Assembly: GCF_023736115.1 (NCBI RefSeq)
Contig: NZ_JAKQZC010000002.1
Location: 558,001 to 622,000 of the forward strand
Source: Salinicola avicenniae
GTDB lineage: Bacteria; Pseudomonadota; Gammaproteobacteria; Pseudomonadales; Halomonadaceae
Direction: 5' to 3'
DNA length: 64,000 nt
The position numbers and the translations under genes were made by a program. Below, one piece after another: positions 1-64,000 of this stretch; positions within the stretch are counted from its first letter, which is position 1; each line of letters starts with the position of its first letter. Below the pieces are notes generated by a model. That model was not told where the DNA came from, did no database searches, and was given only the letters and a program-made list of their open reading frames with translations.

Positions 1-2
1 CC

Positions 3-176
3 TATCTCGAGAACCTGCGCCAGCGCAGTCAGCGACTGATGGAGTCCTACGGCAGGCCGTGGCAGGCCGCCCAGGGCGGCTCGCTATTGTCACGCAGCGG
101 CCGCGAGGAGCTGGCCGCCCTACGCGATCATCTGGCGGCACACCAAGCGCTGCATCAAGGCGAGTACCATGCCTGA
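3..176 (+). CDS. C-terminal end of an unidentified protein (partial)
   Basis: An open frame runs from the window edge to a TGA at 174-176 and encodes about 57 residues. It is rich in Arg, Gln, Leu and Ala and looks helical (LRQRSQRLMESYGRPWQAA near the start, ending HQGEYHA). The beginning of the gene lies outside the window. I do not recognise a family in this tail and no catalytic motif is visible. It reads in the same direction as the AraC-type regulator that starts 63 bp later, but nothing shows they are functionally linked. Confidence 0.55.
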   Translation, partial: YLENLRQRSQRLMESYGRPWQAAQGGSLLSRSGREELAALRDHLAAHQALHQGEYHA

Positions 177-239
177 GCATCGACCCTGCCCTTACCGGCG
201 CGCCGCACCACCATGGATTGCCAACGCCCGAGGCAAGGC

Positions 240-1010
240 ATGACCGAAGCCATTCGGCTGACGCCGCTCGACAACGCCATCCAGCACCACCATCACGACT
301 TCCACCAGATCGTGATTGGCCTCTCCGGCTACGCGGAATTCGAGATCGCCGGCCAAGGCGGGCTGGTCGCACCGCGGTCGGGCTGCCTGGTTCCGGCTAA
401 CGTCGAGCATTTCTACGAGGGCGTCGGCGACAATCGTCAGTTGATCATCGATCTGCCGGACGACGCCTCATCGCTGACCGGCTGGCACCGAGAGCTGCGC
501 GTCCTGTTCGACCGCCCGGGCTATTTCACGCTGGACGAGTCGCTGCAGCACTACCTCAGTTTCATGCTCCAGGAGATGACCCGCCTGTCGAGACCCGCCG
601 ATGACCTGCTGGTCACAACGCTGCTGAGTGCCCTGCATGCCCGCCAGGGCGCCTCGCTGGTCGCCCCCCCGGCGTCCGATCGCCGAGCGCGTCCGCTGGA
701 TCTTGCGCGCCTGGAGCGTTTCGTGGTCGAACGTCTTGGTCAGCGTCTCAGCGTGGCGGATCTCGCCGCCCATGCTTGCCTCAGCGAGGCGCACTTCAGC
801 GAACGCTTTCGCGACCAAGCCGGGCTGACGCCCTATCAATTCGTGCTGCGCCTGCGCCTGGACAAGGCCCGCGAGTTGACACTGACCACCCCGCTCCCCC
901 TGGCCGAAATCGCCGCGCTCACCGGATTCGCCAACCAAAGCGCCTTGAGCAACGCCTTCCGCCGCCGCTACGGGCATCCGCCGACCCATCTGCGCCGTTC
1001 GACCCCCTGA
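240..1010 (+). CDS. AraC-family transcriptional regulator, candidate proline-utilisation activator
   Basis: The 256-residue protein has an N-terminal cupin-like sensor half, with a His-rich stretch at the start (IQHHHHDFHQIV). The C-terminal half, from about residue 155, is an AraC/XylS double helix-turn-helix (LSVADLAAHACLSEAHFSERFRD, then LAEIAALTGFANQSALSNAFRRRYG). The ATG at 240 is preferred over the in-frame ATG at 213 because a GAGGCAAGG ribosome site sits just before it. The gene lies directly upstream of putA-putP. Pseudomonas uses an AraC/XylS regulator (PruR) for putAP, and this PutA has no DNA-binding domain of its own. Control of putAP is therefore the likely role, inferred from context and not from a diagnostic motif. 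Confidence 0.88.
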   Translation: MTEAIRLTPLDNAIQHHHHDFHQIVIGLSGYAEFEIAGQGGLVAPRSGCLVPANVEHFYEGVGDNRQLIIDLPDDASSLTGWHRELRVLFDRPGYFTLDESLQHYLSFMLQEMTRLSRPADDLLVTTLLSALHARQGASLVAPPASDRRARPLDLARLERFVVERLGQRLSVADLAAHACLSEAHFSERFRDQAGLTPYQFVLRLRLDKARELTLTTPLPLAEIAALTGFANQSALSNAFRRRYGHPPTHLRRSTP

Positions 1011-1172
1011 GCGGCATCCGGCTTTCTGACAAATCGACCCGGTTTAATTGGCAAGAATCGCCAGCCTGTTTCACGCTAGAGTCAGTCGCCACTCCTCCTG
1101 CACGCGGCTGCCGCGGACGACCTCGAGCGCCCGCCGAGCCATCGCGAATGCCGATCATTACGGGGCTGAACA

Positions 1173-4100
1173 ATGCTAAAAGCCGATCAAATGCTGGACA
1201 CTGCTACCTGGCAAACCTCCCTGGACACGCTGTTCGCCAGAGTCAGCGACCACTATATCGTCGACGAGGATGCCTACCTCGAAGAGCTCTGCGCCGTGCT
1301 GGGTGCCGGCGAGAAGGACTTCGCCCGTATCGGCGACGCGACCGCCCAGCTGGTTCGCGAAGTGCGTGAAATGGATACGGCGGTCGACTCCATCGACGAG
1401 CTGCTCCAGCAGTACAGTCTCGATACCCAGGAAGGCGTCCTGCTGATGTGCCTGGCGGAGGCGCTGCTACGCATCCCTGACAAGGCCACGGCCGATGCGC
1501 TGATCGAGGACAAGCTCGGCGTCGCCGACTGGAAACGCTACGTGGGTCAGAGCGAATCTTGGTTCGTCAACGCCTCCACCTGGGGGCTACTGATGACCGG
1601 TAACGTGATCCAGATGGACAAGCCCCGCGAAGGCAAGCCCGCCAGCTTCATCAACCGCATGGTCAACCGCATGGGCGAGCCGGTGATTCGCAGCGCCATG
1701 TACCAGGCGATGAAGATCATGGGCCAGCAGTTCGTGCTCGGGCGCACCATCGACGAGGCCCTCAAGCGTTCGAAGCCGCTGTTCAGCAAAGGCTATACCT
1801 ACTCCTACGACATGCTCGGCGAGGCGGCGCGCACCCGCGACGATGCCCAGCGTTATTACGATGACTACGCCGCGGCGATCGAACGCGTCGGCGAAACCAG
1901 CATGCGCCTGGACGACACCACGCCCGCCCCCTCGGTCTCTATCAAGCTGTCGGCGCTGCACCCGCGCTACGAATTCGGCCGCCGCAGCCAGGTACTCGAG
2001 GAACTGGTCGGGACGGTGAAGGCGCTGGTCACGCTGGCCCGGGAGCGTCATGTCGCCCTGACCATCGACGCCGAAGAGGTCGACCGACTGGAGCTTTCCC
2101 TCGAAGTTTTCCGCGCCGTTTTCGAGAGCGACGCCTGCCGCGGCTGGGGTCACTTCGGCCTGGTCGTGCAGGCCTATGCCAAACGGGCCCTGCCGGTGCT
2201 CCACTACCTCACGCGTCTCGCCGATGAACAGGGCGACGAGATTCCGCTGCGGCTGGTCAAGGGCGCCTACTGGGATACCGAGATCAAGGAGTCGCAGAAG
2301 CTCGGTGTCGACGGCTATCCCGTCTACACGCGCAAGGCGTGCACCGATGTCGCCTATCTGGTCTGCGCACGCTTTCTGCTTTCCGACAATACGCGCGGCC
2401 GCATCTTTCCGCAGTTCGCCACCCATAACGCGCATACGATCAGCAATATCCTCGAACTGGCCAACGCCGCTGACCGCACCTTCGAGTTCCAGCGTCTTCA
2501 CGGCATGGGCGAAGCCCTCTATGACGCGGCTCTCAAGCGGGCGCCCAAAGGCACCTACTGCCGTATCTATGCCCCGGTCGGGGCGCACAAGGATCTGCTG
2601 CCGTACCTGGTTCGCCGCCTGCTCGAAAACGGCGCCAACTCATCGTTCGTCCACCAGTTGGTCGATCCGCGCGTCCCGGTGGAGTCACTCTGCGTGCACC
2701 CGGTCGAAACGCTGAAGCCGCACGATACCTTCGCCAATTCCAAGATCCCCCTGCCGCCGAATCTCTATGGCACGGCACGCAAGAACTCCAAGGGCGTCAA
2801 CTTGAACATCAATAGTGAATATCAGCCGCTGATCGATCACATGGCGGACTTCATGGACCGGACTTATCAGGCCGGGCCGCTGCTGGGCGTGGACGTCGCC
2901 AACGACGAGCAACGCCAGCACGCAGTCACCAGCCCCTATGACCGCCGCCAGACGGTCGGCAGCGTACAGTGGACCACCGGGGAAGAGGCCGAGCAGGCGG
3001 TCGACGTCGCCTGGCAAGCCTTCCCCCGCTGGAGCAAGACGCCAGTGGAAGAGCGCGCGGCGATTCTCGAACGTCACGCCGACCTGATGGAAACGCATCT
3101 TGCCGAGCTGATGACGCTCTGCTCGCGTGAGGGCGGCAAGCTGCTGACCGATGGCGTCGACGAGATTCGCGAGGCGGTCGACTTCTGCCGCTATTACGCC
3201 ACCCGCGCTCGTGAGCTGTTCGCCGAGCCCACCCTGCTCCCGGGGCCGACCGGCGAATCCAACGAACTGATGATGGCCGGCAAGGGCGTCTTCGCGGCCA
3301 TCAGCCCGTGGAACTTCCCGGTCGCCATCTTTACCGGCCAATTGGTCGCCGCCGCCGTCGCCGGCAATACCGTCCTGGCCAAGCCGGCGGAACAAACCTC
3401 GTTGATCGCGCATCGGGTCATCGAGCTACTGCACGAAGCGGGCATGCCGCGCGATGTCGTGCAGCTGCTGCCCGGGGATGGCCCGACGGTCGGCAGCGTC
3501 CTGAGCAACGATCCGCGCATTACCGGCGTGGTCTTCACCGGCTCCACCGATACCGCGCAGATCATCAACCGGGCGCTGGCAGCGCGGGAGAACGCCGCCC
3601 TGCCGACACTGATCGCCGAGACGGGCGGTCTCAACGCCATGATCGTCGACTCCACCGCCCTGCCCGAGCAGGTTGTCGCGGACGTGGTCCACTCTGCCTT
3701 CCAGAGTGCCGGCCAGCGCTGCTCGGCCCTGCGCGTGCTCTATATTCAGGAAGACGTGGCGGATCGCGTGATCGAGATTCTGCGCGGTGCCATGGCAGAG
3801 CTGCGCATCGGCGACCCCCGCGACCTGGGCACCGACGTCGGCCCAGTCATCGACGAGGAAGCACGCGATGGCCTGCTGCGCCATATCGACACCATGAAGG
3901 CGGAAGGCAGGCTGCTGGCGGAAGCGATGCTGGACCCCGCAGAGACCGAACACGGCACCTTCGTTCCGCCGATGGCCTTCAGCGTCGACGGCATCGAGTC
4001 GATGCAGACTGAACAGTTCGGCCCGCTGCTGCACATCGCCCGCTATCGCGCCGATCAGCTGGACGACGTCATCGACGCTATCAACGCCAAGGGCTATGGC

Positions 4101-4361
4101 TTGACGTTCGGCGTCCACAGCCGCAACGAGAGTTTCGCCAACCACGTCGCCAGTCGTGTCCGCGTCGGCAATGTGTATGTGAACCGCGACATCATCGGCG
4201 CCGTGGTCGGCGTGCAACCCTTTGGCGGACAGGGCTTTTCGGGCACCGGCCCGAAGGCGGGCGGGCCCCATTATCTGCTACGCTTCGCCACCGAAAAGAC
4301 CCGTACCATCAACACCGCGGCCCTGGGCGGCAATGCCTCGCTGCTCGCCATGGGCGACTAA
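1173..4361 (+). CDS. putA: Bifunctional proline dehydrogenase / L-glutamate-gamma-semialdehyde dehydrogenase (PutA)
   Basis: This enzyme oxidises proline to glutamate in two steps, using FAD (quinone-linked) and then NAD. The 1062-residue protein has the proline dehydrogenase barrel at about residues 220-520, with LVKGAYWD near 362 and the YAPVGAHKDLLPYLVRRLLENGANSS stretch around 465-490 seen here in parts. The aldehyde dehydrogenase half covers about 575-1040. Its catalytic Cys is at about 850 (GQRCSALR), the conserved Glu is near 816 (AETGG), and the C-terminal GPKAGGPHYLLRF is typical of PutA. The N-terminal ribbon-helix-helix repressor domain of E. coli PutA is missing, so this is the shorter non-regulatory type. 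The start at 1173 follows a GGGGCTGAACA ribosome site. putP follows 178 bp downstream. Confidence 0.97.
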   Translation: MLKADQMLDTATWQTSLDTLFARVSDHYIVDEDAYLEELCAVLGAGEKDFARIGDATAQLVREVREMDTAVDSIDELLQQYSLDTQEGVLLMCLAEALLRIPDKATADALIEDKLGVADWKRYVGQSESWFVNASTWGLLMTGNVIQMDKPREGKPASFINRMVNRMGEPVIRSAMYQAMKIMGQQFVLGRTIDEALKRSKPLFSKGYTYSYDMLGEAARTRDDAQRYYDDYAAAIERVGETSMRLDDTTPAPSVSIKLSALHPRYEFGRRSQVLEELVGTVKALVTLARERHVALTIDAEEVDRLELSLEVFRAVFESDACRGWGHFGLVVQAYAKRALPVLHYLTRLADEQGDEIPLRLVKGAYWDTEIKESQKLGVDGYPVYTRKACTDVAYLVCARFLLSDNTRGRIFPQFATHNAHTISNILELANAADRTFEFQRLHGMGEALYDAALKRAPKGTYCRIYAPVGAHKDLLPYLVRRLLENGANSSFVHQLVDPRVPVESLCVHPVETLKPHDTFANSKIPLPPNLYGTARKNSKGVNLNINSEYQPLIDHMADFMDRTYQAGPLLGVDVANDEQRQHAVTSPYDRRQTVGSVQWTTGEEAEQAVDVAWQAFPRWSKTPVEERAAILERHADLMETHLAELMTLCSREGGKLLTDGVDEIREAVDFCRYYATRARELFAEPTLLPGPTGESNELMMAGKGVFAAISPWNFPVAIFTGQLVAAAVAGNTVLAKPAEQTSLIAHRVIELLHEAGMPRDVVQLLPGDGPTVGSVLSNDPRITGVVFTGSTDTAQIINRALAARENAALPTLIAETGGLNAMIVDSTALPEQVVADVVHSAFQSAGQRCSALRVLYIQEDVADRVIEILRGAMAELRIGDPRDLGTDVGPVIDEEARDGLLRHIDTMKAEGRLLAEAMLDPAETEHGTFVPPMAFSVDGIESMQTEQFGPLLHIARYRADQLDDVIDAINAKGYGLTFGVHSRNESFANHVASRVRVGNVYVNRDIIGAVVGVQPFGGQGFSGTGPKAGGPHYLLRFATEKTRTINTAALGGNASLLAMGD

Positions 4362-4420
4362 AGACCGACTCGCTATCGAGACCTCGGTCAGCGTTGAATG
4401 GTCGAGGGCAAGCCCCTCCC

Positions 4421-4458
4421 TTCAGCTGCCGCGCCCGCACCGGGCGCGGCAGGCTGAA
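4421..4458. repeat. Strong inverted repeat between putA and putP
   Basis: An 11-bp GC-rich stem (TGCCGCGCCCG at 4427-4437 pairing with CGGGCGCGGCA at 4441-4451, loop CAC) is extended by a second paired segment, TTCAG at 4421-4425 with CTGAA at 4454-4458. No run of T follows, so it is not a standard intrinsic terminator. It may stabilise the putA 3' end or limit read-through into putP. Confidence 0.7.
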
Positions 4459-4539
4459 AGCAATATGGTGGAATACCCGAGCACCAACGGCCCATCGGAG
4501 CCATTTCCGATCCAATAACATCAAACAGGAGACGTCTTT

Positions 4540-6030
4540 ATGGCGATTGGGGTCTGGATCAGTCTTTTTGCCTATTTTGCACTGATGATCGGTATTGGTG
4601 TGTATGCCATGCGCCGGTCGACATCCACCTCGGAAGATTACATGCTCGGTGGCCGCACCCTGAGCCCGCAGGTTGCCGCCCTCTCCGCCGGCGCCTCGGA
4701 CATGAGCGGCTGGCTGTTGCTCGGCCTGCCTGGCGCCATGTTCCTCTCCGGGCTGGGTTCTGCCTGGATTGGTATCGGCCTGTTCGTCGGCGCCTTCTTC
4801 AACTGGCTGCTGGTGGCGCCGCGCCTGCGCGAGCAGACCATCCACTATAACAATGCGATCACCATCCCCGCCTTCCTGGCCAATCGATTTCCCACCCGCG
4901 CCCTGTCGCTGCGAATGATCTCGGCCATCGTCATCGTCGTGTTCTTCTCGATCTACACGGCCTCCGGCCTGGTCGCCGGCGGCAAGCTGTTCGACAGCGC
5001 CTTCGCCGGTCTGATCGATATCGGCGGGCTGAGTGACTACGCCACCGGCGTGATCCTCACGTTGGGCGTGGTACTCGTCTATACCGTCGTCGGCGGATTT
5101 CTGGCGGTCAGCATGACGGACTTCGTGCAGGGCTGCATCATGATGCTGGCCCTGGTGATCATGCCGGCGGTGGTCCTCTTCGGTGAGGGCGGCGGCGGCT
5201 TCAGCCAGGCCTCGCAGACGCTCAACGAGGTCGACCCCACCCTGCTGTCCTGGACCAGCGGACTGACCTTTATCGGATGGCTCTCCGCGGTCACCTGGGG
5301 CCTCGGCTACTTCGGCCAGCCGCACATCATCGTGCGCTTCATGGCCATCCGCTCGCCCAAGGACGTGCCCACCGCCCGCAACATCGGCATGAGCTGGATG
5401 CTGATCTCGCTGATCGGCGCCATCTCCGTGGGGATCTTCGGTCGTGCCTATGCGGTTCGCAACGGCCTGGACGTCGAGGATGCGGAAACGATCTTCATCA
5501 TTCTCGCCGACCTGCTCTTCCATCCGCTGATCACCGGCTTCCTCTTCGCCGCCCTGCTCGCTGCCATCATGAGCACCATCTCCAGTCAATTGCTGGTTGC
5601 CTCCTCCTCGCTGACCGAAGACTTCTATCGCCTGTTTCTGCGCAAGGAGGCCTCCGAAAAAGAGACCGTCCTCGTGGGCAGGATCAGCGTGGTGCTGGTC
5701 GGCCTCGTCGCCGCCGTCATCGCATCGGATCCCGACTCCCAGGTATTGGGACTGGTCAGCAACGCCTGGGCCGGCTTCGGCGCGGCATTCGGGCCACTGA
5801 TCCTGCTGTCACTGATGTGGCCGCGCACCAACGGTGCTGGCGCGATCGCCGGCATGGTAGTGGGCGCCCTCACCGTGATCGCCTGGATCGCACTAGGCTG
5901 GAACAACGCTTTCCTGGGCGGCCCCGGCGTTTACGAAATCATCCCTGGCTTCATCGCTGCTTTCGTCGCCATCCTCGTGGTCAGCAACGCCACTCGCGAT
6001 GCGGGCGAGTACCAACACATCACGCGCTGA
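4540..6030 (+). CDS. putP: Sodium/proline symporter PutP
   Basis: This 496-residue inner-membrane protein belongs to the sodium:solute symporter family and brings in proline for catabolism. It has about 13 hydrophobic segments. The family signatures are present: LSAGASDMSGWLLLGLPGA in the second helix and the GWLSAVTWGLGYFGQPHIIVRFMA loop (seen as consecutive short motifs). ISSQLLVASSSLTED, typical of PutP, is near residue 350. An AGGAGACGTCTTT ribosome site precedes the ATG. Pairing with putA supports a role in proline use. In a salt-tolerant host the carrier could also supply proline as an osmoprotectant, which is inference. Confidence 0.96.
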   Translation: MAIGVWISLFAYFALMIGIGVYAMRRSTSTSEDYMLGGRTLSPQVAALSAGASDMSGWLLLGLPGAMFLSGLGSAWIGIGLFVGAFFNWLLVAPRLREQTIHYNNAITIPAFLANRFPTRALSLRMISAIVIVVFFSIYTASGLVAGGKLFDSAFAGLIDIGGLSDYATGVILTLGVVLVYTVVGGFLAVSMTDFVQGCIMMLALVIMPAVVLFGEGGGGFSQASQTLNEVDPTLLSWTSGLTFIGWLSAVTWGLGYFGQPHIIVRFMAIRSPKDVPTARNIGMSWMLISLIGAISVGIFGRAYAVRNGLDVEDAETIFIILADLLFHPLITGFLFAALLAAIMSTISSQLLVASSSLTEDFYRLFLRKEASEKETVLVGRISVVLVGLVAAVIASDPDSQVLGLVSNAWAGFGAAFGPLILLSLMWPRTNGAGAIAGMVVGALTVIAWIALGWNNAFLGGPGVYEIIPGFIAAFVAILVVSNATRDAGEYQHITR

Positions 6031-6076
6031 CCGAGAGCACCGAACGAACCACCGATCCCCCGGGGTCGGTGGCTGG

Positions 6077-6110
6077 AAAGGCCGCAGCCCAATGCTGCGG
6101 CCTTTTTCTT
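6077..6110 (+). terminator. Intrinsic terminator after putP
   Basis: AGGCCGCAG pairs with CTGCGGCCT around a short loop (stem from about 6079 to 6102) and is followed by TTTTTCTT. It lies about 50 bp past the putP stop. Confidence 0.9.
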
Positions 6111-6163
6111 GGTCGGCCGGCAACAGACAGGCGCATTTATCGCCACGCAGTTAAAAAACGTTG

Positions 6164-6206
6164 TTTCAAAATTTTACTTGAAATAAAAAACACCGTTTCC
6201 TATCAT
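6164..6206 (+). promoter_or_regulatory. Strong sigma-70 promoter of ompW with an overlapping inverted repeat
   Basis: TTGAAA at 6178-6183 and TATCAT at 6201-6206 are separated by exactly 17 bp, a near-consensus housekeeping promoter in an AT-rich stretch. The -35 hexamer is also the right arm of an inverted repeat, TTTCAA (6164-6169), 8 bp, TTGAAA, which could be an operator. The ompW start codon lies 73 bp downstream of the -10 box. Confidence 0.75.
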
Positions 6207-6278
6207 GCCTACGTTGTCTCACAGAACGTGGGGTGCCGGTTGAGCCGGCAACATGATGCTGAAAGGGAGTGCATAATC

Positions 6279-6848
6279 ATGACCAAGACCAAACTTTTCT
6301 CCGCCCTGGCCGTTGCCGGTGTCTGCGCATTCGGTACCCAAGCTGCCTTCGCTTACGGCGCCGGTGACTTCTTCGCCCGTGCCGGTATCGCCAAGACGGA
6401 TCTGGACCCGGGATACGCCGAAGACGAGAATGGCGGCTACCTCGGCCTGGGATATATGTTCCACGACAAGCTGGGTGTGGAACTGAGCGCGACCGAAGAG
6501 ATGAAGCACGACATCACGACTGACGGCGCCGAAGGCAACTTCAAGCAGCAGCCGATCAATCTGATGGTCCAGTATTACCCGCTGGGCGGCCTGGAATCTC
6601 GCGTGCAGCCTTACGCCGGCGTCGGCGTCAACTACACCAAGTTCTCCGACGAGAACCTGGCCCAGGGCAACGACATCGACGACTCCTGGGGTGCTGCCGG
6701 TGAGCTGGGTCTCGACCTGGCCGTAACCGACAACTTCGGCTTCAACGCTTTCGCCCGCTACACCGATGTCAAAGCCGACGTCAGCGGCGGCGATGACTTC
6801 GATCTCGACCCGGTCACCGTCGGTGCAGGCGCTATGCTGCGCTTCTAA
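6279..6848 (+). CDS. ompW: OmpW-family outer-membrane beta-barrel protein
   Basis: The 189-residue precursor has a clear signal peptide (MTKTKLFSALAVAGVCAFGTQ..., cleavage after AFA near residue 25). The mature part is an 8-stranded barrel of about 165 residues. OmpW-type features are GDFFARAG at the start of the barrel, PYAGVGVNYT, DSWGAAGELGLD and a terminal Phe (GAMLRF). It is a little shorter than the E. coli protein (212). OmpW proteins form small hydrophobic channels in the outer membrane and often respond to stress or salinity. The frame stays open far upstream, but the ATG at 6279 is fixed by the AAAGGGAG ribosome site and the signal peptide. The gene stands alone between two terminators. 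Confidence 0.93.
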   Translation: MTKTKLFSALAVAGVCAFGTQAAFAYGAGDFFARAGIAKTDLDPGYAEDENGGYLGLGYMFHDKLGVELSATEEMKHDITTDGAEGNFKQQPINLMVQYYPLGGLESRVQPYAGVGVNYTKFSDENLAQGNDIDDSWGAAGELGLDLAVTDNFGFNAFARYTDVKADVSGGDDFDLDPVTVGAGAMLRF

Positions 6849-6886
6849 GATCGCACCGCTCCTGTCGGAGCATCGCGACTCGGTAC

Positions 6887-6922
6887 GAAAAAACCGGGCC
6901 CCTCAGGGGGGCCCGGTTTTTT
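6887..6922. terminator. Bidirectional intrinsic terminator between ompW and yqcC
   Basis: A perfect GC-rich stem, CCGGGCCC pairing with GGGCCCGG, is flanked by an A run on the left and a T run on the right. It can therefore stop transcription of ompW (+) and of the convergent yqcC (-). Confidence 0.92.
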
Positions 6923-6978
6923 ACGTGTGCCGGCCGGTGATGAACCTAGCAGGAACTCACCCGCTCACGGCTTTGTCG

Positions 6979-7305
6979 TCATCCTTCGGTCACGAGCCGG
7001 TCGACCTCGGTCAGTTGGCGGACCACGGCCTGGTGGCGCCCTCCCGCATTCTGCTGAAGCCAGACTTCCATCGCGGGCGCTACCGCACAGTTTGCGGGAA
7101 GCGCTGCACGAGCGTCGACCAACGCCTGCAGGCGAGCCATGAACACATAGCGCAGCCACTGCGGCAGGCTCATGCTATCGACGCAAAACGGCTGCTGGCT
7201 CTCGAAGGCCTCCGCATCGGGGTAGGACACCTCCCACAGCTCTGCCGCCGCCAACGTCTCCTCCAACTGGCGAAGCGCCACGGCCAGTTCGTCGTGCGCG
7301 GTCAT
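6979..7305 (-). CDS. yqcC: YqcC family protein (DUF446)
   Basis: This is a small 108-residue protein with no signal or membrane segment. Its length and the central pattern QPFCVDSMSLPQWLRYVFMARLQALVD, followed by LPANCAVAPAMEVWL, match the DUF446/YqcC family. E. coli YqcC has the same QPF-x-DTM-x-x-x-EWLQWV layout. The biochemical function is unknown; in E. coli the gene sits beside truC, which is not present here. A strong AAGGAG ribosome site precedes the ATG. It is divergent from the DUF3549 gene and convergent with ompW. Confidence 0.85.
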   Translation of the reverse strand: MTAHDELAVALRQLEETLAAAELWEVSYPDAEAFESQQPFCVDSMSLPQWLRYVFMARLQALVDARAALPANCAVAPAMEVWLQQNAGGRHQAVVRQLTEVDRLVTEG

Positions 7306-7496
7306 TCCAACTCCTTTCTCTTTTCAGCGGGTGTATCTGCACACAGAATACCTGAAAGAGACTGTGGATAAACTTGGGATACATCGATCGAAGCCGGCTC
7401 TGACGAGTCATACTGCAAGATGATCAATTTTTGATCGCACCCTATTCACTCCGCGACTGCCGCGTTACAGTGCGCGCCTCGATGATCCTGGCACCA

Positions 7497-8510
7497 ATGA
7501 CCATGCAAACGCTGAGCGATTTTTTCACGCAGAGCGGCGCCGACGTGGCGCTGTCGACGCTGGGTCGACGCGTCGCGCCGCTCTCCCGCGATACCTTTGA
7601 TGCCTTCGAGCGCGAGCAAACCGCCTGGCCGCTGCCGTGGAAAGGGCAGGCCCAGTTCGCCTGCGCGCTCAACTGGCCAGCAACGGCTGGTGACCCGGCG
7701 ATCTGGTTCCTCACCCTGCCGCTCGACGAACAGGGCCAGCTGGTCCCCGCGTCTCGCGATGCCTTCCTCGACCGACTGCTGCAGACGCTAGGCACGCAAG
7801 CCGCGAGCGACAGCGGCAGCGTCCAGAACCTGATGCAGGACAATCCACTGGCCTTCGAACCGGATCTGCACCAGCGCGCCCTGCTGCATGCCCGCTTGGC
7901 CCGCCAGTTCTCGCGTCCGCTCTCGTCCCATGCCGACATGGCCCGCCGCTATCTCCTTGGCGACGCCTCGATCAACTGGCAGATGCTTGGCCTGCAGGGG
8001 CTTGCCGACCAGGTCGCAAGTGGCAAGGCAGAGATCCACGCCGCGCTGGCCGAGCGTCTCGGCACGTTGCCTCGCGACGTCATCGTACCGCTCTGCTATC
8101 TGCTGGAGCACGGCGACACGCCGGCGTCGCTGCTGCCCGCGCTCTGGCAGGCCATGGAGACGGCCCGCCAGGCGCAAGATCTGGAGTGCTACTGTGCGCT
8201 ACTGCGCGCCTTGGTCGGCTGTGACAGCCCGCAGGTGGGTGCCTGGCTGGAGCAACTGCTGGCAGACAAGGACGCCATGGCGGCCGACTGTCTGGCGGCT
8301 ATTGCCGCTCGCGGCTGGCATCACCTGGAGCATGAGACCCGGCTGCAACAGTTTCTGACACGACTGGCGGCCTGTCCGCAGGCCAATTTTCTCGGCGTCG
8401 TGCGCGATCTGGCTTTGATCCCTCGCCTGAGGCTGCCAATATTGATGATGTTGCGCCAGTCAAACGGTGACGCCGAGATCGGCCGGCGCCTTTCGGAAGG
8501 AAATGCCTGA
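7497..8510 (+). CDS. DUF3549 family protein
   Basis: The protein has about 337 residues, starts MTMQTLSDFFTQSGA and is soluble. It is dominated by alpha helices that look like weak HEAT-type repeats (for example GDTPASLLPALWQAMETARQ near residue 210 and DKDAMAADCLAAIAARGWHH near 260). Overall layout and the LSDFFTQSGADVALSTLGRRVAPL opening (in parts) fit the DUF3549 family of marine and pseudomonad gammaproteobacteria, whose function is unknown. Earlier in-frame ATGs exist at 7431 and 7482; 7497 fits the usual family start best but has no strong ribosome site. The rimB-like gene follows after 4 bp, so the two are probably co-transcribed. Confidence 0.75.
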   Translation: MTMQTLSDFFTQSGADVALSTLGRRVAPLSRDTFDAFEREQTAWPLPWKGQAQFACALNWPATAGDPAIWFLTLPLDEQGQLVPASRDAFLDRLLQTLGTQAASDSGSVQNLMQDNPLAFEPDLHQRALLHARLARQFSRPLSSHADMARRYLLGDASINWQMLGLQGLADQVASGKAEIHAALAERLGTLPRDVIVPLCYLLEHGDTPASLLPALWQAMETARQAQDLECYCALLRALVGCDSPQVGAWLEQLLADKDAMAADCLAAIAARGWHHLEHETRLQQFLTRLAACPQANFLGVVRDLALIPRLRLPILMMLRQSNGDAEIGRRLSEGNA

Positions 8511-8514
8511 GTCC

Positions 8515-8952
8515 ATGAAACCACTTCCCTACCAGGCCAAGGCCGTGATCGGGCGCCGCGAGATGGTCTCGCTGCCCGATCTTAACCTGACCCTGTGCTG
8601 CAAGGCGGATACGGGCGCGCGGACGTCCGCGCTGCATGCCGAAGCCATCGAGCCTTACGAGGAGAATGGCCACCCTTGGATTCGCTTTCTGACGCGAACC
8701 AGCGGCAGCCAGACACCGCCTCACGAGTGTCGGCTGCCGCTGCACGACCGGCGCAAGGTACGCAGCTCCAACGGGCAGGAGGAGTGGCGCTACGTCATTC
8801 GCACCCGCATGCTGCTGGGCGGGCTCGATCTGCCGATCGAACTGACCCTGACCGATCGCAGTAACATGCGCCACCCGATGCTGCTTGGCCGGCGCGCGAT
8901 GCGCCGCCTGCTAGTCGCGCCCGGTGCTTCCTTTCTTCACGGCGAGCCCTGA
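8515..8952 (+). CDS. rimB: RimB-type retropepsin-like aspartic protease (Zn_protease/DUF785 family)
   Basis: The 145-residue protein carries one aspartic-protease motif, [15 protein letters not shown], near residues 35-50, and the conserved C-terminal [12 protein letters not shown]. This is the layout of the small ATP-dependent zinc-protease / RimB family, which would act as a dimer. In Pseudomonas, rimB is co-transcribed with rimK and takes part in control of ribosomal protein S6 modification. Here rimK begins 44 bp downstream. The start may be 8515 or the in-frame ATG at 8503; a GGAAGG ribosome site lies at 8495-8500. Confidence 0.85.
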
Positions 8953-8996
8953 ACGACGCACCTTTCACGCCTATCCGACCCCCGGAGTTCTGGTCC

Positions 8997-9905
8997 ATGC
9001 ATATCGGCATTCTGTCACGCAATCGCAATCTCTATTCGACCCGCCGTCTGATCGAGGCTGCCGAACAGCGCGGCCACACGGTCCGGGTCGTCGACACACT
9101 GCGCTGCTACATGAACATTGCCTCCCATCGGCCGTCGATCCACTACCGTGGCGAAGAACTAGAGCCGTTCGATGCGATCGTGCCTCGCATCGGTGCCTCG
9201 GTAACGTTCTACGGCTGTGCAGTGCTGCGCCAGTTCGAGATGATGAGCACCTACGTGCTCAATGATTCGGTCGCCATCACCCGCTCGCGCGACAAGCTAC
9301 GTTCGCTGCAGCTGCTCTCGCGCAAGGGGCTGGGGTTGCCCGTCACCGGATTCGCCCACTCTCCGGACGACATTCCGGATCTGATCACGATGGTCAAAGG
9401 CGCGCCGCTAGTGATCAAGCTGCTCGAGGGCACCCAGGGCATCGGCGTGGTGCTGGCGGAGACCAATCAGGCAGCGGAGTCGGTGATTCAGGCATTCATG
9501 GGCATGAAGGCCAATATCATGGTCCAGGAGTACATCAAGGAGGCAAAAGGGGCGGACATTCGCTGCTTCGTGATTGGCGACAAGGTCGTCGCCGCCATGA
9601 AGCGCCAAGCGGCCGAGGGGGAGTTCCGCTCCAACCTGCATCGCGGCGGCACCGCCACCGTGATCCGCATCACCCCGGAAGAGCGCTCGACCGCCATTCG
9701 TGCCGCCAAGGCCATGGGCCTGCGCGTGGCCGGCGTCGACCTGCTGCGCTCCAATCATGGCCCGGTGATCATGGAGGTGAACTCATCGCCCGGCTTGCAG
9801 GGGATCGAGTCGGCCACCGGCAAGGACATCGCCGGGCAGATCGTCGAACATCTGGAGAAGAATGCGGTGGCGCCGCGCAAGGCACCGCCGAAGCCCAAGG
9901 GCTGA
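8997..9905 (+). CDS. rimK: Ribosomal protein S6--L-glutamate ligase RimK
   Basis: This 302-residue ATP-grasp ligase adds glutamate residues to the C terminus of ribosomal protein S6. The opening [21 protein letters not shown] is characteristic (read as two short motifs). ATP-grasp features are [37 protein letters not shown] and the metal-binding [14 protein letters not shown] near residue 262. Length matches E. coli RimK (300). The short Lys/Pro-rich tail ([11 protein letters not shown]) is variable in the family. Together with rimB this forms a small ribosome-modification operon; a rimA gene is not seen next to it. Confidence 0.96.
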
Positions 9906-10016
9906 CCCCGAACGCACTAAGCAAATTCGCGAAAAGACTAAATTTTTCTGCTCCCGGGGCTAGCAAAACAGTGTTTCCAGCCGCACAATTTGTGGCACCT
10001 CAGGAGGTGGCCGCAC

Positions 10017-10457
10017 ATGTTTCTCGACAATCGCCAAGTGGCGATGGACAGCGTGCTCGAAGCGCTGGCCGACAGTCTCGATTATTTTCAGGACAACCTC
10101 GATCGCCTGCGCCCGGCGCTGCGCAATGCCCTGAAACCCCACTACGAGGAACGTGGAGCGGCCATGCGTGAGCTGCAGGCCTTGGTGCGCGAACATCTCG
10201 ATATGCTGCCGCGCGATGCAGACGTCGAGCGCGACGATTATCTATGGCTCTGGAGTCGCATCAAGAGCTTCGTCGGCAACGACAGTCTGGTTCTGCTCGG
10301 CGAGCTGCTTGAGCAGGAGCGTGTGCTGATGCAGGCACTGGGCTCCGCCTTTACGCATCCACTGCCGGAGCCCCTGGAGCCGGCGCTCGAGCGCTGCTGG
10401 AAAAACTGCCGCGCCCTGATCCGCGAGATCAACAGGCTGCAGGAACGCCAGCGCTAG
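10017..10457 (+). CDS. Small helical protein, possibly DUF2383/PA2169-like four-helix bundle
   Basis: The 146-residue protein has no signal peptide and is almost wholly helical (LEALADSLDYFQDNLDRLRPAL, then RGAAMRELQALVREHLDML, ELLEQERVLMQALGSAF and LERCWKNCRALIREINRLQE). The spacing of helices and the E-x2-R-x4-AL region resemble the ferritin-like DUF2383 (PA2169-type) bundle, but the usual acidic metal ligands are not obvious to me. The start at 10017 is fixed by a perfect AGGAGGTGG ribosome site. The gene is preceded by an AT-rich stretch at 9925-9985 that may hold its own promoter. Function unknown. Confidence 0.6.
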   Translation: MFLDNRQVAMDSVLEALADSLDYFQDNLDRLRPALRNALKPHYEERGAAMRELQALVREHLDMLPRDADVERDDYLWLWSRIKSFVGNDSLVLLGELLEQERVLMQALGSAFTHPLPEPLEPALERCWKNCRALIREINRLQERQR

Positions 10458-10579
10458 ATCACCCCGCCGCGACACTGCGCCTCTATCCTTTTTCGTATCG
10501 CGTTTTCTCGTATCGTGCCTTCCTCGGCCCGCTCGCTGGCGCCGGTTGATCAGGTGCAGGCCGTCGGCCTCGGATGGTT

Positions 10580-11239
10580 TCAGGGAGACGACAGCTCGAT
10601 CGGTTCCAGCGGGCCCAGAAAGTAAGGCTCACGCCGCCATAGATAGAGATCGCCAAAGGTCGCGGCCCGCGCCAGCCACTCACGCAGCCGCAGACGCCAC
10701 TCCCCCTCCGCCCGCCCTTCCGGCACCGCACAGCCGGTGGCCTCGATGCCGAGGGCGTCGGCGATAAACAGCGCCCGTGGCAGATGCCACGACTGCGAGA
10801 TCAGCATCAGCCGCTCGGCCCCGAAGACCTCCCGCGCGCGCACGACGCTATCGAAGGTACTGAAGCCGGCGTAGTCGAGTGTCATGCGCGCATCGTCGAC
10901 ATTCCGGTGGCGCAGCGATCGCCACATGCTGATCGGTTCGTTGTAGTAACGCGTGCGGTTGTCGCCGGAGAGCAGCAGATGCTGGATGCGCCGCAGGCGG
11001 ATCAGCTCGGCGGCCGTTTCCACACGCGCCTGATAGTACGGGTTCGCCCCGCCCTCGCGCAGCCACTGCGCGGTGCCGAAGACCAGCCCGACCGGTGCCC
11101 TGCGACACAGTGGCACCTCGTGCTCGATACGTCCCTGGGTCTTGATCAGCACCCACAGATTGATGACCAGCACGCCGATGATGACCAGCGTGCCGCCGCC
11201 AAGCAGGCCAATGAATAGCCAGCGCATCAACCGCCGCAT
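10580..11239 (-). CDS. sanA: SanA/YdcF-type DUF218 membrane protein
   Basis: The 219-residue protein has one N-terminal transmembrane segment (about residues 7-32) and a periplasmic DUF218 domain. Family marks are LVFGTAQWLREGGANPYYQARVETAAELI (in parts), LLLSGDNRTRYYNEP near residue 90, DYAGFSTFDSVVRAREVFG and LISQSWHLPRALFIA. These match SanA of E. coli, needed for envelope barrier function (vancomycin exclusion at high temperature). The biochemical activity is not established. The protein is convergent with the DUF2383-like gene and lies downstream of the suf operon in the same direction. Confidence 0.88.
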   Translation of the reverse strand: MRRLMRWLFIGLLGGGTLVIIGVLVINLWVLIKTQGRIEHEVPLCRRAPVGLVFGTAQWLREGGANPYYQARVETAAELIRLRRIQHLLLSGDNRTRYYNEPISMWRSLRHRNVDDARMTLDYAGFSTFDSVVRAREVFGAERLMLISQSWHLPRALFIADALGIEATGCAVPEGRAEGEWRLRLREWLARAATFGDLYLWRREPYFLGPLEPIELSSP

Positions 11240-11278
11240 GCGCGCTCCCGCCAGCCGGGCCCGACAATCAGGACGACG

Positions 11279-11303
11279 AAAGGCGGCCTCCGTGGACCGC
11301 CTT
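11279..11303 (-). terminator. Probable terminator of the suf operon
   Basis: On the minus strand AAGGCGG pairs with CCGCCTT around a 10-nt loop and is followed by TTCG, 76 nt after the sufT stop. The T run is short, so termination may be partial and sanA could receive read-through. Confidence 0.55.
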
Positions 11304-11379
11304 CATCAGAAAGGTAAAGCTCGAGCGTGTCAGTCAGCATGGTACGTTCGCTGTACGGCAGGGCTTGCGAAAGCAACGA

Positions 11380-11943
11380 TTAGAACATGCCAAGTTCCAG
11401 CCGCGCCTCTTCGCTCATCATCTCACGGCTCCAGGGAGGATCGAAAACGATTTCCACGTGGACCTTGGCGAACTGCGGTGCGCCGAGGATCTTGCGACGC
11501 GCATCCTCGGCGATCACATCCCCCATGCCGCATCCCGGCGCCGTCAGCGTCATGCGGATGGTCACCATCCGCTCTCCCGTGAGCAAGCGCTCGATACGGC
11601 AGCCGTAGACCAGCCCGAGGTCAACGATATTGACCGGTATCTCCGGATCAAAACAGGTCCGCAGCTGATCCCAGACAAACGCTTCCATTGCCTCCTCGGA
11701 CGCGTCGGGAGCGAGCGTCGGTCGTTCCAGCGCCGCCAGCCCCAAGGCGTCGAGATCGTGACCCTCGATCAGGTAGAGGCGCCCCTCGTAGCTGACACTG
11801 ACCGAACTGCCCTTAGCCTGCATCACCGCGACAACGCTATCCTCGGGCAGGGTGATGGTCTTGCCGAACGGAATCGAGATGACCTCGACATCCCGCTGCA
11901 GGGGCATCTCCTGCCCCTTGTAGAGCCCATTCAAGGAATCCAT
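11380..11943 (-). CDS. sufT: Fe-S cluster assembly protein SufT (DUF59/MIP18-like)
   Basis: The 187-residue protein has the SufT layout. An N-terminal beta-rich part (DVEVISIPFGKTITLPEDSV) is followed by a DUF59 domain from about residue 85, with the DPEIPVNIVDLGLVYG motif and the conserved MTLTAPGCGMGDVIAEDAR segment carrying the Cys. SufT proteins assist maturation of Fe-S proteins. The start at 11943 has an AGGAG site; the frame stays open upstream into sufS but has no other supported start. It is the last gene of the suf operon, 25 bp after sufS. Neither sufE nor sufA is present in this operon. Confidence 0.93.
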   Translation of the reverse strand: MDSLNGLYKGQEMPLQRDVEVISIPFGKTITLPEDSVVAVMQAKGSSVSVSYEGRLYLIEGHDLDALGLAALERPTLAPDASEEAMEAFVWDQLRTCFDPEIPVNIVDLGLVYGCRIERLLTGERMVTIRMTLTAPGCGMGDVIAEDARRKILGAPQFAKVHVEIVFDPPWSREMMSEEARLELGMF

Positions 11944-11968
11944 CGTCACTCCTGGTTGCTCGCCCGGT

Positions 11969-13210
11969 TCAGCGCAGCATGCCCAGCACGCGCTGCAGCC
12001 CTTCGGCGAAGGCATCGACCTCCTCCGGCGTGTTGTAGACGGCCAGTGACGCGCGACAGGTCGCCTCGACACCGAACTGGGCCAGCACCGGCTGCGCACA
12101 GTGATGGCCAGTACGGATCGCGATACCCAGCTGATCGATCAGCAGGCCGATATCCTGAGCGTGGGCCCCGTCGACCACGAACGAGATGACGCTCGCCTTC
12201 TCCGGGGCCGTGCCGATGATCCGGAGGCCGTCGATGCGCTCGAGCTGCTGGGTGGCATGGTCCAGCAGCCACTGCTCCCAAGCGCCGAGCCGTTCGATGC
12301 CGAGCGCGTTGACCCAGTCCAGCGCCGCGCCCATGGCAGCCACGTCGGCCACGGCCGGCGTGCCCGCTTCGAAGCGGTGCGGAATGGCCGCAAACTCGGT
12401 GCCGCGGTCGAAGGAGACGCGCGAGATCATCTCGCCGCCGCCCTGCCAGGGTGGCATCGCCTCCAGGATCGACGCCTTGGCGTAGAGCGCCCCGGCGCCT
12501 AACGGCCCGTAGACCTTGTGACCAGAAAAGGCATAGAAGTCGGCATCCAGCGCCTGGACGTCGACCGCCTGGTGCGGCACCGCCTGCGCGCCGTCGACCA
12601 GAATCAACGCGTCATGCGCATGCGCTTCCCGGGCCAGCTCGGCTACCGGGTTAATCGTACCCAGCGCGTTGGAGACATGATTGACGCAGACAAGGCGCGT
12701 GCGCTCGCCAAGCAGCGCACGATAGGCCGCCAGATCGAGCACGCCGCGTTCGTCGACCGGAATCACCTTGATCACGATGCCCAGCTCGCGCTCAAGCAGC
12801 TGCCACGGCACGATGTTGGAGTGGTGCTCCATCAGCGAGATGACGACCTCATCGCCCGCCTTGAGGTTGGCACGCCCCCAACTGTTGGCGACCAGATTGA
12901 TCGCCTCCGTGGTCCCACGCGTGAAGACGATCTCACGCGGTTCGAAGGCGTTCAAATGACGCTGCACGGTCGTGCGAACGCCTTCGTAGGCCGCCGTCGC
13001 CTCGTCCGCCAGCGTGTGAAGACCGCGATGGATGTTGGCGTTGTAGCGCCGATAGTAGTCATCGAGCGTATCGATGACCGCGGTCGGTGTCTGGCTAGTG
13101 GCCGCGTTATCGAGGTAGATCAGCGGCTTGCCATGGACTTCCCGCTCGAGAATCGGAAAGTCGCGGCGCACCGCTGCCAGATCCAGCGTCAGGTCGGTGA
13201 TCGCGGTCAT
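11969..13210 (-). CDS. sufS: Cysteine desulfurase SufS
   Basis: This 413-residue PLP enzyme takes sulfur from cysteine for Fe-S assembly. The PLP lysine sits in FSGHKVYGPLGAGALY at about residue 230. The catalytic Cys is in IRTGHHCAQPVL near residue 370, the group II (SufS) motif. YLDNAATSQTP and HHSNIVPWQ are also as expected. The gene starts 1 bp after the sufD stop with an AGGAG site inside the end of sufD, so translation is probably coupled. With no sufE beside it, the sulfur acceptor is either the SufBCD complex itself or a protein encoded elsewhere. Confidence 0.97.
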   Translation of the reverse strand: MTAITDLTLDLAAVRRDFPILEREVHGKPLIYLDNAATSQTPTAVIDTLDDYYRRYNANIHRGLHTLADEATAAYEGVRTTVQRHLNAFEPREIVFTRGTTEAINLVANSWGRANLKAGDEVVISLMEHHSNIVPWQLLERELGIVIKVIPVDERGVLDLAAYRALLGERTRLVCVNHVSNALGTINPVAELAREAHAHDALILVDGAQAVPHQAVDVQALDADFYAFSGHKVYGPLGAGALYAKASILEAMPPWQGGGEMISRVSFDRGTEFAAIPHRFEAGTPAVADVAAMGAALDWVNALGIERLGAWEQWLLDHATQQLERIDGLRIIGTAPEKASVISFVVDGAHAQDIGLLIDQLGIAIRTGHHCAQPVLAQFGVEATCRASLAVYNTPEEVDAFAEGLQRVLGMLR

Positions 13211-13211
13211 C

Positions 13212-14549
13212 TCAGGACTCCTGAACCGCCTCGGCGGTCTCGACCAGATCCGCCAGATTGAACCGCTCCGGCAGTCGACCCGCCACCGCCCGCTCCACGC
13301 GCTCGGCCACGGCGTTGAGCTTGACCCGCTCCATCACTTCGCCGGCAAATGCCAGCGTCAGCAGCGCACGCGCCATGGGTTCGTCGATTCCGCGGGTGCG
13401 CAAGGCATAGACCGCTTCCTCGTCGAGCTGACCGGTGGTCGCGCCATGCGAGCACTTGACGTCATCGGCGTAGATCACCAGTTCCGGCTTGGTGTCGATC
13501 TCGGCACGATCGGAAAGCAGCAGGTTGGCGTTGTTCTGGTACGCCTCGATCTGCTGCGCATCCTTCTTGACGAAGACCTTGCCGTTGAAGACACCGTGCG
13601 AGCGCTCGTCGAGAATGCCCTTGTAGTTCTCGTTGGAGAACGTACGCGGCGCATTGTGGTTGACCAGCGTGTGGTTATCGACATGCTGCCGACCCTGCAC
13701 GAAGAACAGCCCGTTGTAGGTGGTTTCCGCGCCTTCCGCATTGAGATCGGCCACCAGATCGTTGCGCACCAGCGCGCCGCCGAGGTGGAGATTGAACGAG
13801 GCAAAACGGCTATCGCGGGCCTGCTCGACGTGGATGCTGGCCACGTGCATATCGCTGGAGCCCGTCTCCTGCAGTTTGTAGTGATCGACGATCGCACTGC
13901 GCTCCAGCAGCACCTCGGTCACCACATTGGTGAAGTTGGCCGCCTCGGGCTCACCGGTGTAATGCTCGACCACCGTGGCCTCGCTGCGAGCGCCGGCCTC
14001 GATCAAGACACGTGGGTGACTCATCACCGGCTGCCCGCCGGCGCGGGAAAGCATTAGCACGTAGATGGGCTTGTCGACCACGGTACCGGGGGACAGACGC
14101 ACGACGACCCCTTCATCGGCGAACGCTGTATTCAAGGCCGTGAACGGCGAGAAATCGACGCCGGCGAGTCGGCCCAGAGAACCACCGACCGCTTCGTGAT
14201 TGTCGGCGAGCGCCTGCGACAGCGGCTCGACGACCACCCCGGCCGGCAGCCCTTCGAGACGGGAAAGTTCGGCACTGAAGACCCCGTCGACCAGCACCAG
14301 ACGGTAGGCGTCGAGCTCGAGCCGCTGCACCTCGAAACCCTCGGCGTCGTAGCCGGCATCGGTGGCCAGTGCGAAGTCGCCTTCGGCGATCCGCCGTACG
14401 TCGGTATATTTCCACTCCTCGTCACGCCGGGTCGGAAACCCGAGCGCCTCGAAACGTGCCGCCCCGGCCTGGCGTCTTGCCGCAACCCAGCTAGGGTCCT
14501 CGGCACGCCGGGCGGTCAGCCGCTCGAGAAAGCGTTCCGGTGCACTCAT
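13212..14549 (-). CDS. sufD: Fe-S cluster assembly scaffold protein SufD
   Basis: This 445-residue protein is a SufB paralogue and joins SufB and SufC in the SufBC2D scaffold. It has a right-handed beta-helix core and the C-terminal helical signature NLLLSDRAEIDTKPELVIYADDVKCSHGATTGQLDEEAVYALRTRGI (seen as consecutive short motifs such as DDVKCSHGAT). The N-terminal region (RRDEEWKYTDVRRIAEGDF) is also typical. Its ATG overlaps the sufC stop by four bases (ATGA), which indicates translational coupling. Confidence 0.96.
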   Translation of the reverse strand: MSAPERFLERLTARRAEDPSWVAARRQAGAARFEALGFPTRRDEEWKYTDVRRIAEGDFALATDAGYDAEGFEVQRLELDAYRLVLVDGVFSAELSRLEGLPAGVVVEPLSQALADNHEAVGGSLGRLAGVDFSPFTALNTAFADEGVVVRLSPGTVVDKPIYVLMLSRAGGQPVMSHPRVLIEAGARSEATVVEHYTGEPEAANFTNVVTEVLLERSAIVDHYKLQETGSSDMHVASIHVEQARDSRFASFNLHLGGALVRNDLVADLNAEGAETTYNGLFFVQGRQHVDNHTLVNHNAPRTFSNENYKGILDERSHGVFNGKVFVKKDAQQIEAYQNNANLLLSDRAEIDTKPELVIYADDVKCSHGATTGQLDEEAVYALRTRGIDEPMARALLTLAFAGEVMERVKLNAVAERVERAVAGRLPERFNLADLVETAEAVQES

Positions 14550-15298
14550 GCGACAGACTCCTCCAGCACCCAGTCATAACCGCGGGCTTCAAGCTCGAGC
14601 GCCAGATCCTTGTCGCCGCTCTTGGCGATACGGCCGTCGACCAGTACGTGAACCCGGTCCGGTTCGATATGATTCAGCAGGCGCTGATAGTGGGTCACCA
14701 TCAGAATGGCACGATCGGCGCTGCGCAGAGAGTTGACACCCTCGGCAACGACTTTCATGGCATCGATATCGAGTCCGGAGTCGATCTCGTCGAGCATCGC
14801 GAGCTTCGGCTGCAGCACCAGCATCTGCAAAATCTCGTTACGCTTCTTCTCGCCGCCGGAGAAGCCTTCGTTCACGGCGCGCTGAAGAAAGCTGGTATCC
14901 ATCTTCATCTGCGCGCTCTTTTCGCGCACCAGCTTCATGAACTCGGGCGCCGGGATTTCGCCTTCGCCCCGCGCGGCACGCGCCGCGTTGAGCGCCGCCT
15001 TCAGCAGATAGATGTTCTTGACCCCGGGAATTTCGATCGGGTACTGGAAACCGAGCAGCAGACCGGCGCGGGCGCGCTCTTCGATCTCCATCTCGAGCAC
15101 GTCCTGCCCTTCGAACAGAATCGTGCCCTGGGTGACCTCATAGCCATCCTTGCCGGCGATCACGGCGGAGAGCGTGGACTTGCCGGCACCGTTGGGGCCC
15201 ATGATGGCGTGAACTTCGCCAGCATTGACGGTCAGATTGAGGCCCTTGAGGATCGCCTTGTCCTCGACGGTGACGTGAAGATCTTTGACTTCGAGCAT
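14546..15298 (-). CDS. sufC: Fe-S cluster assembly ATPase SufC
   Basis: This 250-residue ABC-type ATPase drives the SufBCD scaffold. The Walker A motif is GPNGAGKST (about residues 34-42), the signature is SGGEKKRNEI, and the Walker B is LAMLDEIDSGLD followed by the H-loop MVTHYQRLL. The start at 15298 (MLEVKDLHV) is the normal family start and has an AAGGT site; the frame extends 15 codons further upstream without support. It is a soluble ATPase, not a transporter subunit. Confidence 0.97.
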   Translation of the reverse strand: MLEVKDLHVTVEDKAILKGLNLTVNAGEVHAIMGPNGAGKSTLSAVIAGKDGYEVTQGTILFEGQDVLEMEIEERARAGLLLGFQYPIEIPGVKNIYLLKAALNAARAARGEGEIPAPEFMKLVREKSAQMKMDTSFLQRAVNEGFSGGEKKRNEILQMLVLQPKLAMLDEIDSGLDIDAMKVVAEGVNSLRSADRAILMVTHYQRLLNHIEPDRVHVLVDGRIAKSGDKDLALELEARGYDWVLEESVA

Positions 15299-15374
15299 GT
15301 GAATACCTTGAGACGATACGGGCCGCCACGGCGGCCGCGACAAAAAGCGTGAGTGGCGAGATCGCGCGAGCGCG

Positions 15375-16817
15375 TCAGCCGACGGAACCTTCGAGCGTAA
15401 CGTTGAGCAGCGCTTCCGCCTCGACGGCGAACTCCATCGGCAGCTCCTGGAAGACGTCCTTGCAGAAGCCGTTGACGATCATGCTGACGGCGTCCTCCTC
15501 GTCGATACCGCGCGCGCGGCAGTAGAAGAGCTGGTCGTCGGCGATCTTGGAGGTCGTCGCTTCGTGCTCGACAGTCGCCGTGGAGTTGCCGATCTCCTGA
15601 TACGGGAAGGTGTGCGCACCGCACTGATCGCCGATCAGCAGCGAATCGCACTGGGTATAGTTGCGCGCGCCCTTCGCTCGCGACCCGATCTTGACCAGCC
15701 CGCGATAGGCCTGGTCACTGCGACCGGCAGCGATACCCTTGGAGATGATCGTCGAGCGGGTGTTCTCGCCGATATGAATCATCTTGGTCCCGGTATCGGC
15801 CTGCTGGCGGCCATTGGTCACCGCTACCGAATAGAACTCGCCGATGCTCTCCTTGCCGCGCAGTACGCAGGAAGGGTATTTCCAGGTGATCGCCGACCCG
15901 GTCTCGACCTGGGTCCAGCTGATGCGCGAGCGATCGCCGCGGCAGTCGCCACGCTTGGTGACAAAGTTGTAGATGCCGCCCTTGCCATCTTCGTCGCCGG
16001 GATACCAGTTCTGTACCGTCGAGTACTTGATGTAGGCATCTTCCAGCGCCACTAGCTCGACTACTGCGGCGTGTAGCTGGTTTTCGTCACGCTGCGGCGC
16101 CGTGCAACCTTCCAGATAGGAGACCTGGGCCTGCTTGTCGCAGATGATCAGCGTGCGCTCGAACTGGCCCGTGTTGGCGGCGTTGATCCGGAAATAGGTA
16201 GACAGCTCCATCGGGCAGGTCACGCCCTCCGGCACGTAGACGAAGGAGCCATCGGTGAAGACCGCCGAATTGAGCGCGGCAAAGAAGTTGTCCGACTGCG
16301 GCACGACCGTGCCCAGATACTGGCGAACCAGTTCGGGATATTCGCGGATCGCCTCGGAGATCGAGCAGAAGATCACGCCCGCCTCGTGCAGCTTCTCCTT
16401 GAAGGTGGTCGTCACCGACACAGAGTCGAAGACCGCATCCACCGCCACGCCAGCTAATGCCGCGCGCTCGTGCAGCGGGATCCCCAGTTTCTCGTAAGTT
16501 TCCAACAACTTGGGATCGACCTCGTCCAGACTCTGCGGGCGATCCTCGGGCTTCTTCGGCGCGCTGTAGTAAGAGATCGCCTGATAGTCGATCGGCGGAT
16601 AGTCGAGGTGCGCCCACGAAGGCGGCGTCATGTCGAGCCAACGGCGGTAGGCCTCGAGTCGCCACTCGAGCATCCACTGCGGCTCTTCCTTCTTCTGGGA
16701 AATAAAGGCGATGACGCTCTCGTCCAGGCCGGGCGGCACGGTATCGCTCTCAATATCCGTCACGAATCCTTGCTTGTATTCGCGACGAACCAACTGCTCC
16801 ATCTCTTCGCTAGCCAT
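15375..16817 (-). CDS. sufB: Fe-S cluster assembly scaffold protein SufB
   Basis: The 480-residue scaffold subunit is where the nascent cluster is built. Typical SufB segments are [13 protein letters not shown] near residue 45, [32 protein letters not shown] (in parts), [20 protein letters not shown] and the C-terminal [19 protein letters not shown]. The start at 16817 (MASEEMEQ) has an AGGAGAG ribosome site; a longer reading by 14 codons has none. There are 76 bp between sufB and sufC and 107 bp between the regulator and sufB. Confidence 0.97.
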
Positions 16818-16924
16818 GGTCTTCTCTCCTCTCCACCGAGAGTCTTGTGGCGAGAACACGATCCTGGGCGCCTGCAGCCGCCGCGTCGTCGCGCCCTCTT
16901 AATGTCTCGTCACGTCGTGTGTCG

Positions 16925-17392
16925 TCACGCCTTCACGGCCGAAGGCAAGGTCACGCTCTGGATCGGCAGCTGCACCGGCAGCTTGATCGGGCTGGACTGC
17001 GCCAGATGGGCCAGGGTCACCCCCTCCAGCAAGGTCCGGATCGCCAGCGACACGCGCTGCCAATTGTCCGCCACGCCACAGGTCTCCTGCAGCTCGCAAT
17101 CACCATCGGCATGGCTGCACTCGGTCATGCCGATCGGCCCTTCGATGGCGGCAATAATATCGCTCGCGGTGATATCCGCCGGCGCCCGAGACAGCACATA
17201 CCCCCCGTGCGCGCCGCGGCGGGAAACGAGAAGCCCGCTCCGAGACAGCATCTTCAACGTCTTCCCCACCGTCGGCTGCGGCAGGCTCACGCACTGCGAC
17301 AGTTCAGACGCCGTGTGGGCATGCCCGGGATCTCGCGCGATCTGCGCCATGATCACTGCGGCGTAATCCGTCAATTTCGAGAGTTTCAGCAT
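16925..17392 (-). CDS. Rrf2-family SUF-system regulator (SufR/IscR-like)
   Basis: The 155-residue protein has an N-terminal winged helix (MLKLSKLTDYAAVIMAQIAR, then QPTVGKTLKMLSRSGLLVSRRGAHGGY). Three cysteines, spaced C-x6-C-x5-C (in ECSHADGDCELQETC, about residues 92-106), can hold an Fe-S cluster. This is the layout of the SUF-specific Rrf2 regulator, a relative of IscR. As first gene of the suf operon, immediately downstream of an IscR type 1-like palindrome, it most likely represses the operon when it carries a cluster. The regulation is inferred from family and site. Confidence 0.93.
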   Translation of the reverse strand: MLKLSKLTDYAAVIMAQIARDPGHAHTASELSQCVSLPQPTVGKTLKMLSRSGLLVSRRGAHGGYVLSRAPADITASDIIAAIEGPIGMTECSHADGDCELQETCGVADNWQRVSLAIRTLLEGVTLAHLAQSSPIKLPVQLPIQSVTLPSAVKA

Positions 17393-17429
17393 ACGGCGAT
17401 GCCCCGTTCGATCCTGACAGCTGCGATAT

Positions 17430-17465
17430 AGGACTATTTTAGTCCTCTTTGGGCGTGACTGTGAA
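17430..17465 (-). promoter_or_regulatory. suf promoter with IscR type 1-like operator
   Basis: AGGACTATTTTAGTCCT at 17430-17446 is a perfect 6-5-6 palindrome with the GACT-N5-AGTC core of IscR type 1 sites. On the minus strand a possible -10 (TAAAAT, opposite 17436-17441) lies inside it, with TTCACA (opposite 17460-17465) 18 bp upstream as -35. A bound regulator would block polymerase, as expected for autorepression. The regulator start codon is 38 bp downstream. Confidence 0.75.
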
Positions 17466-17779
17466 CCCTGGCGAGCCCACGGGTCGCGCTCAAGCGCGCT
17501 CATATCGGCCCTCCCCGCCACACCGATGGCCTTTCACGGCAACAGCCACTCTAGCGAAAACCCGAGGCCAAACCACAGCACGACCTGCTTACCCAGACAG
17601 AACGCCCTCGCTCAGAAAAAAGGTCGATCGACATCCGCTAATGTAACAACGGTAAACAGGAATCACTTTCAACTTTCATTTCTCGGCGTCTGAATACGAA
17701 AAATGCAAAAGGCAACAAAAAACAAAACTTGGAAATATTTGATTCTAAAACTCACCTTATGGATTCACAAAGTTACATT

Positions 17780-17799
17780 AAGCGCTTTTTAGCGCTTTT
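17780..17799 (+). terminator. Small terminator-like stem-loop
   Basis: AAGCGCT (17780-17786) pairs with AGCGCTT (17791-17797) around a TTTT loop, and TT follows. It could end a short transcript or isolate the downstream promoter. No gene upstream on the plus strand obviously needs it. Confidence 0.5.
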
Positions 17800-17864
17800 C
17801 CCTGTCGGCATTTGGAGACATTAGACGTCGGTCTGAGGTGACCCTCAGTGCACTACCATCGCAG

Positions 17865-17892
17865 GAACCTTGCACGCAGCACTACATCAGAA
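17865..17892 (+). promoter_or_regulatory. Candidate sigma-E/AlgU-type promoter for the polysaccharide operon
   Basis: GAACCT at 17865-17870 and TCAGAA at 17887-17892 are 16 bp apart. This resembles the envelope-stress sigma factor pattern (GAACTT, 16-17 bp, TCTGA) that drives algD in Pseudomonas, with one mismatch in each box. The hairpin CTGAGG-TGAC-CCTCAG ends 16 bp upstream and could be an activator site. If correct, the leader before ugd is about 330 nt, similar to the long algD leader. Not proven. Confidence 0.45.
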
Positions 17893-18015
17893 ATTGCCGA
17901 ATTGGACCCTCGTAAACTTTCTACCTAACGTTGCTCAGGACATTTCGGGAACGCCGTTCGTCACCGTCGGTAAAAGAAAAAAAGCCGACAAGCTCTATCA
18001 ATTCAATGATTTATA

Positions 18016-18043
18016 AAAATCCGGCCGCAGCCGGCCGGGTTTT
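18016..18043. terminator. Terminator-like stem-loop in the leader of the polysaccharide operon
   Basis: AAAATCCGGCC (18016-18026) pairs with GGCCGGGTTTT (18033-18043), with one G-T pair, around a 6-nt loop. The A and T tracts make it an intrinsic terminator in either direction. It lies 182 bp before the ugd start, downstream of the sigma-E-like promoter candidate, so it may act as an attenuator or mark that the true promoter is further downstream. Confidence 0.7.
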
Positions 18044-18225
18044 CTTGAAGATAGGTAACGTCGAATACCCTGCACACCGCGCCCGGCGACACCCCGGGCA
18101 TCGGGTGACGAACAACGCGTCCCGCGAAGTGATTGCCAGTGATCAGGCAGTTCGATCGTTCACGTCGGAAGCGCCGCTTCACGACGCTGAACAGTAACGA
18201 TACGAAACCAGCAAGGAGAGCCATC

Positions 18226-19632
18226 ATGCGGATTACCATCTTTGGAACGGGCTATGTGGGCCTGGTAACGGGTACCTGTCTGGCCGATGCCGGCCACGAA
18301 GTCATGTGCATGGATGTCGACAGCAGCAAGATCGAAGGACTGAAGAACGGCATTGTCCCGATCTACGAGCCCGGCCTCGAGACGCTGGTCAAACAGAATG
18401 TCGCCGAAGAGCGCCTGCTGTTCACCACCGATCCGGCCGAAGCCGTCAGCTTCGGCACACTGCAGTTCATTGCCGTCGGCACACCGCCGGATGAAGACGG
18501 CAGTGCCGATCTCAAGTACGTGCTGAGCGTCGCCGACACGATCGCCGAGCACATGCAGGAGTACAAGCTGGTAATCGACAAGTCGACGGTGCCCGTCGGC
18601 ACGGCGGATCGCGTCAACGACGCCATCGCACGTCGCCTCGCGGCCCGCGACGTGGATATCGCTTTCGATGTCTGCTCGAACCCGGAGTTCCTCAAGGAAG
18701 GTTCTGCCGTCGAGGACTTCTCCCAGGGCGCCCGCATCATCATAGGCTGCGACTCGCCGCGGGTAGAACCGCTCATGCGCGAGTGTTACGCCCCGTACAA
18801 CCGGCGCCAGGAAAAGCTGATGTTCATGGACATCCGCAGCGCCGAGCTGACCAAATACGCCGCCAATGCCATGCTGGCGACCAAGATCAGCTTCATGAAC
18901 GAGGTCTCCAATCTGGCCGAACGCCTCGGCGCCGACGTCGAGAACGTCCGTCGCGGTATCGGCAGCGATCCGCGCATCGGCTACAGCTTCATCTATCCGG
19001 GCTGCGGCTACGGTGGCTCCTGCTTCCCGAAGGACGTCCAGGCGCTGGCGCGGACGGCCAGCACCGTCGACTACGAAGCCGAGCTTCTCAACGCCGTCGA
19101 AGCGGTGAACTACCGCCAGAAGACCAGTCTGTTCACCAAGCTCTCCCAGGCGCTCGATGGCGACCTCAAGGGCAAGACCATCGCGGTCTGGGGCCTGGCG
19201 TTCAAGCCCAATACCGACGATATGCGCGAAGCGCCGAGCCGCGAGCTGATGGAGTCGGTCTGGGCGGCCGGTGGCAAGGTACGTGCCTATGATCCGGAGG
19301 CCATGAAGGAGTGCCGACGTATCTACGGCGACCGCGACGACCTGGTGCTGACCCAGCGCCGCGACGACACCCTTGAAGGTGCCGACGCCCTGGTCATCTG
19401 CACCGAGTGGAAAGCCTTCCGTACGGTCGACTTCCGCCGCCTGCGCGAGCAGCTGACGACACCGGCGATCGTTGACGGCCGCAACCTCTTCAATCCGGAA
19501 AGCGTCCGCGCCGCCGGGCTGCTCTACTTCGCCGTGGGTCGCGCCGATTCACTGCACTTGCCGCAGTCGAATGTCTCAGCGCCAGCCGCGTCGGTCGAGC
19601 GCAGCGCACCTAGCGTGGCCTACACCCTCTGA
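18226..19632 (+). CDS. ugd: UDP-glucose 6-dehydrogenase
   Basis: This 468-residue enzyme oxidises UDP-glucose to UDP-glucuronate with two NAD. Features are the Rossmann motif [14 protein letters not shown] (residues 7-20), [11 protein letters not shown] near 125, [32 protein letters not shown], and the active site [10 protein letters not shown] with the catalytic Cys at about 266. These signatures are those of UDP-glucose dehydrogenases. GDP-mannose dehydrogenase (AlgD) has different NPEFLRES and GGSCLPKDV segments. The start at 18226 has an AAGGAG site. A 20-residue Ser/Ala-rich tail extends past the usual end. It leads an operon with alginate-type synthase genes and probably supplies their sugar nucleotide. 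Confidence 0.95.
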
Positions 19633-19679
19633 TGCACGCCGGTGGCCCTGCCGCCGGCATCCCGAACGATAGAGACCAA

Positions 19680-19704
19680 GCTGGTGGCGCCCTGCGCCAC
19701 CAGC
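19680..19704 (+). repeat. Perfect 11-bp stem-loop between ugd and the polymerase gene
   Basis: GCTGGTGGCGC (19680-19690) pairs perfectly with GCGCCACCAGC (19694-19704) around a CCT loop. No T run follows. It may protect or process the mRNA between ugd and the downstream genes. Confidence 0.8.
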
Positions 19705-19710
19705 CGGGAT

Positions 19711-19738
19711 CGTGCGTTCCTCGCTCTCTGAACGCACG
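19711..19738 (+). repeat. Second stem-loop between ugd and the polymerase gene
   Basis: CGTGCGTTC (19711-19719) pairs perfectly with GAACGCACG (19730-19738) around a 10-nt loop, six bases after the first stem-loop. No T run follows. Two such structures in a 149-bp gap suggest that ugd and the synthase genes are expressed at different levels. Confidence 0.8.
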
Positions 19739-19781
19739 CGCGCAAGGAACGCCTCAGAGGACATACGCCAAGGACATCCCG

Positions 19782-21746
19782 ATGAGCGAGATCAACTATA
19801 CAAGCGCCCGACCCAGTCGCGCCTCGACCGCCACCGAAATCACGGTGATGCTGTTGATCATGGCACTGGTCGTGCTGCTGGTGTCCCACCTACCGGGCGA
19901 TGTATTCCATCCCGGTTCCAAGAGTTTCATTCTGGCCGTCGGTCTGATCGGCGTCTGGCGATACTCCTGGTGGGCCGTCCAGGCCGTGCGTTCGGTCTGG
20001 TACAACCGCCGGATGTTTCCGCGGTTGCGCGCCGCCGCCGATCTGGCCGGAGCCCAGGAGACGCCGGATGCGCTCTATATCCTATGCACCTCGTTTCGCA
20101 TCGAGACCGAGGTCACCTTTGCCGTCTACGATGCGCTGATTCGCGACGCCGCCCGCTACGGCGTGCCGACCACGATCTTCGCCGCGATCGCCGATCGCAG
20201 CGACGTCGATATTATCGACCAGGTGATGGATGAACACGGCTGGCCGGACAATATCAGCATCCGCTACATGTTCCAGAAAGGAGACGGCAAGCGCTCGGCG
20301 ATGGCCGAAGTGCTGCGAGCGATCTCCCGCTGCATGCCGACATCGCGGTCGCTGCTGGTGAGCATGGATGGCGATATCCGTATCGAGCCCGGCACGCTCG
20401 AGCGCTCGCTCTCCTTCTTCCTCGCCCAGGAGGATCTGGGTGCGATCACCACCAACAATAACGCGGTCGTGATCGGCGACGACGCCACCAAGGAGTGGTA
20501 TGACCTGCGTTACGCGCAACGTCATCTGGTCATGAGCTCGACGTCGGTCTCCCAGCGCCTGCTCGTGCTGACCGGACGTTACAGCGCCTTCCGCGCCGAC
20601 CTGGCCACTCGCGACGACTTTATCGAACTGGTCGAGAACGACCACGTCGAGCACTGGCGTTTTGGCAACTTCAAGTTTCTGTCCGGCGACGACAAGTCGA
20701 CCTGGTACTGGCTGCTCAAGAATCGCTGGAAGATGCTCTATCTGCCCGATGTCTATGTCACCGGGTTCGAAGAGCTGCCCGAGCGGAATCGCTTCTTCAA
20801 GTCGACCCAGGACCTGATGCGCCGCTGGTTCGGCAACATGCTGCGCACCAACGGCCGCGCCATCGAGCTGGGCCCGAAGCCGATGGGCTGGTTCACCTGG
20901 TGGAGCCTGGTCGATCAGCGCCTGTCGATGTGGACCACCCTGATCGGCCCGACCATCGCCATTCTGCTGACTCTGTTCGTGCGGCCCTCGTTCATCTTCG
21001 CCTATCTGCTGTGGATCCTGATGACGCGCGGCGTGACCAGCCTCGTCCTGGCCGCCCAGCGCGGCCGCTGGAGCCCCCTATGGGTGCCGATGCTTTACTA
21101 CAACCAGCTGAGCGGCGCGATTCTGAAGACCTACGTCAGTTTCCGCTTCAACCGCCAGAAATGGTCGCGCCAGGGCATCTCCGCCGGCGAGCCGGACGAT
21201 CCCCGCGCCGTTCGCCGCCAGCGCCTCGGTGGCCACCTGATCCACGCTCTCTACTTCGGCGCACTGGTGTTCGTGCTCGCCGTGGCCGGTGGCGTGATGG
21301 CACCGGCTGACCGCCTCTCGGTCGCCGCCATGACCGGCGAAGAGCCGGCCAGCGCCGAGAACGCGCCGCACGGCGACAGTTATTGGCTCGCCCTGACGCT
21401 GACCGATACACCGCTGAATGGCGAGGTGCAGTTGCCGAGCGGCCGCTTCCATCTGGACGACAGCTTTCCCGAGCGCGTGGCCACGCTGGACCGCATTCGT
21501 GCCGACGGCTGGCGAGGCTTCGGCGACGCCGAGCAGCCAACGCGGCTGAGCGTGGACCCCGGCATGGCCGAGCGGATCAGCGCGGCCGGCGACACGCTGG
21601 CCAGCGCCGGACACCTGGCGTGCCAGTCGGACTCGCCCTGTGAGCTGCAGGTCGCCGACCACAAGATTCACCTGACCGAGCTTGAGCTATCGCTCGCGCA
21701 GGCCCCCCGCAAGGACGACGAGACGCTGGCCCAGAACGGCCGGTAA
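19782..21746 (+). CDS. Alg8-like polyuronate synthase (GT2 family) with C-terminal extension
   Basis: The 654-residue inner-membrane glycosyltransferase matches alginate polymerase Alg8 along its first 470 residues. Shared features are GSKSFILAVGLIGVWRYS (47-62 region), TSFRIETE, MDGD (195-198, the DxD site), LTGRYSAFRA, HWRFGNFKFLSGDDKSTW (292-308 region), QDLMRRW (343-349, the QxxRW equivalent) and YYNQLSGAILKTYVSFR. Membrane helices lie near 19-38, 47-66, 382-425 and 487-505. Alg8 of P. aeruginosa ends near residue 494. This protein adds about 150 residues after the last helix, with a Cys pair (CQSDSPC) near its end. Substrate is inferred as UDP-GlcA from the adjacent ugd. The start at 19782 has an AAGGA site. 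Confidence 0.88.
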   Translation: MSEINYTSARPSRASTATEITVMLLIMALVVLLVSHLPGDVFHPGSKSFILAVGLIGVWRYSWWAVQAVRSVWYNRRMFPRLRAAADLAGAQETPDALYILCTSFRIETEVTFAVYDALIRDAARYGVPTTIFAAIADRSDVDIIDQVMDEHGWPDNISIRYMFQKGDGKRSAMAEVLRAISRCMPTSRSLLVSMDGDIRIEPGTLERSLSFFLAQEDLGAITTNNNAVVIGDDATKEWYDLRYAQRHLVMSSTSVSQRLLVLTGRYSAFRADLATRDDFIELVENDHVEHWRFGNFKFLSGDDKSTWYWLLKNRWKMLYLPDVYVTGFEELPERNRFFKSTQDLMRRWFGNMLRTNGRAIELGPKPMGWFTWWSLVDQRLSMWTTLIGPTIAILLTLFVRPSFIFAYLLWILMTRGVTSLVLAAQRGRWSPLWVPMLYYNQLSGAILKTYVSFRFNRQKWSRQGISAGEPDDPRAVRRQRLGGHLIHALYFGALVFVLAVAGGVMAPADRLSVAAMTGEEPASAENAPHGDSYWLALTLTDTPLNGEVQLPSGRFHLDDSFPERVATLDRIRADGWRGFGDAEQPTRLSVDPGMAERISAAGDTLASAGHLACQSDSPCELQVADHKIHLTELELSLAQAPRKDDETLAQNGR

Positions 21747-21773
21747 GTCAGGGATATCCAAGGAGAACTTATC

Positions 21774-23225
21774 ATGTCGGATCAATTCAACGACGCCAGC
21801 AAGGATTCGGATCAACTGCGTCACGAGCGTCGCGACGAGCGCCGCCACGTCCGCGTCGAGATGCCCTTCAACGTCCGCCTGGGCGACGACCGGGTGGTCA
21901 AGGGGTACGACCTGTCGATGGGCGGCTTCTCCGCCTTCACCTCGCTGCATTTCGAACAGGACCGCGAGATTACCGTCGCACTGATGCTGACTGCCAGTGG
22001 TGTCGAGCTAAGCCTCTCCGCCAAGGCTCGCCCGCTGCGGGAACTCGGCGAAGCGAACCATCAGCGCATGGCGTTCGAATTCACCGAGCTCGATCCCAAC
22101 CAGCGCGAGATCCTGCGTCGCGTCATTCGCGCACAGATGAGCGGGCGTCACGTCAGCCTCGAGGGCTTGGTCGATCAGGAAGATCCGCAAACCCCGCGCA
22201 AACGCCAGGCCAACGTGGCAACCCCCGCGCGCCAACCCAAGCGCCGCGTGCCGGTATTCCGCTACACCGCGCTCCTGGTGGCCGCTGGCGTGCTGACCGC
22301 CGTGGTCGCCGCCACGATCTACCGCAATGTGTTCTTGATCGAGCCCAGCTTCGCCGCGGTGACGGCGCCGCGTACCGATATCCTGGCACCGGGCGCCGGG
22401 CAGCTGGAAAACCTGCAGCTCAACGCGGGCGATCAGGTCGAACGCGACCAGCCGCTGATCCAGGTCAATAACGCCGAGCTGCAGAACGATCTGCTGCTCG
22501 CGCAGGCCTCCTTCGACTACAACAACCGTCTGGTCGACAACCTGCAGGAAAGCCTCGATGAGGCCCGCGGCGGTGATGTCAGCGTCGCCACCTCCTCCAA
22601 CCCGGGCCAAGGCGACATGGGCTACGAAACGCTACCGCCCGAAATCGCGCAGACCCGCGTCGAGCAGTTCGAGACCGCTCGCGACTACGAGAGCTCGCGC
22701 ATCGATGCTTATCAGTCGCGGGTCTCTGCCAACACCATCTACAGCCCGTGCAACTGTGAAGTGGCCTGGGCGCTCAGCGCCGCCGGCGGTACCTACGTCA
22801 ACGAAGGCGACCGCGTCATGACGCTGGTCAGCACGCACGACAACGACGTGATGGTCGAGGCGCTGGTGCACATGGACGATATCGGCGACATCGAGAGCCA
22901 CCAGCAAGCCTACATTGCGCTGCCGAACGCCTCAGAACCGATCCCGGCGCGCGTCCGCAGCGTCGCCCTCGACGTCGAACGCCAGCCGCGTGCCGGCTTC
23001 CCGGACTGGGTGCGCCAGCAGCAGAACGTGGCCAGCGTCCTGCTGGTCCCGGAAGAGCCGCTGCCCGCCGGTGCCGTCGGCACGCCGGTCGACGTCCGCT
23101 TCACCGAAGCCCCGATGCTCGACACCGCCGCCGAATGGACCTATCAGGCCGGCCGCGCCGTGTTCCAGGGCGTTCAGTCGCTGTGGGGCGAAGCCACCGA
23201 GCGCCTGCAGAGTGCGATGAACTGA
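21774..23225 (+). CDS. Alg44-like c-di-GMP receptor and membrane-fusion protein
   Basis: The 483-residue protein has an N-terminal PilZ domain (about 15-125), one transmembrane helix (about 163-183) and a periplasmic HlyD/membrane-fusion region (190-483), the layout of alginate co-polymerase Alg44 (389 residues in P. aeruginosa). The c-di-GMP residues are intact: RRHVR (R23 and R27 of the RxxxR motif) and DLSMGG (D46, S48, G51). Periplasmic motifs are APGAGQLENLQLNAGDQVERDQPL (in parts) and SPCNCEVAWAL. It lies 27 bp after the Alg8-like gene with an AAGGAG site. The polymerase should therefore be switched on by c-di-GMP, by analogy with alginate synthesis. Confidence 0.9.
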   Translation: MSDQFNDASKDSDQLRHERRDERRHVRVEMPFNVRLGDDRVVKGYDLSMGGFSAFTSLHFEQDREITVALMLTASGVELSLSAKARPLRELGEANHQRMAFEFTELDPNQREILRRVIRAQMSGRHVSLEGLVDQEDPQTPRKRQANVATPARQPKRRVPVFRYTALLVAAGVLTAVVAATIYRNVFLIEPSFAAVTAPRTDILAPGAGQLENLQLNAGDQVERDQPLIQVNNAELQNDLLLAQASFDYNNRLVDNLQESLDEARGGDVSVATSSNPGQGDMGYETLPPEIAQTRVEQFETARDYESSRIDAYQSRVSANTIYSPCNCEVAWALSAAGGTYVNEGDRVMTLVSTHDNDVMVEALVHMDDIGDIESHQQAYIALPNASEPIPARVRSVALDVERQPRAGFPDWVRQQQNVASVLLVPEEPLPAGAVGTPVDVRFTEAPMLDTAAEWTYQAGRAVFQGVQSLWGEATERLQSAMN

Positions 23226-23311
23226 TCGGCAGTGCCGGGGCCGCTATTCGGCCCCGGCCTGGCCATTCCCGGCCCGATCCATCGACAAACGGCATTCGCA
23301 AGGAGACAAGC

Positions 23312-24235
23312 ATGACTGGATTCTCGCCGCACAACACGCTCGGCGCGACGCCGTCGCGCCACGCCGGCCGCCCCCGGCTCAAGGCCGGTGTCATCGCAAT
23401 GGCGCTGGCAGGGCTCGGTACGCTCTCGCCGTCCGTCCAAGCGTCGGACGATGACGCGCTGATGACACCGCAGCAGTCGGCCTGCTCGACCCGCTATACG
23501 CCGGTCTCGACGTTGCCGCTCGGTGCCGCCGCAGGCGACCTGGCCGCCTGGGCCAAGGACACGCTCGGCGCCCAGCGACGCTGGGGCGAGCAGAACCTGA
23601 GCATCCTCGGCACCGGCAACAGCGGCCTGGAAGGCCCTGCACTGCGTGTTCGCTACCCCGAAGGCAGCTCCTCGCCGAGCGACGCTGCCGAAGGTGGCGC
23701 CGGCTTCGTCGTGCCGACGCCGGCACTGCGTCAGACGGATCGTGCCTGCCTGCGCTATCGGGTGCGCTTCGAGTCCGGCTTTGACTTCGTCAAGGGCGGC
23801 AAGCTGCCGGGGCTCTACGGCGGTGACGGCCCGACCGGCGGCGACGAGGTCACCGGCGAGAACGGTTTCTCGATGCGCTTCATGTGGCGCAAAGAAGGAC
23901 AGGGCGAACTCTACGAGTATGTCGCCAACAAGGATGCCGACTACGGCGAATCGGTCGGTCGCGGCGCCTGGCACTTCACGCCCGGCCAATGGGTGACGAT
24001 AGAGCAGGAAATCGTACTGAACGATCCCGAAAGCGATGACGGCATCGCCCGGGTCTGGATCGATGGCCAGCCCATCCTCGAACAGCACGGCATCGTCTAT
24101 CGCACCACGGACCAGGTGCATATCGACGGCCTGATGTTCTCGACCTTCTTCGGCGGCCACGGCAGCGACTGGCGCACACCGCGCGATCAAACCGTCGATT
24201 TCGCCGACTTCATGCTGATGACGCCGCAGGCGTGA
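23312..24235 (+). CDS. Secreted polysaccharide lyase, PL14-like jelly-roll
   Basis: The 307-residue precursor has a signal peptide (cleavage near VQAS, residues 42-45) and a concanavalin-like jelly-roll domain. The stretch KGGKLPGLYGG (161-171), followed by GFSMRFMWRKEG and WVTIEQEIVLN, matches family PL14 polysaccharide lyases, which include viral and molluscan enzymes acting on alginate or glucuronan. It should work in the periplasm on polymer in transit or on mislocalised chains. The start at 23312 has an AAGGAG site; the frame remains open upstream without a supported start. Family assignment is by motif recognition and the substrate is inferred. Confidence 0.78.
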   Translation: MTGFSPHNTLGATPSRHAGRPRLKAGVIAMALAGLGTLSPSVQASDDDALMTPQQSACSTRYTPVSTLPLGAAAGDLAAWAKDTLGAQRRWGEQNLSILGTGNSGLEGPALRVRYPEGSSSPSDAAEGGAGFVVPTPALRQTDRACLRYRVRFESGFDFVKGGKLPGLYGGDGPTGGDEVTGENGFSMRFMWRKEGQGELYEYVANKDADYGESVGRGAWHFTPGQWVTIEQEIVLNDPESDDGIARVWIDGQPILEQHGIVYRTTDQVHIDGLMFSTFFGGHGSDWRTPRDQTVDFADFMLMTPQA

Positions 24236-24263
24236 TCGCCCACTCGACAGGGAGTCGACCTTC

Positions 24264-25502
24264 ATGAACCGGATGTCATTTTCGAACCCAAGACGTCTCG
24301 TCGCCCTATTGGCGGCAATGGCGCTGCTCGGGCTTTCCTTTTCTGCCAGTGCCATGACCTACGAGGCACGCCAGGAGCTGGATCTTTCGCGCTACACCGT
24401 GACCGATCCCGACGCGTCCTATTTCGACGTCGACGCACGCATGGCACTGCTGGCCCAGACCGACAACGACCTGCTGCAGTACAACCGGGATCAGTTGCAA
24501 CACGGTTTCAGCTGTCAGCAGGCGCTGCAGACCCCCGCCCTGGATAGCGTCATCCGTATCCCGGGCTACTATCCGCAGCCCCAAGCCTGGGAGCTCGCCT
24601 CCGAACCGCTGTTCGATTTCGAGGACACGATGTCGAACCTGGCTGGCGCCTACGTCGCCAGTGGCGATGACTACTACGCCGACTGCGTGGTCCGCTTTCT
24701 GGACAAGTGGGCGACCCAGGACGCGCTGAGCGACTTCTACTACTCCCGCCGCGACCCGCAAGCATGGTACTCGACCGAGTCAATGATGTTTGCGGCGGCC
24801 ATGGCCTACTCGATCGTCCGCCCCGCCATTGCCGACGAGCGCCCCGAGGCGATCACCCGCATCAATCACTGGCTCAACCAGCTCGCGCACCGGCACTCAT
24901 CGATCCGCGGCGGCGAAAACAGTTGCTGCAACAACCACTTCTACCGGCGTGCGCTCTACGCCAGCATGATCGGCGTGCTCACCGACGACGACGAGCTGTT
25001 CCAGTTCGGTGTCAGTGCTATCTACTCGGCGCTGAGCGACATGCTGCCCAATGGCGCCCTGCCCCGCGAAATGGCTCGCGGCCGCCGCGCCAGCCACTAC
25101 CAGAACTACGCCCTGCTCTACCTCGTCAACATCATGCAGGTCGCCTACCGACAGGGCTACGACCTGTTCGAGCTGGAGTACAACGGCCACACCATCAATG
25201 AGGGTGTGCAGTTCGCGCTGGATACCTTCGACGATCCGGCCGCGCTCGGTGATCTGGCCACGCATAACCAGTATCGCGGTTTCCTCGACGACGAGCAGTA
25301 CCTGGCGTGGATGGAGATCTACCTAGATCACCGCGACGACGCGCGCATTTCACGCTACGTGAGCCAGAAACGGCCGATCGACAACCGTAGCGCCGGCGGT
25401 TACGCCACGCTCTATTTCATGGATCCCGACGCGCAGGAACGCGCGCTGCCGGAGCCGAAACCCAGCGAAGATGGCGTGCCGCGCGAGCTCGCGGAGTATT
25501 AA
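24264..25502 (+). CDS. AlgL-like polyuronate lyase, PL5 family (first copy)
   Basis: The 412-residue precursor has a signal peptide ending at FSASA (residue 30). The alpha/alpha barrel keeps the AlgL catalytic pattern: NNHFY with NNH at 223-225, and RASHYQNYA with Arg275 and Tyr279. FGVSAIYSALSDMLPNGALPREM (in parts) matches the region before the active site. Two adjacent Cys (221-222) precede NNH. PL5 enzymes cut alginate, and the Stenotrophomonas member also cuts polyglucuronate. AlgL clears polymer stuck in the periplasm, and a similar job is likely here. It lies 28 bp after the PL14-like gene. Confidence 0.87.
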   Translation: MNRMSFSNPRRLVALLAAMALLGLSFSASAMTYEARQELDLSRYTVTDPDASYFDVDARMALLAQTDNDLLQYNRDQLQHGFSCQQALQTPALDSVIRIPGYYPQPQAWELASEPLFDFEDTMSNLAGAYVASGDDYYADCVVRFLDKWATQDALSDFYYSRRDPQAWYSTESMMFAAAMAYSIVRPAIADERPEAITRINHWLNQLAHRHSSIRGGENSCCNNHFYRRALYASMIGVLTDDDELFQFGVSAIYSALSDMLPNGALPREMARGRRASHYQNYALLYLVNIMQVAYRQGYDLFELEYNGHTINEGVQFALDTFDDPAALGDLATHNQYRGFLDDEQYLAWMEIYLDHRDDARISRYVSQKRPIDNRSAGGYATLYFMDPDAQERALPEPKPSEDGVPRELAEY

Positions 25503-25563
25503 GAAGGAGGGCTTCACCAAGCCGTACAGCGTCAGGCAGCTAGAAGAACGCAGGGAGAAACGC

Positions 25564-26961
25564 ATGTCAGGGAACGAAAAAACCAAACTACGATCGCGGC
25601 CGCGTCGCCCGGGTTTCGGCGGCGCACTGCGCAATCCGATTCGCAGGACGCTAGGCGCCCTTAGCACGGGGCCGGTCGCGCCACGGCGCGCCACGCGCCC
25701 GATACCGCCGCGAACCAAGGTCGGCCGCCTACGCACAATCGCGTCGCGCAAAAGCCTCTCACGCGACGGCATGGCGCCTCTGCTAAGCGCCATGTTGCTC
25801 GGGCTGGCGATGCCGGCGCACGCCATGACCTACGAACAGCGTCAGCAGTTGGACCTGTCATCGTATGTTGTTACCGCGCCCGACGCCTCCTACTTCGATG
25901 TGGAGGCCCGCATGGCGCTGCTCGACAAGACGGACAACGATATTCTGCTGAACCGTAGCGCCCAGCTGGCCCGCGGTCCCAGCTGCCGCCAGATGCTGGC
26001 CAAGCCGCCGCTGGACGGCGTCATTCGCATCCCGGGGTACTACCCGTCCCCGGAAGCCTGGGAATTGGCCTCGGTGCCGCTGTTCGAGTTCGAGGACGCC
26101 GTGACCAACCTGGCCGGTGCCTATGTGGCCAGCGGCGATGGCTATTACGCCGACTGCCTCGTCCGATTCCTGGATAAATGGGCGCGCCAGGATGCCATCG
26201 CCAGCTTCTACTACTCGCGTCACGATCCGCAGGCCTGGTATTCGACGGAGTCGCTGATCTTTGCCGCCGCCTTCGCCTACTCCATCGCGCGGCCGGCGGT
26301 TGACGATCGACCCCAGGCGATCGAGCGCATTGACCGCTGGCTCAACCGCCTGGCGTGGACCCACTCGTCGATCCGCGGCGGCAAGGGCGATTGCTGCAAC
26401 AACCACTTCTACCGTCGTGCGCTCTACGCCTCGATGATCGGTGTGCTGACAAAAGATGACGAGCTTTTCCAGTTCGGCGTCAGTGCCGTCTACTCGGCGC
26501 TGAGCGACATGACCCCAGAAGGCGCCTTTCCGCTGGAGATGGCTAGAGGCCGACGAGCAAGCCACTACCAGAACTATGCCCTGATCTATCTCGTCAACAT
26601 CATGCAGGTGGCCTATCGCCAGGGCTACGACCTGTTCGCGCTCGAGCGCCACGGTCACACCATCGACGACGCCGTGCAGTTCGTCCTCGATACTTTCGAG
26701 GATCCGGCGGCATTGGGCGACCTCGCCACACATGCCCAGTACCGCGGTTTCCTTGATGACGCCCAATACCTGGCATGGATGGAGATCTATCTACGCCACC
26801 GCGACGATCTGCGGCTGTCCGAGTACGTGCGTCCGCGGCGGCCACTCGACAATCGCAGTGCGGGTGGCTACGCCACCTTCTATTTCATGGACCCGGGCGC
26901 GCAACGCCGAGCCATTCCCGACGCCGAGCCGGACCGGCTCGCCGGTATCGAACGGCACTGA
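25564..26961 (+). CDS. AlgL-like polyuronate lyase, PL5 family (second copy, with Arg/Pro-rich N-terminal extension)
   Basis: The 465-residue protein is a tandem duplicate of the preceding lyase. From MTYE onwards the two align with almost no gaps and roughly three quarters of residues look identical, including NNHFYRRALYASMIGVLT and RASHYQNYAL. It differs at the N terminus, where about 69 residues rich in Arg and Pro come before a normal hydrophobic signal segment (MAPLLSAMLLGLAMPAHA). The ATG at 25564 has a GGGAGAAACGC site. The ATG at 25771 would give a normal-length signal peptide but has no ribosome site. Both copies keep the catalytic residues, so this is not a decayed gene. Confidence 0.86.
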   Translation: MSGNEKTKLRSRPRRPGFGGALRNPIRRTLGALSTGPVAPRRATRPIPPRTKVGRLRTIASRKSLSRDGMAPLLSAMLLGLAMPAHAMTYEQRQQLDLSSYVVTAPDASYFDVEARMALLDKTDNDILLNRSAQLARGPSCRQMLAKPPLDGVIRIPGYYPSPEAWELASVPLFEFEDAVTNLAGAYVASGDGYYADCLVRFLDKWARQDAIASFYYSRHDPQAWYSTESLIFAAAFAYSIARPAVDDRPQAIERIDRWLNRLAWTHSSIRGGKGDCCNNHFYRRALYASMIGVLTKDDELFQFGVSAVYSALSDMTPEGAFPLEMARGRRASHYQNYALIYLVNIMQVAYRQGYDLFALERHGHTIDDAVQFVLDTFEDPAALGDLATHAQYRGFLDDAQYLAWMEIYLRHRDDLRLSEYVRPRRPLDNRSAGGYATFYFMDPGAQRRAIPDAEPDRLAGIERH

Positions 26962-27035
26962 AGGCGGATACGCAGGATCCCTGATACCGGCCCGCCCCAA
27001 GGAAGACGCGGGCCATACCGACAGGAGAGATACCC

Positions 27036-29837
27036 ATGACGACCCAGACATTCTCGACACCCGAAACGCTGTCGAAGACCAAGCGTCACCCAACAACCCA
27101 AACACGGTCGACGGCCAAGACGTTCGCGTCAATCGCGCCACGCTTCCTGCTGGGATTGGCGTCCGCCGCGATCCTGAGTGCCTGTGCCACATCAGGTAGC
27201 CAACTGCAGCAACCGATCGATCCCGAAGATCGCGAGCTGTTTGCGCATCACTATGTCGAGTCGATGCCCTCGAGCGACTGGAACCGGATGGATTATATCC
27301 GTGAACTGGAAGCCTCCGGCCAGGCACTGAAAGCCATCGAGCTGCTCAAACCGATGGCCCAGACGCATCCCGAGGCAAACTACGAGCTAGGCAGCATCTA
27401 CGACGAAGCCAAGGGCGTACCGCGCGATCCGCAACTCGCCGCTCACTACTACCGCCTGGCCGTTCCCTACGAATTCAGCGGGCTCGACAACGCCTCGCTC
27501 AAGCTGGGTCGTCTCTATCGTGCCGGCGACGGCGTCGAACGCGACCCCGCCTTGGCCTGGAACCTGTTCCAGCAGGCCGTCGACCACGACGGCAACCCCA
27601 GCGCGCGTATCGAGCTGGCCGAAATGCAGCTCGCCGCTGACGGTGTTTCGCGAGACGTGGAGGCGGCGCGCGACCAGCTCGAGCAGGCCGCCTCCGCCAA
27701 TGAACCACGCGCGCTGCGCGCCCTGGCCGACAATTACGCGCCGGGTGGCGCGTTCGAGACCGATACGACGCGAGCCCACGACTACGCCGAACGCTACGCC
27801 CGGGTTATGACCACTCGTGCCGAGAACGGCGATGTTGGTGCCATGCTGGCACTGGCACGACTGTATGCAGACGATGGCCTGCTGCCGCAGCCGGCACGTC
27901 AGGAGCAATGGCTGTCGCGCGCCGCCGACAGCGGCGAACCCGACGCCCAGGCCGCCGCCGGTCACCTACTGATCGAGAAATCCGACCCGTCACGTGGGCT
28001 GGCGCTGCTCGAAACGGCAGCGGAAGCCGGCAATGCCGACGCCGCCTACTGGCTCGGCCAGGCCTACCTCGGCCAGGGCCAGGTCGCGCCGGACGCGACG
28101 CTTGCCAAGCGCTGGCTCTCGCGCGCTACGGAACGCGGACAGGTGGATGCCTCGCGCACGCTCGGCAACGCCTATGTCGAGGGCGACGTCCTGGAACAGG
28201 ACTCCGCCCGTGGCGTCCAGCTGCTGGAGCAGGCTGCCGAGCACAACGACGCCTACGCCATGGCCCTGCTAGGTAACCTCTATCTGGACGGCGAGCAGGT
28301 GCCACCGCAGCCGCAGCGCGGTATCGACTATCTCGAGCGCGCGAATCGTCTCGGGCACCCTTACGCTACGGTCCGTCTCGGCGAAAGCTATCTCAAGGGC
28401 GAGGGTGTCGCCGCCGATCCGGTACACGGTGTAGCGTTGCTGACCGATGCTGCCAACCAGCAACAGAGCGGCGCGGCCCGCACACTCGGCACGGCTTACC
28501 TGGACGGCACCGTCCTGCAGCAGGATCCAACCAAGGCGAAACAGTGGCTGACCCGCGCCATCGAGCAGGATCCGAGCGATACCACATCGAAGACACGGCT
28601 CGGTCAGGGCTATCTTGAGGGCACGATTCCCGGTGGCAGCGGCCAAGGTATCAGCCTGCTTGAGGAAGCCGCCGATCAGGGCGACGACTACGCCATGGTC
28701 GTGCTCGGCCGCGCCTATCGTGAAGGTGTCGGTGTCGCCCCCGATCTAGCCCGCTCCGAACGTTGGCTGCAACGCGCCGCGCAGGCAGGCCATCCTTCCG
28801 CCCGTCAGGCGCTCGCACGCACCTACCGGGCCAGCGGTGAACAGGGCAACATCGATGACCTGATCCGCGCCGCGCGCATGGGCGAGGTACCCGCGATGAC
28901 CGATCTCGGTCGTGCCTATCTGTACGGCCGCGGCGTGCGTGCCAACTACGCCAGCGCCAGACAGTGGCTGACTCGGGCAGCCGATGCCGGCCACCCCTCC
29001 GCCATGGCATCGCTCGGCCGCATGTATGCCGATGGCCTGGGCGTGAATGCCAACCCCTCACGCGCGGCAGACTATCTCGAGCGCGCCGCCAATGCCGGTC
29101 ATATCGGCGCTCAGGCCGATTTTGGCGAGATGCTGCTGAACGGCCGCGGTGTGCCGGCCGACCCGCAGCGCGGCGTACGTCTGCTAACCCAGGCAGCTAA
29201 CGCGGGCCATGGCTCCGCCGGGGTCACGCTTGGCGAGGCCTACCTCTACGGTCATGGTGTCAGCGCCAATCCCGACCGCGGTATTCGCTATCTGACACGC
29301 GCGGCCGAAAGCGGCGATGACAACGCCCAGCGCGTACTCGGCAAGGCCTATCTCGAAGGCAACGGCGTCGACCGCGATACCGATCAGGGTCTGACATGGC
29401 TGACACGTGCGGCCGATCGCGGCAATGTTTCCGCCAAGGCAGCACTCGGCTCCGCCTACCTGCAGGGCGACAGTGGCGTGAGCCAGGATGTCGAGCGAGG
29501 GAAACGGCTGCTGACCGAAGCCGCCGAGACCGGTCACGCCGGCGCCGAAGCCGCACTGGGCCGTGCCTACCTCAGTGGTGAAGTGCTGCCGCGGGACCCT
29601 CACAAAGGCGCCGAGCTGCTGGTCGAGGCGGCACGCCAGGGACACCAGTCCGCTCGCCTCTCCATGGCGCAGGCGTATCTGCAGGCGCGTGGCATCGAGT
29701 ATGTCAATCAGCAGCAGGCCATGGTCTGGCTCGACGGCGTGATGGAAGGTAACAGCGAGACCGCCATCGACACCCTGCAGGACCTGCTCGAAGACCCGGC
29801 AGTCGCCGAAGCGGCCAGCGAAGGAGCGTCTTCTTGA
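27036..29837 (+). CDS. AlgK-like Sel1/TPR-repeat outer-membrane lipoprotein, double length
   Basis: The 933-residue protein has a lipobox ILSAC with the lipidated Cys at residue 50, after an unusually long n-region of about 35 residues. The rest is about 20 or more Sel1-type repeats of the form LG-x-AYL-x-G-x-GV-x2-D-x4-G-x2-L-x2-AA-x3-G. AlgK, the lipoprotein that assembles the alginate secreton, is built the same way but has about 475 residues. The position in the operon with Alg8/Alg44-like genes supports an AlgK-like scaffold role between synthase and outer membrane. A generic Sel1 protein cannot be excluded from sequence alone. The start has an AGGAGAG site. Confidence 0.8.
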   Translation: MTTQTFSTPETLSKTKRHPTTQTRSTAKTFASIAPRFLLGLASAAILSACATSGSQLQQPIDPEDRELFAHHYVESMPSSDWNRMDYIRELEASGQALKAIELLKPMAQTHPEANYELGSIYDEAKGVPRDPQLAAHYYRLAVPYEFSGLDNASLKLGRLYRAGDGVERDPALAWNLFQQAVDHDGNPSARIELAEMQLAADGVSRDVEAARDQLEQAASANEPRALRALADNYAPGGAFETDTTRAHDYAERYARVMTTRAENGDVGAMLALARLYADDGLLPQPARQEQWLSRAADSGEPDAQAAAGHLLIEKSDPSRGLALLETAAEAGNADAAYWLGQAYLGQGQVAPDATLAKRWLSRATERGQVDASRTLGNAYVEGDVLEQDSARGVQLLEQAAEHNDAYAMALLGNLYLDGEQVPPQPQRGIDYLERANRLGHPYATVRLGESYLKGEGVAADPVHGVALLTDAANQQQSGAARTLGTAYLDGTVLQQDPTKAKQWLTRAIEQDPSDTTSKTRLGQGYLEGTIPGGSGQGISLLEEAADQGDDYAMVVLGRAYREGVGVAPDLARSERWLQRAAQAGHPSARQALARTYRASGEQGNIDDLIRAARMGEVPAMTDLGRAYLYGRGVRANYASARQWLTRAADAGHPSAMASLGRMYADGLGVNANPSRAADYLERAANAGHIGAQADFGEMLLNGRGVPADPQRGVRLLTQAANAGHGSAGVTLGEAYLYGHGVSANPDRGIRYLTRAAESGDDNAQRVLGKAYLEGNGVDRDTDQGLTWLTRAADRGNVSAKAALGSAYLQGDSGVSQDVERGKRLLTEAAETGHAGAEAALGRAYLSGEVLPRDPHKGAELLVEAARQGHQSARLSMAQAYLQARGIEYVNQQQAMVWLDGVMEGNSETAIDTLQDLLEDPAVAEAASEGASS

Positions 29838-31078
29838 TGCTCGGAGACCGCAGCGGGCGCGCCGCCGCCAGACGCCGGGCAGCACGATCCCGCGTCTGGT
29901 TGTTGCTGACCCTGGGACTCTTCGCCCAATTCCCGGCCCTGGCGGCCGGGGACACGGCAAACGGCGGCGACCTGGCGATGGCAAAAAGCGCCATAGTCAA
30001 CGCGGCCGAGCTGGGCGCCAGCGCGCGTCTGTTGCTCGAGGCGCGTGACGCGTTGGCGACGCCGCTTGATAGCGTGGTCGACAAGACTCGGCTGGCCGCC
30101 AGCGGCGACCCGCACGACTACTTCAGCTTCGCCCCCTACTGGTGGCCGGATCCCGATCGCCCGGATGGCCTGCCCTACGAGCGCCGCGATGGTGAATACA
30201 ATCCGGCGACTCGCGGCGACGCCACGGACAAGCAACGGCTGATCGACTTCATCGATACCGTCGATGCGCTAGCGTGGGGCTACCGGCTCAGCGGGGACCC
30301 ACACTACGCCGACCGCGCCGTGGCACAACTCGAGCACTGGTTTCTCGACCCCGAGACCCGCATGAACCCCAACCTGCGCTACGCCCAGGCGATCCCCGGG
30401 CGGGTCGACGGGCGCGGCATTGGCATTATCGAAAGTCGTCTGCTGATCGATCTGGCGGCGGCGATCGAGCGGCTGACGCCCGCTGACGCGATGACGCCGA
30501 CGACGCTAGCCGGACTACATAGCTGGTATGCGGATTACCTGGACTGGCTGCAACGCAGCGACAATGGCCGCGACGAGGCTGACGAGTCCAACAATCACGG
30601 CACCTGGTACGACGCTCAGGTCGTCGCCTTCGCGCGCTTTCTGGACCGCCCGAAACTGGCGCAGGAACAGTTGCAGCGCGCCAGCCAGAGGCTGGACGCG
30701 CAGTTCGGGCCAGACGGTCGCCAGCCGCTCGAGCTGGAACGCACCCGCCCCTGGCACTACGTCAACTTCAACCTCGAGGCCTGGTCGATACTGCTCGATG
30801 AAGCGGCGGCCATGGATCTCGACTGGCCCGAGGGCAACGCCCGCGAGCGATTGGCCGCCGCCTATCGCTGGGTCGCCGAACACGCAGCGGCGCCCGAAAA
30901 CTGGCCCTACGATGAGCTGCACGCTTTTGCGCCGGAGATCGCGCTGGCCAACCTGGCCGCCGCCCGACGCCATGACTTGCTGGGGGAACGACAGGCCCTG
31001 GCGAACCACCTGATCGCAAACTGGCTGGCCGCGGAAGCCCGCCCCGCCGAAACGGTGATGGCGCTGGGCAACGGGTGA
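29837..31078 (+). CDS. Periplasmic lyase of the alginate_lyase fold, PL38-like
   Basis: The 413-residue precursor has a signal peptide (cleavage near ALAAG, residue 38) and an alpha/alpha barrel. Signature stretches are DPHDYFSFAPYWWPDPDRP (91-109), RRDGEYNP, MNPNLRYAQAIPG, GRGIGIIES (192-200) and SNNHGTWYD (251-259, with the catalytic-type NNH). This set is seen in alginate_lyase-domain proteins of family PL38, which includes an endo-glucuronan lyase. Its ATG overlaps the stop of the preceding gene (TGATG) and an AAGGAG site lies inside that gene, so translation is coupled. It is the last gene of the operon. Confidence 0.8.
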   Translation: MLGDRSGRAAARRRAARSRVWLLLTLGLFAQFPALAAGDTANGGDLAMAKSAIVNAAELGASARLLLEARDALATPLDSVVDKTRLAASGDPHDYFSFAPYWWPDPDRPDGLPYERRDGEYNPATRGDATDKQRLIDFIDTVDALAWGYRLSGDPHYADRAVAQLEHWFLDPETRMNPNLRYAQAIPGRVDGRGIGIIESRLLIDLAAAIERLTPADAMTPTTLAGLHSWYADYLDWLQRSDNGRDEADESNNHGTWYDAQVVAFARFLDRPKLAQEQLQRASQRLDAQFGPDGRQPLELERTRPWHYVNFNLEAWSILLDEAAAMDLDWPEGNARERLAAAYRWVAEHAAAPENWPYDELHAFAPEIALANLAAARRHDLLGERQALANHLIANWLAAEARPAETVMALGNG

Positions 31079-31103
31079 GGACGCCAGTGCCGGCGGCAAC
31101 CTT

Positions 31104-31179
31104 GTGACGTGTTATCCCTGAAGTGACGTACGATCCCGGAAGTGTAGCGCTATCCCTGCAGTGACGCACGATCCCTGAT
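31104..31179. repeat. Four contiguous 19-bp imperfect direct repeats
   Basis: The units are GTGACGTGTTATCCCTGAA (31104-31122), GTGACGTACGATCCCGGAA (31123-31141), GTGTAGCGCTATCCCTGCA (31142-31160) and GTGACGCACGATCCCTGAT (31161-31179). All four have exactly the same length with no spacers. They start 26 bp after the last gene of the polysaccharide operon and end 80 bp before the following terminator. Confidence 0.9.
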
Positions 31180-31258
31180 AATTCGGGCCTTCACAGAAGC
31201 CACGTTTCCCGCGTGCAACCGGCGAGTGCGGATACAATCCGGTCAGTTGTTCAGCTAA

Positions 31259-31293
31259 TAAAAAACCCCGCTGTTTCGACAGCGGGGTTTTCT
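31259..31293. terminator. Bidirectional terminator between the polysaccharide operon and purA
   Basis: CCCCGCTG (31266-31273) pairs with CAGCGGGG (31280-31287), with an A tract before and TTTT after. On the minus strand it is followed by TTTTTT, so it is a good terminator for purA as well as for plus-strand read-through. Confidence 0.93.
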
Positions 31294-31330
31294 CGGTTCG
31301 GCTTGCTGACAAACCGTCTGGCGGAACGAC

Positions 31331-32653
<1,323 letters not shown>

Positions 32654-32694
32654 TCAAATTACCCTGGCGGCGCTGGCTCGCAGCCACCGTCGCC

Positions 32695-33876
32695 TCAATT
32701 CAGCGGCTCGGTTTGCCACTCTCCCTCGCGCCAGACCAGGTGGCGGTCGCAGCGGTGCGCGCCGGGGCCGGTATGCTGCCCGGGCAACGCCTGGATCACT
32801 CGTTCGCCCTGCCCGCGCAAACGGTTGATCGCCTCGCTCAGGGCGACATCCTCATCCCCGGGCGCCCAGATCCCGTTCACCGGCGGCTCACGCTCCGCCA
32901 GCGTGGCCAGCTGCTTGAGATCCATGGAAAATCCGGTGGCAGGTCGGGCACGGCCAAAAGCCTGACCGGTATCGTCGTAACGACCACCCTTGCTCAGCGC
33001 CTGGCCATAGCCCGGCACGTAGGCCGCAAACACCATCCCCGTGTGGTACTGGTAGCCTCTCAGCTCGGCCAGATCGAAGTAGATCGACACTTCGGGATGC
33101 TCGCTGACCACACCACGATGCAGGCGCACCAGCTGGTCCAGCGCCGCGTGTACCGCCGCCGGCGCTTCCGCCAGCGCCAGACGGGCGTGCTCGAGAATCT
33201 CGGCGCCGCCGTGCAGGCGTGGCAGTTCGGCCAGCATGCGCGCCAGCGCGGGATCGGCGATATGCGCCGCCACCAGTTCATCGACCCGCGTGAACGCCTT
33301 GCGCTCGATCGCCTCGAACAGCGCGCGCTCGACCTCGTCGCCACAGTCCGCTGCACGGATCAGCTCGCGGTAGATCGCGATATGGCTGAGCGCGAGATGC
33401 AGCTCACGGGCTCCGGCCGCTTCGAGACTCGAGAGCGCCAGACGCAGCACCTCGATATCAGCCTCGAGTCCGGCGTGCCCGAACAGCTCGACGCCAACCT
33501 GCATCGGGCTGCGGCCACCCTGATGCTTGTCCGCCTGCGCGCGCAGCACCGTCGTGCAGTAGCACAGGCGAACCGGGCCCTGACGCTTGAGCGAGTGAGC
33601 ATCCATGCGGGCGACCTGCGGCGTCACGTCGGCGCTGGCACCCATCATGCGTCCGGTCAGTTGATCGGTCAGCTTGAATGTCTGCAGATCGAGGTCGGTA
33701 CCGGTGCCGGTCAACAGTGAGTCGAGAAATTCCACCGGCGGCGGCATGACAAGGTCATAGCCCCAGCGGTCGTACAGGTCGAGCAGCGTCCGACGCAACT
33801 CCTCCATCCGGGTTGCCTGCGGCGGCAACACTTCGTCCATGCCGTCGGGAAGCAACCAGCGGTCAGCGATCGTCAT
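32695..33876 (-). CDS. hisZ: ATP phosphoribosyltransferase regulatory subunit HisZ
   Basis: The 393-residue protein is a catalytically inactive histidyl-tRNA synthetase paralogue that partners short-form HisG in histidine synthesis. It opens LLPDGMDEVLPPQATRMEELRR and contains FKLTDQLTGRMMGASADVTPQVARMDAH (in parts) and the GGRYDDTGQAFGRARPATGFSMDL region. It lacks an anticodon-binding domain, as expected. The start at 33876 (MTIADRW) has an AGGA site; the frame continues 50 codons upstream through the hflC terminator, which is not credible as coding. Confidence 0.95.
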   Translation of the reverse strand: MTIADRWLLPDGMDEVLPPQATRMEELRRTLLDLYDRWGYDLVMPPPVEFLDSLLTGTGTDLDLQTFKLTDQLTGRMMGASADVTPQVARMDAHSLKRQGPVRLCYCTTVLRAQADKHQGGRSPMQVGVELFGHAGLEADIEVLRLALSSLEAAGARELHLALSHIAIYRELIRAADCGDEVERALFEAIERKAFTRVDELVAAHIADPALARMLAELPRLHGGAEILEHARLALAEAPAAVHAALDQLVRLHRGVVSEHPEVSIYFDLAELRGYQYHTGMVFAAYVPGYGQALSKGGRYDDTGQAFGRARPATGFSMDLKQLATLAEREPPVNGIWAPGDEDVALSEAINRLRGQGERVIQALPGQHTGPGAHRCDRHLVWREGEWQTEPLN

Positions 33877-33987
33877 GAGCCTGTCCTGCCAAGCGGTAAG
33901 TCGGTAATCATCGGTGGCGAGAGACACCCGCCATCCCGGAAAAGGCCTTGCCGACCGGTCTGGCCTGGCTGCCAGCCCGTGTCGCAC

Positions 33988-34010
33988 AAAAAAGCCGGGC
34001 AAGACCCGGC
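33988..34010 (-). terminator. Intrinsic terminator downstream of hflC
   Basis: On the minus strand GCCGGG pairs with CCCGGC around a 5-nt loop and is followed by TTTTTT. It separates the hfq-hflXKC operon from hisZ-purA. Confidence 0.88.
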
Positions 34011-34030
34011 GATAAGATGGTACCACGAAA

Positions 34031-34055
34031 TGCCCGCGGGGAAATCCCGCGGGCA
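34031..34055 (-). terminator. Inverted repeat directly after hflC
   Basis: TGCCCGCGGG (34031-34040) and CCCGCGGGCA (34046-34055) form a perfect 10-bp stem, 15 bp past the hflC stop. On the minus strand only TTTCG follows, so it is probably an mRNA-stabilising stem or a weak first terminator ahead of the stronger one at 33988. Confidence 0.65.
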
Positions 34056-34070
34056 GTGGTTTTCAGGGTG

Positions 34071-35039
34071 TCAGCGCGGGGAGGCTCCCGCTTCTGGCGT
34101 CGGATCGCCCAGATAGCGGAAGAACTCGCTGCTTTCCGGACTCAGCACCAGCAGATCCTTGCCCTCGCCGCTGAAGCTTTCGCGGTAGGCCTGCATCGCG
34201 CGATAGAAGCGGAAGAACTCGGGATCCGCCTGGTACGCGCTGGCGTAGATCTGGGCGGCCTGCGCGTCACCCTCACCGCGTGTGGTCTCCGCTTCCTGAC
34301 GGCCGCTGGCTAGAATCTCCTGACGCTGGCGATCGGCATCGGCGCGAATCGCCTCGGCCTGCTGCGAGCCCTCGGCGCGATAGGTCCGCGCCGCCTGCTC
34401 GCGCTCGGAGTTCATGCGTTCATAGACCGCCTGCGTGACCTCGGTCGGCAGTTCGATGCGCTTCACGCGGATATCGAGGATATGCACCCCGAGCTCGTCG
34501 CGCATCGCCGCGTCAAGCTGCTCCACCGGCTCGACCATCAGTTCCTCGCGCGCGCCTTCGACCGTGTCCGCCCCCTTGTCCTCGCCCACCAGCTGCTGAT
34601 TGTCGCTCTCGGCGGCAATGCGCTCCTGGATGATGTCGGACATCTCGGTTTGGCCGAACTTGTTGCGCAGGGCTTCGTCGGTCCGCGGCGCGATCAGGTT
34701 TTCGGCGACCTGAATATTGCCACGGGTCGCTTCGTAGAACTGACGCGGATCGGCGATCTTCCACTTGACGAAGGAGTCGACAATGACGGCCTTGGAGTCC
34801 GCCGTCAGATAGCGCGTAGCGCTGGAATCGACGGTCTGGACGCGCACGTCGAAGATGCGCACGGTGTTGAACACCGGCAGCTTGAAGTGCAGACCGGGGC
34901 CGATATCGTTCTCGATCACCTCGCCGAAGCGTAGCTTGATCGCGCGCTCGGTCTCGTTGACGACATAGAAACTGGCGCTGGCGAACCATGCCAGCAGCGC
35001 CAGGACGATGACGCCGATCAGGGCTCTGTTGTTAAACAT
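34071..35039 (-). CDS. hflC: HflC, modulator of FtsH protease
   Basis: The 322-residue SPFH/prohibitin-family protein has an N-terminal membrane anchor (about residues 7-27) and a periplasmic SPFH domain (NETERAIKLRFGEVI, then VDSFVKWKIADPRQFYEA). A coiled-coil region is rich in Arg, Glu and Ala (about 215-270). With HflK it forms the cage around the FtsH protease in the inner membrane. Its start overlaps the hflK stop by one base (TAATG). Confidence 0.96.
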   Translation of the reverse strand: MFNNRALIGVIVLALLAWFASASFYVVNETERAIKLRFGEVIENDIGPGLHFKLPVFNTVRIFDVRVQTVDSSATRYLTADSKAVIVDSFVKWKIADPRQFYEATRGNIQVAENLIAPRTDEALRNKFGQTEMSDIIQERIAAESDNQQLVGEDKGADTVEGAREELMVEPVEQLDAAMRDELGVHILDIRVKRIELPTEVTQAVYERMNSEREQAARTYRAEGSQQAEAIRADADRQRQEILASGRQEAETTRGEGDAQAAQIYASAYQADPEFFRFYRAMQAYRESFSGEGKDLLVLSPESSEFFRYLGDPTPEAGASPR

Positions 35040-36271
35040 TAACGGCCCTCCCGCAGGCTGGAACTCCGCGACTGCTGCTGCGAGCTGCTGTTCATGTGAT
35101 CGACCACCTGCCGTGAAATCTGTTCAAGCTGCTGCATGCTCATCGAGGACGAGCTACCGCTGCTGCCGCTACCTCCCGCCTGCATCTGGTTGAGCGGAAG
35201 CACCGTGACGGCGTCACTGTCCCCGAGATCGACCAGCGCCTTGGGCGTGCGGCTCAGCACCTGGCTGACGGTATCCAGATAGAGACGCTGGCGCGTCACT
35301 TCCGGCGCCTGCTGATATTCACCCAGCAGCGAGTTGAAGCGATTGGTTTGACCGGTCGCGTCGGAGACGGTCGCAGCCTTGTAGCCGTCAGCCTCCTCGA
35401 GCAGGCGCTGCTTCTGACCCTGCGCTTCCAGCACCACCGCCTGGCGGTAGGCATTGGCCTGGTTGATCGAACGCTGGCGTTCTTCGCGCGCACGGATAAC
35501 GTCGTCGAAGGCGTCCTGGACGCGATCCGGCGGCGACGTCGACTCGACGTTGATCGTCTGCAGGCGCAGGCCTGTGCCATAGGCATCCATATAGGCGCCG
35601 AGACGGTCGAAGACACGCTGCCCCAGACGGTCACGTCCGGTCGTCAGAATCTCCTGCAGGGGCATGTTGCCGACTTCCTGACGCAGCGCGGAATCCATGG
35701 CGTTCTGCAGCGTCAGCTCCGGCTGGTTGACGTTGACCAGAAACGCATGCGCGTCGTTGACCACGTACTGGGCCGAGACGCTGACGCGCACGATGTTCTC
35801 GTCGCTGGTCAACATCGAGTCGCTCTGGTTGGCAGAACGGATGCTGGTCACGTTGACGTTCTCGACCTGATCCACGATCGGCGGATTCCAGTGCAGGCCG
35901 GGGTTGAGCGTCGAGGTGTACTTGCCGAAGCGGAACACCACGCCACGCTCGGACTGGTCGATCAGATGGAAGCCGGAGGCCGCCCAGATGACCGCCGCCA
36001 CGATCAGCACCAGCACCGGCAGCACGAAGGGATTGCGCTTGCCGCCGCCGCCATCGTTGCGACCGCCACCGGATCCGCCGCGCTTGCCGCGCCCGCCGAG
36101 CACCCGATTGATCTTGTCCTGAAACTTTTTCAACGCCTCATCGAGGTCCGGCGGTCCCTGATTGCCGTTGCCGTTGCCGTTATTACCACCATTACCGTTG
36201 GGGCGGCGGCCCCCTCCACCGCTCCACGGATCCTGCTGGTTGTTGCCACCACCTGGCTCGTTCCAAGCCAT
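35039..36271 (-). CDS. hflK: HflK, modulator of FtsH protease
   Basis: The 410-residue protein opens with a Gly/Asn-rich low-complexity cytosolic stretch (GGGNNQQDPWSGGGG and a GNGNQG run). A single transmembrane helix follows (about 100-120) and then the SPFH domain (HLIDQSERGVVFRFGKY, LNPGLHWNPP). The C-terminal coiled coil and a Ser-rich tail complete it. This is the standard partner of HflC. There are 179 bp without an obvious gene between hflX and hflK, so hflKC may have an extra promoter there; I see no clear boxes. Confidence 0.96.
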   Translation of the reverse strand: MAWNEPGGGNNQQDPWSGGGGRRPNGNGGNNGNGNGNQGPPDLDEALKKFQDKINRVLGGRGKRGGSGGGRNDGGGGKRNPFVLPVLVLIVAAVIWAASGFHLIDQSERGVVFRFGKYTSTLNPGLHWNPPIVDQVENVNVTSIRSANQSDSMLTSDENIVRVSVSAQYVVNDAHAFLVNVNQPELTLQNAMDSALRQEVGNMPLQEILTTGRDRLGQRVFDRLGAYMDAYGTGLRLQTINVESTSPPDRVQDAFDDVIRAREERQRSINQANAYRQAVVLEAQGQKQRLLEEADGYKAATVSDATGQTNRFNSLLGEYQQAPEVTRQRLYLDTVSQVLSRTPKALVDLGDSDAVTVLPLNQMQAGGSGSSGSSSSMSMQQLEQISRQVVDHMNSSSQQQSRSSSLREGR

Positions 36272-36450
36272 ACCTAGTCTCCACTGATGCAGTCAAAGCG
36301 TTGCGTCGAGCATTGGGAGCACGAGCCGCCGTGGCAGCACTGCGCTGGCGTGCGGAGACGATGGTCGGCCTGATGGCGAATCGTTTCTGCCCCGCGTCAT
36401 TCGGACCCGTCGAGCGGATCGCGAAGCTCCCCTGCGAATGTCTTCTCGCC

Positions 36451-37773
36451 TCAGACCTGTTCCCAGTCGGCGACCGGCGTCTGTTCTGAAGCGGGCAAAT
36501 AGTCCTCGGCGCGTTCGCCCAGGCGGGCCATCATCTGCATAAACTCCCGTCGGGGCAAGCGAATCTCCAGACAGGAACGGCCTCGCTCGTCGAACGCCTC
36601 GTCGCGAACCGCTTGTAATTCGTGTAGTGCCGCTCGTAGTCGACCTTGCTCCGGCGTCAGCGTCAAGCGGATATCGAGGATATCCTCCGCCAGCCACTCA
36701 CCAAGCGCTTCGCGCAAGAGCTCGAGCCCTTCGCCCTGACGCGCCGAGAGCCAGACGACCTGCGGCCGCCCCTGCTCGTCACGCTCGATGCGCGGCGACG
36801 ACCCCATCAGATCGATCTTGTTCATCACCAGCAGTCGCGGCACGTCGTCGGCGTCGATCTCGGACAGCACGCTGTCGACCTGCGCCACGTTGAGCTCGCG
36901 ATCCGGATCGGCAGCGTCGATCACATGCACGATCAGACTCGCTTCAGTGGCTTCCTGCAGCGTTGCCTGGAAAGCCTCGACCAGCTTGTGCGGCAGATGG
37001 CGAATGAAGCCGACCGTATCCGCCAGCACGACTTCACCGACATCCGGCACCTCAAGACGGCGCAGCGTCGGGTCCAGCGTGGCAAAGAGCTGATCGGCGG
37101 CGTAGACCTCAGCAGCGGTGATGGCATTGAACAGCGTCGACTTGCCGGCGTTGGTGTAGCCCACCAGCGAGACGCTCGGCACCTCGGCGCGCGCCCTGGC
37201 TCGCCGATTCTGGTCGCGCTGCTTGCGCACCTTGTCGAGCCGCTTGTGAATCGATTTGATGCGACCACGCAGCAAGCGTCGGTCGGTTTCGAGCTGGGTT
37301 TCACCCGGACCGCGAAGACCGATACCGCCCTTCTGACGCTCGAGGTGGGTCCAGCCGCGCACCAGACGTGTCGACATGTACTCGAGCTGAGCCAGCTCGA
37401 CCTGGAGCTTGCCTTCGTGAGTTCGGGCGCGCTGCGCGAAGATATCGAGAATCAGGCCCGTGCGATCGAGCACGCGGCATTTCAGCGTGCGCTCGAGATT
37501 GCGCTCCTGAGAAGGAGACAGGGCATGATTGAAAATAACCAGTTCGGCGTGGTGCGTCTCGAGGGCGGTCTTGACCTCGTCGAGCTTGCCACTGCCAATG
37601 AAGGAGCGAGGGTCGGGACGGCGCCGGCTACCCTGAATCAGGGTCGCCGGCTCCGCCCCGGCAGAGCGCACCAGCTCCAGCAGTTCACCTGGATCCTCGC
37701 GCTCCTGCTCGTCCTGAAAGTCCACATGGACCAGAATCGCCGTTTCGCCGGCGTCGGGACGTTCGAAAAACAA
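36451..37773 (-). CDS. hflX: Ribosome-splitting GTPase HflX
   Basis: The 440-residue GTPase acts on stalled or heat-damaged ribosomes. The N-terminal HflX domain includes SFIGSGKLDEVK and FNHALSPSQERNLE. The G domain has GYTNAGKSTLFNA (G1, about residue 205), DTVGFIRHLPH (G3) and NKIDL (G4). The start is a TTG at 37773: GAGAGG lies six bases upstream, and the opening FFERPDAGETAILVHVDF matches E. coli HflX. The gene begins 15 bp after hfq. Confidence 0.96.
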   Translation of the reverse strand: MFFERPDAGETAILVHVDFQDEQEREDPGELLELVRSAGAEPATLIQGSRRRPDPRSFIGSGKLDEVKTALETHHAELVIFNHALSPSQERNLERTLKCRVLDRTGLILDIFAQRARTHEGKLQVELAQLEYMSTRLVRGWTHLERQKGGIGLRGPGETQLETDRRLLRGRIKSIHKRLDKVRKQRDQNRRARARAEVPSVSLVGYTNAGKSTLFNAITAAEVYAADQLFATLDPTLRRLEVPDVGEVVLADTVGFIRHLPHKLVEAFQATLQEATEASLIVHVIDAADPDRELNVAQVDSVLSEIDADDVPRLLVMNKIDLMGSSPRIERDEQGRPQVVWLSARQGEGLELLREALGEWLAEDILDIRLTLTPEQGRLRAALHELQAVRDEAFDERGRSCLEIRLPRREFMQMMARLGERAEDYLPASEQTPVADWEQV

Positions 37774-37788
37774 TCACAACCTCTCGAT

Positions 37789-38043
37789 TCAGTTCTCGAG
37801 CCCGGGTGCTGCAGCATTGGGGTCCTGAGGCGGCAACCGGACGTTACGGGACGGCACGACCGTCGAAATGGCGTGCTTGTAAACCATCTGACTCACGGTA
37901 TTGCGCAGCAGGATGACAAACTGATCGAAAGACTCGATCTGGCCCTGCAACTTGATGCCGTTGACAAGAAAAATGGAAACCGGGATGCGCTCCTTGCGCA
38001 GAATGTTCAGGTACGGATCCTGAAGGGACTGTCCTTTGGACAT
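37789..38043 (-). CDS. hfq: RNA chaperone Hfq
   Basis: The 84-residue Sm-like protein forms a hexameric ring that pairs small RNAs with mRNAs. The Sm1 motif is [22 protein letters not shown] and the Sm2 motif is [12 protein letters not shown]; proximal-face residues QSLQDPYLN are intact. It is shorter than E. coli Hfq (102) because the disordered tail is brief. It follows miaA and precedes hflX, the usual order. Confidence 0.99.
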
Positions 38044-38082
38044 GTTGCTCTCCCTAATAATGTTATGAATGTTGCTGTTTTA

Positions 38083-38161
38083 GTTGGGCGACAAGTCGTT
38101 CTGATTCGGCATCATGCGGTGACATGTGCTGTCACCTGCGACCCTCGTGACTAAGCCCAAC
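38083..38161. repeat. Nested inverted repeats upstream of hfq
   Basis: GTTGGGC (38083-38089) and GCCCAAC (38155-38161) flank an inner perfect hairpin, GGTGACA (38118-38124) with TGTCACC (38130-38136). The structure fills the 126-bp gap between miaA and hfq. It could fold in the miaA-hfq transcript or be a protein site; no T run marks it as a terminator. Confidence 0.6.
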
Positions 38162-38169
38162 ATTTTACG

Positions 38170-39111
38170 CTAACTCCCGGGGTCACGCACGATTTTCGCG
38201 ATCTGTGCCCGCGCATCTGCCGCACAGGCGTCGACGCGATGCAGATCCGGCCAGCGCCGCAGCCAGGTCAGCTGACGTTTGGCCAGCTGGCGCGTCGCCG
38301 CGATGCCCCGCTCGCGCAGGGTCGCGAAATCGCAGGCACCCTCGAGATACTCCCACACCTGCCGGTAACCGACACTGCGCATCGAGGGCAGATCCGCGAT
38401 CAGGTCCCCACGCTCTTTCAGCGCGGCCACCTCTTCCACGAAACCCTCCGCGAGCATGGCGTCGAAACGCTGCGCGATGCGCGCGTGCAATATCTGACGA
38501 TCGGCGGGTGCGAGTGCTATGGACAGCAGTCGCCAGGGAAAGTTTTGTGACGGCTGGCGGCGCCAGTGCTCGCTGAGCGGGATCCCGCTCAGCTCAAAGA
38601 CCTCCAGCGCGCGGATCAGGCGCTGGCGATTGCGCGGGTGGATCGCTGCTGCCGCTTGCGGGTCGATCCGCTCGAGATCCGCGTGGAGCGCCTCATAGCC
38701 GCGTGTTTCGCCCTGCAGGCGAAGCCGCTCGCGCGTCATCGGGTCGGCCGCAGGCATCTCGGCGACACCGTCGACCAGGCGCTTGGCATACATCATGGTG
38801 CCGCCGACCAGCAGCGGCGTTTTGCCGCACTCGGTGATACGGGTCATTTCGGTGAGCGCGTCGTGGTGGAAATCCGCCGCCGTATAGGTTTCAGCGGGAT
38901 CACGGATGTCGATCAATCGATGGGGCGCTCGCGCGAGCTCGCTCGCGGTCGGTTTGGCAGTACCGATATCCATGCCGCGATAGACCATCGCGGAATCGAT
39001 ACTGATCAGCTCGAAGCCGAAACGCTCATGCAGTTCGATCGCGCTATCCGTCTTGCCAGAGGCCGTCGGGCCTAGCAGCATGACCGCCAGCGGGCGGGTG
39101 TCCTGAGTCAA
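38170..39111 (-). CDS. miaA: tRNA dimethylallyltransferase MiaA
   Basis: This 313-residue enzyme adds the isopentenyl group to A37 of tRNAs reading UNN codons. It has the P-loop GPTASGKTDSAIELH, DSAMVYRGMDIGTAKP near residue 40, LVGGTMMYAKRLVDG and the RQLAKRQLTWLRRW tail. The start is probably TTG at 39111, with GAGAGG five bases upstream. The first in-frame ATG falls inside the P-loop strand and is too late. Confidence 0.96.
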   Translation of the reverse strand: MTQDTRPLAVMLLGPTASGKTDSAIELHERFGFELISIDSAMVYRGMDIGTAKPTASELARAPHRLIDIRDPAETYTAADFHHDALTEMTRITECGKTPLLVGGTMMYAKRLVDGVAEMPAADPMTRERLRLQGETRGYEALHADLERIDPQAAAAIHPRNRQRLIRALEVFELSGIPLSEHWRRQPSQNFPWRLLSIALAPADRQILHARIAQRFDAMLAEGFVEEVAALKERGDLIADLPSMRSVGYRQVWEYLEGACDFATLRERGIAATRQLAKRQLTWLRRWPDLHRVDACAADARAQIAKIVRDPGS

Positions 39112-39204
39112 GCGAGCCTCTCCCGGGAGGTGATGGCGAGCCGCGTCGGGGCTCGTGGCATAGGGTGATTGGCGGTTTCGCGCGCCGGGGACCGTCAGAC
39201 TGCC

Positions 39205-41175
<1,971 letters not shown>

Positions 41176-41222
41176 CATCGCCTCCCGTTCGCTGCCGACA
41201 TGCCACCCGACGGCGCTCGTGT

Positions 41223-42767
41223 TCATGGAATGGTCAGCACCTGGCCGACGCGCAGGATATCGCTATCCAGACCGTTGGCCTGTTTCAATGCCTGCATCGT
41301 GATGTCATGGCTGGCAGCCACCTGAGACAGGGTATCGCCGGACTGCACCCGATATTCGTTGCTTGCCCCACCCCGCCCCTGATCTCGCTGCCACGCCAGC
41401 AGGCTGGTGGGCGGCGGGTGCTGGCGGAAATGCGCTACCACACCGGAATAGACCGCCTGCGCCAGCTCGGCCTGATGCGAGGAAGAACGTAGTTGCGCCT
41501 CCTCGCGCGGGTTGGATATAAACCCGGTCTCCACCAGCAGCGAAGGGATATCCGGCGACTTCAGGACCACGAAACCGGCCTGTTCCACGCTCGACTTGTG
41601 CAACTTGTTGATCCGGCCAAGCTGGTCGAGTACCTGGCCACCGGTGGCGAGCGAATCGTTCATGGTCGCTGTCATGGTCAGGTCGAGCAGCACTCCCCGC
41701 AGCACTTCGTCCTTGTCATCGAGACTCAGATTACCGTCGACCCCGCCAATCAGGTCAGACTCGTTCTCCGTGGCGGCCAGCCAGCGCGCCGTCTCCGACG
41801 AGGCACCGCCCTGCGACAGCGCATACACTGAGCTGCCGTAAGGCTGGCTGCTGCGCACGGCGTCGGCGTGAATGGAGACGAAGAAATCTGCCTTCTGCTG
41901 TCGCGCGATCAGGGTGCGCTGGCGCAAGCCGACATAGTAGTCGCCATCCCGGGTCATGATCGCCTTGAAACCAGGCGTCTGGTCGAAACGCGCCTTGAGC
42001 TTGCGCGCGATATCGAGCACCACGTCCTTCTCGCGAGTGCCGCTGGGGCCAGTCGCTCCGGGATCCTCGCCGCCATGGCCGGCGTCCACGGCCACGATGA
42101 TGTCTCGTTTGGGATGCGGCTGCGCGGCGACCCTGGCCTCCTGCGGGTCGGGCGCCTGACCGGTGGCCGAGGCTTCAGCCTGGGCACGCTGCGCCGCCAT
42201 CTCCTGATCGCGAACCATCGCTTCGATCGGATCGATCGGATCGCTCACGGCGCTCTCGCCGGGATAGTTCAGATCGACCACGAAGCGGTCGCTGTACTGC
42301 TCATTGGGCGCCAGCGTGAAACTCTGGGGCGCCACGCGGCGATTGACGTCCAGCACCACGCGCAGACCGCCACTCTCTCGAACACCGGTGCGCACCTGAT
42401 CGATGGCGCTGTCGTCGAGATCGAGCTGGCCGATATCGAAATCGAGATCGGTGCCATCGAGATCGATGACGACTCGATCCGGATCGGCCAGCGTAAAGAC
42501 GTTGGCATTCACCGGCCCGGACATGTCGAACACCAGCCGGACATGGTCCGGCGCCGACCATAGCCGCATGTTATCCACCTCGACTGCCTGCGCGCTGGCC
42601 GAGGCAACGATGGCCACAAGCGCGGTCAGAGCCAGCAGGGCCTGCCGCCGCCAGCCGGCCAGTAGCGCACGCATCAGACTGGCCATCAGCATCCAGATGC
42701 CCAGGCAACGCAGGCCATCAGGCTTGTCGGTGCCATCCGCAGGCACGGCTTCCACTTCTGTCAACAT
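41223..42767 (-). CDS. amiB: N-acetylmuramoyl-L-alanine amidase AmiB type
   Basis: The 514-residue exported amidase splits septal peptidoglycan. A signal region ([19 protein letters not shown]) is followed by an AMIN domain (about 62-165) for septal targeting. The Amidase_3 domain (about 225-445) has the zinc motifs [18 protein letters not shown] and [14 protein letters not shown]-terminal LysM repeat (470-514, [16 protein letters not shown]) binds the wall. The ATG at 42767 overlaps the tsaE stop by seven bases. It leaves about 25 residues before the signal, so an internal start ([11 protein letters not shown]) is also possible. Confidence 0.94.
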
Positions 42768-43240
42768 TCATCATCCTTGTGACTCAGGTCGGCCGGCAAT
42801 CCGGCCAGCGCTTCGCGCCCCTTGGGCGTATGGGCAACCGCCATGGCGCGTCGCCCCGTCCCGGCCAGGGCCAGGTAGAGCTCCAGGTCGGGCGTCGGCA
42901 GCCAACCGTCCCCCCGGCTGGGCCACTCGATCAGACTCAAGGCATCGTCACCCAGCATATCGCGGGCGCCAATGAACTCGAGTTCCTCCGCATCGCCGAG
43001 CCGGTAGAGATCGAAGTGGTAGACACGCACCGCACCCAGTTCGTAAGGCTCGACCAGGGTGTAGGTCGGGCTCTTGACCGCACCGGTGTGGCCGAAGGCG
43101 CGCAGCACGCCGCGAGCCAGAGTTGTCTTGCCGGCCCCGAGATCGCCGATCAGGTGGACCTGTCCGCTGCCGCCTAGCGCGCGCGCGAGCTGTGCACCCA
43201 GTTCGACCTGGGCGGCTTCGTCATGAAGAAAGATCGGCAT
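42761..43240 (-). CDS. tsaE: tRNA threonylcarbamoyladenosine biosynthesis ATPase TsaE
   Basis: This 159-residue protein is the ATPase partner of TsaB/TsaD in making the t6A base of tRNA. Features are the P-loop GDLGAGKTTLARGVL (about residues 33-47), SPTYTLVEPYE and VYHFDLYRLGDAEELEFIG. It starts 13 bp after nnr and overlaps amiB, as in E. coli. Confidence 0.97.
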   Translation of the reverse strand: MPIFLHDEAAQVELGAQLARALGGSGQVHLIGDLGAGKTTLARGVLRAFGHTGAVKSPTYTLVEPYELGAVRVYHFDLYRLGDAEELEFIGARDMLGDDALSLIEWPSRGDGWLPTPDLELYLALAGTGRRAMAVAHTPKGREALAGLPADLSHKDDEC

Positions 43241-43253
43241 GAGGCTTCAATAT

Positions 43254-44789
43254 TCAAGGGTTGGCCAAACGTCGCGCATAGGATGCCAGATCGCTTGCCA
43301 GCAGACCACGCTCGCCCCCGTCGCCGGCCGCCATGTCGGCCGCCAGCGCATGAATCAGCACACCGGTGCGCGCGGCCTGAGCCGGCGATTCGACCTGCCC
43401 CATCAGCCCGGCGATGATACCGGTCAGCGCATCTCCCATGCCGCCGCTCGCCATGCCGGGGTTGCCGAACGGGCACAGCGCCATCCGGTCGCCGTCGTAG
43501 ACCAGCGAACCGCCCCCCTTGAGCACCACGGTCCCGCCACGGCGACGCTGCAGTTCGATCACCGCCCCGCGCCGGTCGCGCTGCACCTCGGCGGTCTGCC
43601 AGCCGAGTAACCGCGCGGCCTCGCCGGGATGCGGCGTCAACACCCAGTCGTCGCGTTGCAGCGTCGGCCAGTGATCGACCAGCAAGTTGAGGGCATCCGC
43701 ATCGACCACGCAGGGCTTGCCCGCCTTCAGCGCGCAGGCGAGCACCGCCTGGCCCCAGGCACCGGTGCCGAGCCCGGGTCCTACAGCTAGCGTGTCGGCG
43801 GCATCGACCAGCGCCGCCAAGTCCGCGGTGCCACGAACGCCTCGCGCCATGACTTCCGGAAAACGCGTCAGGCTCGCTGACACGTGGCTCACATCGGTGG
43901 CAAGACTCACCTTGCCCGCACCGACTCGAGCCACCATTTCACTGGTCATCAGCGCCGCCCCGCCCATGCCCGGTGCCCCGGCAATCACCAGCACGTGTCC
44001 CTGGCTGCCCTTGTGACTGCTGGGCCGTCGCGGCGGCAAGGCATGGGCAATCTCCCATCGCGACTGCAGCCAGGCGACCGGCTCGAGGTCCGGCCATGCC
44101 GCCGGCGTCGCCCCGAGCGCACAGGACACCACGTCGCCCACGTAATCGAGTGCAGCACCGGTATGCAGGCCGAACTTGTCGCCGATGAAGGTCACGGTCA
44201 GCGTCGCCCGCACCGCGTCGACCTCGACGTGCCCGGTGTCGACGTCGACACCCGACGGCACGTCGATCGCCAACACCGGCCGTCTCGCCTCGCTGGCATT
44301 GGCGACGTCGGCGACAGGACGCAGGCTCGACACCGGCTCGTTGAGACGAGCGATCGCCGCGGCGAACGGCTCAAGCGGCGCCCCCGTGGCACCGGTGCCC
44401 AGCATGGCATCGACGATCACGTCGCCCGCCAGTTCGAGCGAGGATGCCCACGCCACCGGCTCCAGGCCCGAGGCCAGCGCCATCATCGCGGCGCGGCGAG
44501 CATTACCTTTCAGCGCCTCGACCGGCTTCAGTGCCACCAGATCGACCGCTAGCCCCTCGGCCGCGGCCAGCGCTGCCACGATATAGCCATCACCGCCATT
44601 GTTGCCGCCACCGCAGAGAACACAGAGATGACGTGCCTGCGGCCAGCGTGCCCGCAGCGCGTCATAGGCCGCCTGACCCGCTCGCTGCATCAGCGCAAAG
44701 CCGTCCCCTTCCTGAGTCATCAGTCGGCGATCCATGTCGCGGACCTGCTCGGCGAGGTACAGTGGATGGCGAGAGAACGAGGTGTTCAT
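43254..44789 (-). CDS. nnr: Bifunctional NAD(P)H-hydrate epimerase / ADP-dependent dehydratase Nnr
   Basis: This 511-residue metabolite-repair enzyme restores hydrated NADH and NADPH. The N-terminal epimerase (about 1-215) contains LCGGGNNGGDGYIVA and AIDVPSGVDVDTG. The C-terminal dehydratase of the ribokinase fold (about 225-511) has HKGSQGHVLVIAGAPGMGGAAL (in parts), DADALNLL, VLTPHPGEAARLL and the ADP site GNPGMASGGMGDALTGII. An AGGAG site precedes the start. It is divergent from queG and heads the minus-strand core operon. Confidence 0.97.
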   Translation of the reverse strand: MNTSFSRHPLYLAEQVRDMDRRLMTQEGDGFALMQRAGQAAYDALRARWPQARHLCVLCGGGNNGGDGYIVAALAAAEGLAVDLVALKPVEALKGNARRAAMMALASGLEPVAWASSLELAGDVIVDAMLGTGATGAPLEPFAAAIARLNEPVSSLRPVADVANASEARRPVLAIDVPSGVDVDTGHVEVDAVRATLTVTFIGDKFGLHTGAALDYVGDVVSCALGATPAAWPDLEPVAWLQSRWEIAHALPPRRPSSHKGSQGHVLVIAGAPGMGGAALMTSEMVARVGAGKVSLATDVSHVSASLTRFPEVMARGVRGTADLAALVDAADTLAVGPGLGTGAWGQAVLACALKAGKPCVVDADALNLLVDHWPTLQRDDWVLTPHPGEAARLLGWQTAEVQRDRRGAVIELQRRRGGTVVLKGGGSLVYDGDRMALCPFGNPGMASGGMGDALTGIIAGLMGQVESPAQAARTGVLIHALAADMAAGDGGERGLLASDLASYARRLANP

Positions 44790-44978
44790 CTTGGCTCCTG
44801 CAAAAGGTGGCGGTTTGACGTGGCGGCCGGCGGGATTGTCGGTTGCCCCGTGCCGTCAACGAGATTGTGGTGTAGGGTAGCGCACCCGATCGGGTCATCT
44901 ACGGCTTCATCGGCCCGTTTCCGCATGACGTGTCCGCCTTATCGGTTGTCAGCCCTCTTATCCTTGCATGACCCGCGT

Positions 44979-46070
44979 ATGTCCGAGCCAACATCGATAG
45001 ACCTCGACACACTCGCCCAGCAAATCAAGCAGTGGGGGCGCGAACTGGGTTTCCAGGACGTCGGCATTACCGACACCGACCTGGCGACCCACGAACGCTA
45101 TCTGCAGCGCTGGCTGGACACGGGCCACCACGGCGAGATGGCCTACATGGCCCGCCACGGCACCAAGCGCACCCGACCCGCAGAGCTGGTGCCGGGCACC
45201 CTGCGGGTGATCAGCGCGCGGATGGACTATCTGCCGCCGGAAGTCGAGACCACCCGCACGCTGGGACAGCCGCAGAAGGCCTACGTTTCACGCTATGCCT
45301 TGGGGCGCGACTACCACAAGCTGATCCGCAAGCGGCTGGATCAGCTCGCGCGGCGCATCGAACAGGCAGTCGGCGATATCGGCTATCGCGCCTTCGTCGA
45401 CTCCGCCCCCGTGATGGAGCGGGCGCTGGCGCAGAAGGCGGGGCTGGGCTGGTTCGGCAAGAACGCCATGCTGCTCAATCCCAAGGCCGGCTCGCTGTTC
45501 TTCCTCGGCGAGCTCTATACCGACCTGCCGCTGCCGGTGGACCCGCCCTTCGAGCGCGAACACTGCGGCTCCTGCTCGAGCTGCCAGACGGCCTGCCCGA
45601 CCGATGCCATCGTCGACGACAAGATCATCGATGCCCGCCGCTGCATCTCCTATCTCACCATCGAACTGCACGGCAGCATCCCCGAGGAGTTTCGTCGCGC
45701 CATGGGCAACCGCGTCTATGGCTGCGACGACTGTCAGCTATTCTGCCCGTTCACGCGCTTCACCCGGGTCAGCCAGGAGGCGGACTTCGCGCCGCGCCAC
45801 GACCTCGACCGCGCCGAACTGCTCGACCTCTTTGCCTGGAGCGAACCGGAGTTCCTCCAGCGCACGGCAGGCAGCCCGATTCGCCGCATCGGCTACGAGC
45901 GCTGGCTGCGCAATCTGGCCATCGGTCTCGGCAATGCGCCGTGGAGCGAGCGCGTCGAGCACGCGCTGCGCGCGCGCCTAGCCTACCCTTCCGACCTGGT
46001 GCGCGAACACGTGCGCTGGGCGCTGGCGGAGCAGGCCGCCAAGCGCGCGGCGCGCATCGCCAGCGCCTGA
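44979..46070 (+). CDS. queG: Epoxyqueuosine reductase QueG
   Basis: This 363-residue enzyme does the last step of queuosine synthesis in tRNA, using cobalamin and two 4Fe-4S clusters. The ferredoxin-like part has CGSCSSCQTACPTDAI (about residue 190) and the second set YGCDDCQLFCPF. RRCISYLTIELHG is also a family mark. The start at 44979 (MSEPTSIDLD) is chosen by family length; the ribosome site is weak and the frame runs on upstream into the divergent nnr gene. Confidence 0.95.
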   Translation: MSEPTSIDLDTLAQQIKQWGRELGFQDVGITDTDLATHERYLQRWLDTGHHGEMAYMARHGTKRTRPAELVPGTLRVISARMDYLPPEVETTRTLGQPQKAYVSRYALGRDYHKLIRKRLDQLARRIEQAVGDIGYRAFVDSAPVMERALAQKAGLGWFGKNAMLLNPKAGSLFFLGELYTDLPLPVDPPFEREHCGSCSSCQTACPTDAIVDDKIIDARRCISYLTIELHGSIPEEFRRAMGNRVYGCDDCQLFCPFTRFTRVSQEADFAPRHDLDRAELLDLFAWSEPEFLQRTAGSPIRRIGYERWLRNLAIGLGNAPWSERVEHALRARLAYPSDLVREHVRWALAEQAAKRAARIASA

Positions 46071-46138
46071 GCGACCGACAGGCGCCGCTTCCCGCCCCCG
46101 AACGTATCGGCTCGGTTTCGGGCGCGTCGTGTAACCGA

Positions 46139-46747
46139 CTACGCCAGCTTCAGGAAGGTGTCGCGATAGTGCTTCAGCTCCGCCAGCGACTCGCGGATAT
46201 CATCAAGCGCCTGGTGGGTATTGCGCTTGGTGAAGCCGCTCGCCGCGGCGGGATTCCAGCGCTTGGCCAACTCCTTGAGGGTCGACACGTCGAGATTGCG
46301 GTAGTGGAAAAAATCGTTCAGCGCCGGCATCTCGCGCTCCATGAAGCGCCGGTCCTGATGCACGCTGTTGCCGCAGACCGGCGACGACCCCGGTGCCACA
46401 TGCGCCGCCAGAAACGCGAGCGTGCGTCGCTCCGCCTCGGCGGTGTCGACCTCACTGTGGCGTACGCGCTCGATCAGCCCCGATTCGCCGTGCGTTTTCT
46501 GGTTCCACGCGTCCATGCCGTCGAGCAGCGCATCCGGCTGGCGCACGGCCAGCACCGGCCCCTCGGCAATCAGGTTGAGTTCACCGTCGGTGATCAGCGT
46601 GGCAACCTCGATGATCCGCTCGCGATCCGGATCGAGTCCGGTCATTTCCAGGTCGATCCAGACGAGCAGATCGCTGCGTGGCGACGGCTCGGCGACGGCC
46701 TCGGTTGAGGCCTGTTCGGAAGCGGGGCGTTCGGAAGGGGCCGACAT
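46139..46747 (-). CDS. orn: Oligoribonuclease Orn
   Basis: The 202-residue DEDDh exonuclease degrades di- and short oligonucleotides, including pGpG from c-di-GMP breakdown. Motifs are [24 protein letters not shown] (residues 27-50, in parts), [17 protein letters not shown] and [19 protein letters not shown]. About 25 Pro/Ser/Glu-rich residues extend the N terminus relative to E. coli Orn. The start at 46747 has a GGAG site. Divergent from rsgA. Relevant to the c-di-GMP-responsive polysaccharide system in this window. Confidence 0.96.
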
Positions 46748-46859
46748 GAGGAACTCCAGTTGGGGGTCGTGCGGCCATGCGGGCGGACACGACGGGTCAG
46801 TAGGGCTACAATGCCGCCATTCTACACCCCGAGGCACGAAGGATGGGCAAACGCCGACC

Positions 46860-47909
46860 ATGAGCCGACGTAAACTGACACGGCAACAGCGCTGGCGCGT
46901 CGAGAAGATCCAGGCCGAACGTGCCGAGCGCGCGGGACGCCGGGCACAGCGCGATGCCGAGCAGCTCGATGCTGGCACGTACGGTCCCGAACGCGCCGGT
47001 CGCGTCGCGGCGCATTTCGGCCGCACGCTGGAGGTCGAGGCGCCCGCCGCCGACACCGACGCCTTCACCCGCCATCGCTGCCACCTGCGGGCCAATCTCG
47101 AGGGGCTGGTCACCGGCGATCACGTGATCTGGCGCGAAGCCGACGACGGCAGCGGCGTGGTGGTCGCCCGCGGACAGCGCGACAGCGTGCTCGAACGCCC
47201 GGACGCCCGCGGCCAGATGCGCCCGGTGGCTGCCAATATCGATCAGATCCTGATCGTCATTGCCGCCGAGCCGGTGCCCCACCCCAATCTCATCGACCGC
47301 TACCTGGTCGCCGCCGAGAACACCGGGATTGCCCCGGTGCTGGTGCTCAACAAGAGCGACCTGCTGCCGGACGAGGGCGGCGAACTGCGCGAGCTGCTCG
47401 CGCGCTACACCGCGCTGGACTACCCGCTGATCGAAGCCTCCGCCCGCATCGATCATGGCCTCGTGGCCCTGCATGCCCAGCTGCACGAGCGGACCTCCGT
47501 CTTCGTCGGCCAGAGCGGCGTCGGCAAGTCATCGCTGATCGACCGCCTGCTGCCGGAAGAGACCCTGCGCATCGGTGCGCTATCGACGGAATCCCGCAAG
47601 GGCAAGCACACCACCACCACCGCTCGGCTCTATCCGCTGCCGCGCCAGGGCGAACCCGGCGCGCCTCGCGAAGGCGACCTGATCGATTCACCGGGCATTC
47701 GGGAATTCGGGCTCTGGCATCTCGACGAACAGCAGATTGCCGAGGGCTTCATCGAATTCCGTCCGTTCATCGGCCGCTGTCGCTTCCGCGACTGTCGCCA
47801 CCGCGAAGAGCCCGGCTGCGCCCTGCTCGAGGCCGTCGAACAGGGCGATATCCATCCTGCACGTTTCGCCAGCTTTCAGCGCATTCGGGACGACGTCGCC
47901 AACACCTGA
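46860..47909 (+). CDS. rsgA: Small-subunit-dependent GTPase RsgA
   Basis: This 349-residue GTPase assists late 30S ribosome assembly. It has an N-terminal OB fold and a circularly permuted G domain, with NKSDLLP (G4, about residue 162) ahead of [16 protein letters not shown] (G1, about 218) and [11 protein letters not shown] (G3). The C-terminal zinc finger is [16 protein letters not shown]. The N terminus [18 protein letters not shown] is typical. TACAAT at 46807-46812 may be its -10 box. Confidence 0.96.
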
Positions 47910-48016
47910 AAACCTCTCGTCCCTCTCACCGGATACGCCCGTCTCTCGGCCCGACACTGGCCCGCCCTCTGGGGGCCGGCAACCCTACCAGCCCGACGAA
48001 AGCTTGACCTGAAAAC

Positions 48017-48046
48017 CCGCTCGCCGCGTCGAAACGCGGCGAGCGG
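48017..48046 (-). terminator. Terminator of the purine permease gene
   Basis: CCGCTCGCCGCG and CGCGGCGAGCGG form a 12-bp stem around a 6-nt loop. On the minus strand it is followed by GTTTTC, 46 bp past the permease stop. It may also catch rsgA transcripts from the other side. Confidence 0.75.
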
Positions 48047-48092
48047 ATGGTTCATGCTAGACAGCTATCTAGTCGAGTGCCGGCCGACCGGG

Positions 48093-49421
48093 TCAGCCCT
48101 CGAACAGCATCAGGATCGACAGGAAAAACAGCACCCACATCGCCGGACGCACCTCGCGCGACTTGCCGACGCCGACCTTGACCACGACATAGGTCAGGAA
48201 ACCGAACACTACGCCGTGGGTGATCGAATAGGTCAGCGGAATCAGCAGCATCGCCACGAAAGCGGGAATGGCGTCGTCGTACTGTTGCCAGTCGATCGTG
48301 CGGATCGGTGACAGCATGAACACGCCGACCATGATCAGTGCCGGCGCGGTGGCGATCGCCGGTACCAGCGCCAGCAGCGGCGACAGGAACAGGAACGGCA
48401 GGAACAGTAGGCCGGCGACCACCGCCACCAGCCCGGAACGACCGCCCTGACTGATACCGGCGGCGGATTCGACATAGGCGTTGGCCGGGCTGGTCCCCAG
48501 GGGCGCGGAGACCAGTGCCGACGCCGCGTCGACCATCATCGAACGCCGGATGTTGCGCGGTTCGCCGTTCTCGTCGAGCAGGTTGCCCGCCTGGCACACC
48601 CCGATGAATGTCGACATGGCATCGAAGAAGGTGGTGAACAGGATCACGAAGATGAAAGGCCAATAGGCGATCGACAGTGCACCCAGGAAGTCGACCTGCC
48701 CCATGGCGCTGAAGTCCGGCCAGGCGAAGATTCCCTGAAAGTTGACCAGCGTGGCCGAGCCGGTCGGCGACATGGCGCTGGCATCACCCCACAGGCGGCC
48801 GATCGGCACGGCCAGCAGCGTGGTCGCGACGATGCCCAGAATCAGGGCGCCCTGAAGGCGCTTGGCCACCAGCACCGCGGTGATCCCCAGCCCGATCAGA
48901 AAGGTGACCAGTGTCGGCGTCATCTCGCCAAGACCGACCACCGTGGCCGGATTGGAGACCAGCATGCCGGCGTTGACCAGCCCGATGACGGTGATGAACA
49001 GGCCGATACCACAGGCGATGGCGTGACGCAGCGTCGCCGGAATGGCGTCCACGACGTAGCGGCGGACGTTGAACAGCGCCAGAATGCCGAACAGCACGCC
49101 GGACCAGAACACGCAGCCCAGCGCCGTCTGCCAGGGAATTCCCGCGCCCAGCACCATCGTATAGGTAAACAGCGCGTTGATGCCCATACCCGGCGCGACC
49201 AGCACCGGATTGCGCGCATAGAACCCCATCATCACGCTGCCAAAGCAGCTGATCAGGACCGTCGCGGTCAGCGCGCCAGCAAAGGGCACCCCCGCGTTGG
49301 ACAGGATCGACGGGTTGACCACGATGATGTACATCGCCGCCAGGAACGTTGCGACGCCAGCCAGCACCTCGGTCTTCGGGGTGGTATTCAGCGAGCGCAG
49401 GGAAAACAGTTTTTCAAGCAC
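48093..49421 (-). CDS. NCS2-family purine permease (AzgA/PbuG type)
   Basis: This 442-residue inner-membrane transporter has about 13-14 hydrophobic helices. The motifs ARNPVLVAPGMGINALFTYTMV (in parts), FTTFFDAMSTFIGV near residue 270 and GTSPANAYVESAAGI near 312 are those of the AzgA-like branch of NCS2, which imports adenine, guanine or hypoxanthine by proton symport. Exact substrate cannot be read from sequence. The start is a GTG at 49421 with AGGAGATGG upstream. The upstream gap has a perfect operator-like palindrome. Confidence 0.9.
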   Translation of the reverse strand: MLEKLFSLRSLNTTPKTEVLAGVATFLAAMYIIVVNPSILSNAGVPFAGALTATVLISCFGSVMMGFYARNPVLVAPGMGINALFTYTMVLGAGIPWQTALGCVFWSGVLFGILALFNVRRYVVDAIPATLRHAIACGIGLFITVIGLVNAGMLVSNPATVVGLGEMTPTLVTFLIGLGITAVLVAKRLQGALILGIVATTLLAVPIGRLWGDASAMSPTGSATLVNFQGIFAWPDFSAMGQVDFLGALSIAYWPFIFVILFTTFFDAMSTFIGVCQAGNLLDENGEPRNIRRSMMVDAASALVSAPLGTSPANAYVESAAGISQGGRSGLVAVVAGLLFLPFLFLSPLLALVPAIATAPALIMVGVFMLSPIRTIDWQQYDDAIPAFVAMLLIPLTYSITHGVVFGFLTYVVVKVGVGKSREVRPAMWVLFFLSILMLFEG

Positions 49422-49771
49422 GCAGCCATCTCCTGAACATCGTGATTGTTATTGGTGATGTCGGGCGATACGGCACCCAACACCCTTTGTATACAAAATA
49501 ACGGGTTATGAAAAGACGCGACATACCGATGCGGATCCGGCGTCATGACGCTTCCGCGTCGATAGGCCCCGTCGAGAGCGGCGCGCAGTATAGCGAAATC
49601 GATCGCCCGACGCCGCCACCCGGCCGCCAATTCTCGCCGCGAACGCCGCGCTCTGGATCGGGTACGCGACGAGGCGCCCGTGGTGTCGACATCGGTACGG
49701 GCTGCCAGCAGCGCAGCACTATGCCATCATCACGGACACTCAACGTTTGCACGCCTTCAGGAGCCAATGCC
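49422..49771. promoter_or_regulatory. Divergent regulatory region with perfect palindrome TTTGTATACAAA
   Basis: The 350-bp gap between the purine permease (-) and the rhodanese (+) holds no gene. TTTGTATACAAA at 49486-49497 is a perfect 12-bp palindrome, of the kind bound by GntR-family regulators, about 65 bp upstream of the permease start. I see no purine riboswitch core. The rest (49510-49760) shows nothing I can name apart from the AGGAG site before the rhodanese. Confidence 0.6.
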
Positions 49772-50602
49772 ATGAGTTCGGAAATGCCCAGCCTGCCGCT
49801 GATTATCGATTCGGCAACGCTAGCCGACCACCTCGGCGACCCGAAGCTGCTGATCGTCGACGTACCGCTCAAGCCGGAAAGCTATGGCGACGGCCACGTG
49901 CCCGGCGCAATCTATCTCGATCACCGGCGGCTGTTGGCCGGCAGCGGCGATGTCCCCAACGACGTGCCGTCGGAGACCGCCCTGAGCGCGCTTTTCTCCG
50001 AGCTGGGCCTGACACCGGATACCCATGTTGTCGCCTACGACGATGAAGGGGGTGGCTGGGCCGGCCGCCTGTTGTGGACGCTGGAACTGATCGGCCATCG
50101 CCGCTACTCCTACCTCAACGGCGGTATTCATGCCTGGCGCGCCGACGGCCAGCCCGTCGAGACCGATGCCAAGCCCCCCGTTCCCAGCCAGTATGAAGCG
50201 GCCTACCTCAATCCCGAGGCACAGATCCGTCGCGAGGAGCTGCTGGCCCGCCTGGATGACCCGACGCTCGCCGTCTGGGATGCGCGTTCGCGGGAGGAGT
50301 ACGAAGGCACCAAGGGCGACAACCGCAAACGCGGCCATATCCCCGGCGCAGTCAACTTCGACTGGCTCGATGTCATGGACCGCCAGCGCGAGCTGCGCCT
50401 GCGGGACTACGCCGAGCTCATCTCCGAACTCGAGGCGCGCGGCCTGACACCGGACAAGGAGATCGCCACCCACTGCCAGAGCCATCACCGCAGCGGCTTG
50501 ACCTGGCTGGCCGCCAAGGCGCTGGGCTTCGAGAAGGTTCGCGCCTACCCCGGTTCCTGGAAGGAGTGGGGCAACCACGACGATACGCCGGTCGAAACCT
50601 GA
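49772..50602 (+). CDS. Two-domain rhodanese-type sulfurtransferase
   Basis: The 276-residue protein has two rhodanese domains. The C-terminal one is active-type: [12 protein letters not shown] with the catalytic Cys at about 235. The N-terminal one has YDDEGGG at the equivalent place, with Asp in place of Cys, and is inactive as usual. No signal peptide. It probably moves sulfane sulfur from thiosulfate or mercaptopyruvate to an acceptor; the donor is not evident. The start at 49772 has an AGGAG site. psd follows 139 bp downstream, as in several pseudomonads. Confidence 0.92.
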
Positions 50603-50741
50603 GGGTCACGTACCGGTCCGCCGCCGGGCCCGCCGACTCGCGGTGCCAGGCGGCCACCAACGCTATTGCGCGGCCTGGCCGGTACCGCTACCTTGTCCGC
50701 CCGCTTCACCCTCTTTCACACTTTCGGGAACCGACATCATC

Positions 50742-51596
50742 GTGGATCGCCAGGAACTGTTCGCCAGAATCCAATATCCGCTGCCCCAGCACGCGATCTC
50801 GCGGCTGATCGGCAAGGTTGCCGAGAGCCGCGTACCGTGGGTCAAGGATCTCTTCATCCAGCGCTTCATCCAAAGCTACGGGGTGAACATGGACGAAGCG
50901 CTGCAGCCCGACCCCGCCGCCTATGCCTGCTTCAATGACTTCTTCACTCGGGCGTTAAAGCCGGACGCGCGCCCGATCGGCGAGCAGCTTGTCTCTCCCG
51001 CCGACGGCGTGCTTTCGCGCTACGGTCGTATCGAGCACGGCACGCTGATCCAGGCCAAGGGACAGACCTACTCCCTGCACACGCTGCTCGGCGGCGATAC
51101 GGCTCGCGCGGCCCCTTTCCGTCAGGGTAGTTTCGCCACGGTCTACCTGTCACCCAAGGACTATCATCGGGTGCATATGCCGGTGACCGGAACACTGCGC
51201 GAAATGACCTACGTGCCGGGCCGGCTCTTTTCGGTCAACAGCGCGACGGCCAACCATGTGCCCGGCCTGTTCGCGCGTAACGAACGCCTGGTCTGCCTCT
51301 TCGACACCGAACACGGGCCGCTGGCGATGGTGCTGGTCGGCGCGATGATCGTCGCTGCCATCGAGACCGTGTGGGCCGGGCAGATCACGCCGTTGAGCGG
51401 CCAGGTACAGACCACCCGCTTCGATGAACGCGTCGTGATCGAGAAAGGTCAGGAGATGGGCCGCTTCAAGCTTGGCTCCACCGTGGTCATGTGCTTCGGC
51501 CGCGAAACTGCCTTTGGCAACTTCGACCCGGAAGGCAGCCCGATTCGCATGGGCCAGACGCTGGGCGCCCTGCCCGGCGGCGCCGACACCCACTGA
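50742..51596 (+). CDS. psd: Phosphatidylserine decarboxylase proenzyme Psd
   Basis: This 284-residue membrane-associated enzyme makes phosphatidylethanolamine. The self-cleavage motif LGST is present, with the cut expected between Gly245 and Ser246 to give the pyruvoyl alpha subunit. Other marks are [40 protein letters not shown] and [20 protein letters not shown] (in parts). The best start is GTG at 50742 ([17 protein letters not shown] follows, the normal family opening). The longer reading from 50643 has an unlikely Pro/Cys-rich leader. Confidence 0.96.
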
Positions 51597-51611
51597 CCCC
51601 TCGGAGCCACC

Positions 51612-52028
51612 ATGGCGCTGGATATTTCCCGCAACGTTTCGATCCCCGACCACGAGATCGAACTGCACGCCGTGCGCGCCCAGGGTGCCGGCGGGCAGAA
51701 CGTCAACAAGGTCTCCTCGGCGATTCATTTGCGCTTCGATATCCGCGCCTCCAGCCTGCATCCCGGCTTCAAGGAGAAGCTGCTGGCACTGCGCGACAAG
51801 CGCATCACCCGTGACGGCGTCGTGGTGATCAAGTCGCAGGAGCACCGCACGCAGGAGCTCAACCGCGAGGCCGCACTGGCCAGGCTCAAGGAGCTCATCA
51901 AGCCGGTCCTCTACGGGGACAAGCCGCGCCGCGCGCCCCAGCCCTCCCGTAGCGCCAAGCGCAAACGGGCCGACCAGAAAACCAAGCACGGCCAGAAGAA
52001 ACGCCTACGCGGCAAGGTCGAGGGCTAA
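51612..52028 (+). CDS. arfB: Alternative ribosome-rescue factor ArfB
   Basis: This 138-residue peptidyl-tRNA hydrolase releases stalled ribosomes. The GGQ motif is at residues 27-29 (AQGAGGQNVNKVSSAIHLRF), as in E. coli ArfB/YaeJ. The long basic tail, which reads the empty mRNA channel, is clear (SRSAKRKRADQKTKHGQKK, to the end). It starts 15 bp after psd and is probably co-transcribed with it. Confidence 0.96.
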   Translation: MALDISRNVSIPDHEIELHAVRAQGAGGQNVNKVSSAIHLRFDIRASSLHPGFKEKLLALRDKRITRDGVVVIKSQEHRTQELNREAALARLKELIKPVLYGDKPRRAPQPSRSAKRKRADQKTKHGQKKRLRGKVEG

Positions 52029-52101
52029 GCCTTGCACGCGTCTCTTCCGCCGGCCGGTTAGCGCTGCCGTCAGCGCATCACTGCGTCCTTCATCAACTCG
52101 T

Positions 52102-53271
52102 TCAGTCCGCCAGCTCGTTCAGACGCCGCTCGGCCACCCGCGCCAGCAGGCTGGCACCGACCGGCAGGATACCGTCGTCGAGCACGAACGCCGGATTATG
52201 CACCGGGACATCGCCAGCATGCCCGACCCAACAGTAGGAGCCGGGCACGACCTTGAGCATGTCGGCGAAATCCTCGCTGCCCATTGCCGGGCGCTCCAGA
52301 TCGGCGACGTTGGTTTCGCCGACGATATCCCTGGCCGCCGCCGCCAGCGCGTCGGTCTGTACCGGGTCGTTGTCGAGCACCGAAAAGATATTGCGGATAT
52401 CGACCTCGATCTCGACGCCGAAGGCCACCGCCAGCCCTTCCGCCAGTTCGCGAATCCGCCCATGGATCAGCGCCGCGACATTGTCATCGAAGGTCCGAAT
52501 GGTGCCGGAGAGCGTCGCCGATTGCGGAATGACATTGTAGGCAGACCCCGAGTGCAGCTGGGTGATCGATACCACCGCGGCATCCAGCGGATCGGCATTG
52601 CGGCTGACGATACTCTGTATCGCCTGGGAAAGCTGGGTCGCCACGACGATAGGATCGCGGGCATTGTTGGGCTGTGCGCCGTGGCTACCGCGGCCGCGAA
52701 TGGTGATATCGAAGAACTCCGCGCCGGCCATTGCCTTGCCGCTCATGACACGAATCTGACCGTGACCGAGATACGGTGCATTGTGCAGCGCGTAGATCTC
52801 GTCGCACGGGAACCGCGTGAACAGCCCCTCGGCGATCATGCGACGAGCGCCACCGAGGCCTTCCTCGGCCGGCTGAAAAATCAACACCACGCGCCCGGCG
52901 AAATCGCGCGTCTCGGCGAGATAACGCGCCGCCCCGAGCAGCATGGTGGTATGGCCATCATGCCCGCAGCCGTGGAAACGCCCGGGATTCAGGGAGGCAA
53001 ACGACAACCCGGTCTCCTCGTCCATAGGCAGCGCATCCATGTCGGCGCGCAGGCCAAGCGTCTTGCCCGGCCCATGCTGCCCGTCGACGATACCGATCAC
53101 TCCCGTGCCGCCGATGCCGGTGTGAACCTCGAGTCCGAGTCGGCGCAGATAGTCGGCAACGATGCCGGACGTGCGCTGCTCCTCGAAGCCGATCTCGGGA
53201 TGGGCGTGAATGTCGTGGCGAATCTCGATCATCTCATCGGTGAACGCGTCGATACGTGGCAGTGTCGTCAT
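52102..53271 (-). CDS. M20-family amidohydrolase (hippurate hydrolase-like)
   Basis: The 389-residue metallo-amidohydrolase carries the M20 metal ligands: RHDIHAHPEIGFEE near the start, FHGCGHDGHTTML (about residue 105), FQPAEEGLGGARRM and the C-terminal MGSEDFADML. RGRGSHGAQPNNARDPIV marks the dimerisation lid. Members hydrolyse N-acyl amino acids or short amidated peptides. It is the last gene of the peptide-importer operon, 58 bp after the M81 gene, and probably processes the imported compound. The start at 53271 has a GGAG site. Confidence 0.92.
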   Translation of the reverse strand: MTTLPRIDAFTDEMIEIRHDIHAHPEIGFEEQRTSGIVADYLRRLGLEVHTGIGGTGVIGIVDGQHGPGKTLGLRADMDALPMDEETGLSFASLNPGRFHGCGHDGHTTMLLGAARYLAETRDFAGRVVLIFQPAEEGLGGARRMIAEGLFTRFPCDEIYALHNAPYLGHGQIRVMSGKAMAGAEFFDITIRGRGSHGAQPNNARDPIVVATQLSQAIQSIVSRNADPLDAAVVSITQLHSGSAYNVIPQSATLSGTIRTFDDNVAALIHGRIRELAEGLAVAFGVEIEVDIRNIFSVLDNDPVQTDALAAAARDIVGETNVADLERPAMGSEDFADMLKVVPGSYCWVGHAGDVPVHNPAFVLDDGILPVGASLLARVAERRLNELAD

Positions 53272-53329
53272 GGTGACTCCGAGCAAAGGTGGAGGATGAG
53301 GTCATCGACAGAAAAGTCAGACGGACAAG

Positions 53330-54850
53330 TCAGGCGGGCTCGGCCGCAGGCGCGAACGGCTGACCTAGCGGTGACGTTCGCAGGCCGGGGCGCAAATGCT
53401 TCCACGGCAGTACGGCAGGATCGACCGCCATCGGGCCGGGCGCGGCGCAGACCAGAATCGCCTCGGCGATCGGTGCGAAGTCGGCGCGAAAGTGAACCGA
53501 GCTCTTGTTGACCAGGATGGCCTGCTCGAGCGGCTCGATACCGACCGAGCGATACATGGCCTGATCCGCCATCTGCGCCTTGCGACTGACCACGACGACG
53601 CGCACGTCGCCGACCCGCAGACAGGCCGATGGCCCCATGTCGAGCCGCCCGCCGCCGAAGTAGGGCCCGGGCGCGATAAAGCATCCGTCGGAGAGCGACT
53701 CGACCACAAAGTCGGCCTCTAGCGGCGAGTCGCCGGGGATGGCGGAACGCCCGCCCAGCGCGACATGGATCGTCGCGCCGACGCCGGCGGCGTGCGCCGC
53801 GCCAGCCGCATCGGGATCGAAAACGTTGCCGAGAGCGGCACGCCGGGCGCCGCACGCCACCAGTGCCTTCAGCATGCCCATGGTGTCGGCATTGCCCCCG
53901 GCGCCGGGATTGTCCTGGGTATCGGCGATCACCACCGGCTTCGAGGCGCCCGTCGCCAGGCGCATGGCCTCGCGCACGCCCTCTTCCGGCGTATAGACCC
54001 GGCCGGCAAACGCCGACTCCTGGGCCGCGATGCGCGCGACCAGCGCAGCGGCAGCCGCGTCGGCGCGGGTCTGGTCAAGGCCATAGACGATGACGCTGGG
54101 CCCGCAGTCGACGAAATCCGCCGCCGGAAAGCCGGTCAAGAACGAGACCGACGGCAGCGCTTCGCTCTCCATCGCCGCCACTTCGGCATAGAGGGAACGG
54201 CACGGCTCCTCCGCCGTGCACTGCCAGGCGATCGGCATCAGGTAGTCGAGCTGGCGAAAGGCCTTGGCCGGGCGGATGCCGCTTTCCAGCAGCCATGCCA
54301 TGGCAGTGGCGCAGCGCGCGCCGGTCTCGGCCATATCGACGTGCGGGTAAGTGCGATAGGCGATCAGCATATCGGCCTGCTCGACCATCAACGGCGTGAC
54401 GTTGCCGTGCAGATCGAGCGTCACCACGATAGGCACGCCGGGGCCGACCAGCACCCGTACGCGACGGAGCAGCTCGCCCTCGCCGTCATCCAGGTGTTCG
54501 GCGACCATGGCGCCGTGAAGATCGAGATAGACGCCATCCAACGGCATGACAGCTTCGATGGCGGCCAGCAGCCGCGAGGCGATGCACTCGAAGGCATGCT
54601 CGGTGACGTGGGCGGAGGGGCTAGCGGTCGTCCAGAGCGTCGGAGCCAGCGTCCAAGATTGCGCTTCGGGCGCCTCGATGAAACCGCAGAGCCCGATGTT
54701 GCTCTGCGCCACGGCACTGAAGATCGCCCTGCCCTCGGTCAGCGGAGGCGTGCCACTACCCCGCTGGAAATCCTCGAGCGTCGCCGGGCTCGGCGCAAAG
54801 GTGTTGGTTTCGTGAAGAAAGCCACCGACAGCGATGCGGGGTAAAGACAT
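53330..54850 (-). CDS. M81-family metallopeptidase (MlrC-like)
   Basis: The 506-residue protein opens IAVGGFLHETNTFAPSPA and has LDGVYLDLHGAMVAEHLDDGEGELL (in parts), VTLDLHGNVTPLMV, AYRTYPHVDMAETG and DTQDNPGAGGNADTMGML. These are marks of the M81/MlrC family, whose named member cleaves linearised microcystin fragments. Most family members are of unknown substrate and are often encoded with peptide ABC importers, as here. An AAGGAATG site precedes the start. No signal peptide, so it acts in the cytoplasm on an imported peptide-like compound. Confidence 0.92.
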   Translation of the reverse strand: MSLPRIAVGGFLHETNTFAPSPATLEDFQRGSGTPPLTEGRAIFSAVAQSNIGLCGFIEAPEAQSWTLAPTLWTTASPSAHVTEHAFECIASRLLAAIEAVMPLDGVYLDLHGAMVAEHLDDGEGELLRRVRVLVGPGVPIVVTLDLHGNVTPLMVEQADMLIAYRTYPHVDMAETGARCATAMAWLLESGIRPAKAFRQLDYLMPIAWQCTAEEPCRSLYAEVAAMESEALPSVSFLTGFPAADFVDCGPSVIVYGLDQTRADAAAAALVARIAAQESAFAGRVYTPEEGVREAMRLATGASKPVVIADTQDNPGAGGNADTMGMLKALVACGARRAALGNVFDPDAAGAAHAAGVGATIHVALGGRSAIPGDSPLEADFVVESLSDGCFIAPGPYFGGGRLDMGPSACLRVGDVRVVVVSRKAQMADQAMYRSVGIEPLEQAILVNKSSVHFRADFAPIAEAILVCAAPGPMAVDPAVLPWKHLRPGLRTSPLGQPFAPAAEPA

Positions 54851-54935
54851 GAAGCATTCCTTCTAGATGATGCGATAACGTCGTGACGCGTAGGCCGAGG
54901 ACAACACAGGACGGAGACGGGCAATCCGGCTGGCG

Positions 54936-56660
54936 TCAGCGCGCCAGACTCACACCCGGACGCTCGGCCCGGTAGACCTCATCGAGCGGTTTGAAACCCG
55001 CGAAATCCCAGTGGCGCCCGGGCGCCGCCAGCATCAGCGACTGGGTATAGGCATGCTTCGGCGCGCCCAGCACCTCGCCGGCCGGGCCGTATTCGACGAT
55101 CTCGCCCTGCTGCATCACCATCACCTCGTCGCAGATCTGGGCGGCGACCCGCAGGTCATGGGTAATGAACAGCACCGCGACACCCAGCCGCTGCTGAATA
55201 TCCGCAAGGAGCGCCAGCACCTGCGTCTGCACCGACACGTCGAGCGCGGAGACCGCCTCGTCGGCGACCAGTACGTCGGGCTCCATGGCCAGTGCTCGCG
55301 CAATCGCGATGCGCTGCCGCTGGCCCCCGGAAAACTGATGCGGATAGCGTTCCAGCGCATCCTCGGGTAGCCCGACCAGTGCCAGTAGCTCTGCGGCACG
55401 AGTCAGCGCCTCCGCCTTCGGCGTACCGTAGTTGACCGGTCCTTCGATCAGGCTGGCGCCCACCGTCAGACGGGGATTGAGCGACCGGAACGGATCTTGA
55501 AAGATCATCTGGATGCGCTTGCGATGCGGCTTGAGCGCAGCCCGGCCGAGACTGGCGATGTCCTTGCCCAAGACCCTCACGCCGCCACCGGTTGGCGCAA
55601 TCATGCGCATCACGCAGCGTGCCACGGTGGACTTGCCGGAGCCGCTTTCGCCAACGATGCCCAGCGTTCGCCCGCGTCGCAGCGCGAAACTGATATCGTG
55701 CGCGGCCAGCTTGCCTGTCCCGGACTGGCCCCGCAGCCGCTGCCAGCGGGAAGTCCCGCCATAGCGCATCTCCAGCTCGATCGCCTCGAGCACCACCTCC
55801 GGGCTCATCACCTCGCGCGCGGGTCGCGGCCGTAGACTGGGCACCGCCTGCAGCAGCTGACGCGTGTAGTCGGTGCGCGGATGACGCAGCAGCGCCTCGA
55901 TCGGTTGTGTCTCGACCACCTCGCCATGGCGCATGACACAGACTCGGTCGGCGATATCCGCGACTACTCCCATGTCGTGGGTGATGAACAGCACCGATGT
56001 CCCGTGGCGCTGCTGCAGTGCCTTGATCAGTTTGAGGATCTGCTGCTGCGTGGTGACATCCAGCGCCGTCGTGGGTTCGTCGGCGATCAGCAGTCGCGGC
56101 TCCAGAATCAGCGCCATGGCGATCATGATCCGTTGACGCTGGCCACCGGAGAGCTGGTGCGGCCAGCTCTCGTAGACGCGCTCGATATCCGGCAGCTGAA
56201 CCTGATCGAGCATGTCGAGCACGCGCTCGCGGCGTTGGCCGCTCGAGAGTCCGCGTTGATGCATGACCAGCACTTCCTCGATCTGCTCGCCGACGCGCAT
56301 CAGCGGGTTGAGCGCCGTCATCGGCTCCTGGAAGATCATCGCCACGCGCTGGGCGCGAAGATCGCGGAGCTGGCGTGACGTGGCCGACAACAGCGCCTGA
56401 CGCTCGAGATGGATCTCGCCGCGGGCTACCTCGAGGATGCCCTTCGGCAGTAGCCCCATGATCGCGAGCGAAGTGACCGATTTTCCCGAACCGGACTCCC
56501 CGACCAGACACAGCGTTTCGCCCGCCGCGATATCGAAGCTGATCCCCTTGAGAATGGTCTTGGCAGGGCTGGATTGAGTCCGCACGACCAGCTCGCGGAG
56601 CTCGAGAACGGTCTCGGCGGGCGCAGTCGGGGACGGCGGCATGGCCTGCATGGCGGTCAT
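54936..56660 (-). CDS. Fused double ATP-binding subunit of a peptide-type ABC importer
   Basis: The 574-residue protein joins two ABC ATPases equivalent to DppD and DppF. The first has Walker A GESGSGKSVTSL (about residue 56), signature LSGGQRQRIMIAMA and Walker B LLIADEPTTALDV. The second has GESGSGKSTVARC (about 350), signature FSGGQRQRIAIARA and VLVADEAVSALDV. The start overlaps the upstream permease stop (ATGA) and has GGAGGTG. Confidence 0.95.
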   Translation of the reverse strand: MTAMQAMPPSPTAPAETVLELRELVVRTQSSPAKTILKGISFDIAAGETLCLVGESGSGKSVTSLAIMGLLPKGILEVARGEIHLERQALLSATSRQLRDLRAQRVAMIFQEPMTALNPLMRVGEQIEEVLVMHQRGLSSGQRRERVLDMLDQVQLPDIERVYESWPHQLSGGQRQRIMIAMALILEPRLLIADEPTTALDVTTQQQILKLIKALQQRHGTSVLFITHDMGVVADIADRVCVMRHGEVVETQPIEALLRHPRTDYTRQLLQAVPSLRPRPAREVMSPEVVLEAIELEMRYGGTSRWQRLRGQSGTGKLAAHDISFALRRGRTLGIVGESGSGKSTVARCVMRMIAPTGGGVRVLGKDIASLGRAALKPHRKRIQMIFQDPFRSLNPRLTVGASLIEGPVNYGTPKAEALTRAAELLALVGLPEDALERYPHQFSGGQRQRIAIARALAMEPDVLVADEAVSALDVSVQTQVLALLADIQQRLGVAVLFITHDLRVAAQICDEVMVMQQGEIVEYGPAGEVLGAPKHAYTQSLMLAAPGRHWDFAGFKPLDEVYRAERPGVSLAR

Positions 56661-57541
56661 CGTTCACCTCCGCGCTTGTTGAGCCGGGGATCGAGACGGT
56701 CGCGCGCGGCATCGCCCAGCAGGTTGATCGACAGAATGCACAGCGACAGCATCAGCCCCGGCCAGAAGATCAACGACGGCTTGATCAGAAAATAGGTTCG
56801 CCCTTCGGACATGATATTGCCCCAGGTCGGCGTCTCGGTGCCGAGACCGGCGCCGAGGAACGACAGGATCGCCTCGGTCAGGATCGCCGAGGCACAGATA
56901 TAGGTGGCCATCACGATCAGCGGCGCCAGCGTGTTGGGCATCAGATGTCGCCACATCACCGTCGACAGGCTGCTGCCGAGCGATATCGCCGCCTCGACAT
57001 AGGGCTCCTCGCGCGCCGACAGCACGACCGAGCGAACCAGCCTCACCACGCGGGGAATCTCGGGAATGGTGATGGCCGCCATGACGGTCCACAGATTGGC
57101 ACTGGTGAGCGAGACAATGGCGATCGCCAGCAACACGTTGGGGATCGCCATCAGGCCATCCATCACGCGCATGACCACGGCATCCAACCCGCGAAAGAAG
57201 CCGGCCAGAATACCCAGCGGCAAGCCGATCACGACAGCGATCAGCGCACTGCCGATACCCACCGTCAGCGATACCCGGGCACCGTAGAGCACGCGGGACA
57301 GCAGATCGCGTCCGTAGGCATCGCTACCCAGCCAGTAGGTGTCATTGGCAGGCTGCAGCCGTGAGGCCGGGGACATCTGCAGCGGATCGTGCGGTGCCAG
57401 CCACGGGGCGAGGACGGCGGCCATCGCGATCAGTGCCAGACAGACACCGGCCACGATAATGGCCCAGCCGGGACGGTGCGCGGGCCACAGTCGCAGCCGC
57501 CGCGCGCCGATCAGTGGCGCGGAAGAAGAGATCGGGCTCAT
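56657..57541 (-). CDS. Peptide-type ABC importer permease, DppC-like
   Basis: The 294-residue inner-membrane protein has about six helices. The N-terminal OppC-like segment includes ALIAMAAVLAPWLAPHDPLQ and GSDAYGRDLLSRVLYGARVSL (in parts). The EAA-type coupling loop is EEPYVEAAISLGSSLSTVMWRHLMPN. Its start overlaps the DppB-like stop by four bases and its stop overlaps the ATPase start, so translation is coupled through three genes. Confidence 0.94.
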   Translation of the reverse strand: MSPISSSAPLIGARRLRLWPAHRPGWAIIVAGVCLALIAMAAVLAPWLAPHDPLQMSPASRLQPANDTYWLGSDAYGRDLLSRVLYGARVSLTVGIGSALIAVVIGLPLGILAGFFRGLDAVVMRVMDGLMAIPNVLLAIAIVSLTSANLWTVMAAITIPEIPRVVRLVRSVVLSAREEPYVEAAISLGSSLSTVMWRHLMPNTLAPLIVMATYICASAILTEAILSFLGAGLGTETPTWGNIMSEGRTYFLIKPSLIFWPGLMLSLCILSINLLGDAARDRLDPRLNKRGGER

Positions 57542-58485
57542 TGGTAGCGAATCCTCGGATCGAGCAGTGCGTAGGAGAGATCGATCGCCAGGTTGATCAG
57601 CACGTAGACGCCGCTGGTCACCAGAATCAGACCCTGGATCACCGGGTAGTCTCGCGACAGGATCGCGTCCACGGTCAGACGCCCCAGCCCGGGGATGTTG
57701 AAAACGCTCTCGGTCACCACGACCCCGGTGATCATTAGAGCGAAACCGGTGCCGATGACCTCGAGGATAGGTACCCCGGCGTTACGCAGCGCGTGCTTGA
57801 ACAGCACGCGCTTCTCGCTGGCGCCCTTGGCGTGTGCCGTGCGAATGAAGTCCTCGCCGAGCACATCGAGCATGCTGGCGCGAGTCATCCGCGCGATCAG
57901 CGCGATATAGATCGTCGACAGCATCGTTGCCGGCAGGATGGCGTGCTGGAGGAAAGGCAGAAAGCCCGACTCGGAGAGGCGACTGAAGCCCTGCACGGGC
58001 AGCCAGCCGAGATCGATCGCGAAGAGCTTGATCAGCAGGTAGCCGATGACGAAGACCGGCACCGAAAAGCCGAGCACCGAGAGCGACATTACCGCCTTGT
58101 CGATCAGGCTGCCGTGCTTCCAGGCCGCAACCACCCCCATCGGCACGGCGATCACTACCGACAGCACGATGCTGAAAAGGGCAAGACTGATCGTCGGCTC
58201 CAGGCGCTGCGCCATCAGTTGGGTCACCGGCAGGTTGGACATCAGCGACGTGCCGAAATCGCCACGAAGCAGCGCGCCGGTCCATTGGAAGAACTGCAAG
58301 TAGAGCGGCTGATCCAGCCCCAGCGAGGCACGGATACGCTCGAGCTGTGCCGGCGTTGCCATGTCACCGGCGATGATCGCTGCCGGATCGCCCGGCGAGA
58401 GCCGCAGCAGCAGAAAGACGAATAGCGCGACCACGATCATGACGGGCACCGCCGCCAGACATCGACGCAGACAGTAGCTGAACAT
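57538..58485 (-). CDS. Peptide-type ABC importer permease, DppB-like
   Basis: The 315-residue permease opens MFSYCLRRCLAAVPVMIVVALFVF and has LSPGDPAAIIAGD, GDFGTSLMSNLPV and the coupling loop GEDFIRTAHAKGASEKRVLFKHALRN, all typical of DppB/OppB. The start at 58485 has an AGGAGC site; the frame remains open 40 codons upstream without support. It lies 171 bp after the binding-protein gene. Confidence 0.94.
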   Translation of the reverse strand: MFSYCLRRCLAAVPVMIVVALFVFLLLRLSPGDPAAIIAGDMATPAQLERIRASLGLDQPLYLQFFQWTGALLRGDFGTSLMSNLPVTQLMAQRLEPTISLALFSIVLSVVIAVPMGVVAAWKHGSLIDKAVMSLSVLGFSVPVFVIGYLLIKLFAIDLGWLPVQGFSRLSESGFLPFLQHAILPATMLSTIYIALIARMTRASMLDVLGEDFIRTAHAKGASEKRVLFKHALRNAGVPILEVIGTGFALMITGVVVTESVFNIPGLGRLTVDAILSRDYPVIQGLILVTSGVYVLINLAIDLSYALLDPRIRYQ

Positions 58486-58656
58486 GGCTATGCTCCTGTG
58501 CGCGAACCCGAGCCTTCGGCGACGCAGGCTCCGGGTCCCCAAGTGCCAGAGATTCGCAAGAATCCGGTGTTCAAAAGCGTCAGGTGTTCGACAGTTCGAG
58601 ACCACCGAGCCACCATCGGCACGGCGCAGACGAGGCGTCGTGCGCCGTGCCGCGAC

Positions 58657-60297
58657 TCATTCGGCCTTGGTGATATTCCAGAACACCGGGACCGGCGAAT
58701 GCAGGATGCCGGAGAGATCATTGTTCCAGGCGGCCGGAATCGAGTACTCGCCCAGCGGGATGTAGGTCACCTGTTCGAAGGCATGCGCCTGAATGCGTTC
58801 GGCAATCGCCTTGCGATCCTCGTCGCTTTCGGCCTTGGCAAACGCTTCGCGCATGGATTCGAGCTCGGCGTCATCGGGCCAGCCAAACCAGCCGCCGTCC
58901 GCCCCGCGCCCATTGAGCATCGGGCTGACCAGCGGATTCCACACTTCCGGGATGTACCAGTTGGTGAAGAACATATTCCAGCCCCCCTCGCCCGGCGGCT
59001 GCTGGCTGGCGCGGCGCGTCACCAGGGTCTGCCAATCCATCGGCTGCAGGTCGACCTGGAAGCCGGCCTGACGCAGCAGCTGCGCGGCGATCACCGGCTG
59101 GGGGCTGACGGTGGGCGCATCCGTGGGCTGCATCATCACGACCGGCGTGCCGTCGTAGCCGGCGGCCTCGAGCATCTCGCTGGCGGCTTCGGTACCGCCG
59201 CCGGTCGCCAGTGTCTCCGGCGCCCCAGCCTCGGTGGCCAGCGGCGTCTGGCAGCCGTACATCGAATCACAGGTGGTATAGAACTCGGGATTGCCGATCA
59301 GCGAAGCCAGCACGTCGGTCTGGTTCATCGCCGTCAGTGCCGCGCGCCGAATCTCGGGGTCGTCGAATGGCGGGTAAAGGAAGTTGAAGCGGCCAATGGT
59401 CTGGCTGCCAAGCTCGTTGATCTTCTCGACGGTGAGATCCGGATTGGCCTGCAGGACCGGCAGCAGATCCACCGACGGCGACTCGAGGAAGTCGATCTCG
59501 CCCGAATTGAGCGCATTGAGCGCGGTCTGGGCGTCGCTCATGTTGATCCACTCGACGCGATCGACATCGACCACCTTGCCGCCGGCCGTCCAGCTGGCCG
59601 GCTCCTCGCGCGGCACGTAATCGGCGAACTTCTCGTAGACCACCCGGTTACCTGGATCGTACTCATCGGCGACGAAGGTAAAGGGACCGGAACCGATCTG
59701 GTCCTCAACCGTCAGCGTCTCGTCCGGCGATTTGCTGGCGATACGTTCCGGCATCACGAACAGCGGTACCGATGACGGCTTGGCCATCAGTTCGAGTACA
59801 TAGGCGAACGGCGACGAGAGCGTCAATGTCATGGTGCGCTCGTCGGTGGCCTCGACGCTATCGACATGATCCAGCAGCATCTGGCCGCCACCGTCGCGAT
59901 CCGCCCAGCGCCGGAAGGAGGCGACCGCATCGGCAGCCGTCACCTGGCCACCATCGTGCCACTCGAGACCCTCGCGCAGCGTGAAGGTATAGACCATGCC
60001 ATCGTCGGAAACCGACCAGTCGGCCATCTGCGGCTGCGGCTGGAACTGGTCGTCCATGCCCAGCAGCGTGTCCCAGATCATATAGCCGTGATCGCGGGTG
60101 ATATGCGCGGTGGTGGTGATCGGATCGAGCACCCGTAACCCGGAATGCATGACGGCACGAATCGTGCTGGCGTCGGCCGGCATCGCGGCCAGGGTCGAGA
60201 CGGCGCCACAGGTCGTGGAAAGGAGTGTTGCCGCCGCCACACCGCCGAGCAGACGGCGACGCGTGGCGGAAAAACGACGCGAAAAGAGAGTCGTCAT
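58657..60297 (-). CDS. Family 5 solute-binding protein of the peptide-type importer
   Basis: The 546-residue precursor has an N terminus with RRFSATRRRLLGG followed by a hydrophobic stretch and APM-type cleavage (ADAS near residue 44). TRRRLL resembles a twin-arginine signal. The mature protein has SBP_bac_5 marks: MIWDTLLGMDDQFQPQPQMADW (in parts), YTFTLREGLEWHDGGQVTAADAV and the SEDP-like C-terminal MFFTNWYIPEVWNP. It captures the ligand in the periplasm; the ligand is not evident. The start is ATG 60297 with GAGG eight bases upstream. First gene of a six-gene operon. Confidence 0.92.
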   Translation of the reverse strand: MTTLFSRRFSATRRRLLGGVAAATLLSTTCGAVSTLAAMPADASTIRAVMHSGLRVLDPITTTAHITRDHGYMIWDTLLGMDDQFQPQPQMADWSVSDDGMVYTFTLREGLEWHDGGQVTAADAVASFRRWADRDGGGQMLLDHVDSVEATDERTMTLTLSSPFAYVLELMAKPSSVPLFVMPERIASKSPDETLTVEDQIGSGPFTFVADEYDPGNRVVYEKFADYVPREEPASWTAGGKVVDVDRVEWINMSDAQTALNALNSGEIDFLESPSVDLLPVLQANPDLTVEKINELGSQTIGRFNFLYPPFDDPEIRRAALTAMNQTDVLASLIGNPEFYTTCDSMYGCQTPLATEAGAPETLATGGGTEAASEMLEAAGYDGTPVVMMQPTDAPTVSPQPVIAAQLLRQAGFQVDLQPMDWQTLVTRRASQQPPGEGGWNMFFTNWYIPEVWNPLVSPMLNGRGADGGWFGWPDDAELESMREAFAKAESDEDRKAIAERIQAHAFEQVTYIPLGEYSIPAAWNNDLSGILHSPVPVFWNITKAE

Positions 60298-60655
60298 GCG
60301 CAAACCTCATTGTCGATCTTATGATTGTGATGAGCGCGCCGGACCCGGACGGAAGGATTGTTGCCGGCGCAGCAAGGCGCCATTTATTAGTTTCCGCTCA
60401 CAGACCGTTCGCTCTCTCGAGAGTAAGCCAGCTTGACGGGGAAACAATGGACTCGATGCATCTTAAGTGTTGCCTTCAAAGCAACACTGTGACGATGATG
60501 ATTGCTGACGGTCGATGACGATCCGCTCTGGCGATCACGCCAGGCCACCCGGGTCGACGTCCAGCAGGTAGACGCCCAAGACGGACAGCGAGACCGCTTT
60601 GCGCGCGTCTCGCCCCACAATGACAAGATCGACAACAAGGCAGGGAGCGCACGGC
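60298..60655. promoter_or_regulatory. Divergent control region with LysR-type box
   Basis: This 358-bp gap lies between the binding-protein gene (-) and the LysR regulator (+). AGTGTTGC (60466-60473), 7 bp, GCAACACT (60481-60488) is a perfect 8-bp inverted repeat containing TGC-N7-GCA, the T-N11-A pattern of LysR-type sites. I see no other clear element; 60385-60430 is locally AT-rich and may hold a promoter. Confidence 0.7.
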
Positions 60656-61606
60656 ATGACGCAGGAGTGTCCCCGAGGCAGCGCACCGCTGAATACGCGC
60701 TGGCTGCACTATTTCCATGAGGCGATAGACGCCGGCTCGATCCGCGCCGCCTCGGATCGACTGGATATCGAGCCGTCGGTGATCAGCCGCCAGATCCGCC
60801 AGCTCGAGCAGGCCTTGGGCACTCCGCTGCTGGAGCGTCACGGTCGCGGCGTACGGGCCACCGAAGCCGGGCGACTGTTGATGGACTTTCATCGCGAGCG
60901 CGATGTCGCCGAGCAAACTCTCTTTGGCCAGCTCGCGGCGCTGGATGGCCTGCAGCGCGGGCATATCAGTCTCGCCGTCAGCGAAGGCTACAGCGACCGC
61001 CTGATGAGCGGCGTGATGAACGACTTCTGCGCCCATCACCCGCAACTGACCGTCGAGCTCAATCTGGTTGCCGTCAACGAGGTAGTCCGCCAGGTCTACG
61101 AAGGCCAGGCCCATATCGGTATTGCCTACGCCCCACGCCTGACGCCGGGCATCGAGGCTGTCGCCAGCGCACGCCAGCCGCTCTGCGCCATCGTCCACCC
61201 GCAGCATCCGCTGACCCGGCGTCCGCAGCCGCTGGCCCTGGAGGACGTGCTGGCCTGGCCACTCGGCCTGGTCGGACACGGCTTCGGCATACGCCAGCTG
61301 ATCGATGCGGTCGAGACCATGAGCAAGCGCCACTTCCACGCGAGCCTGATCAGCAACTCACTGGCGACGCTCAAGCAGTACGTGAGCTCCGGCAATGGCG
61401 TGACCTTTATCGGTCACGTGGCCCTGCTGCACGAGATCCGCCGCCAGCAGCTGGTGGCGCTGGAGATCGATCACCCCATCTTCCGCGAGGCGGAGAGCCA
61501 CGTCATCGTGCGTCAAAACCGGCCGCTCGCCCCCGCTGCACGCCAGCTACTGGACGATATCACTCGCCTATGGCCCTTCGGGCCGGAGAAACCGATCGCG
61601 CTGTAG
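60656..61606 (+). CDS. LysR-family transcriptional regulator
   Basis: The 316-residue protein has the N-terminal winged helix (WLHYFHEAIDAGSIRAASDRLDIEPSVISRQIRQLEQALG, residues 16-55, seen as short motifs) and a periplasmic-binding-like effector domain from about 92. It is divergent from the peptide-importer operon and its control region contains a T-N11-A palindrome, so it probably regulates that operon in response to the imported compound or a product. The start at 60656 has an AGGGAG site. Confidence 0.93.
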   Translation: MTQECPRGSAPLNTRWLHYFHEAIDAGSIRAASDRLDIEPSVISRQIRQLEQALGTPLLERHGRGVRATEAGRLLMDFHRERDVAEQTLFGQLAALDGLQRGHISLAVSEGYSDRLMSGVMNDFCAHHPQLTVELNLVAVNEVVRQVYEGQAHIGIAYAPRLTPGIEAVASARQPLCAIVHPQHPLTRRPQPLALEDVLAWPLGLVGHGFGIRQLIDAVETMSKRHFHASLISNSLATLKQYVSSGNGVTFIGHVALLHEIRRQQLVALEIDHPIFREAESHVIVRQNRPLAPAARQLLDDITRLWPFGPEKPIAL

Positions 61607-61611
61607 CGCCG

Positions 61612-62601
61612 TCAGCAGCGCGGTGTCGGAAACGCGATCACCTCGGCGAGACTCGCCTTGCCCAGCGCCAGCTGAATCAGCCGGTCGACGCCCAGCGCGA
61701 CACCACTGCCGGCCGGCATGCCGTGATCGAGCGCCGCGACCAGGCGTCGGTCGACATCGACGATCGGCTTTCCCAGCGCCGCGCGCTGTCGGTTATCGGC
61801 GGCGAAGCGCGAGGCCTGCTCCTCGGCGTCGGTCAGCTCGTCATAGCCGTTTGCAAGTTCCAGCCCGTGAAGATAGATCTCGAAGCGCGCCGCGACCTCG
61901 ACCCCGTCTTCAGAATCCTGACGCTTGCGCGCCAGCGCCGCCTGCGACGCCGGATAGTCGATGACCACATCGAGCCCCTCGCGACCGAGATCGGGCTCGA
62001 TGACCAGGCTCATCAGCAGGTCGAGACAGGTGTCGCGATCGGCGTCATCCATGGCCATGCCGCTAGCGTCAAAGGCCCGCGCCCGCAGCGTCGGCAACGG
62101 CGCAGTGAAGGGGTCGAGCGACAGCGCCTCGCGAAACAGCTCGCGATAGCGCCGCCGCCGCAGCGGCCCGGGGTCGGCGGGCAGGACGAGGCGAATCAGC
62201 GCCTCGCACTCCTCGATCAGCGCAGTCAGCGACCAGCCCGGCCGATACCACTCGAGCATGGTGAATTCGAGATTGTGACGCCGTCCGACCTCGCCGTCGC
62301 GAAAGCTGCGCGCCAGCTGAAAGATCGGGCCACTACCGGCCGCGAGCAGCCGCTTCATGGGAAATTCCGGCGAGGTCTGCAGCCACAGCCGCTCGCGTCC
62401 ATCAGGCGTCGTCGCCTCGAGCGCGAGCGAATCGAGATGCGGATCGGTGGAGCCACCGTGGCCGAGAATCGGCGTTTCGACCTCGAGCACGTCACGCCGC
62501 GCGAAGAAGGCCCGGATCTCGGCGATCAGCCGCGCCCGCTGGCGCAAAGTCTCGAGCGAGGCGCTGGGCAGCCAGTCGATCGGTTCGTCGATGGCTTTCA
62601 C
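61612..62601 (-). CDS. epmA: Elongation factor P--(R)-beta-lysine ligase EpmA
   Basis: This 329-residue class II lysyl-tRNA synthetase paralogue attaches (R)-beta-lysine to EF-P. It lacks an anticodon domain. Motifs are FFARRDVLEVETPILG, LQTSPEFPMKRLLAAGSGPIFQLARSFRDGE (motif 2, in parts), HNLEFTMLEWYR, and SGVALGVDRLIQLALG (motif 3). The start is GTG at 62601, overlapping the stop of the SDR gene as GTGA. In E. coli epmA lies near psd as well. epmB and efp are not in this window. Confidence 0.95.
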   Translation of the reverse strand: MKAIDEPIDWLPSASLETLRQRARLIAEIRAFFARRDVLEVETPILGHGGSTDPHLDSLALEATTPDGRERLWLQTSPEFPMKRLLAAGSGPIFQLARSFRDGEVGRRHNLEFTMLEWYRPGWSLTALIEECEALIRLVLPADPGPLRRRRYRELFREALSLDPFTAPLPTLRARAFDASGMAMDDADRDTCLDLLMSLVIEPDLGREGLDVVIDYPASQAALARKRQDSEDGVEVAARFEIYLHGLELANGYDELTDAEEQASRFAADNRQRAALGKPIVDVDRRLVAALDHGMPAGSGVALGVDRLIQLALGKASLAEVIAFPTPRC

Positions 62602-63365
62602 GCGTGGTAGACCTGGCTGCGCCCGCCGTCGACGAGGATATCGGTGGCGTTGATGAATCGGGCCTCGTCGCTGGCCAGAAAGAGCGCGGTGTTGGCGACT
62701 TCCTCCGGCTCGCCGATACGCTGACACGGCAGCAGCATGGCCTGCTCGTGGCGCGCCTCCTCGCTCAGCCCATCCAGCCAGGCCTGGGCCGCCGGCGTGC
62801 GGATCAAGCCGGGCGAGATCGAGTTGACGCGGATGCCGCGCGCCGCGTATTCGATCCCCAGTGAGCGGGTCAGCCCGATCAGGCCGTGCTTGGCGACAGG
62901 ATAGGGAAAGGCGCCGGGAATGATCTTGTGGCCATGGACGGAAGCGATATTGACGATATGCCCGTACTCGCGTTCGAGCATGCCCGGCAGCACCGCCTGA
63001 ATCACGTGCCAGGCGCCCTCCAGATTGATCGCCAGACAGCGGCGCCAGGTGGCGCTGTCGGTGTCGAGGGGGTCGGCGAAGACGTTGACGCCAGCGGCAT
63101 GGATCACGATATCGACCCGCCCCAGTGCCGCCTCGGCGTCGGCAACGGCGCCCGCGACCGCCGTTGCCTCGGCGACGTCCGCTTCGACGCCGGTGACACG
63201 CCGGCCGCTCTCCCGCTCGAGGCGCGCACACTCACGAGTCAACGCCGCGCGATCACGATCCAGCAGCGCCACCTCCGCGCCCTCGGCCAGAAAAAGCTCG
63301 GCCGTCGCCAGCCCGATGCCGCTGGCGCCGCCGGTAATCAACGCGGTGCGTTGCTTGAGTCTCAT
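62598..63365 (-). CDS. Short-chain dehydrogenase/reductase
   Basis: The 255-residue SDR has TGGASGIGLATAELF (cofactor site, about residues 11-25), DRDRA after the second strand (Asp, suggesting NAD), HAAGVN, and the catalytic YPVAKHG (Tyr about 152, Lys about 156) after NIASVHGHKIIPGAF. GGRSQVYHA ends the protein. Substrate unknown. It sits between an M24 peptidase and epmA and shares a four-base overlap with epmA, though no functional link to EF-P is known. A GGAGAG site precedes the ATG. Confidence 0.92.
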   Translation of the reverse strand: MRLKQRTALITGGASGIGLATAELFLAEGAEVALLDRDRAALTRECARLERESGRRVTGVEADVAEATAVAGAVADAEAALGRVDIVIHAAGVNVFADPLDTDSATWRRCLAINLEGAWHVIQAVLPGMLEREYGHIVNIASVHGHKIIPGAFPYPVAKHGLIGLTRSLGIEYAARGIRVNSISPGLIRTPAAQAWLDGLSEEARHEQAMLLPCQRIGEPEEVANTALFLASDEARFINATDILVDGGRSQVYHA

Positions 63366-63399
63366 ATTCTCTCCGCTTCGATGACGATGATCGACACGC

Positions 63400-64000
63400 T
63401 CACTCTCTTGCCAGCCAGCCGGCCAGCGACCAGGTCCGACCGCCGGCGTCGAACTCGAGCGTCGGCCAGTCGCCGGTGCGCGTCACCAGACGCCCGCCGC
63501 CGCCGTCGAGCAGCAGGGTATCCTCGCTCTTGACGCCCGGCAGCGTGGGATTGAAGGCAAATGCCTGATGGGCGACCGACTGCCCTCGAGCCGTCGGCGT
63601 CAGGATCAAATCACGACAACCATAGCCCGCTGGCCCGCCCTGGTGGTGACGCCGCCAACCCTGGGTATGACCCTGGCGCTCGTAGGCCTCACTGATCGTC
63701 GCGAACAGCGCCTCCCAGGACAGCCCGGGGCGAACCGCTGCCAGGGTCTCGGCATGAATGGCGGCGGCCTGACGATAGCGCGCCAGCAGCGCGGCTTCCA
63801 CCTCGCCGAAGCGCACCATCCGCGTCAGGCTGACATTCAAGCCGTCGCGTTCGGCGCCGAGGGTCAGCAACGCCCGCTGCGAAAGCCGAGCGTCGGTCGG
63901 GATGGGGTGCGGATAGCGATCGATGCGCGCGTCGAAGGCCACCAGCGTGCAGACCGGCCGAATGCCGGCCTCGAGACAGTCGTGCAGGATTCGCGCTTCG
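63400..64000 (-). CDS. M24-family metallopeptidase, Xaa-Pro aminopeptidase-like (partial)
   Basis: The last 200 or so residues are present and the frame is still open at the window edge, so the N terminus lies outside. HHQGGPAGYGCRD matches the metal-site region of M24 dipeptidases and Xaa-Pro peptidases, and LTLGAERDGLNVSLTRMVRFGEVEAALLARYRQ (in parts) is typical of the subunit core. The C terminus (DTLLLDGGGGRLVTRTGDWPTLEF) is short. It is 34 bp upstream of the SDR start and in the same direction, so probably the same transcript. Confidence 0.88.
   Translation of the reverse strand, partial: EARILHDCLEAGIRPVCTLVAFDARIDRYPHPIPTDARLSQRALLTLGAERDGLNVSLTRMVRFGEVEAALLARYRQAAAIHAETLAAVRPGLSWEALFATISEAYERQGHTQGWRRHHQGGPAGYGCRDLILTPTARGQSVAHQAFAFNPTLPGVKSEDTLLLDGGGGRLVTRTGDWPTLEFDAGGRTWSLAGWLARE

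Follow-up and report, generated by a model that had tools for sequence, protein, structure and literature searches.

Alginate is produced by a synthase-dependent system arranged as algD-8-44-K-E-G-X-L-I-J-F-A, in which AlgK serves outer-membrane export. Glucuronan, a beta-1,4-polyglucuronate, is made by Sinorhizobium meliloti M5N1CS and Peteryoungia rosettiformans, the former of which is said to produce a glucuronan lyase as well. Hyaluronan synthases alternate two UDP-sugars with a single GT2 domain, and the class I enzymes are not known to be accompanied by a PilZ partner or lyases. AlgL is reported to remove stray alginate from the periplasm (PMC8829089), and a 2023 study of a glucuronan-producing bacterium states that the genes for glucuronan synthesis are unknown (PMC10180729).

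The locus discussed here lies in a 64-kb stretch (the window; C4:558001-622000) of the 4.0-Mb genome of Salinicola avicenniae (G000) and is a variant of the synthase-dependent, PilZ-linked polysaccharide systems, representing a candidate glucuronan gene set in halophiles. It shares with the alginate system, as represented by a control locus (L047 in genome G191, where both AlgK and AlgG score above the cut-offs of their models), an Alg8-family GT2 synthase, a PilZ/HlyD Alg44 protein, a Sel1-type lipoprotein and a periplasmic PL5 lyase, whereas the GDP-mannose dehydrogenase of the alginate system is replaced by a UDP-glucose dehydrogenase. The interpretation we favour, with a probability of about 70%, is that an Alg8-family synthase uses UDP-glucuronate to make glucuronan, with lyases that clean up the periplasm; the proposed polymer would be the same as that of S. 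meliloti M5N1CS and P. rosettiformans.

All eight plus-strand genes that the initial annotation had placed in one operon-like block, with the domains it had named, are present at 18226-31078. The block begins with ugd (18226-19632), assigned as a UDP-glucose 6-dehydrogenase gene for UDP-GlcA supply by Pfam UDPG_MGDP_dh and solved relatives, followed by an alg8-like GT2 polymerase gene (19782-21746; product Alg8L), recognized by identity to Alg8, trees, an F/N residue signature and an AlphaFold2 model, and by an alg44-like co-polymerase gene (21774-23225) with PilZ and HlyD-type periplasmic domains (Pfam PilZ, HlyD_3). Three lyase genes with signal peptides identified by eye come next, encoding a PL14 enzyme (23312-24235; PF21294, 222 bits; closest solved chain 5gmt) and two PL5 enzymes, PL5a (24264-25502; PF05426; closest solved chain 1hv6) and its optional duplicate PL5b (25564-26961; PF05426). 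The last two genes encode an AlgK-like Sel1-repeat lipoprotein (27036-29837; Sel1, 340 bits; lipobox LSAC read in the sequence) and an accessory PL38-like lyase (from a TTG at 29834 or an ATG at 29837 to 31078; PF05426, 259 bits), the latter, for which we adopt the PL38 label of the initial annotation, being closest among solved chains to 3nfv and 8bdq. Shine-Dalgarno-like sequences were used to refine the starts of the alg8-like, PL14, PL5b and PL38 genes. Since the intergenic gaps (149, 27, 86, 28, 61 and 74 bases in block order) do not exceed 149 bases and the Sel1 and PL38 genes overlap by 1-4 bases, a single operon of eight genes is plausible. A suf-type regulator gene (17521-16925) and purA, both on the minus strand, adjoin the block on its 5' and 3' sides, respectively. 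Alignment of seven Salinicola upstream regions, the window included, revealed a conserved plus-strand block ahead of ugd (17895-17980) that may contain a promoter or operator. A GC hairpin at 18021-18038 was discarded as a leader element owing to its absence from the six other aligned Salinicola, and neither tRNA nor Rfam matches were found within the 64-kb window.

From these parts, the following pathway can be proposed. Ugd would convert UDP-glucose into UDP-glucuronate, which the Alg8-like GT2 synthase would polymerize while passing the chain through the inner membrane, the polymer most likely being a beta-1,4-linked glucuronan. The synthase would be partnered by the Alg44-like PilZ protein, which may open it upon binding c-di-GMP; the Sel1 lipoprotein would scaffold the periplasmic passage, and, by analogy with AlgL, the signal-peptide lyases (PL14 and PL5, and here also the second PL5 and PL38) may clear or trim stray periplasmic polymer. 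We infer the product, its linkage, the c-di-GMP control, the export route and the role of the lyases from sequence comparisons.

The relatives of the locus were taken as the best 80 of the 119 loci obtained by scanning genomes for the synthase, the closest synthases among them being 79-83% identical and all from Salinicola. A core of ugd, alg8-like, alg44-like, PL14, PL5 and Sel1 genes, all on one strand, is found in 73 of these best 80 of 119 loci. Among the remaining seven of the 80, three (L082, L088 and L129) run into contig ends and four (L137, L138, L140 and L142) come from other groups. The gene order of the window recurs in 71 of the 73 full-core loci from the best 80 of 119, in 67 by best hits and in four (L089, L091, L099 and L109) by first copies, a repeated downstream PL14 or PL5 gene outscoring the first copy there; in the other two full-core loci, from Caenispirillum (L076) and Thalassobaculum (L133), ugd follows alg44. 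PL38 directly 3' of Sel1 is restricted to five of the best 80 of 119 loci, all Salinicola, with four further loci of this set carrying PL38 elsewhere in the stretch, and most of the 80 have a single PL5 gene before Sel1. The initial annotation had treated all eight genes as a unit and had suggested searching genomes for a neighbourhood that includes PL38; the six-gene core is what recurs, while the second PL5 and PL38 prove optional. At the genome level, the synthase is found in 17 of 61 Halomonadaceae genomes (and in 7 of 18 same-family genomes of a smaller listing), and PL14 (PF21294) is present in the identical 17 of the 61, with a copy no more than 3 kb from the synthase in each and extra copies in G295. 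This shared distribution is strong evidence that PL14, a constant member here unlike in the alginate system, belongs to the system. Two observations exceed what chance would give: 73 of the best 80 of 119 loci keep all six genes on the same strand, and PL14 accompanies the synthase in the same 17 of 61 genomes.

The predicted sugar nucleotide separates this locus from alginate biosynthesis. The cluster dehydrogenase scores 545 bits to the UDP-glucose dehydrogenase 2y0e versus 206 bits to the GDP-mannose 6-dehydrogenase 1mfz, is 34% identical to AlgD of the control locus and reaches 494 bits on the TuaD equivalog model, the cut-off of which is 700. The claim of the initial annotation that the precursor enzyme would make UDP-GlcA, the wrong precursor for alginate, is thereby upheld as a prediction. 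Elsewhere in the genome are two more ugd-like genes, with identities of 72% and 80% to the one in the cluster. Compared with the cluster enzyme, the dehydrogenase of Caenispirillum, examined by Pfam and pairwise identity, shows 42% identity and that of Thalassobaculum 40%, with 51% between the two, and the Thalassobaculum enzyme scores 423 bits to the UDP-glucose dehydrogenase 4a7p versus 171 to 1mfz. Additionally, two loci carry galU, above the TIGR01099 cut-off in both, beside the synthase run: directly upstream of the synthase on the same strand in L169, and downstream on the opposite strand in L140 of Rhodobacter aestuarii; no dehydrogenase of the UDP-glucose or GDP-mannose type was found in either stretch. 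Linked UDP-GlcA supply genes are thus present at the synthase, being limited to galU in L169 and L140, and the varied dehydrogenases together with galU indicate that different genes couple this side of the synthase family to a source of UDP-sugar. A ugd gene near the synthase in L048 (G038) was set aside as a case of the pathway, as two to three unrelated genes intervene.

The homology of the synthase, the PilZ protein and the PL5 lyases to alginate parts raises the alternative of an atypical locus for alginate (polymannuronate) that draws its GDP-ManA from elsewhere and whose ugd serves another purpose. No algD ortholog was detected in any of seven Halomonadaceae genomes, where the best hits are at most about 40% identical to the L047 dehydrogenase, compared with 79-100% when the same query is run in its own genome G191. 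AlgG (NF038177) was likewise found in none of the seven, the control G191 being positive, and a search of 20-kb stretches from six relatives at E 1e-6 gave no match to AlgE, AlgG, AlgX or AlgI, the eight genes of the block falling in families other than AlgX and AlgI. The correspondence with alginate parts proposed earlier extends to the synthase and the PilZ partner and, at the level of family, to the Sel1 protein and PL5, and stops short of AlgE, AlgG, AlgX and AlgI in these stretches. Alginate proper was rejected on the lack of algD and algG in the seven genomes and on a synthase from another branch, and, taken with the UDP-glucose-type dehydrogenase or galU that adjoins the synthase even where ugd of the window type is missing, these findings also make a GDP-ManA-fed variant very improbable.

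The branch in question was defined by phylogeny. Alg8L shares 34-41% identity with the Alg8 proteins of algD-linked clusters, and in a midpoint-rooted tree of 42 rows, drawn from 61 synthase rows and cut to 700 residues, 17 ugd-linked and two galU-linked rows constitute one side with a support of 100/99, the ugd-linked rows alone not being supported as monophyletic (39/7). The tree labels L137 and L138 as algD-linked, their stretches showing no dehydrogenase; in an earlier synthase tree, the fragment L056 was left out and L052 was cut to 600 residues. Alg8L is placed outside the algD-linked polymerases, which is the opposite of the position inside the alginate branch that the initial annotation had named as damaging to its proposal. 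The glucuronan-like polymer that it proposed is accordingly still the predicted product, and the dehydrogenase type, the lack of algD in seven of seven genomes and the tree all speak for it.

Two alignment columns, chosen by comparing 23 ugd-linked with 21 algD-linked rows, distinguish the two sides. R155 and E217 (L047 numbering) are present in all 21 defining and all 14 held-out algD-linked synthases (35/35), whereas F and N occupy the same positions in the Salinicola synthase (residues 164 and 226, in the 653-residue numbering plus one), in 23/23 ugd-linked rows, in 60/60 further fetched loci (L082 and L129 among them end before ugd) and in both galU-linked rows, the 85 rows corresponding to 79 distinct loci because of six same-genome pairs, four of which span the sets of 23 and 60. 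As the signature marks approximately one change on the tree, the link between these residues and the donor is a correlation. Alg8L is placed in the Alg8 family on its proposed UDP-GlcA side, and the residue pair provides targets for swaps between two synthases predicted to differ in the nucleotide sugar they take.

The AlphaFold2 model of Alg8L (mean pLDDT 83) has hyaluronan synthases as its nearest solved folds (Chlorella virus HAS and Xenopus HAS1, at about 14% identity) and also resembles cellulose and chitin synthases, a likeness to solved structures that is silent on donor use. Class I hyaluronan synthases share the membrane GT2 fold and the use of UDP-GlcA, their product being an alternating GlcA-GlcNAc chain, and a heteropolymer containing GlcA, for example a hyaluronan-like chain in which UDP-GlcA takes turns with another UDP-sugar as donor, might therefore be considered. 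It is unlikely here, because an enzyme for a second sugar nucleotide is missing from the cluster, alginate and glucuronan are the substrates for which its lyase families are chiefly known, and the fold likeness is shared with cellulose and chitin synthases, although Smlt1473 and RiPL38 are described as cleaving hyaluronan as well.

An NNH...R...Y pattern is conserved in the PL5 proteins of 70 of the 73 full-core loci (from the best 80 of 119), and the MARGxRAxHY stretch of the window PL5s, being shared with AlgL, was dropped as evidence. PL5a scores 158 bits to 1hv6 (A1-III), 99 to Smlt1473 and 57 to 4ozv/7sa8, and the two PL5 proteins together span 158-177, 99-105 and 57-59 bits for A1-III, Smlt1473 and the alginate lyases 4ozv/7sa8, with the same ranking. 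The NCBIfam alginate-lyase models all remain below their cut-offs on the window PL5s, the best model being one for 'polysaccharide lyase' (118 of 366 bits). Smlt1473 of Stenotrophomonas maltophilia, which belongs to the same family as the window PL5s, is described in PMC4765187 as highly active and specific for poly-GlcA, and in PMC11784403 as acting on hyaluronan and alginate in a pH-dependent manner; the window PL5s score higher to A1-III, their nearest relative among solved structures, a ranking that would suit an alginate locus. PMC13027841 counts two alginate and two glucuronan lyases in PL38, together with an enzyme that acts on hyaluronan and chondroitin sulfate, so that PL5 and PL38 each include enzymes with glucuronan activity (PMC4765187, PMC13027841). 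Alginate lyases occur in PL5, PL14 and PL38 alike, next to enzymes for other substrates; the lyase families are therefore not decisive and were rejected as evidence on their own.

The export route is less clearly outlined. The Sel1 lipoprotein comprises 933 residues, twice the 458 of its counterpart in the alginate control, and reaches 156 bits on the AlgK model, with a cut-off of 700, so that the name 'AlgK-like' given in the initial annotation can be kept, short of an assignment as AlgK. Of seven Halomonadaceae genomes, one (G130, on another contig) contains the AlgE family PF13372, and the other six, G000 among them, lack it. When the neighbours in 77 stretches were clustered, with crude gene calling, no recurrent porin emerged: the recurrent plus-strand upstream neighbours (in up to 26 loci) are RimK-like, BtuR-like and BCCT transporter genes, as judged from one inspected example of each, and six loci share a family of plus-strand ORFs on the downstream side that matches nothing in Pfam. 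No porin was found among the six flanking ORFs of L133 and L076 either. The label 'exopolysaccharide' is consequently uncertain in view of the lack of a known porin, and this missing porin is a concrete gap in the pathway. Each cluster also encodes two or more lyases with signal peptides (four in this one), and together these findings would fit a polymer that is retained in the periplasm, as a polyanion of a halophile, or shed as lyase-made oligosaccharides rather than deposited as a biofilm exopolysaccharide. Such a fate is decidedly unlikely, given that the Sel1 lipoprotein resembles AlgK, an outer-membrane export protein, and that an unlinked porin of another family could serve: a BcsC-type barrel occurs in G000 and G347, although it probably serves cellulose in these genomes.

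Control of the proposed polymer by c-di-GMP may be predicted from the alg44-like protein, as the PilZ motif RxxxR...(D/N)xSxxG is retained in 72 of the 73 full-core loci from the best 80 of 119, L139 being the one that departs from it. On the polymerase side, Alg8 residues H323, T457 and E460 are reported in a review (PMC8461298) to contribute to c-di-GMP activation. Under a numbering match that we infer, H323 and T457 align with E and I in Alg8L, which suggests that the switch may work differently here. A broader evolutionary scenario, which is tentative and falls somewhat short of even odds, would begin with a one-time change of donor in an alginate polymerase, from GDP-mannuronate to UDP-glucuronate (marked by R155F/E217N), giving rise to a six-gene glucuronan core that 17 of 61 sampled Halomonadaceae genomes now carry and that also reached the Alphaproteobacteria; its c-di-GMP switch would be rewired, and its outer-membrane exit would be something other than AlgE.

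The initial annotation knew of no described system with exactly this gene set, and full-text searches of open-licence literature likewise yielded no description of the cluster as a glucuronan pathway and no glucuronan gene set. The locus offers defined candidate genes for glucuronan synthesis in halophiles and widens the Alg8 family beyond alginate. Among the predicted genes of Halomonas smyrnensis AAD6, a 2015 review lists 'Alginate biosynthesis protein Alg8' together with an alginate lyase as annotations (PMC4683990), and the synthase locus of this strain is one of the loci collected here (L132). Single genes of the cluster have thus already been noticed and called alginate genes, and this printed name is a further point for an alginate locus; if the family extends beyond alginate, however, 'alg8' annotations in halophiles such as H. 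smyrnensis do not denote alginate by name alone. In a search of a plasmid collection with Alg8L at E 1e-10, no Sinorhizobium plasmid record matched, so that the known glucuronan producer may use another system. The same search matched 14 plasmid records, and the seven that were fetched (three from Rhizobium and four from Rhodobacterales) are algD-linked.

The Alg8-like GT2 polymerase of the window (19782..21746, plus strand) carries a C-terminal extension of approximately 140 residues, encoded at 21321-21746. The synthase reading frames of loci L034 and L035 stop near residue 520, and algD-linked gammaproteobacterial Alg8 proteins are approximately 490-520 residues long. A cluster in Caenispirillum (L076, 10001-20537) encodes a synthase 66% identical to that of the window, which was placed among those of Halomonadaceae in a quick tree, while its dehydrogenase is a different one and is located after alg44. 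Horizontal transfer of the Caenispirillum cluster is therefore likely.

Right-handed beta-helix proteins adjoin both galU-linked synthases, at 12149-14512 in L169 (genome G674) and at 8607-9860 in L140 of Rhodobacter aestuarii, the former protein containing 14 RTX repeats. The combination of a beta-helix with RTX repeats resembles the layout of secreted C5-epimerases. Should the polymer be glucuronan, the beta-helix protein might epimerise GlcA.

Upstream of ugd, the GC hairpin at 18021-18038 showed no conservation across seven aligned Salinicola sequences, all of which share a conserved block at 17895-17980. The PL14-PL5 pair is repeated downstream in L035, L089, L091, L099, L109, and L139, with L035 and L139 representing one genome, and in L035 the repeat is accompanied by a second Sel1 gene. 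Additionally, two genomes (G377 and G191) possess both the standard alginate locus and another alg8 cluster (loci L045 and L046) that includes a separate algD; a double set of this kind is described for Ectopseudomonas guguanensis in a 2026 paper (PMC13296017).
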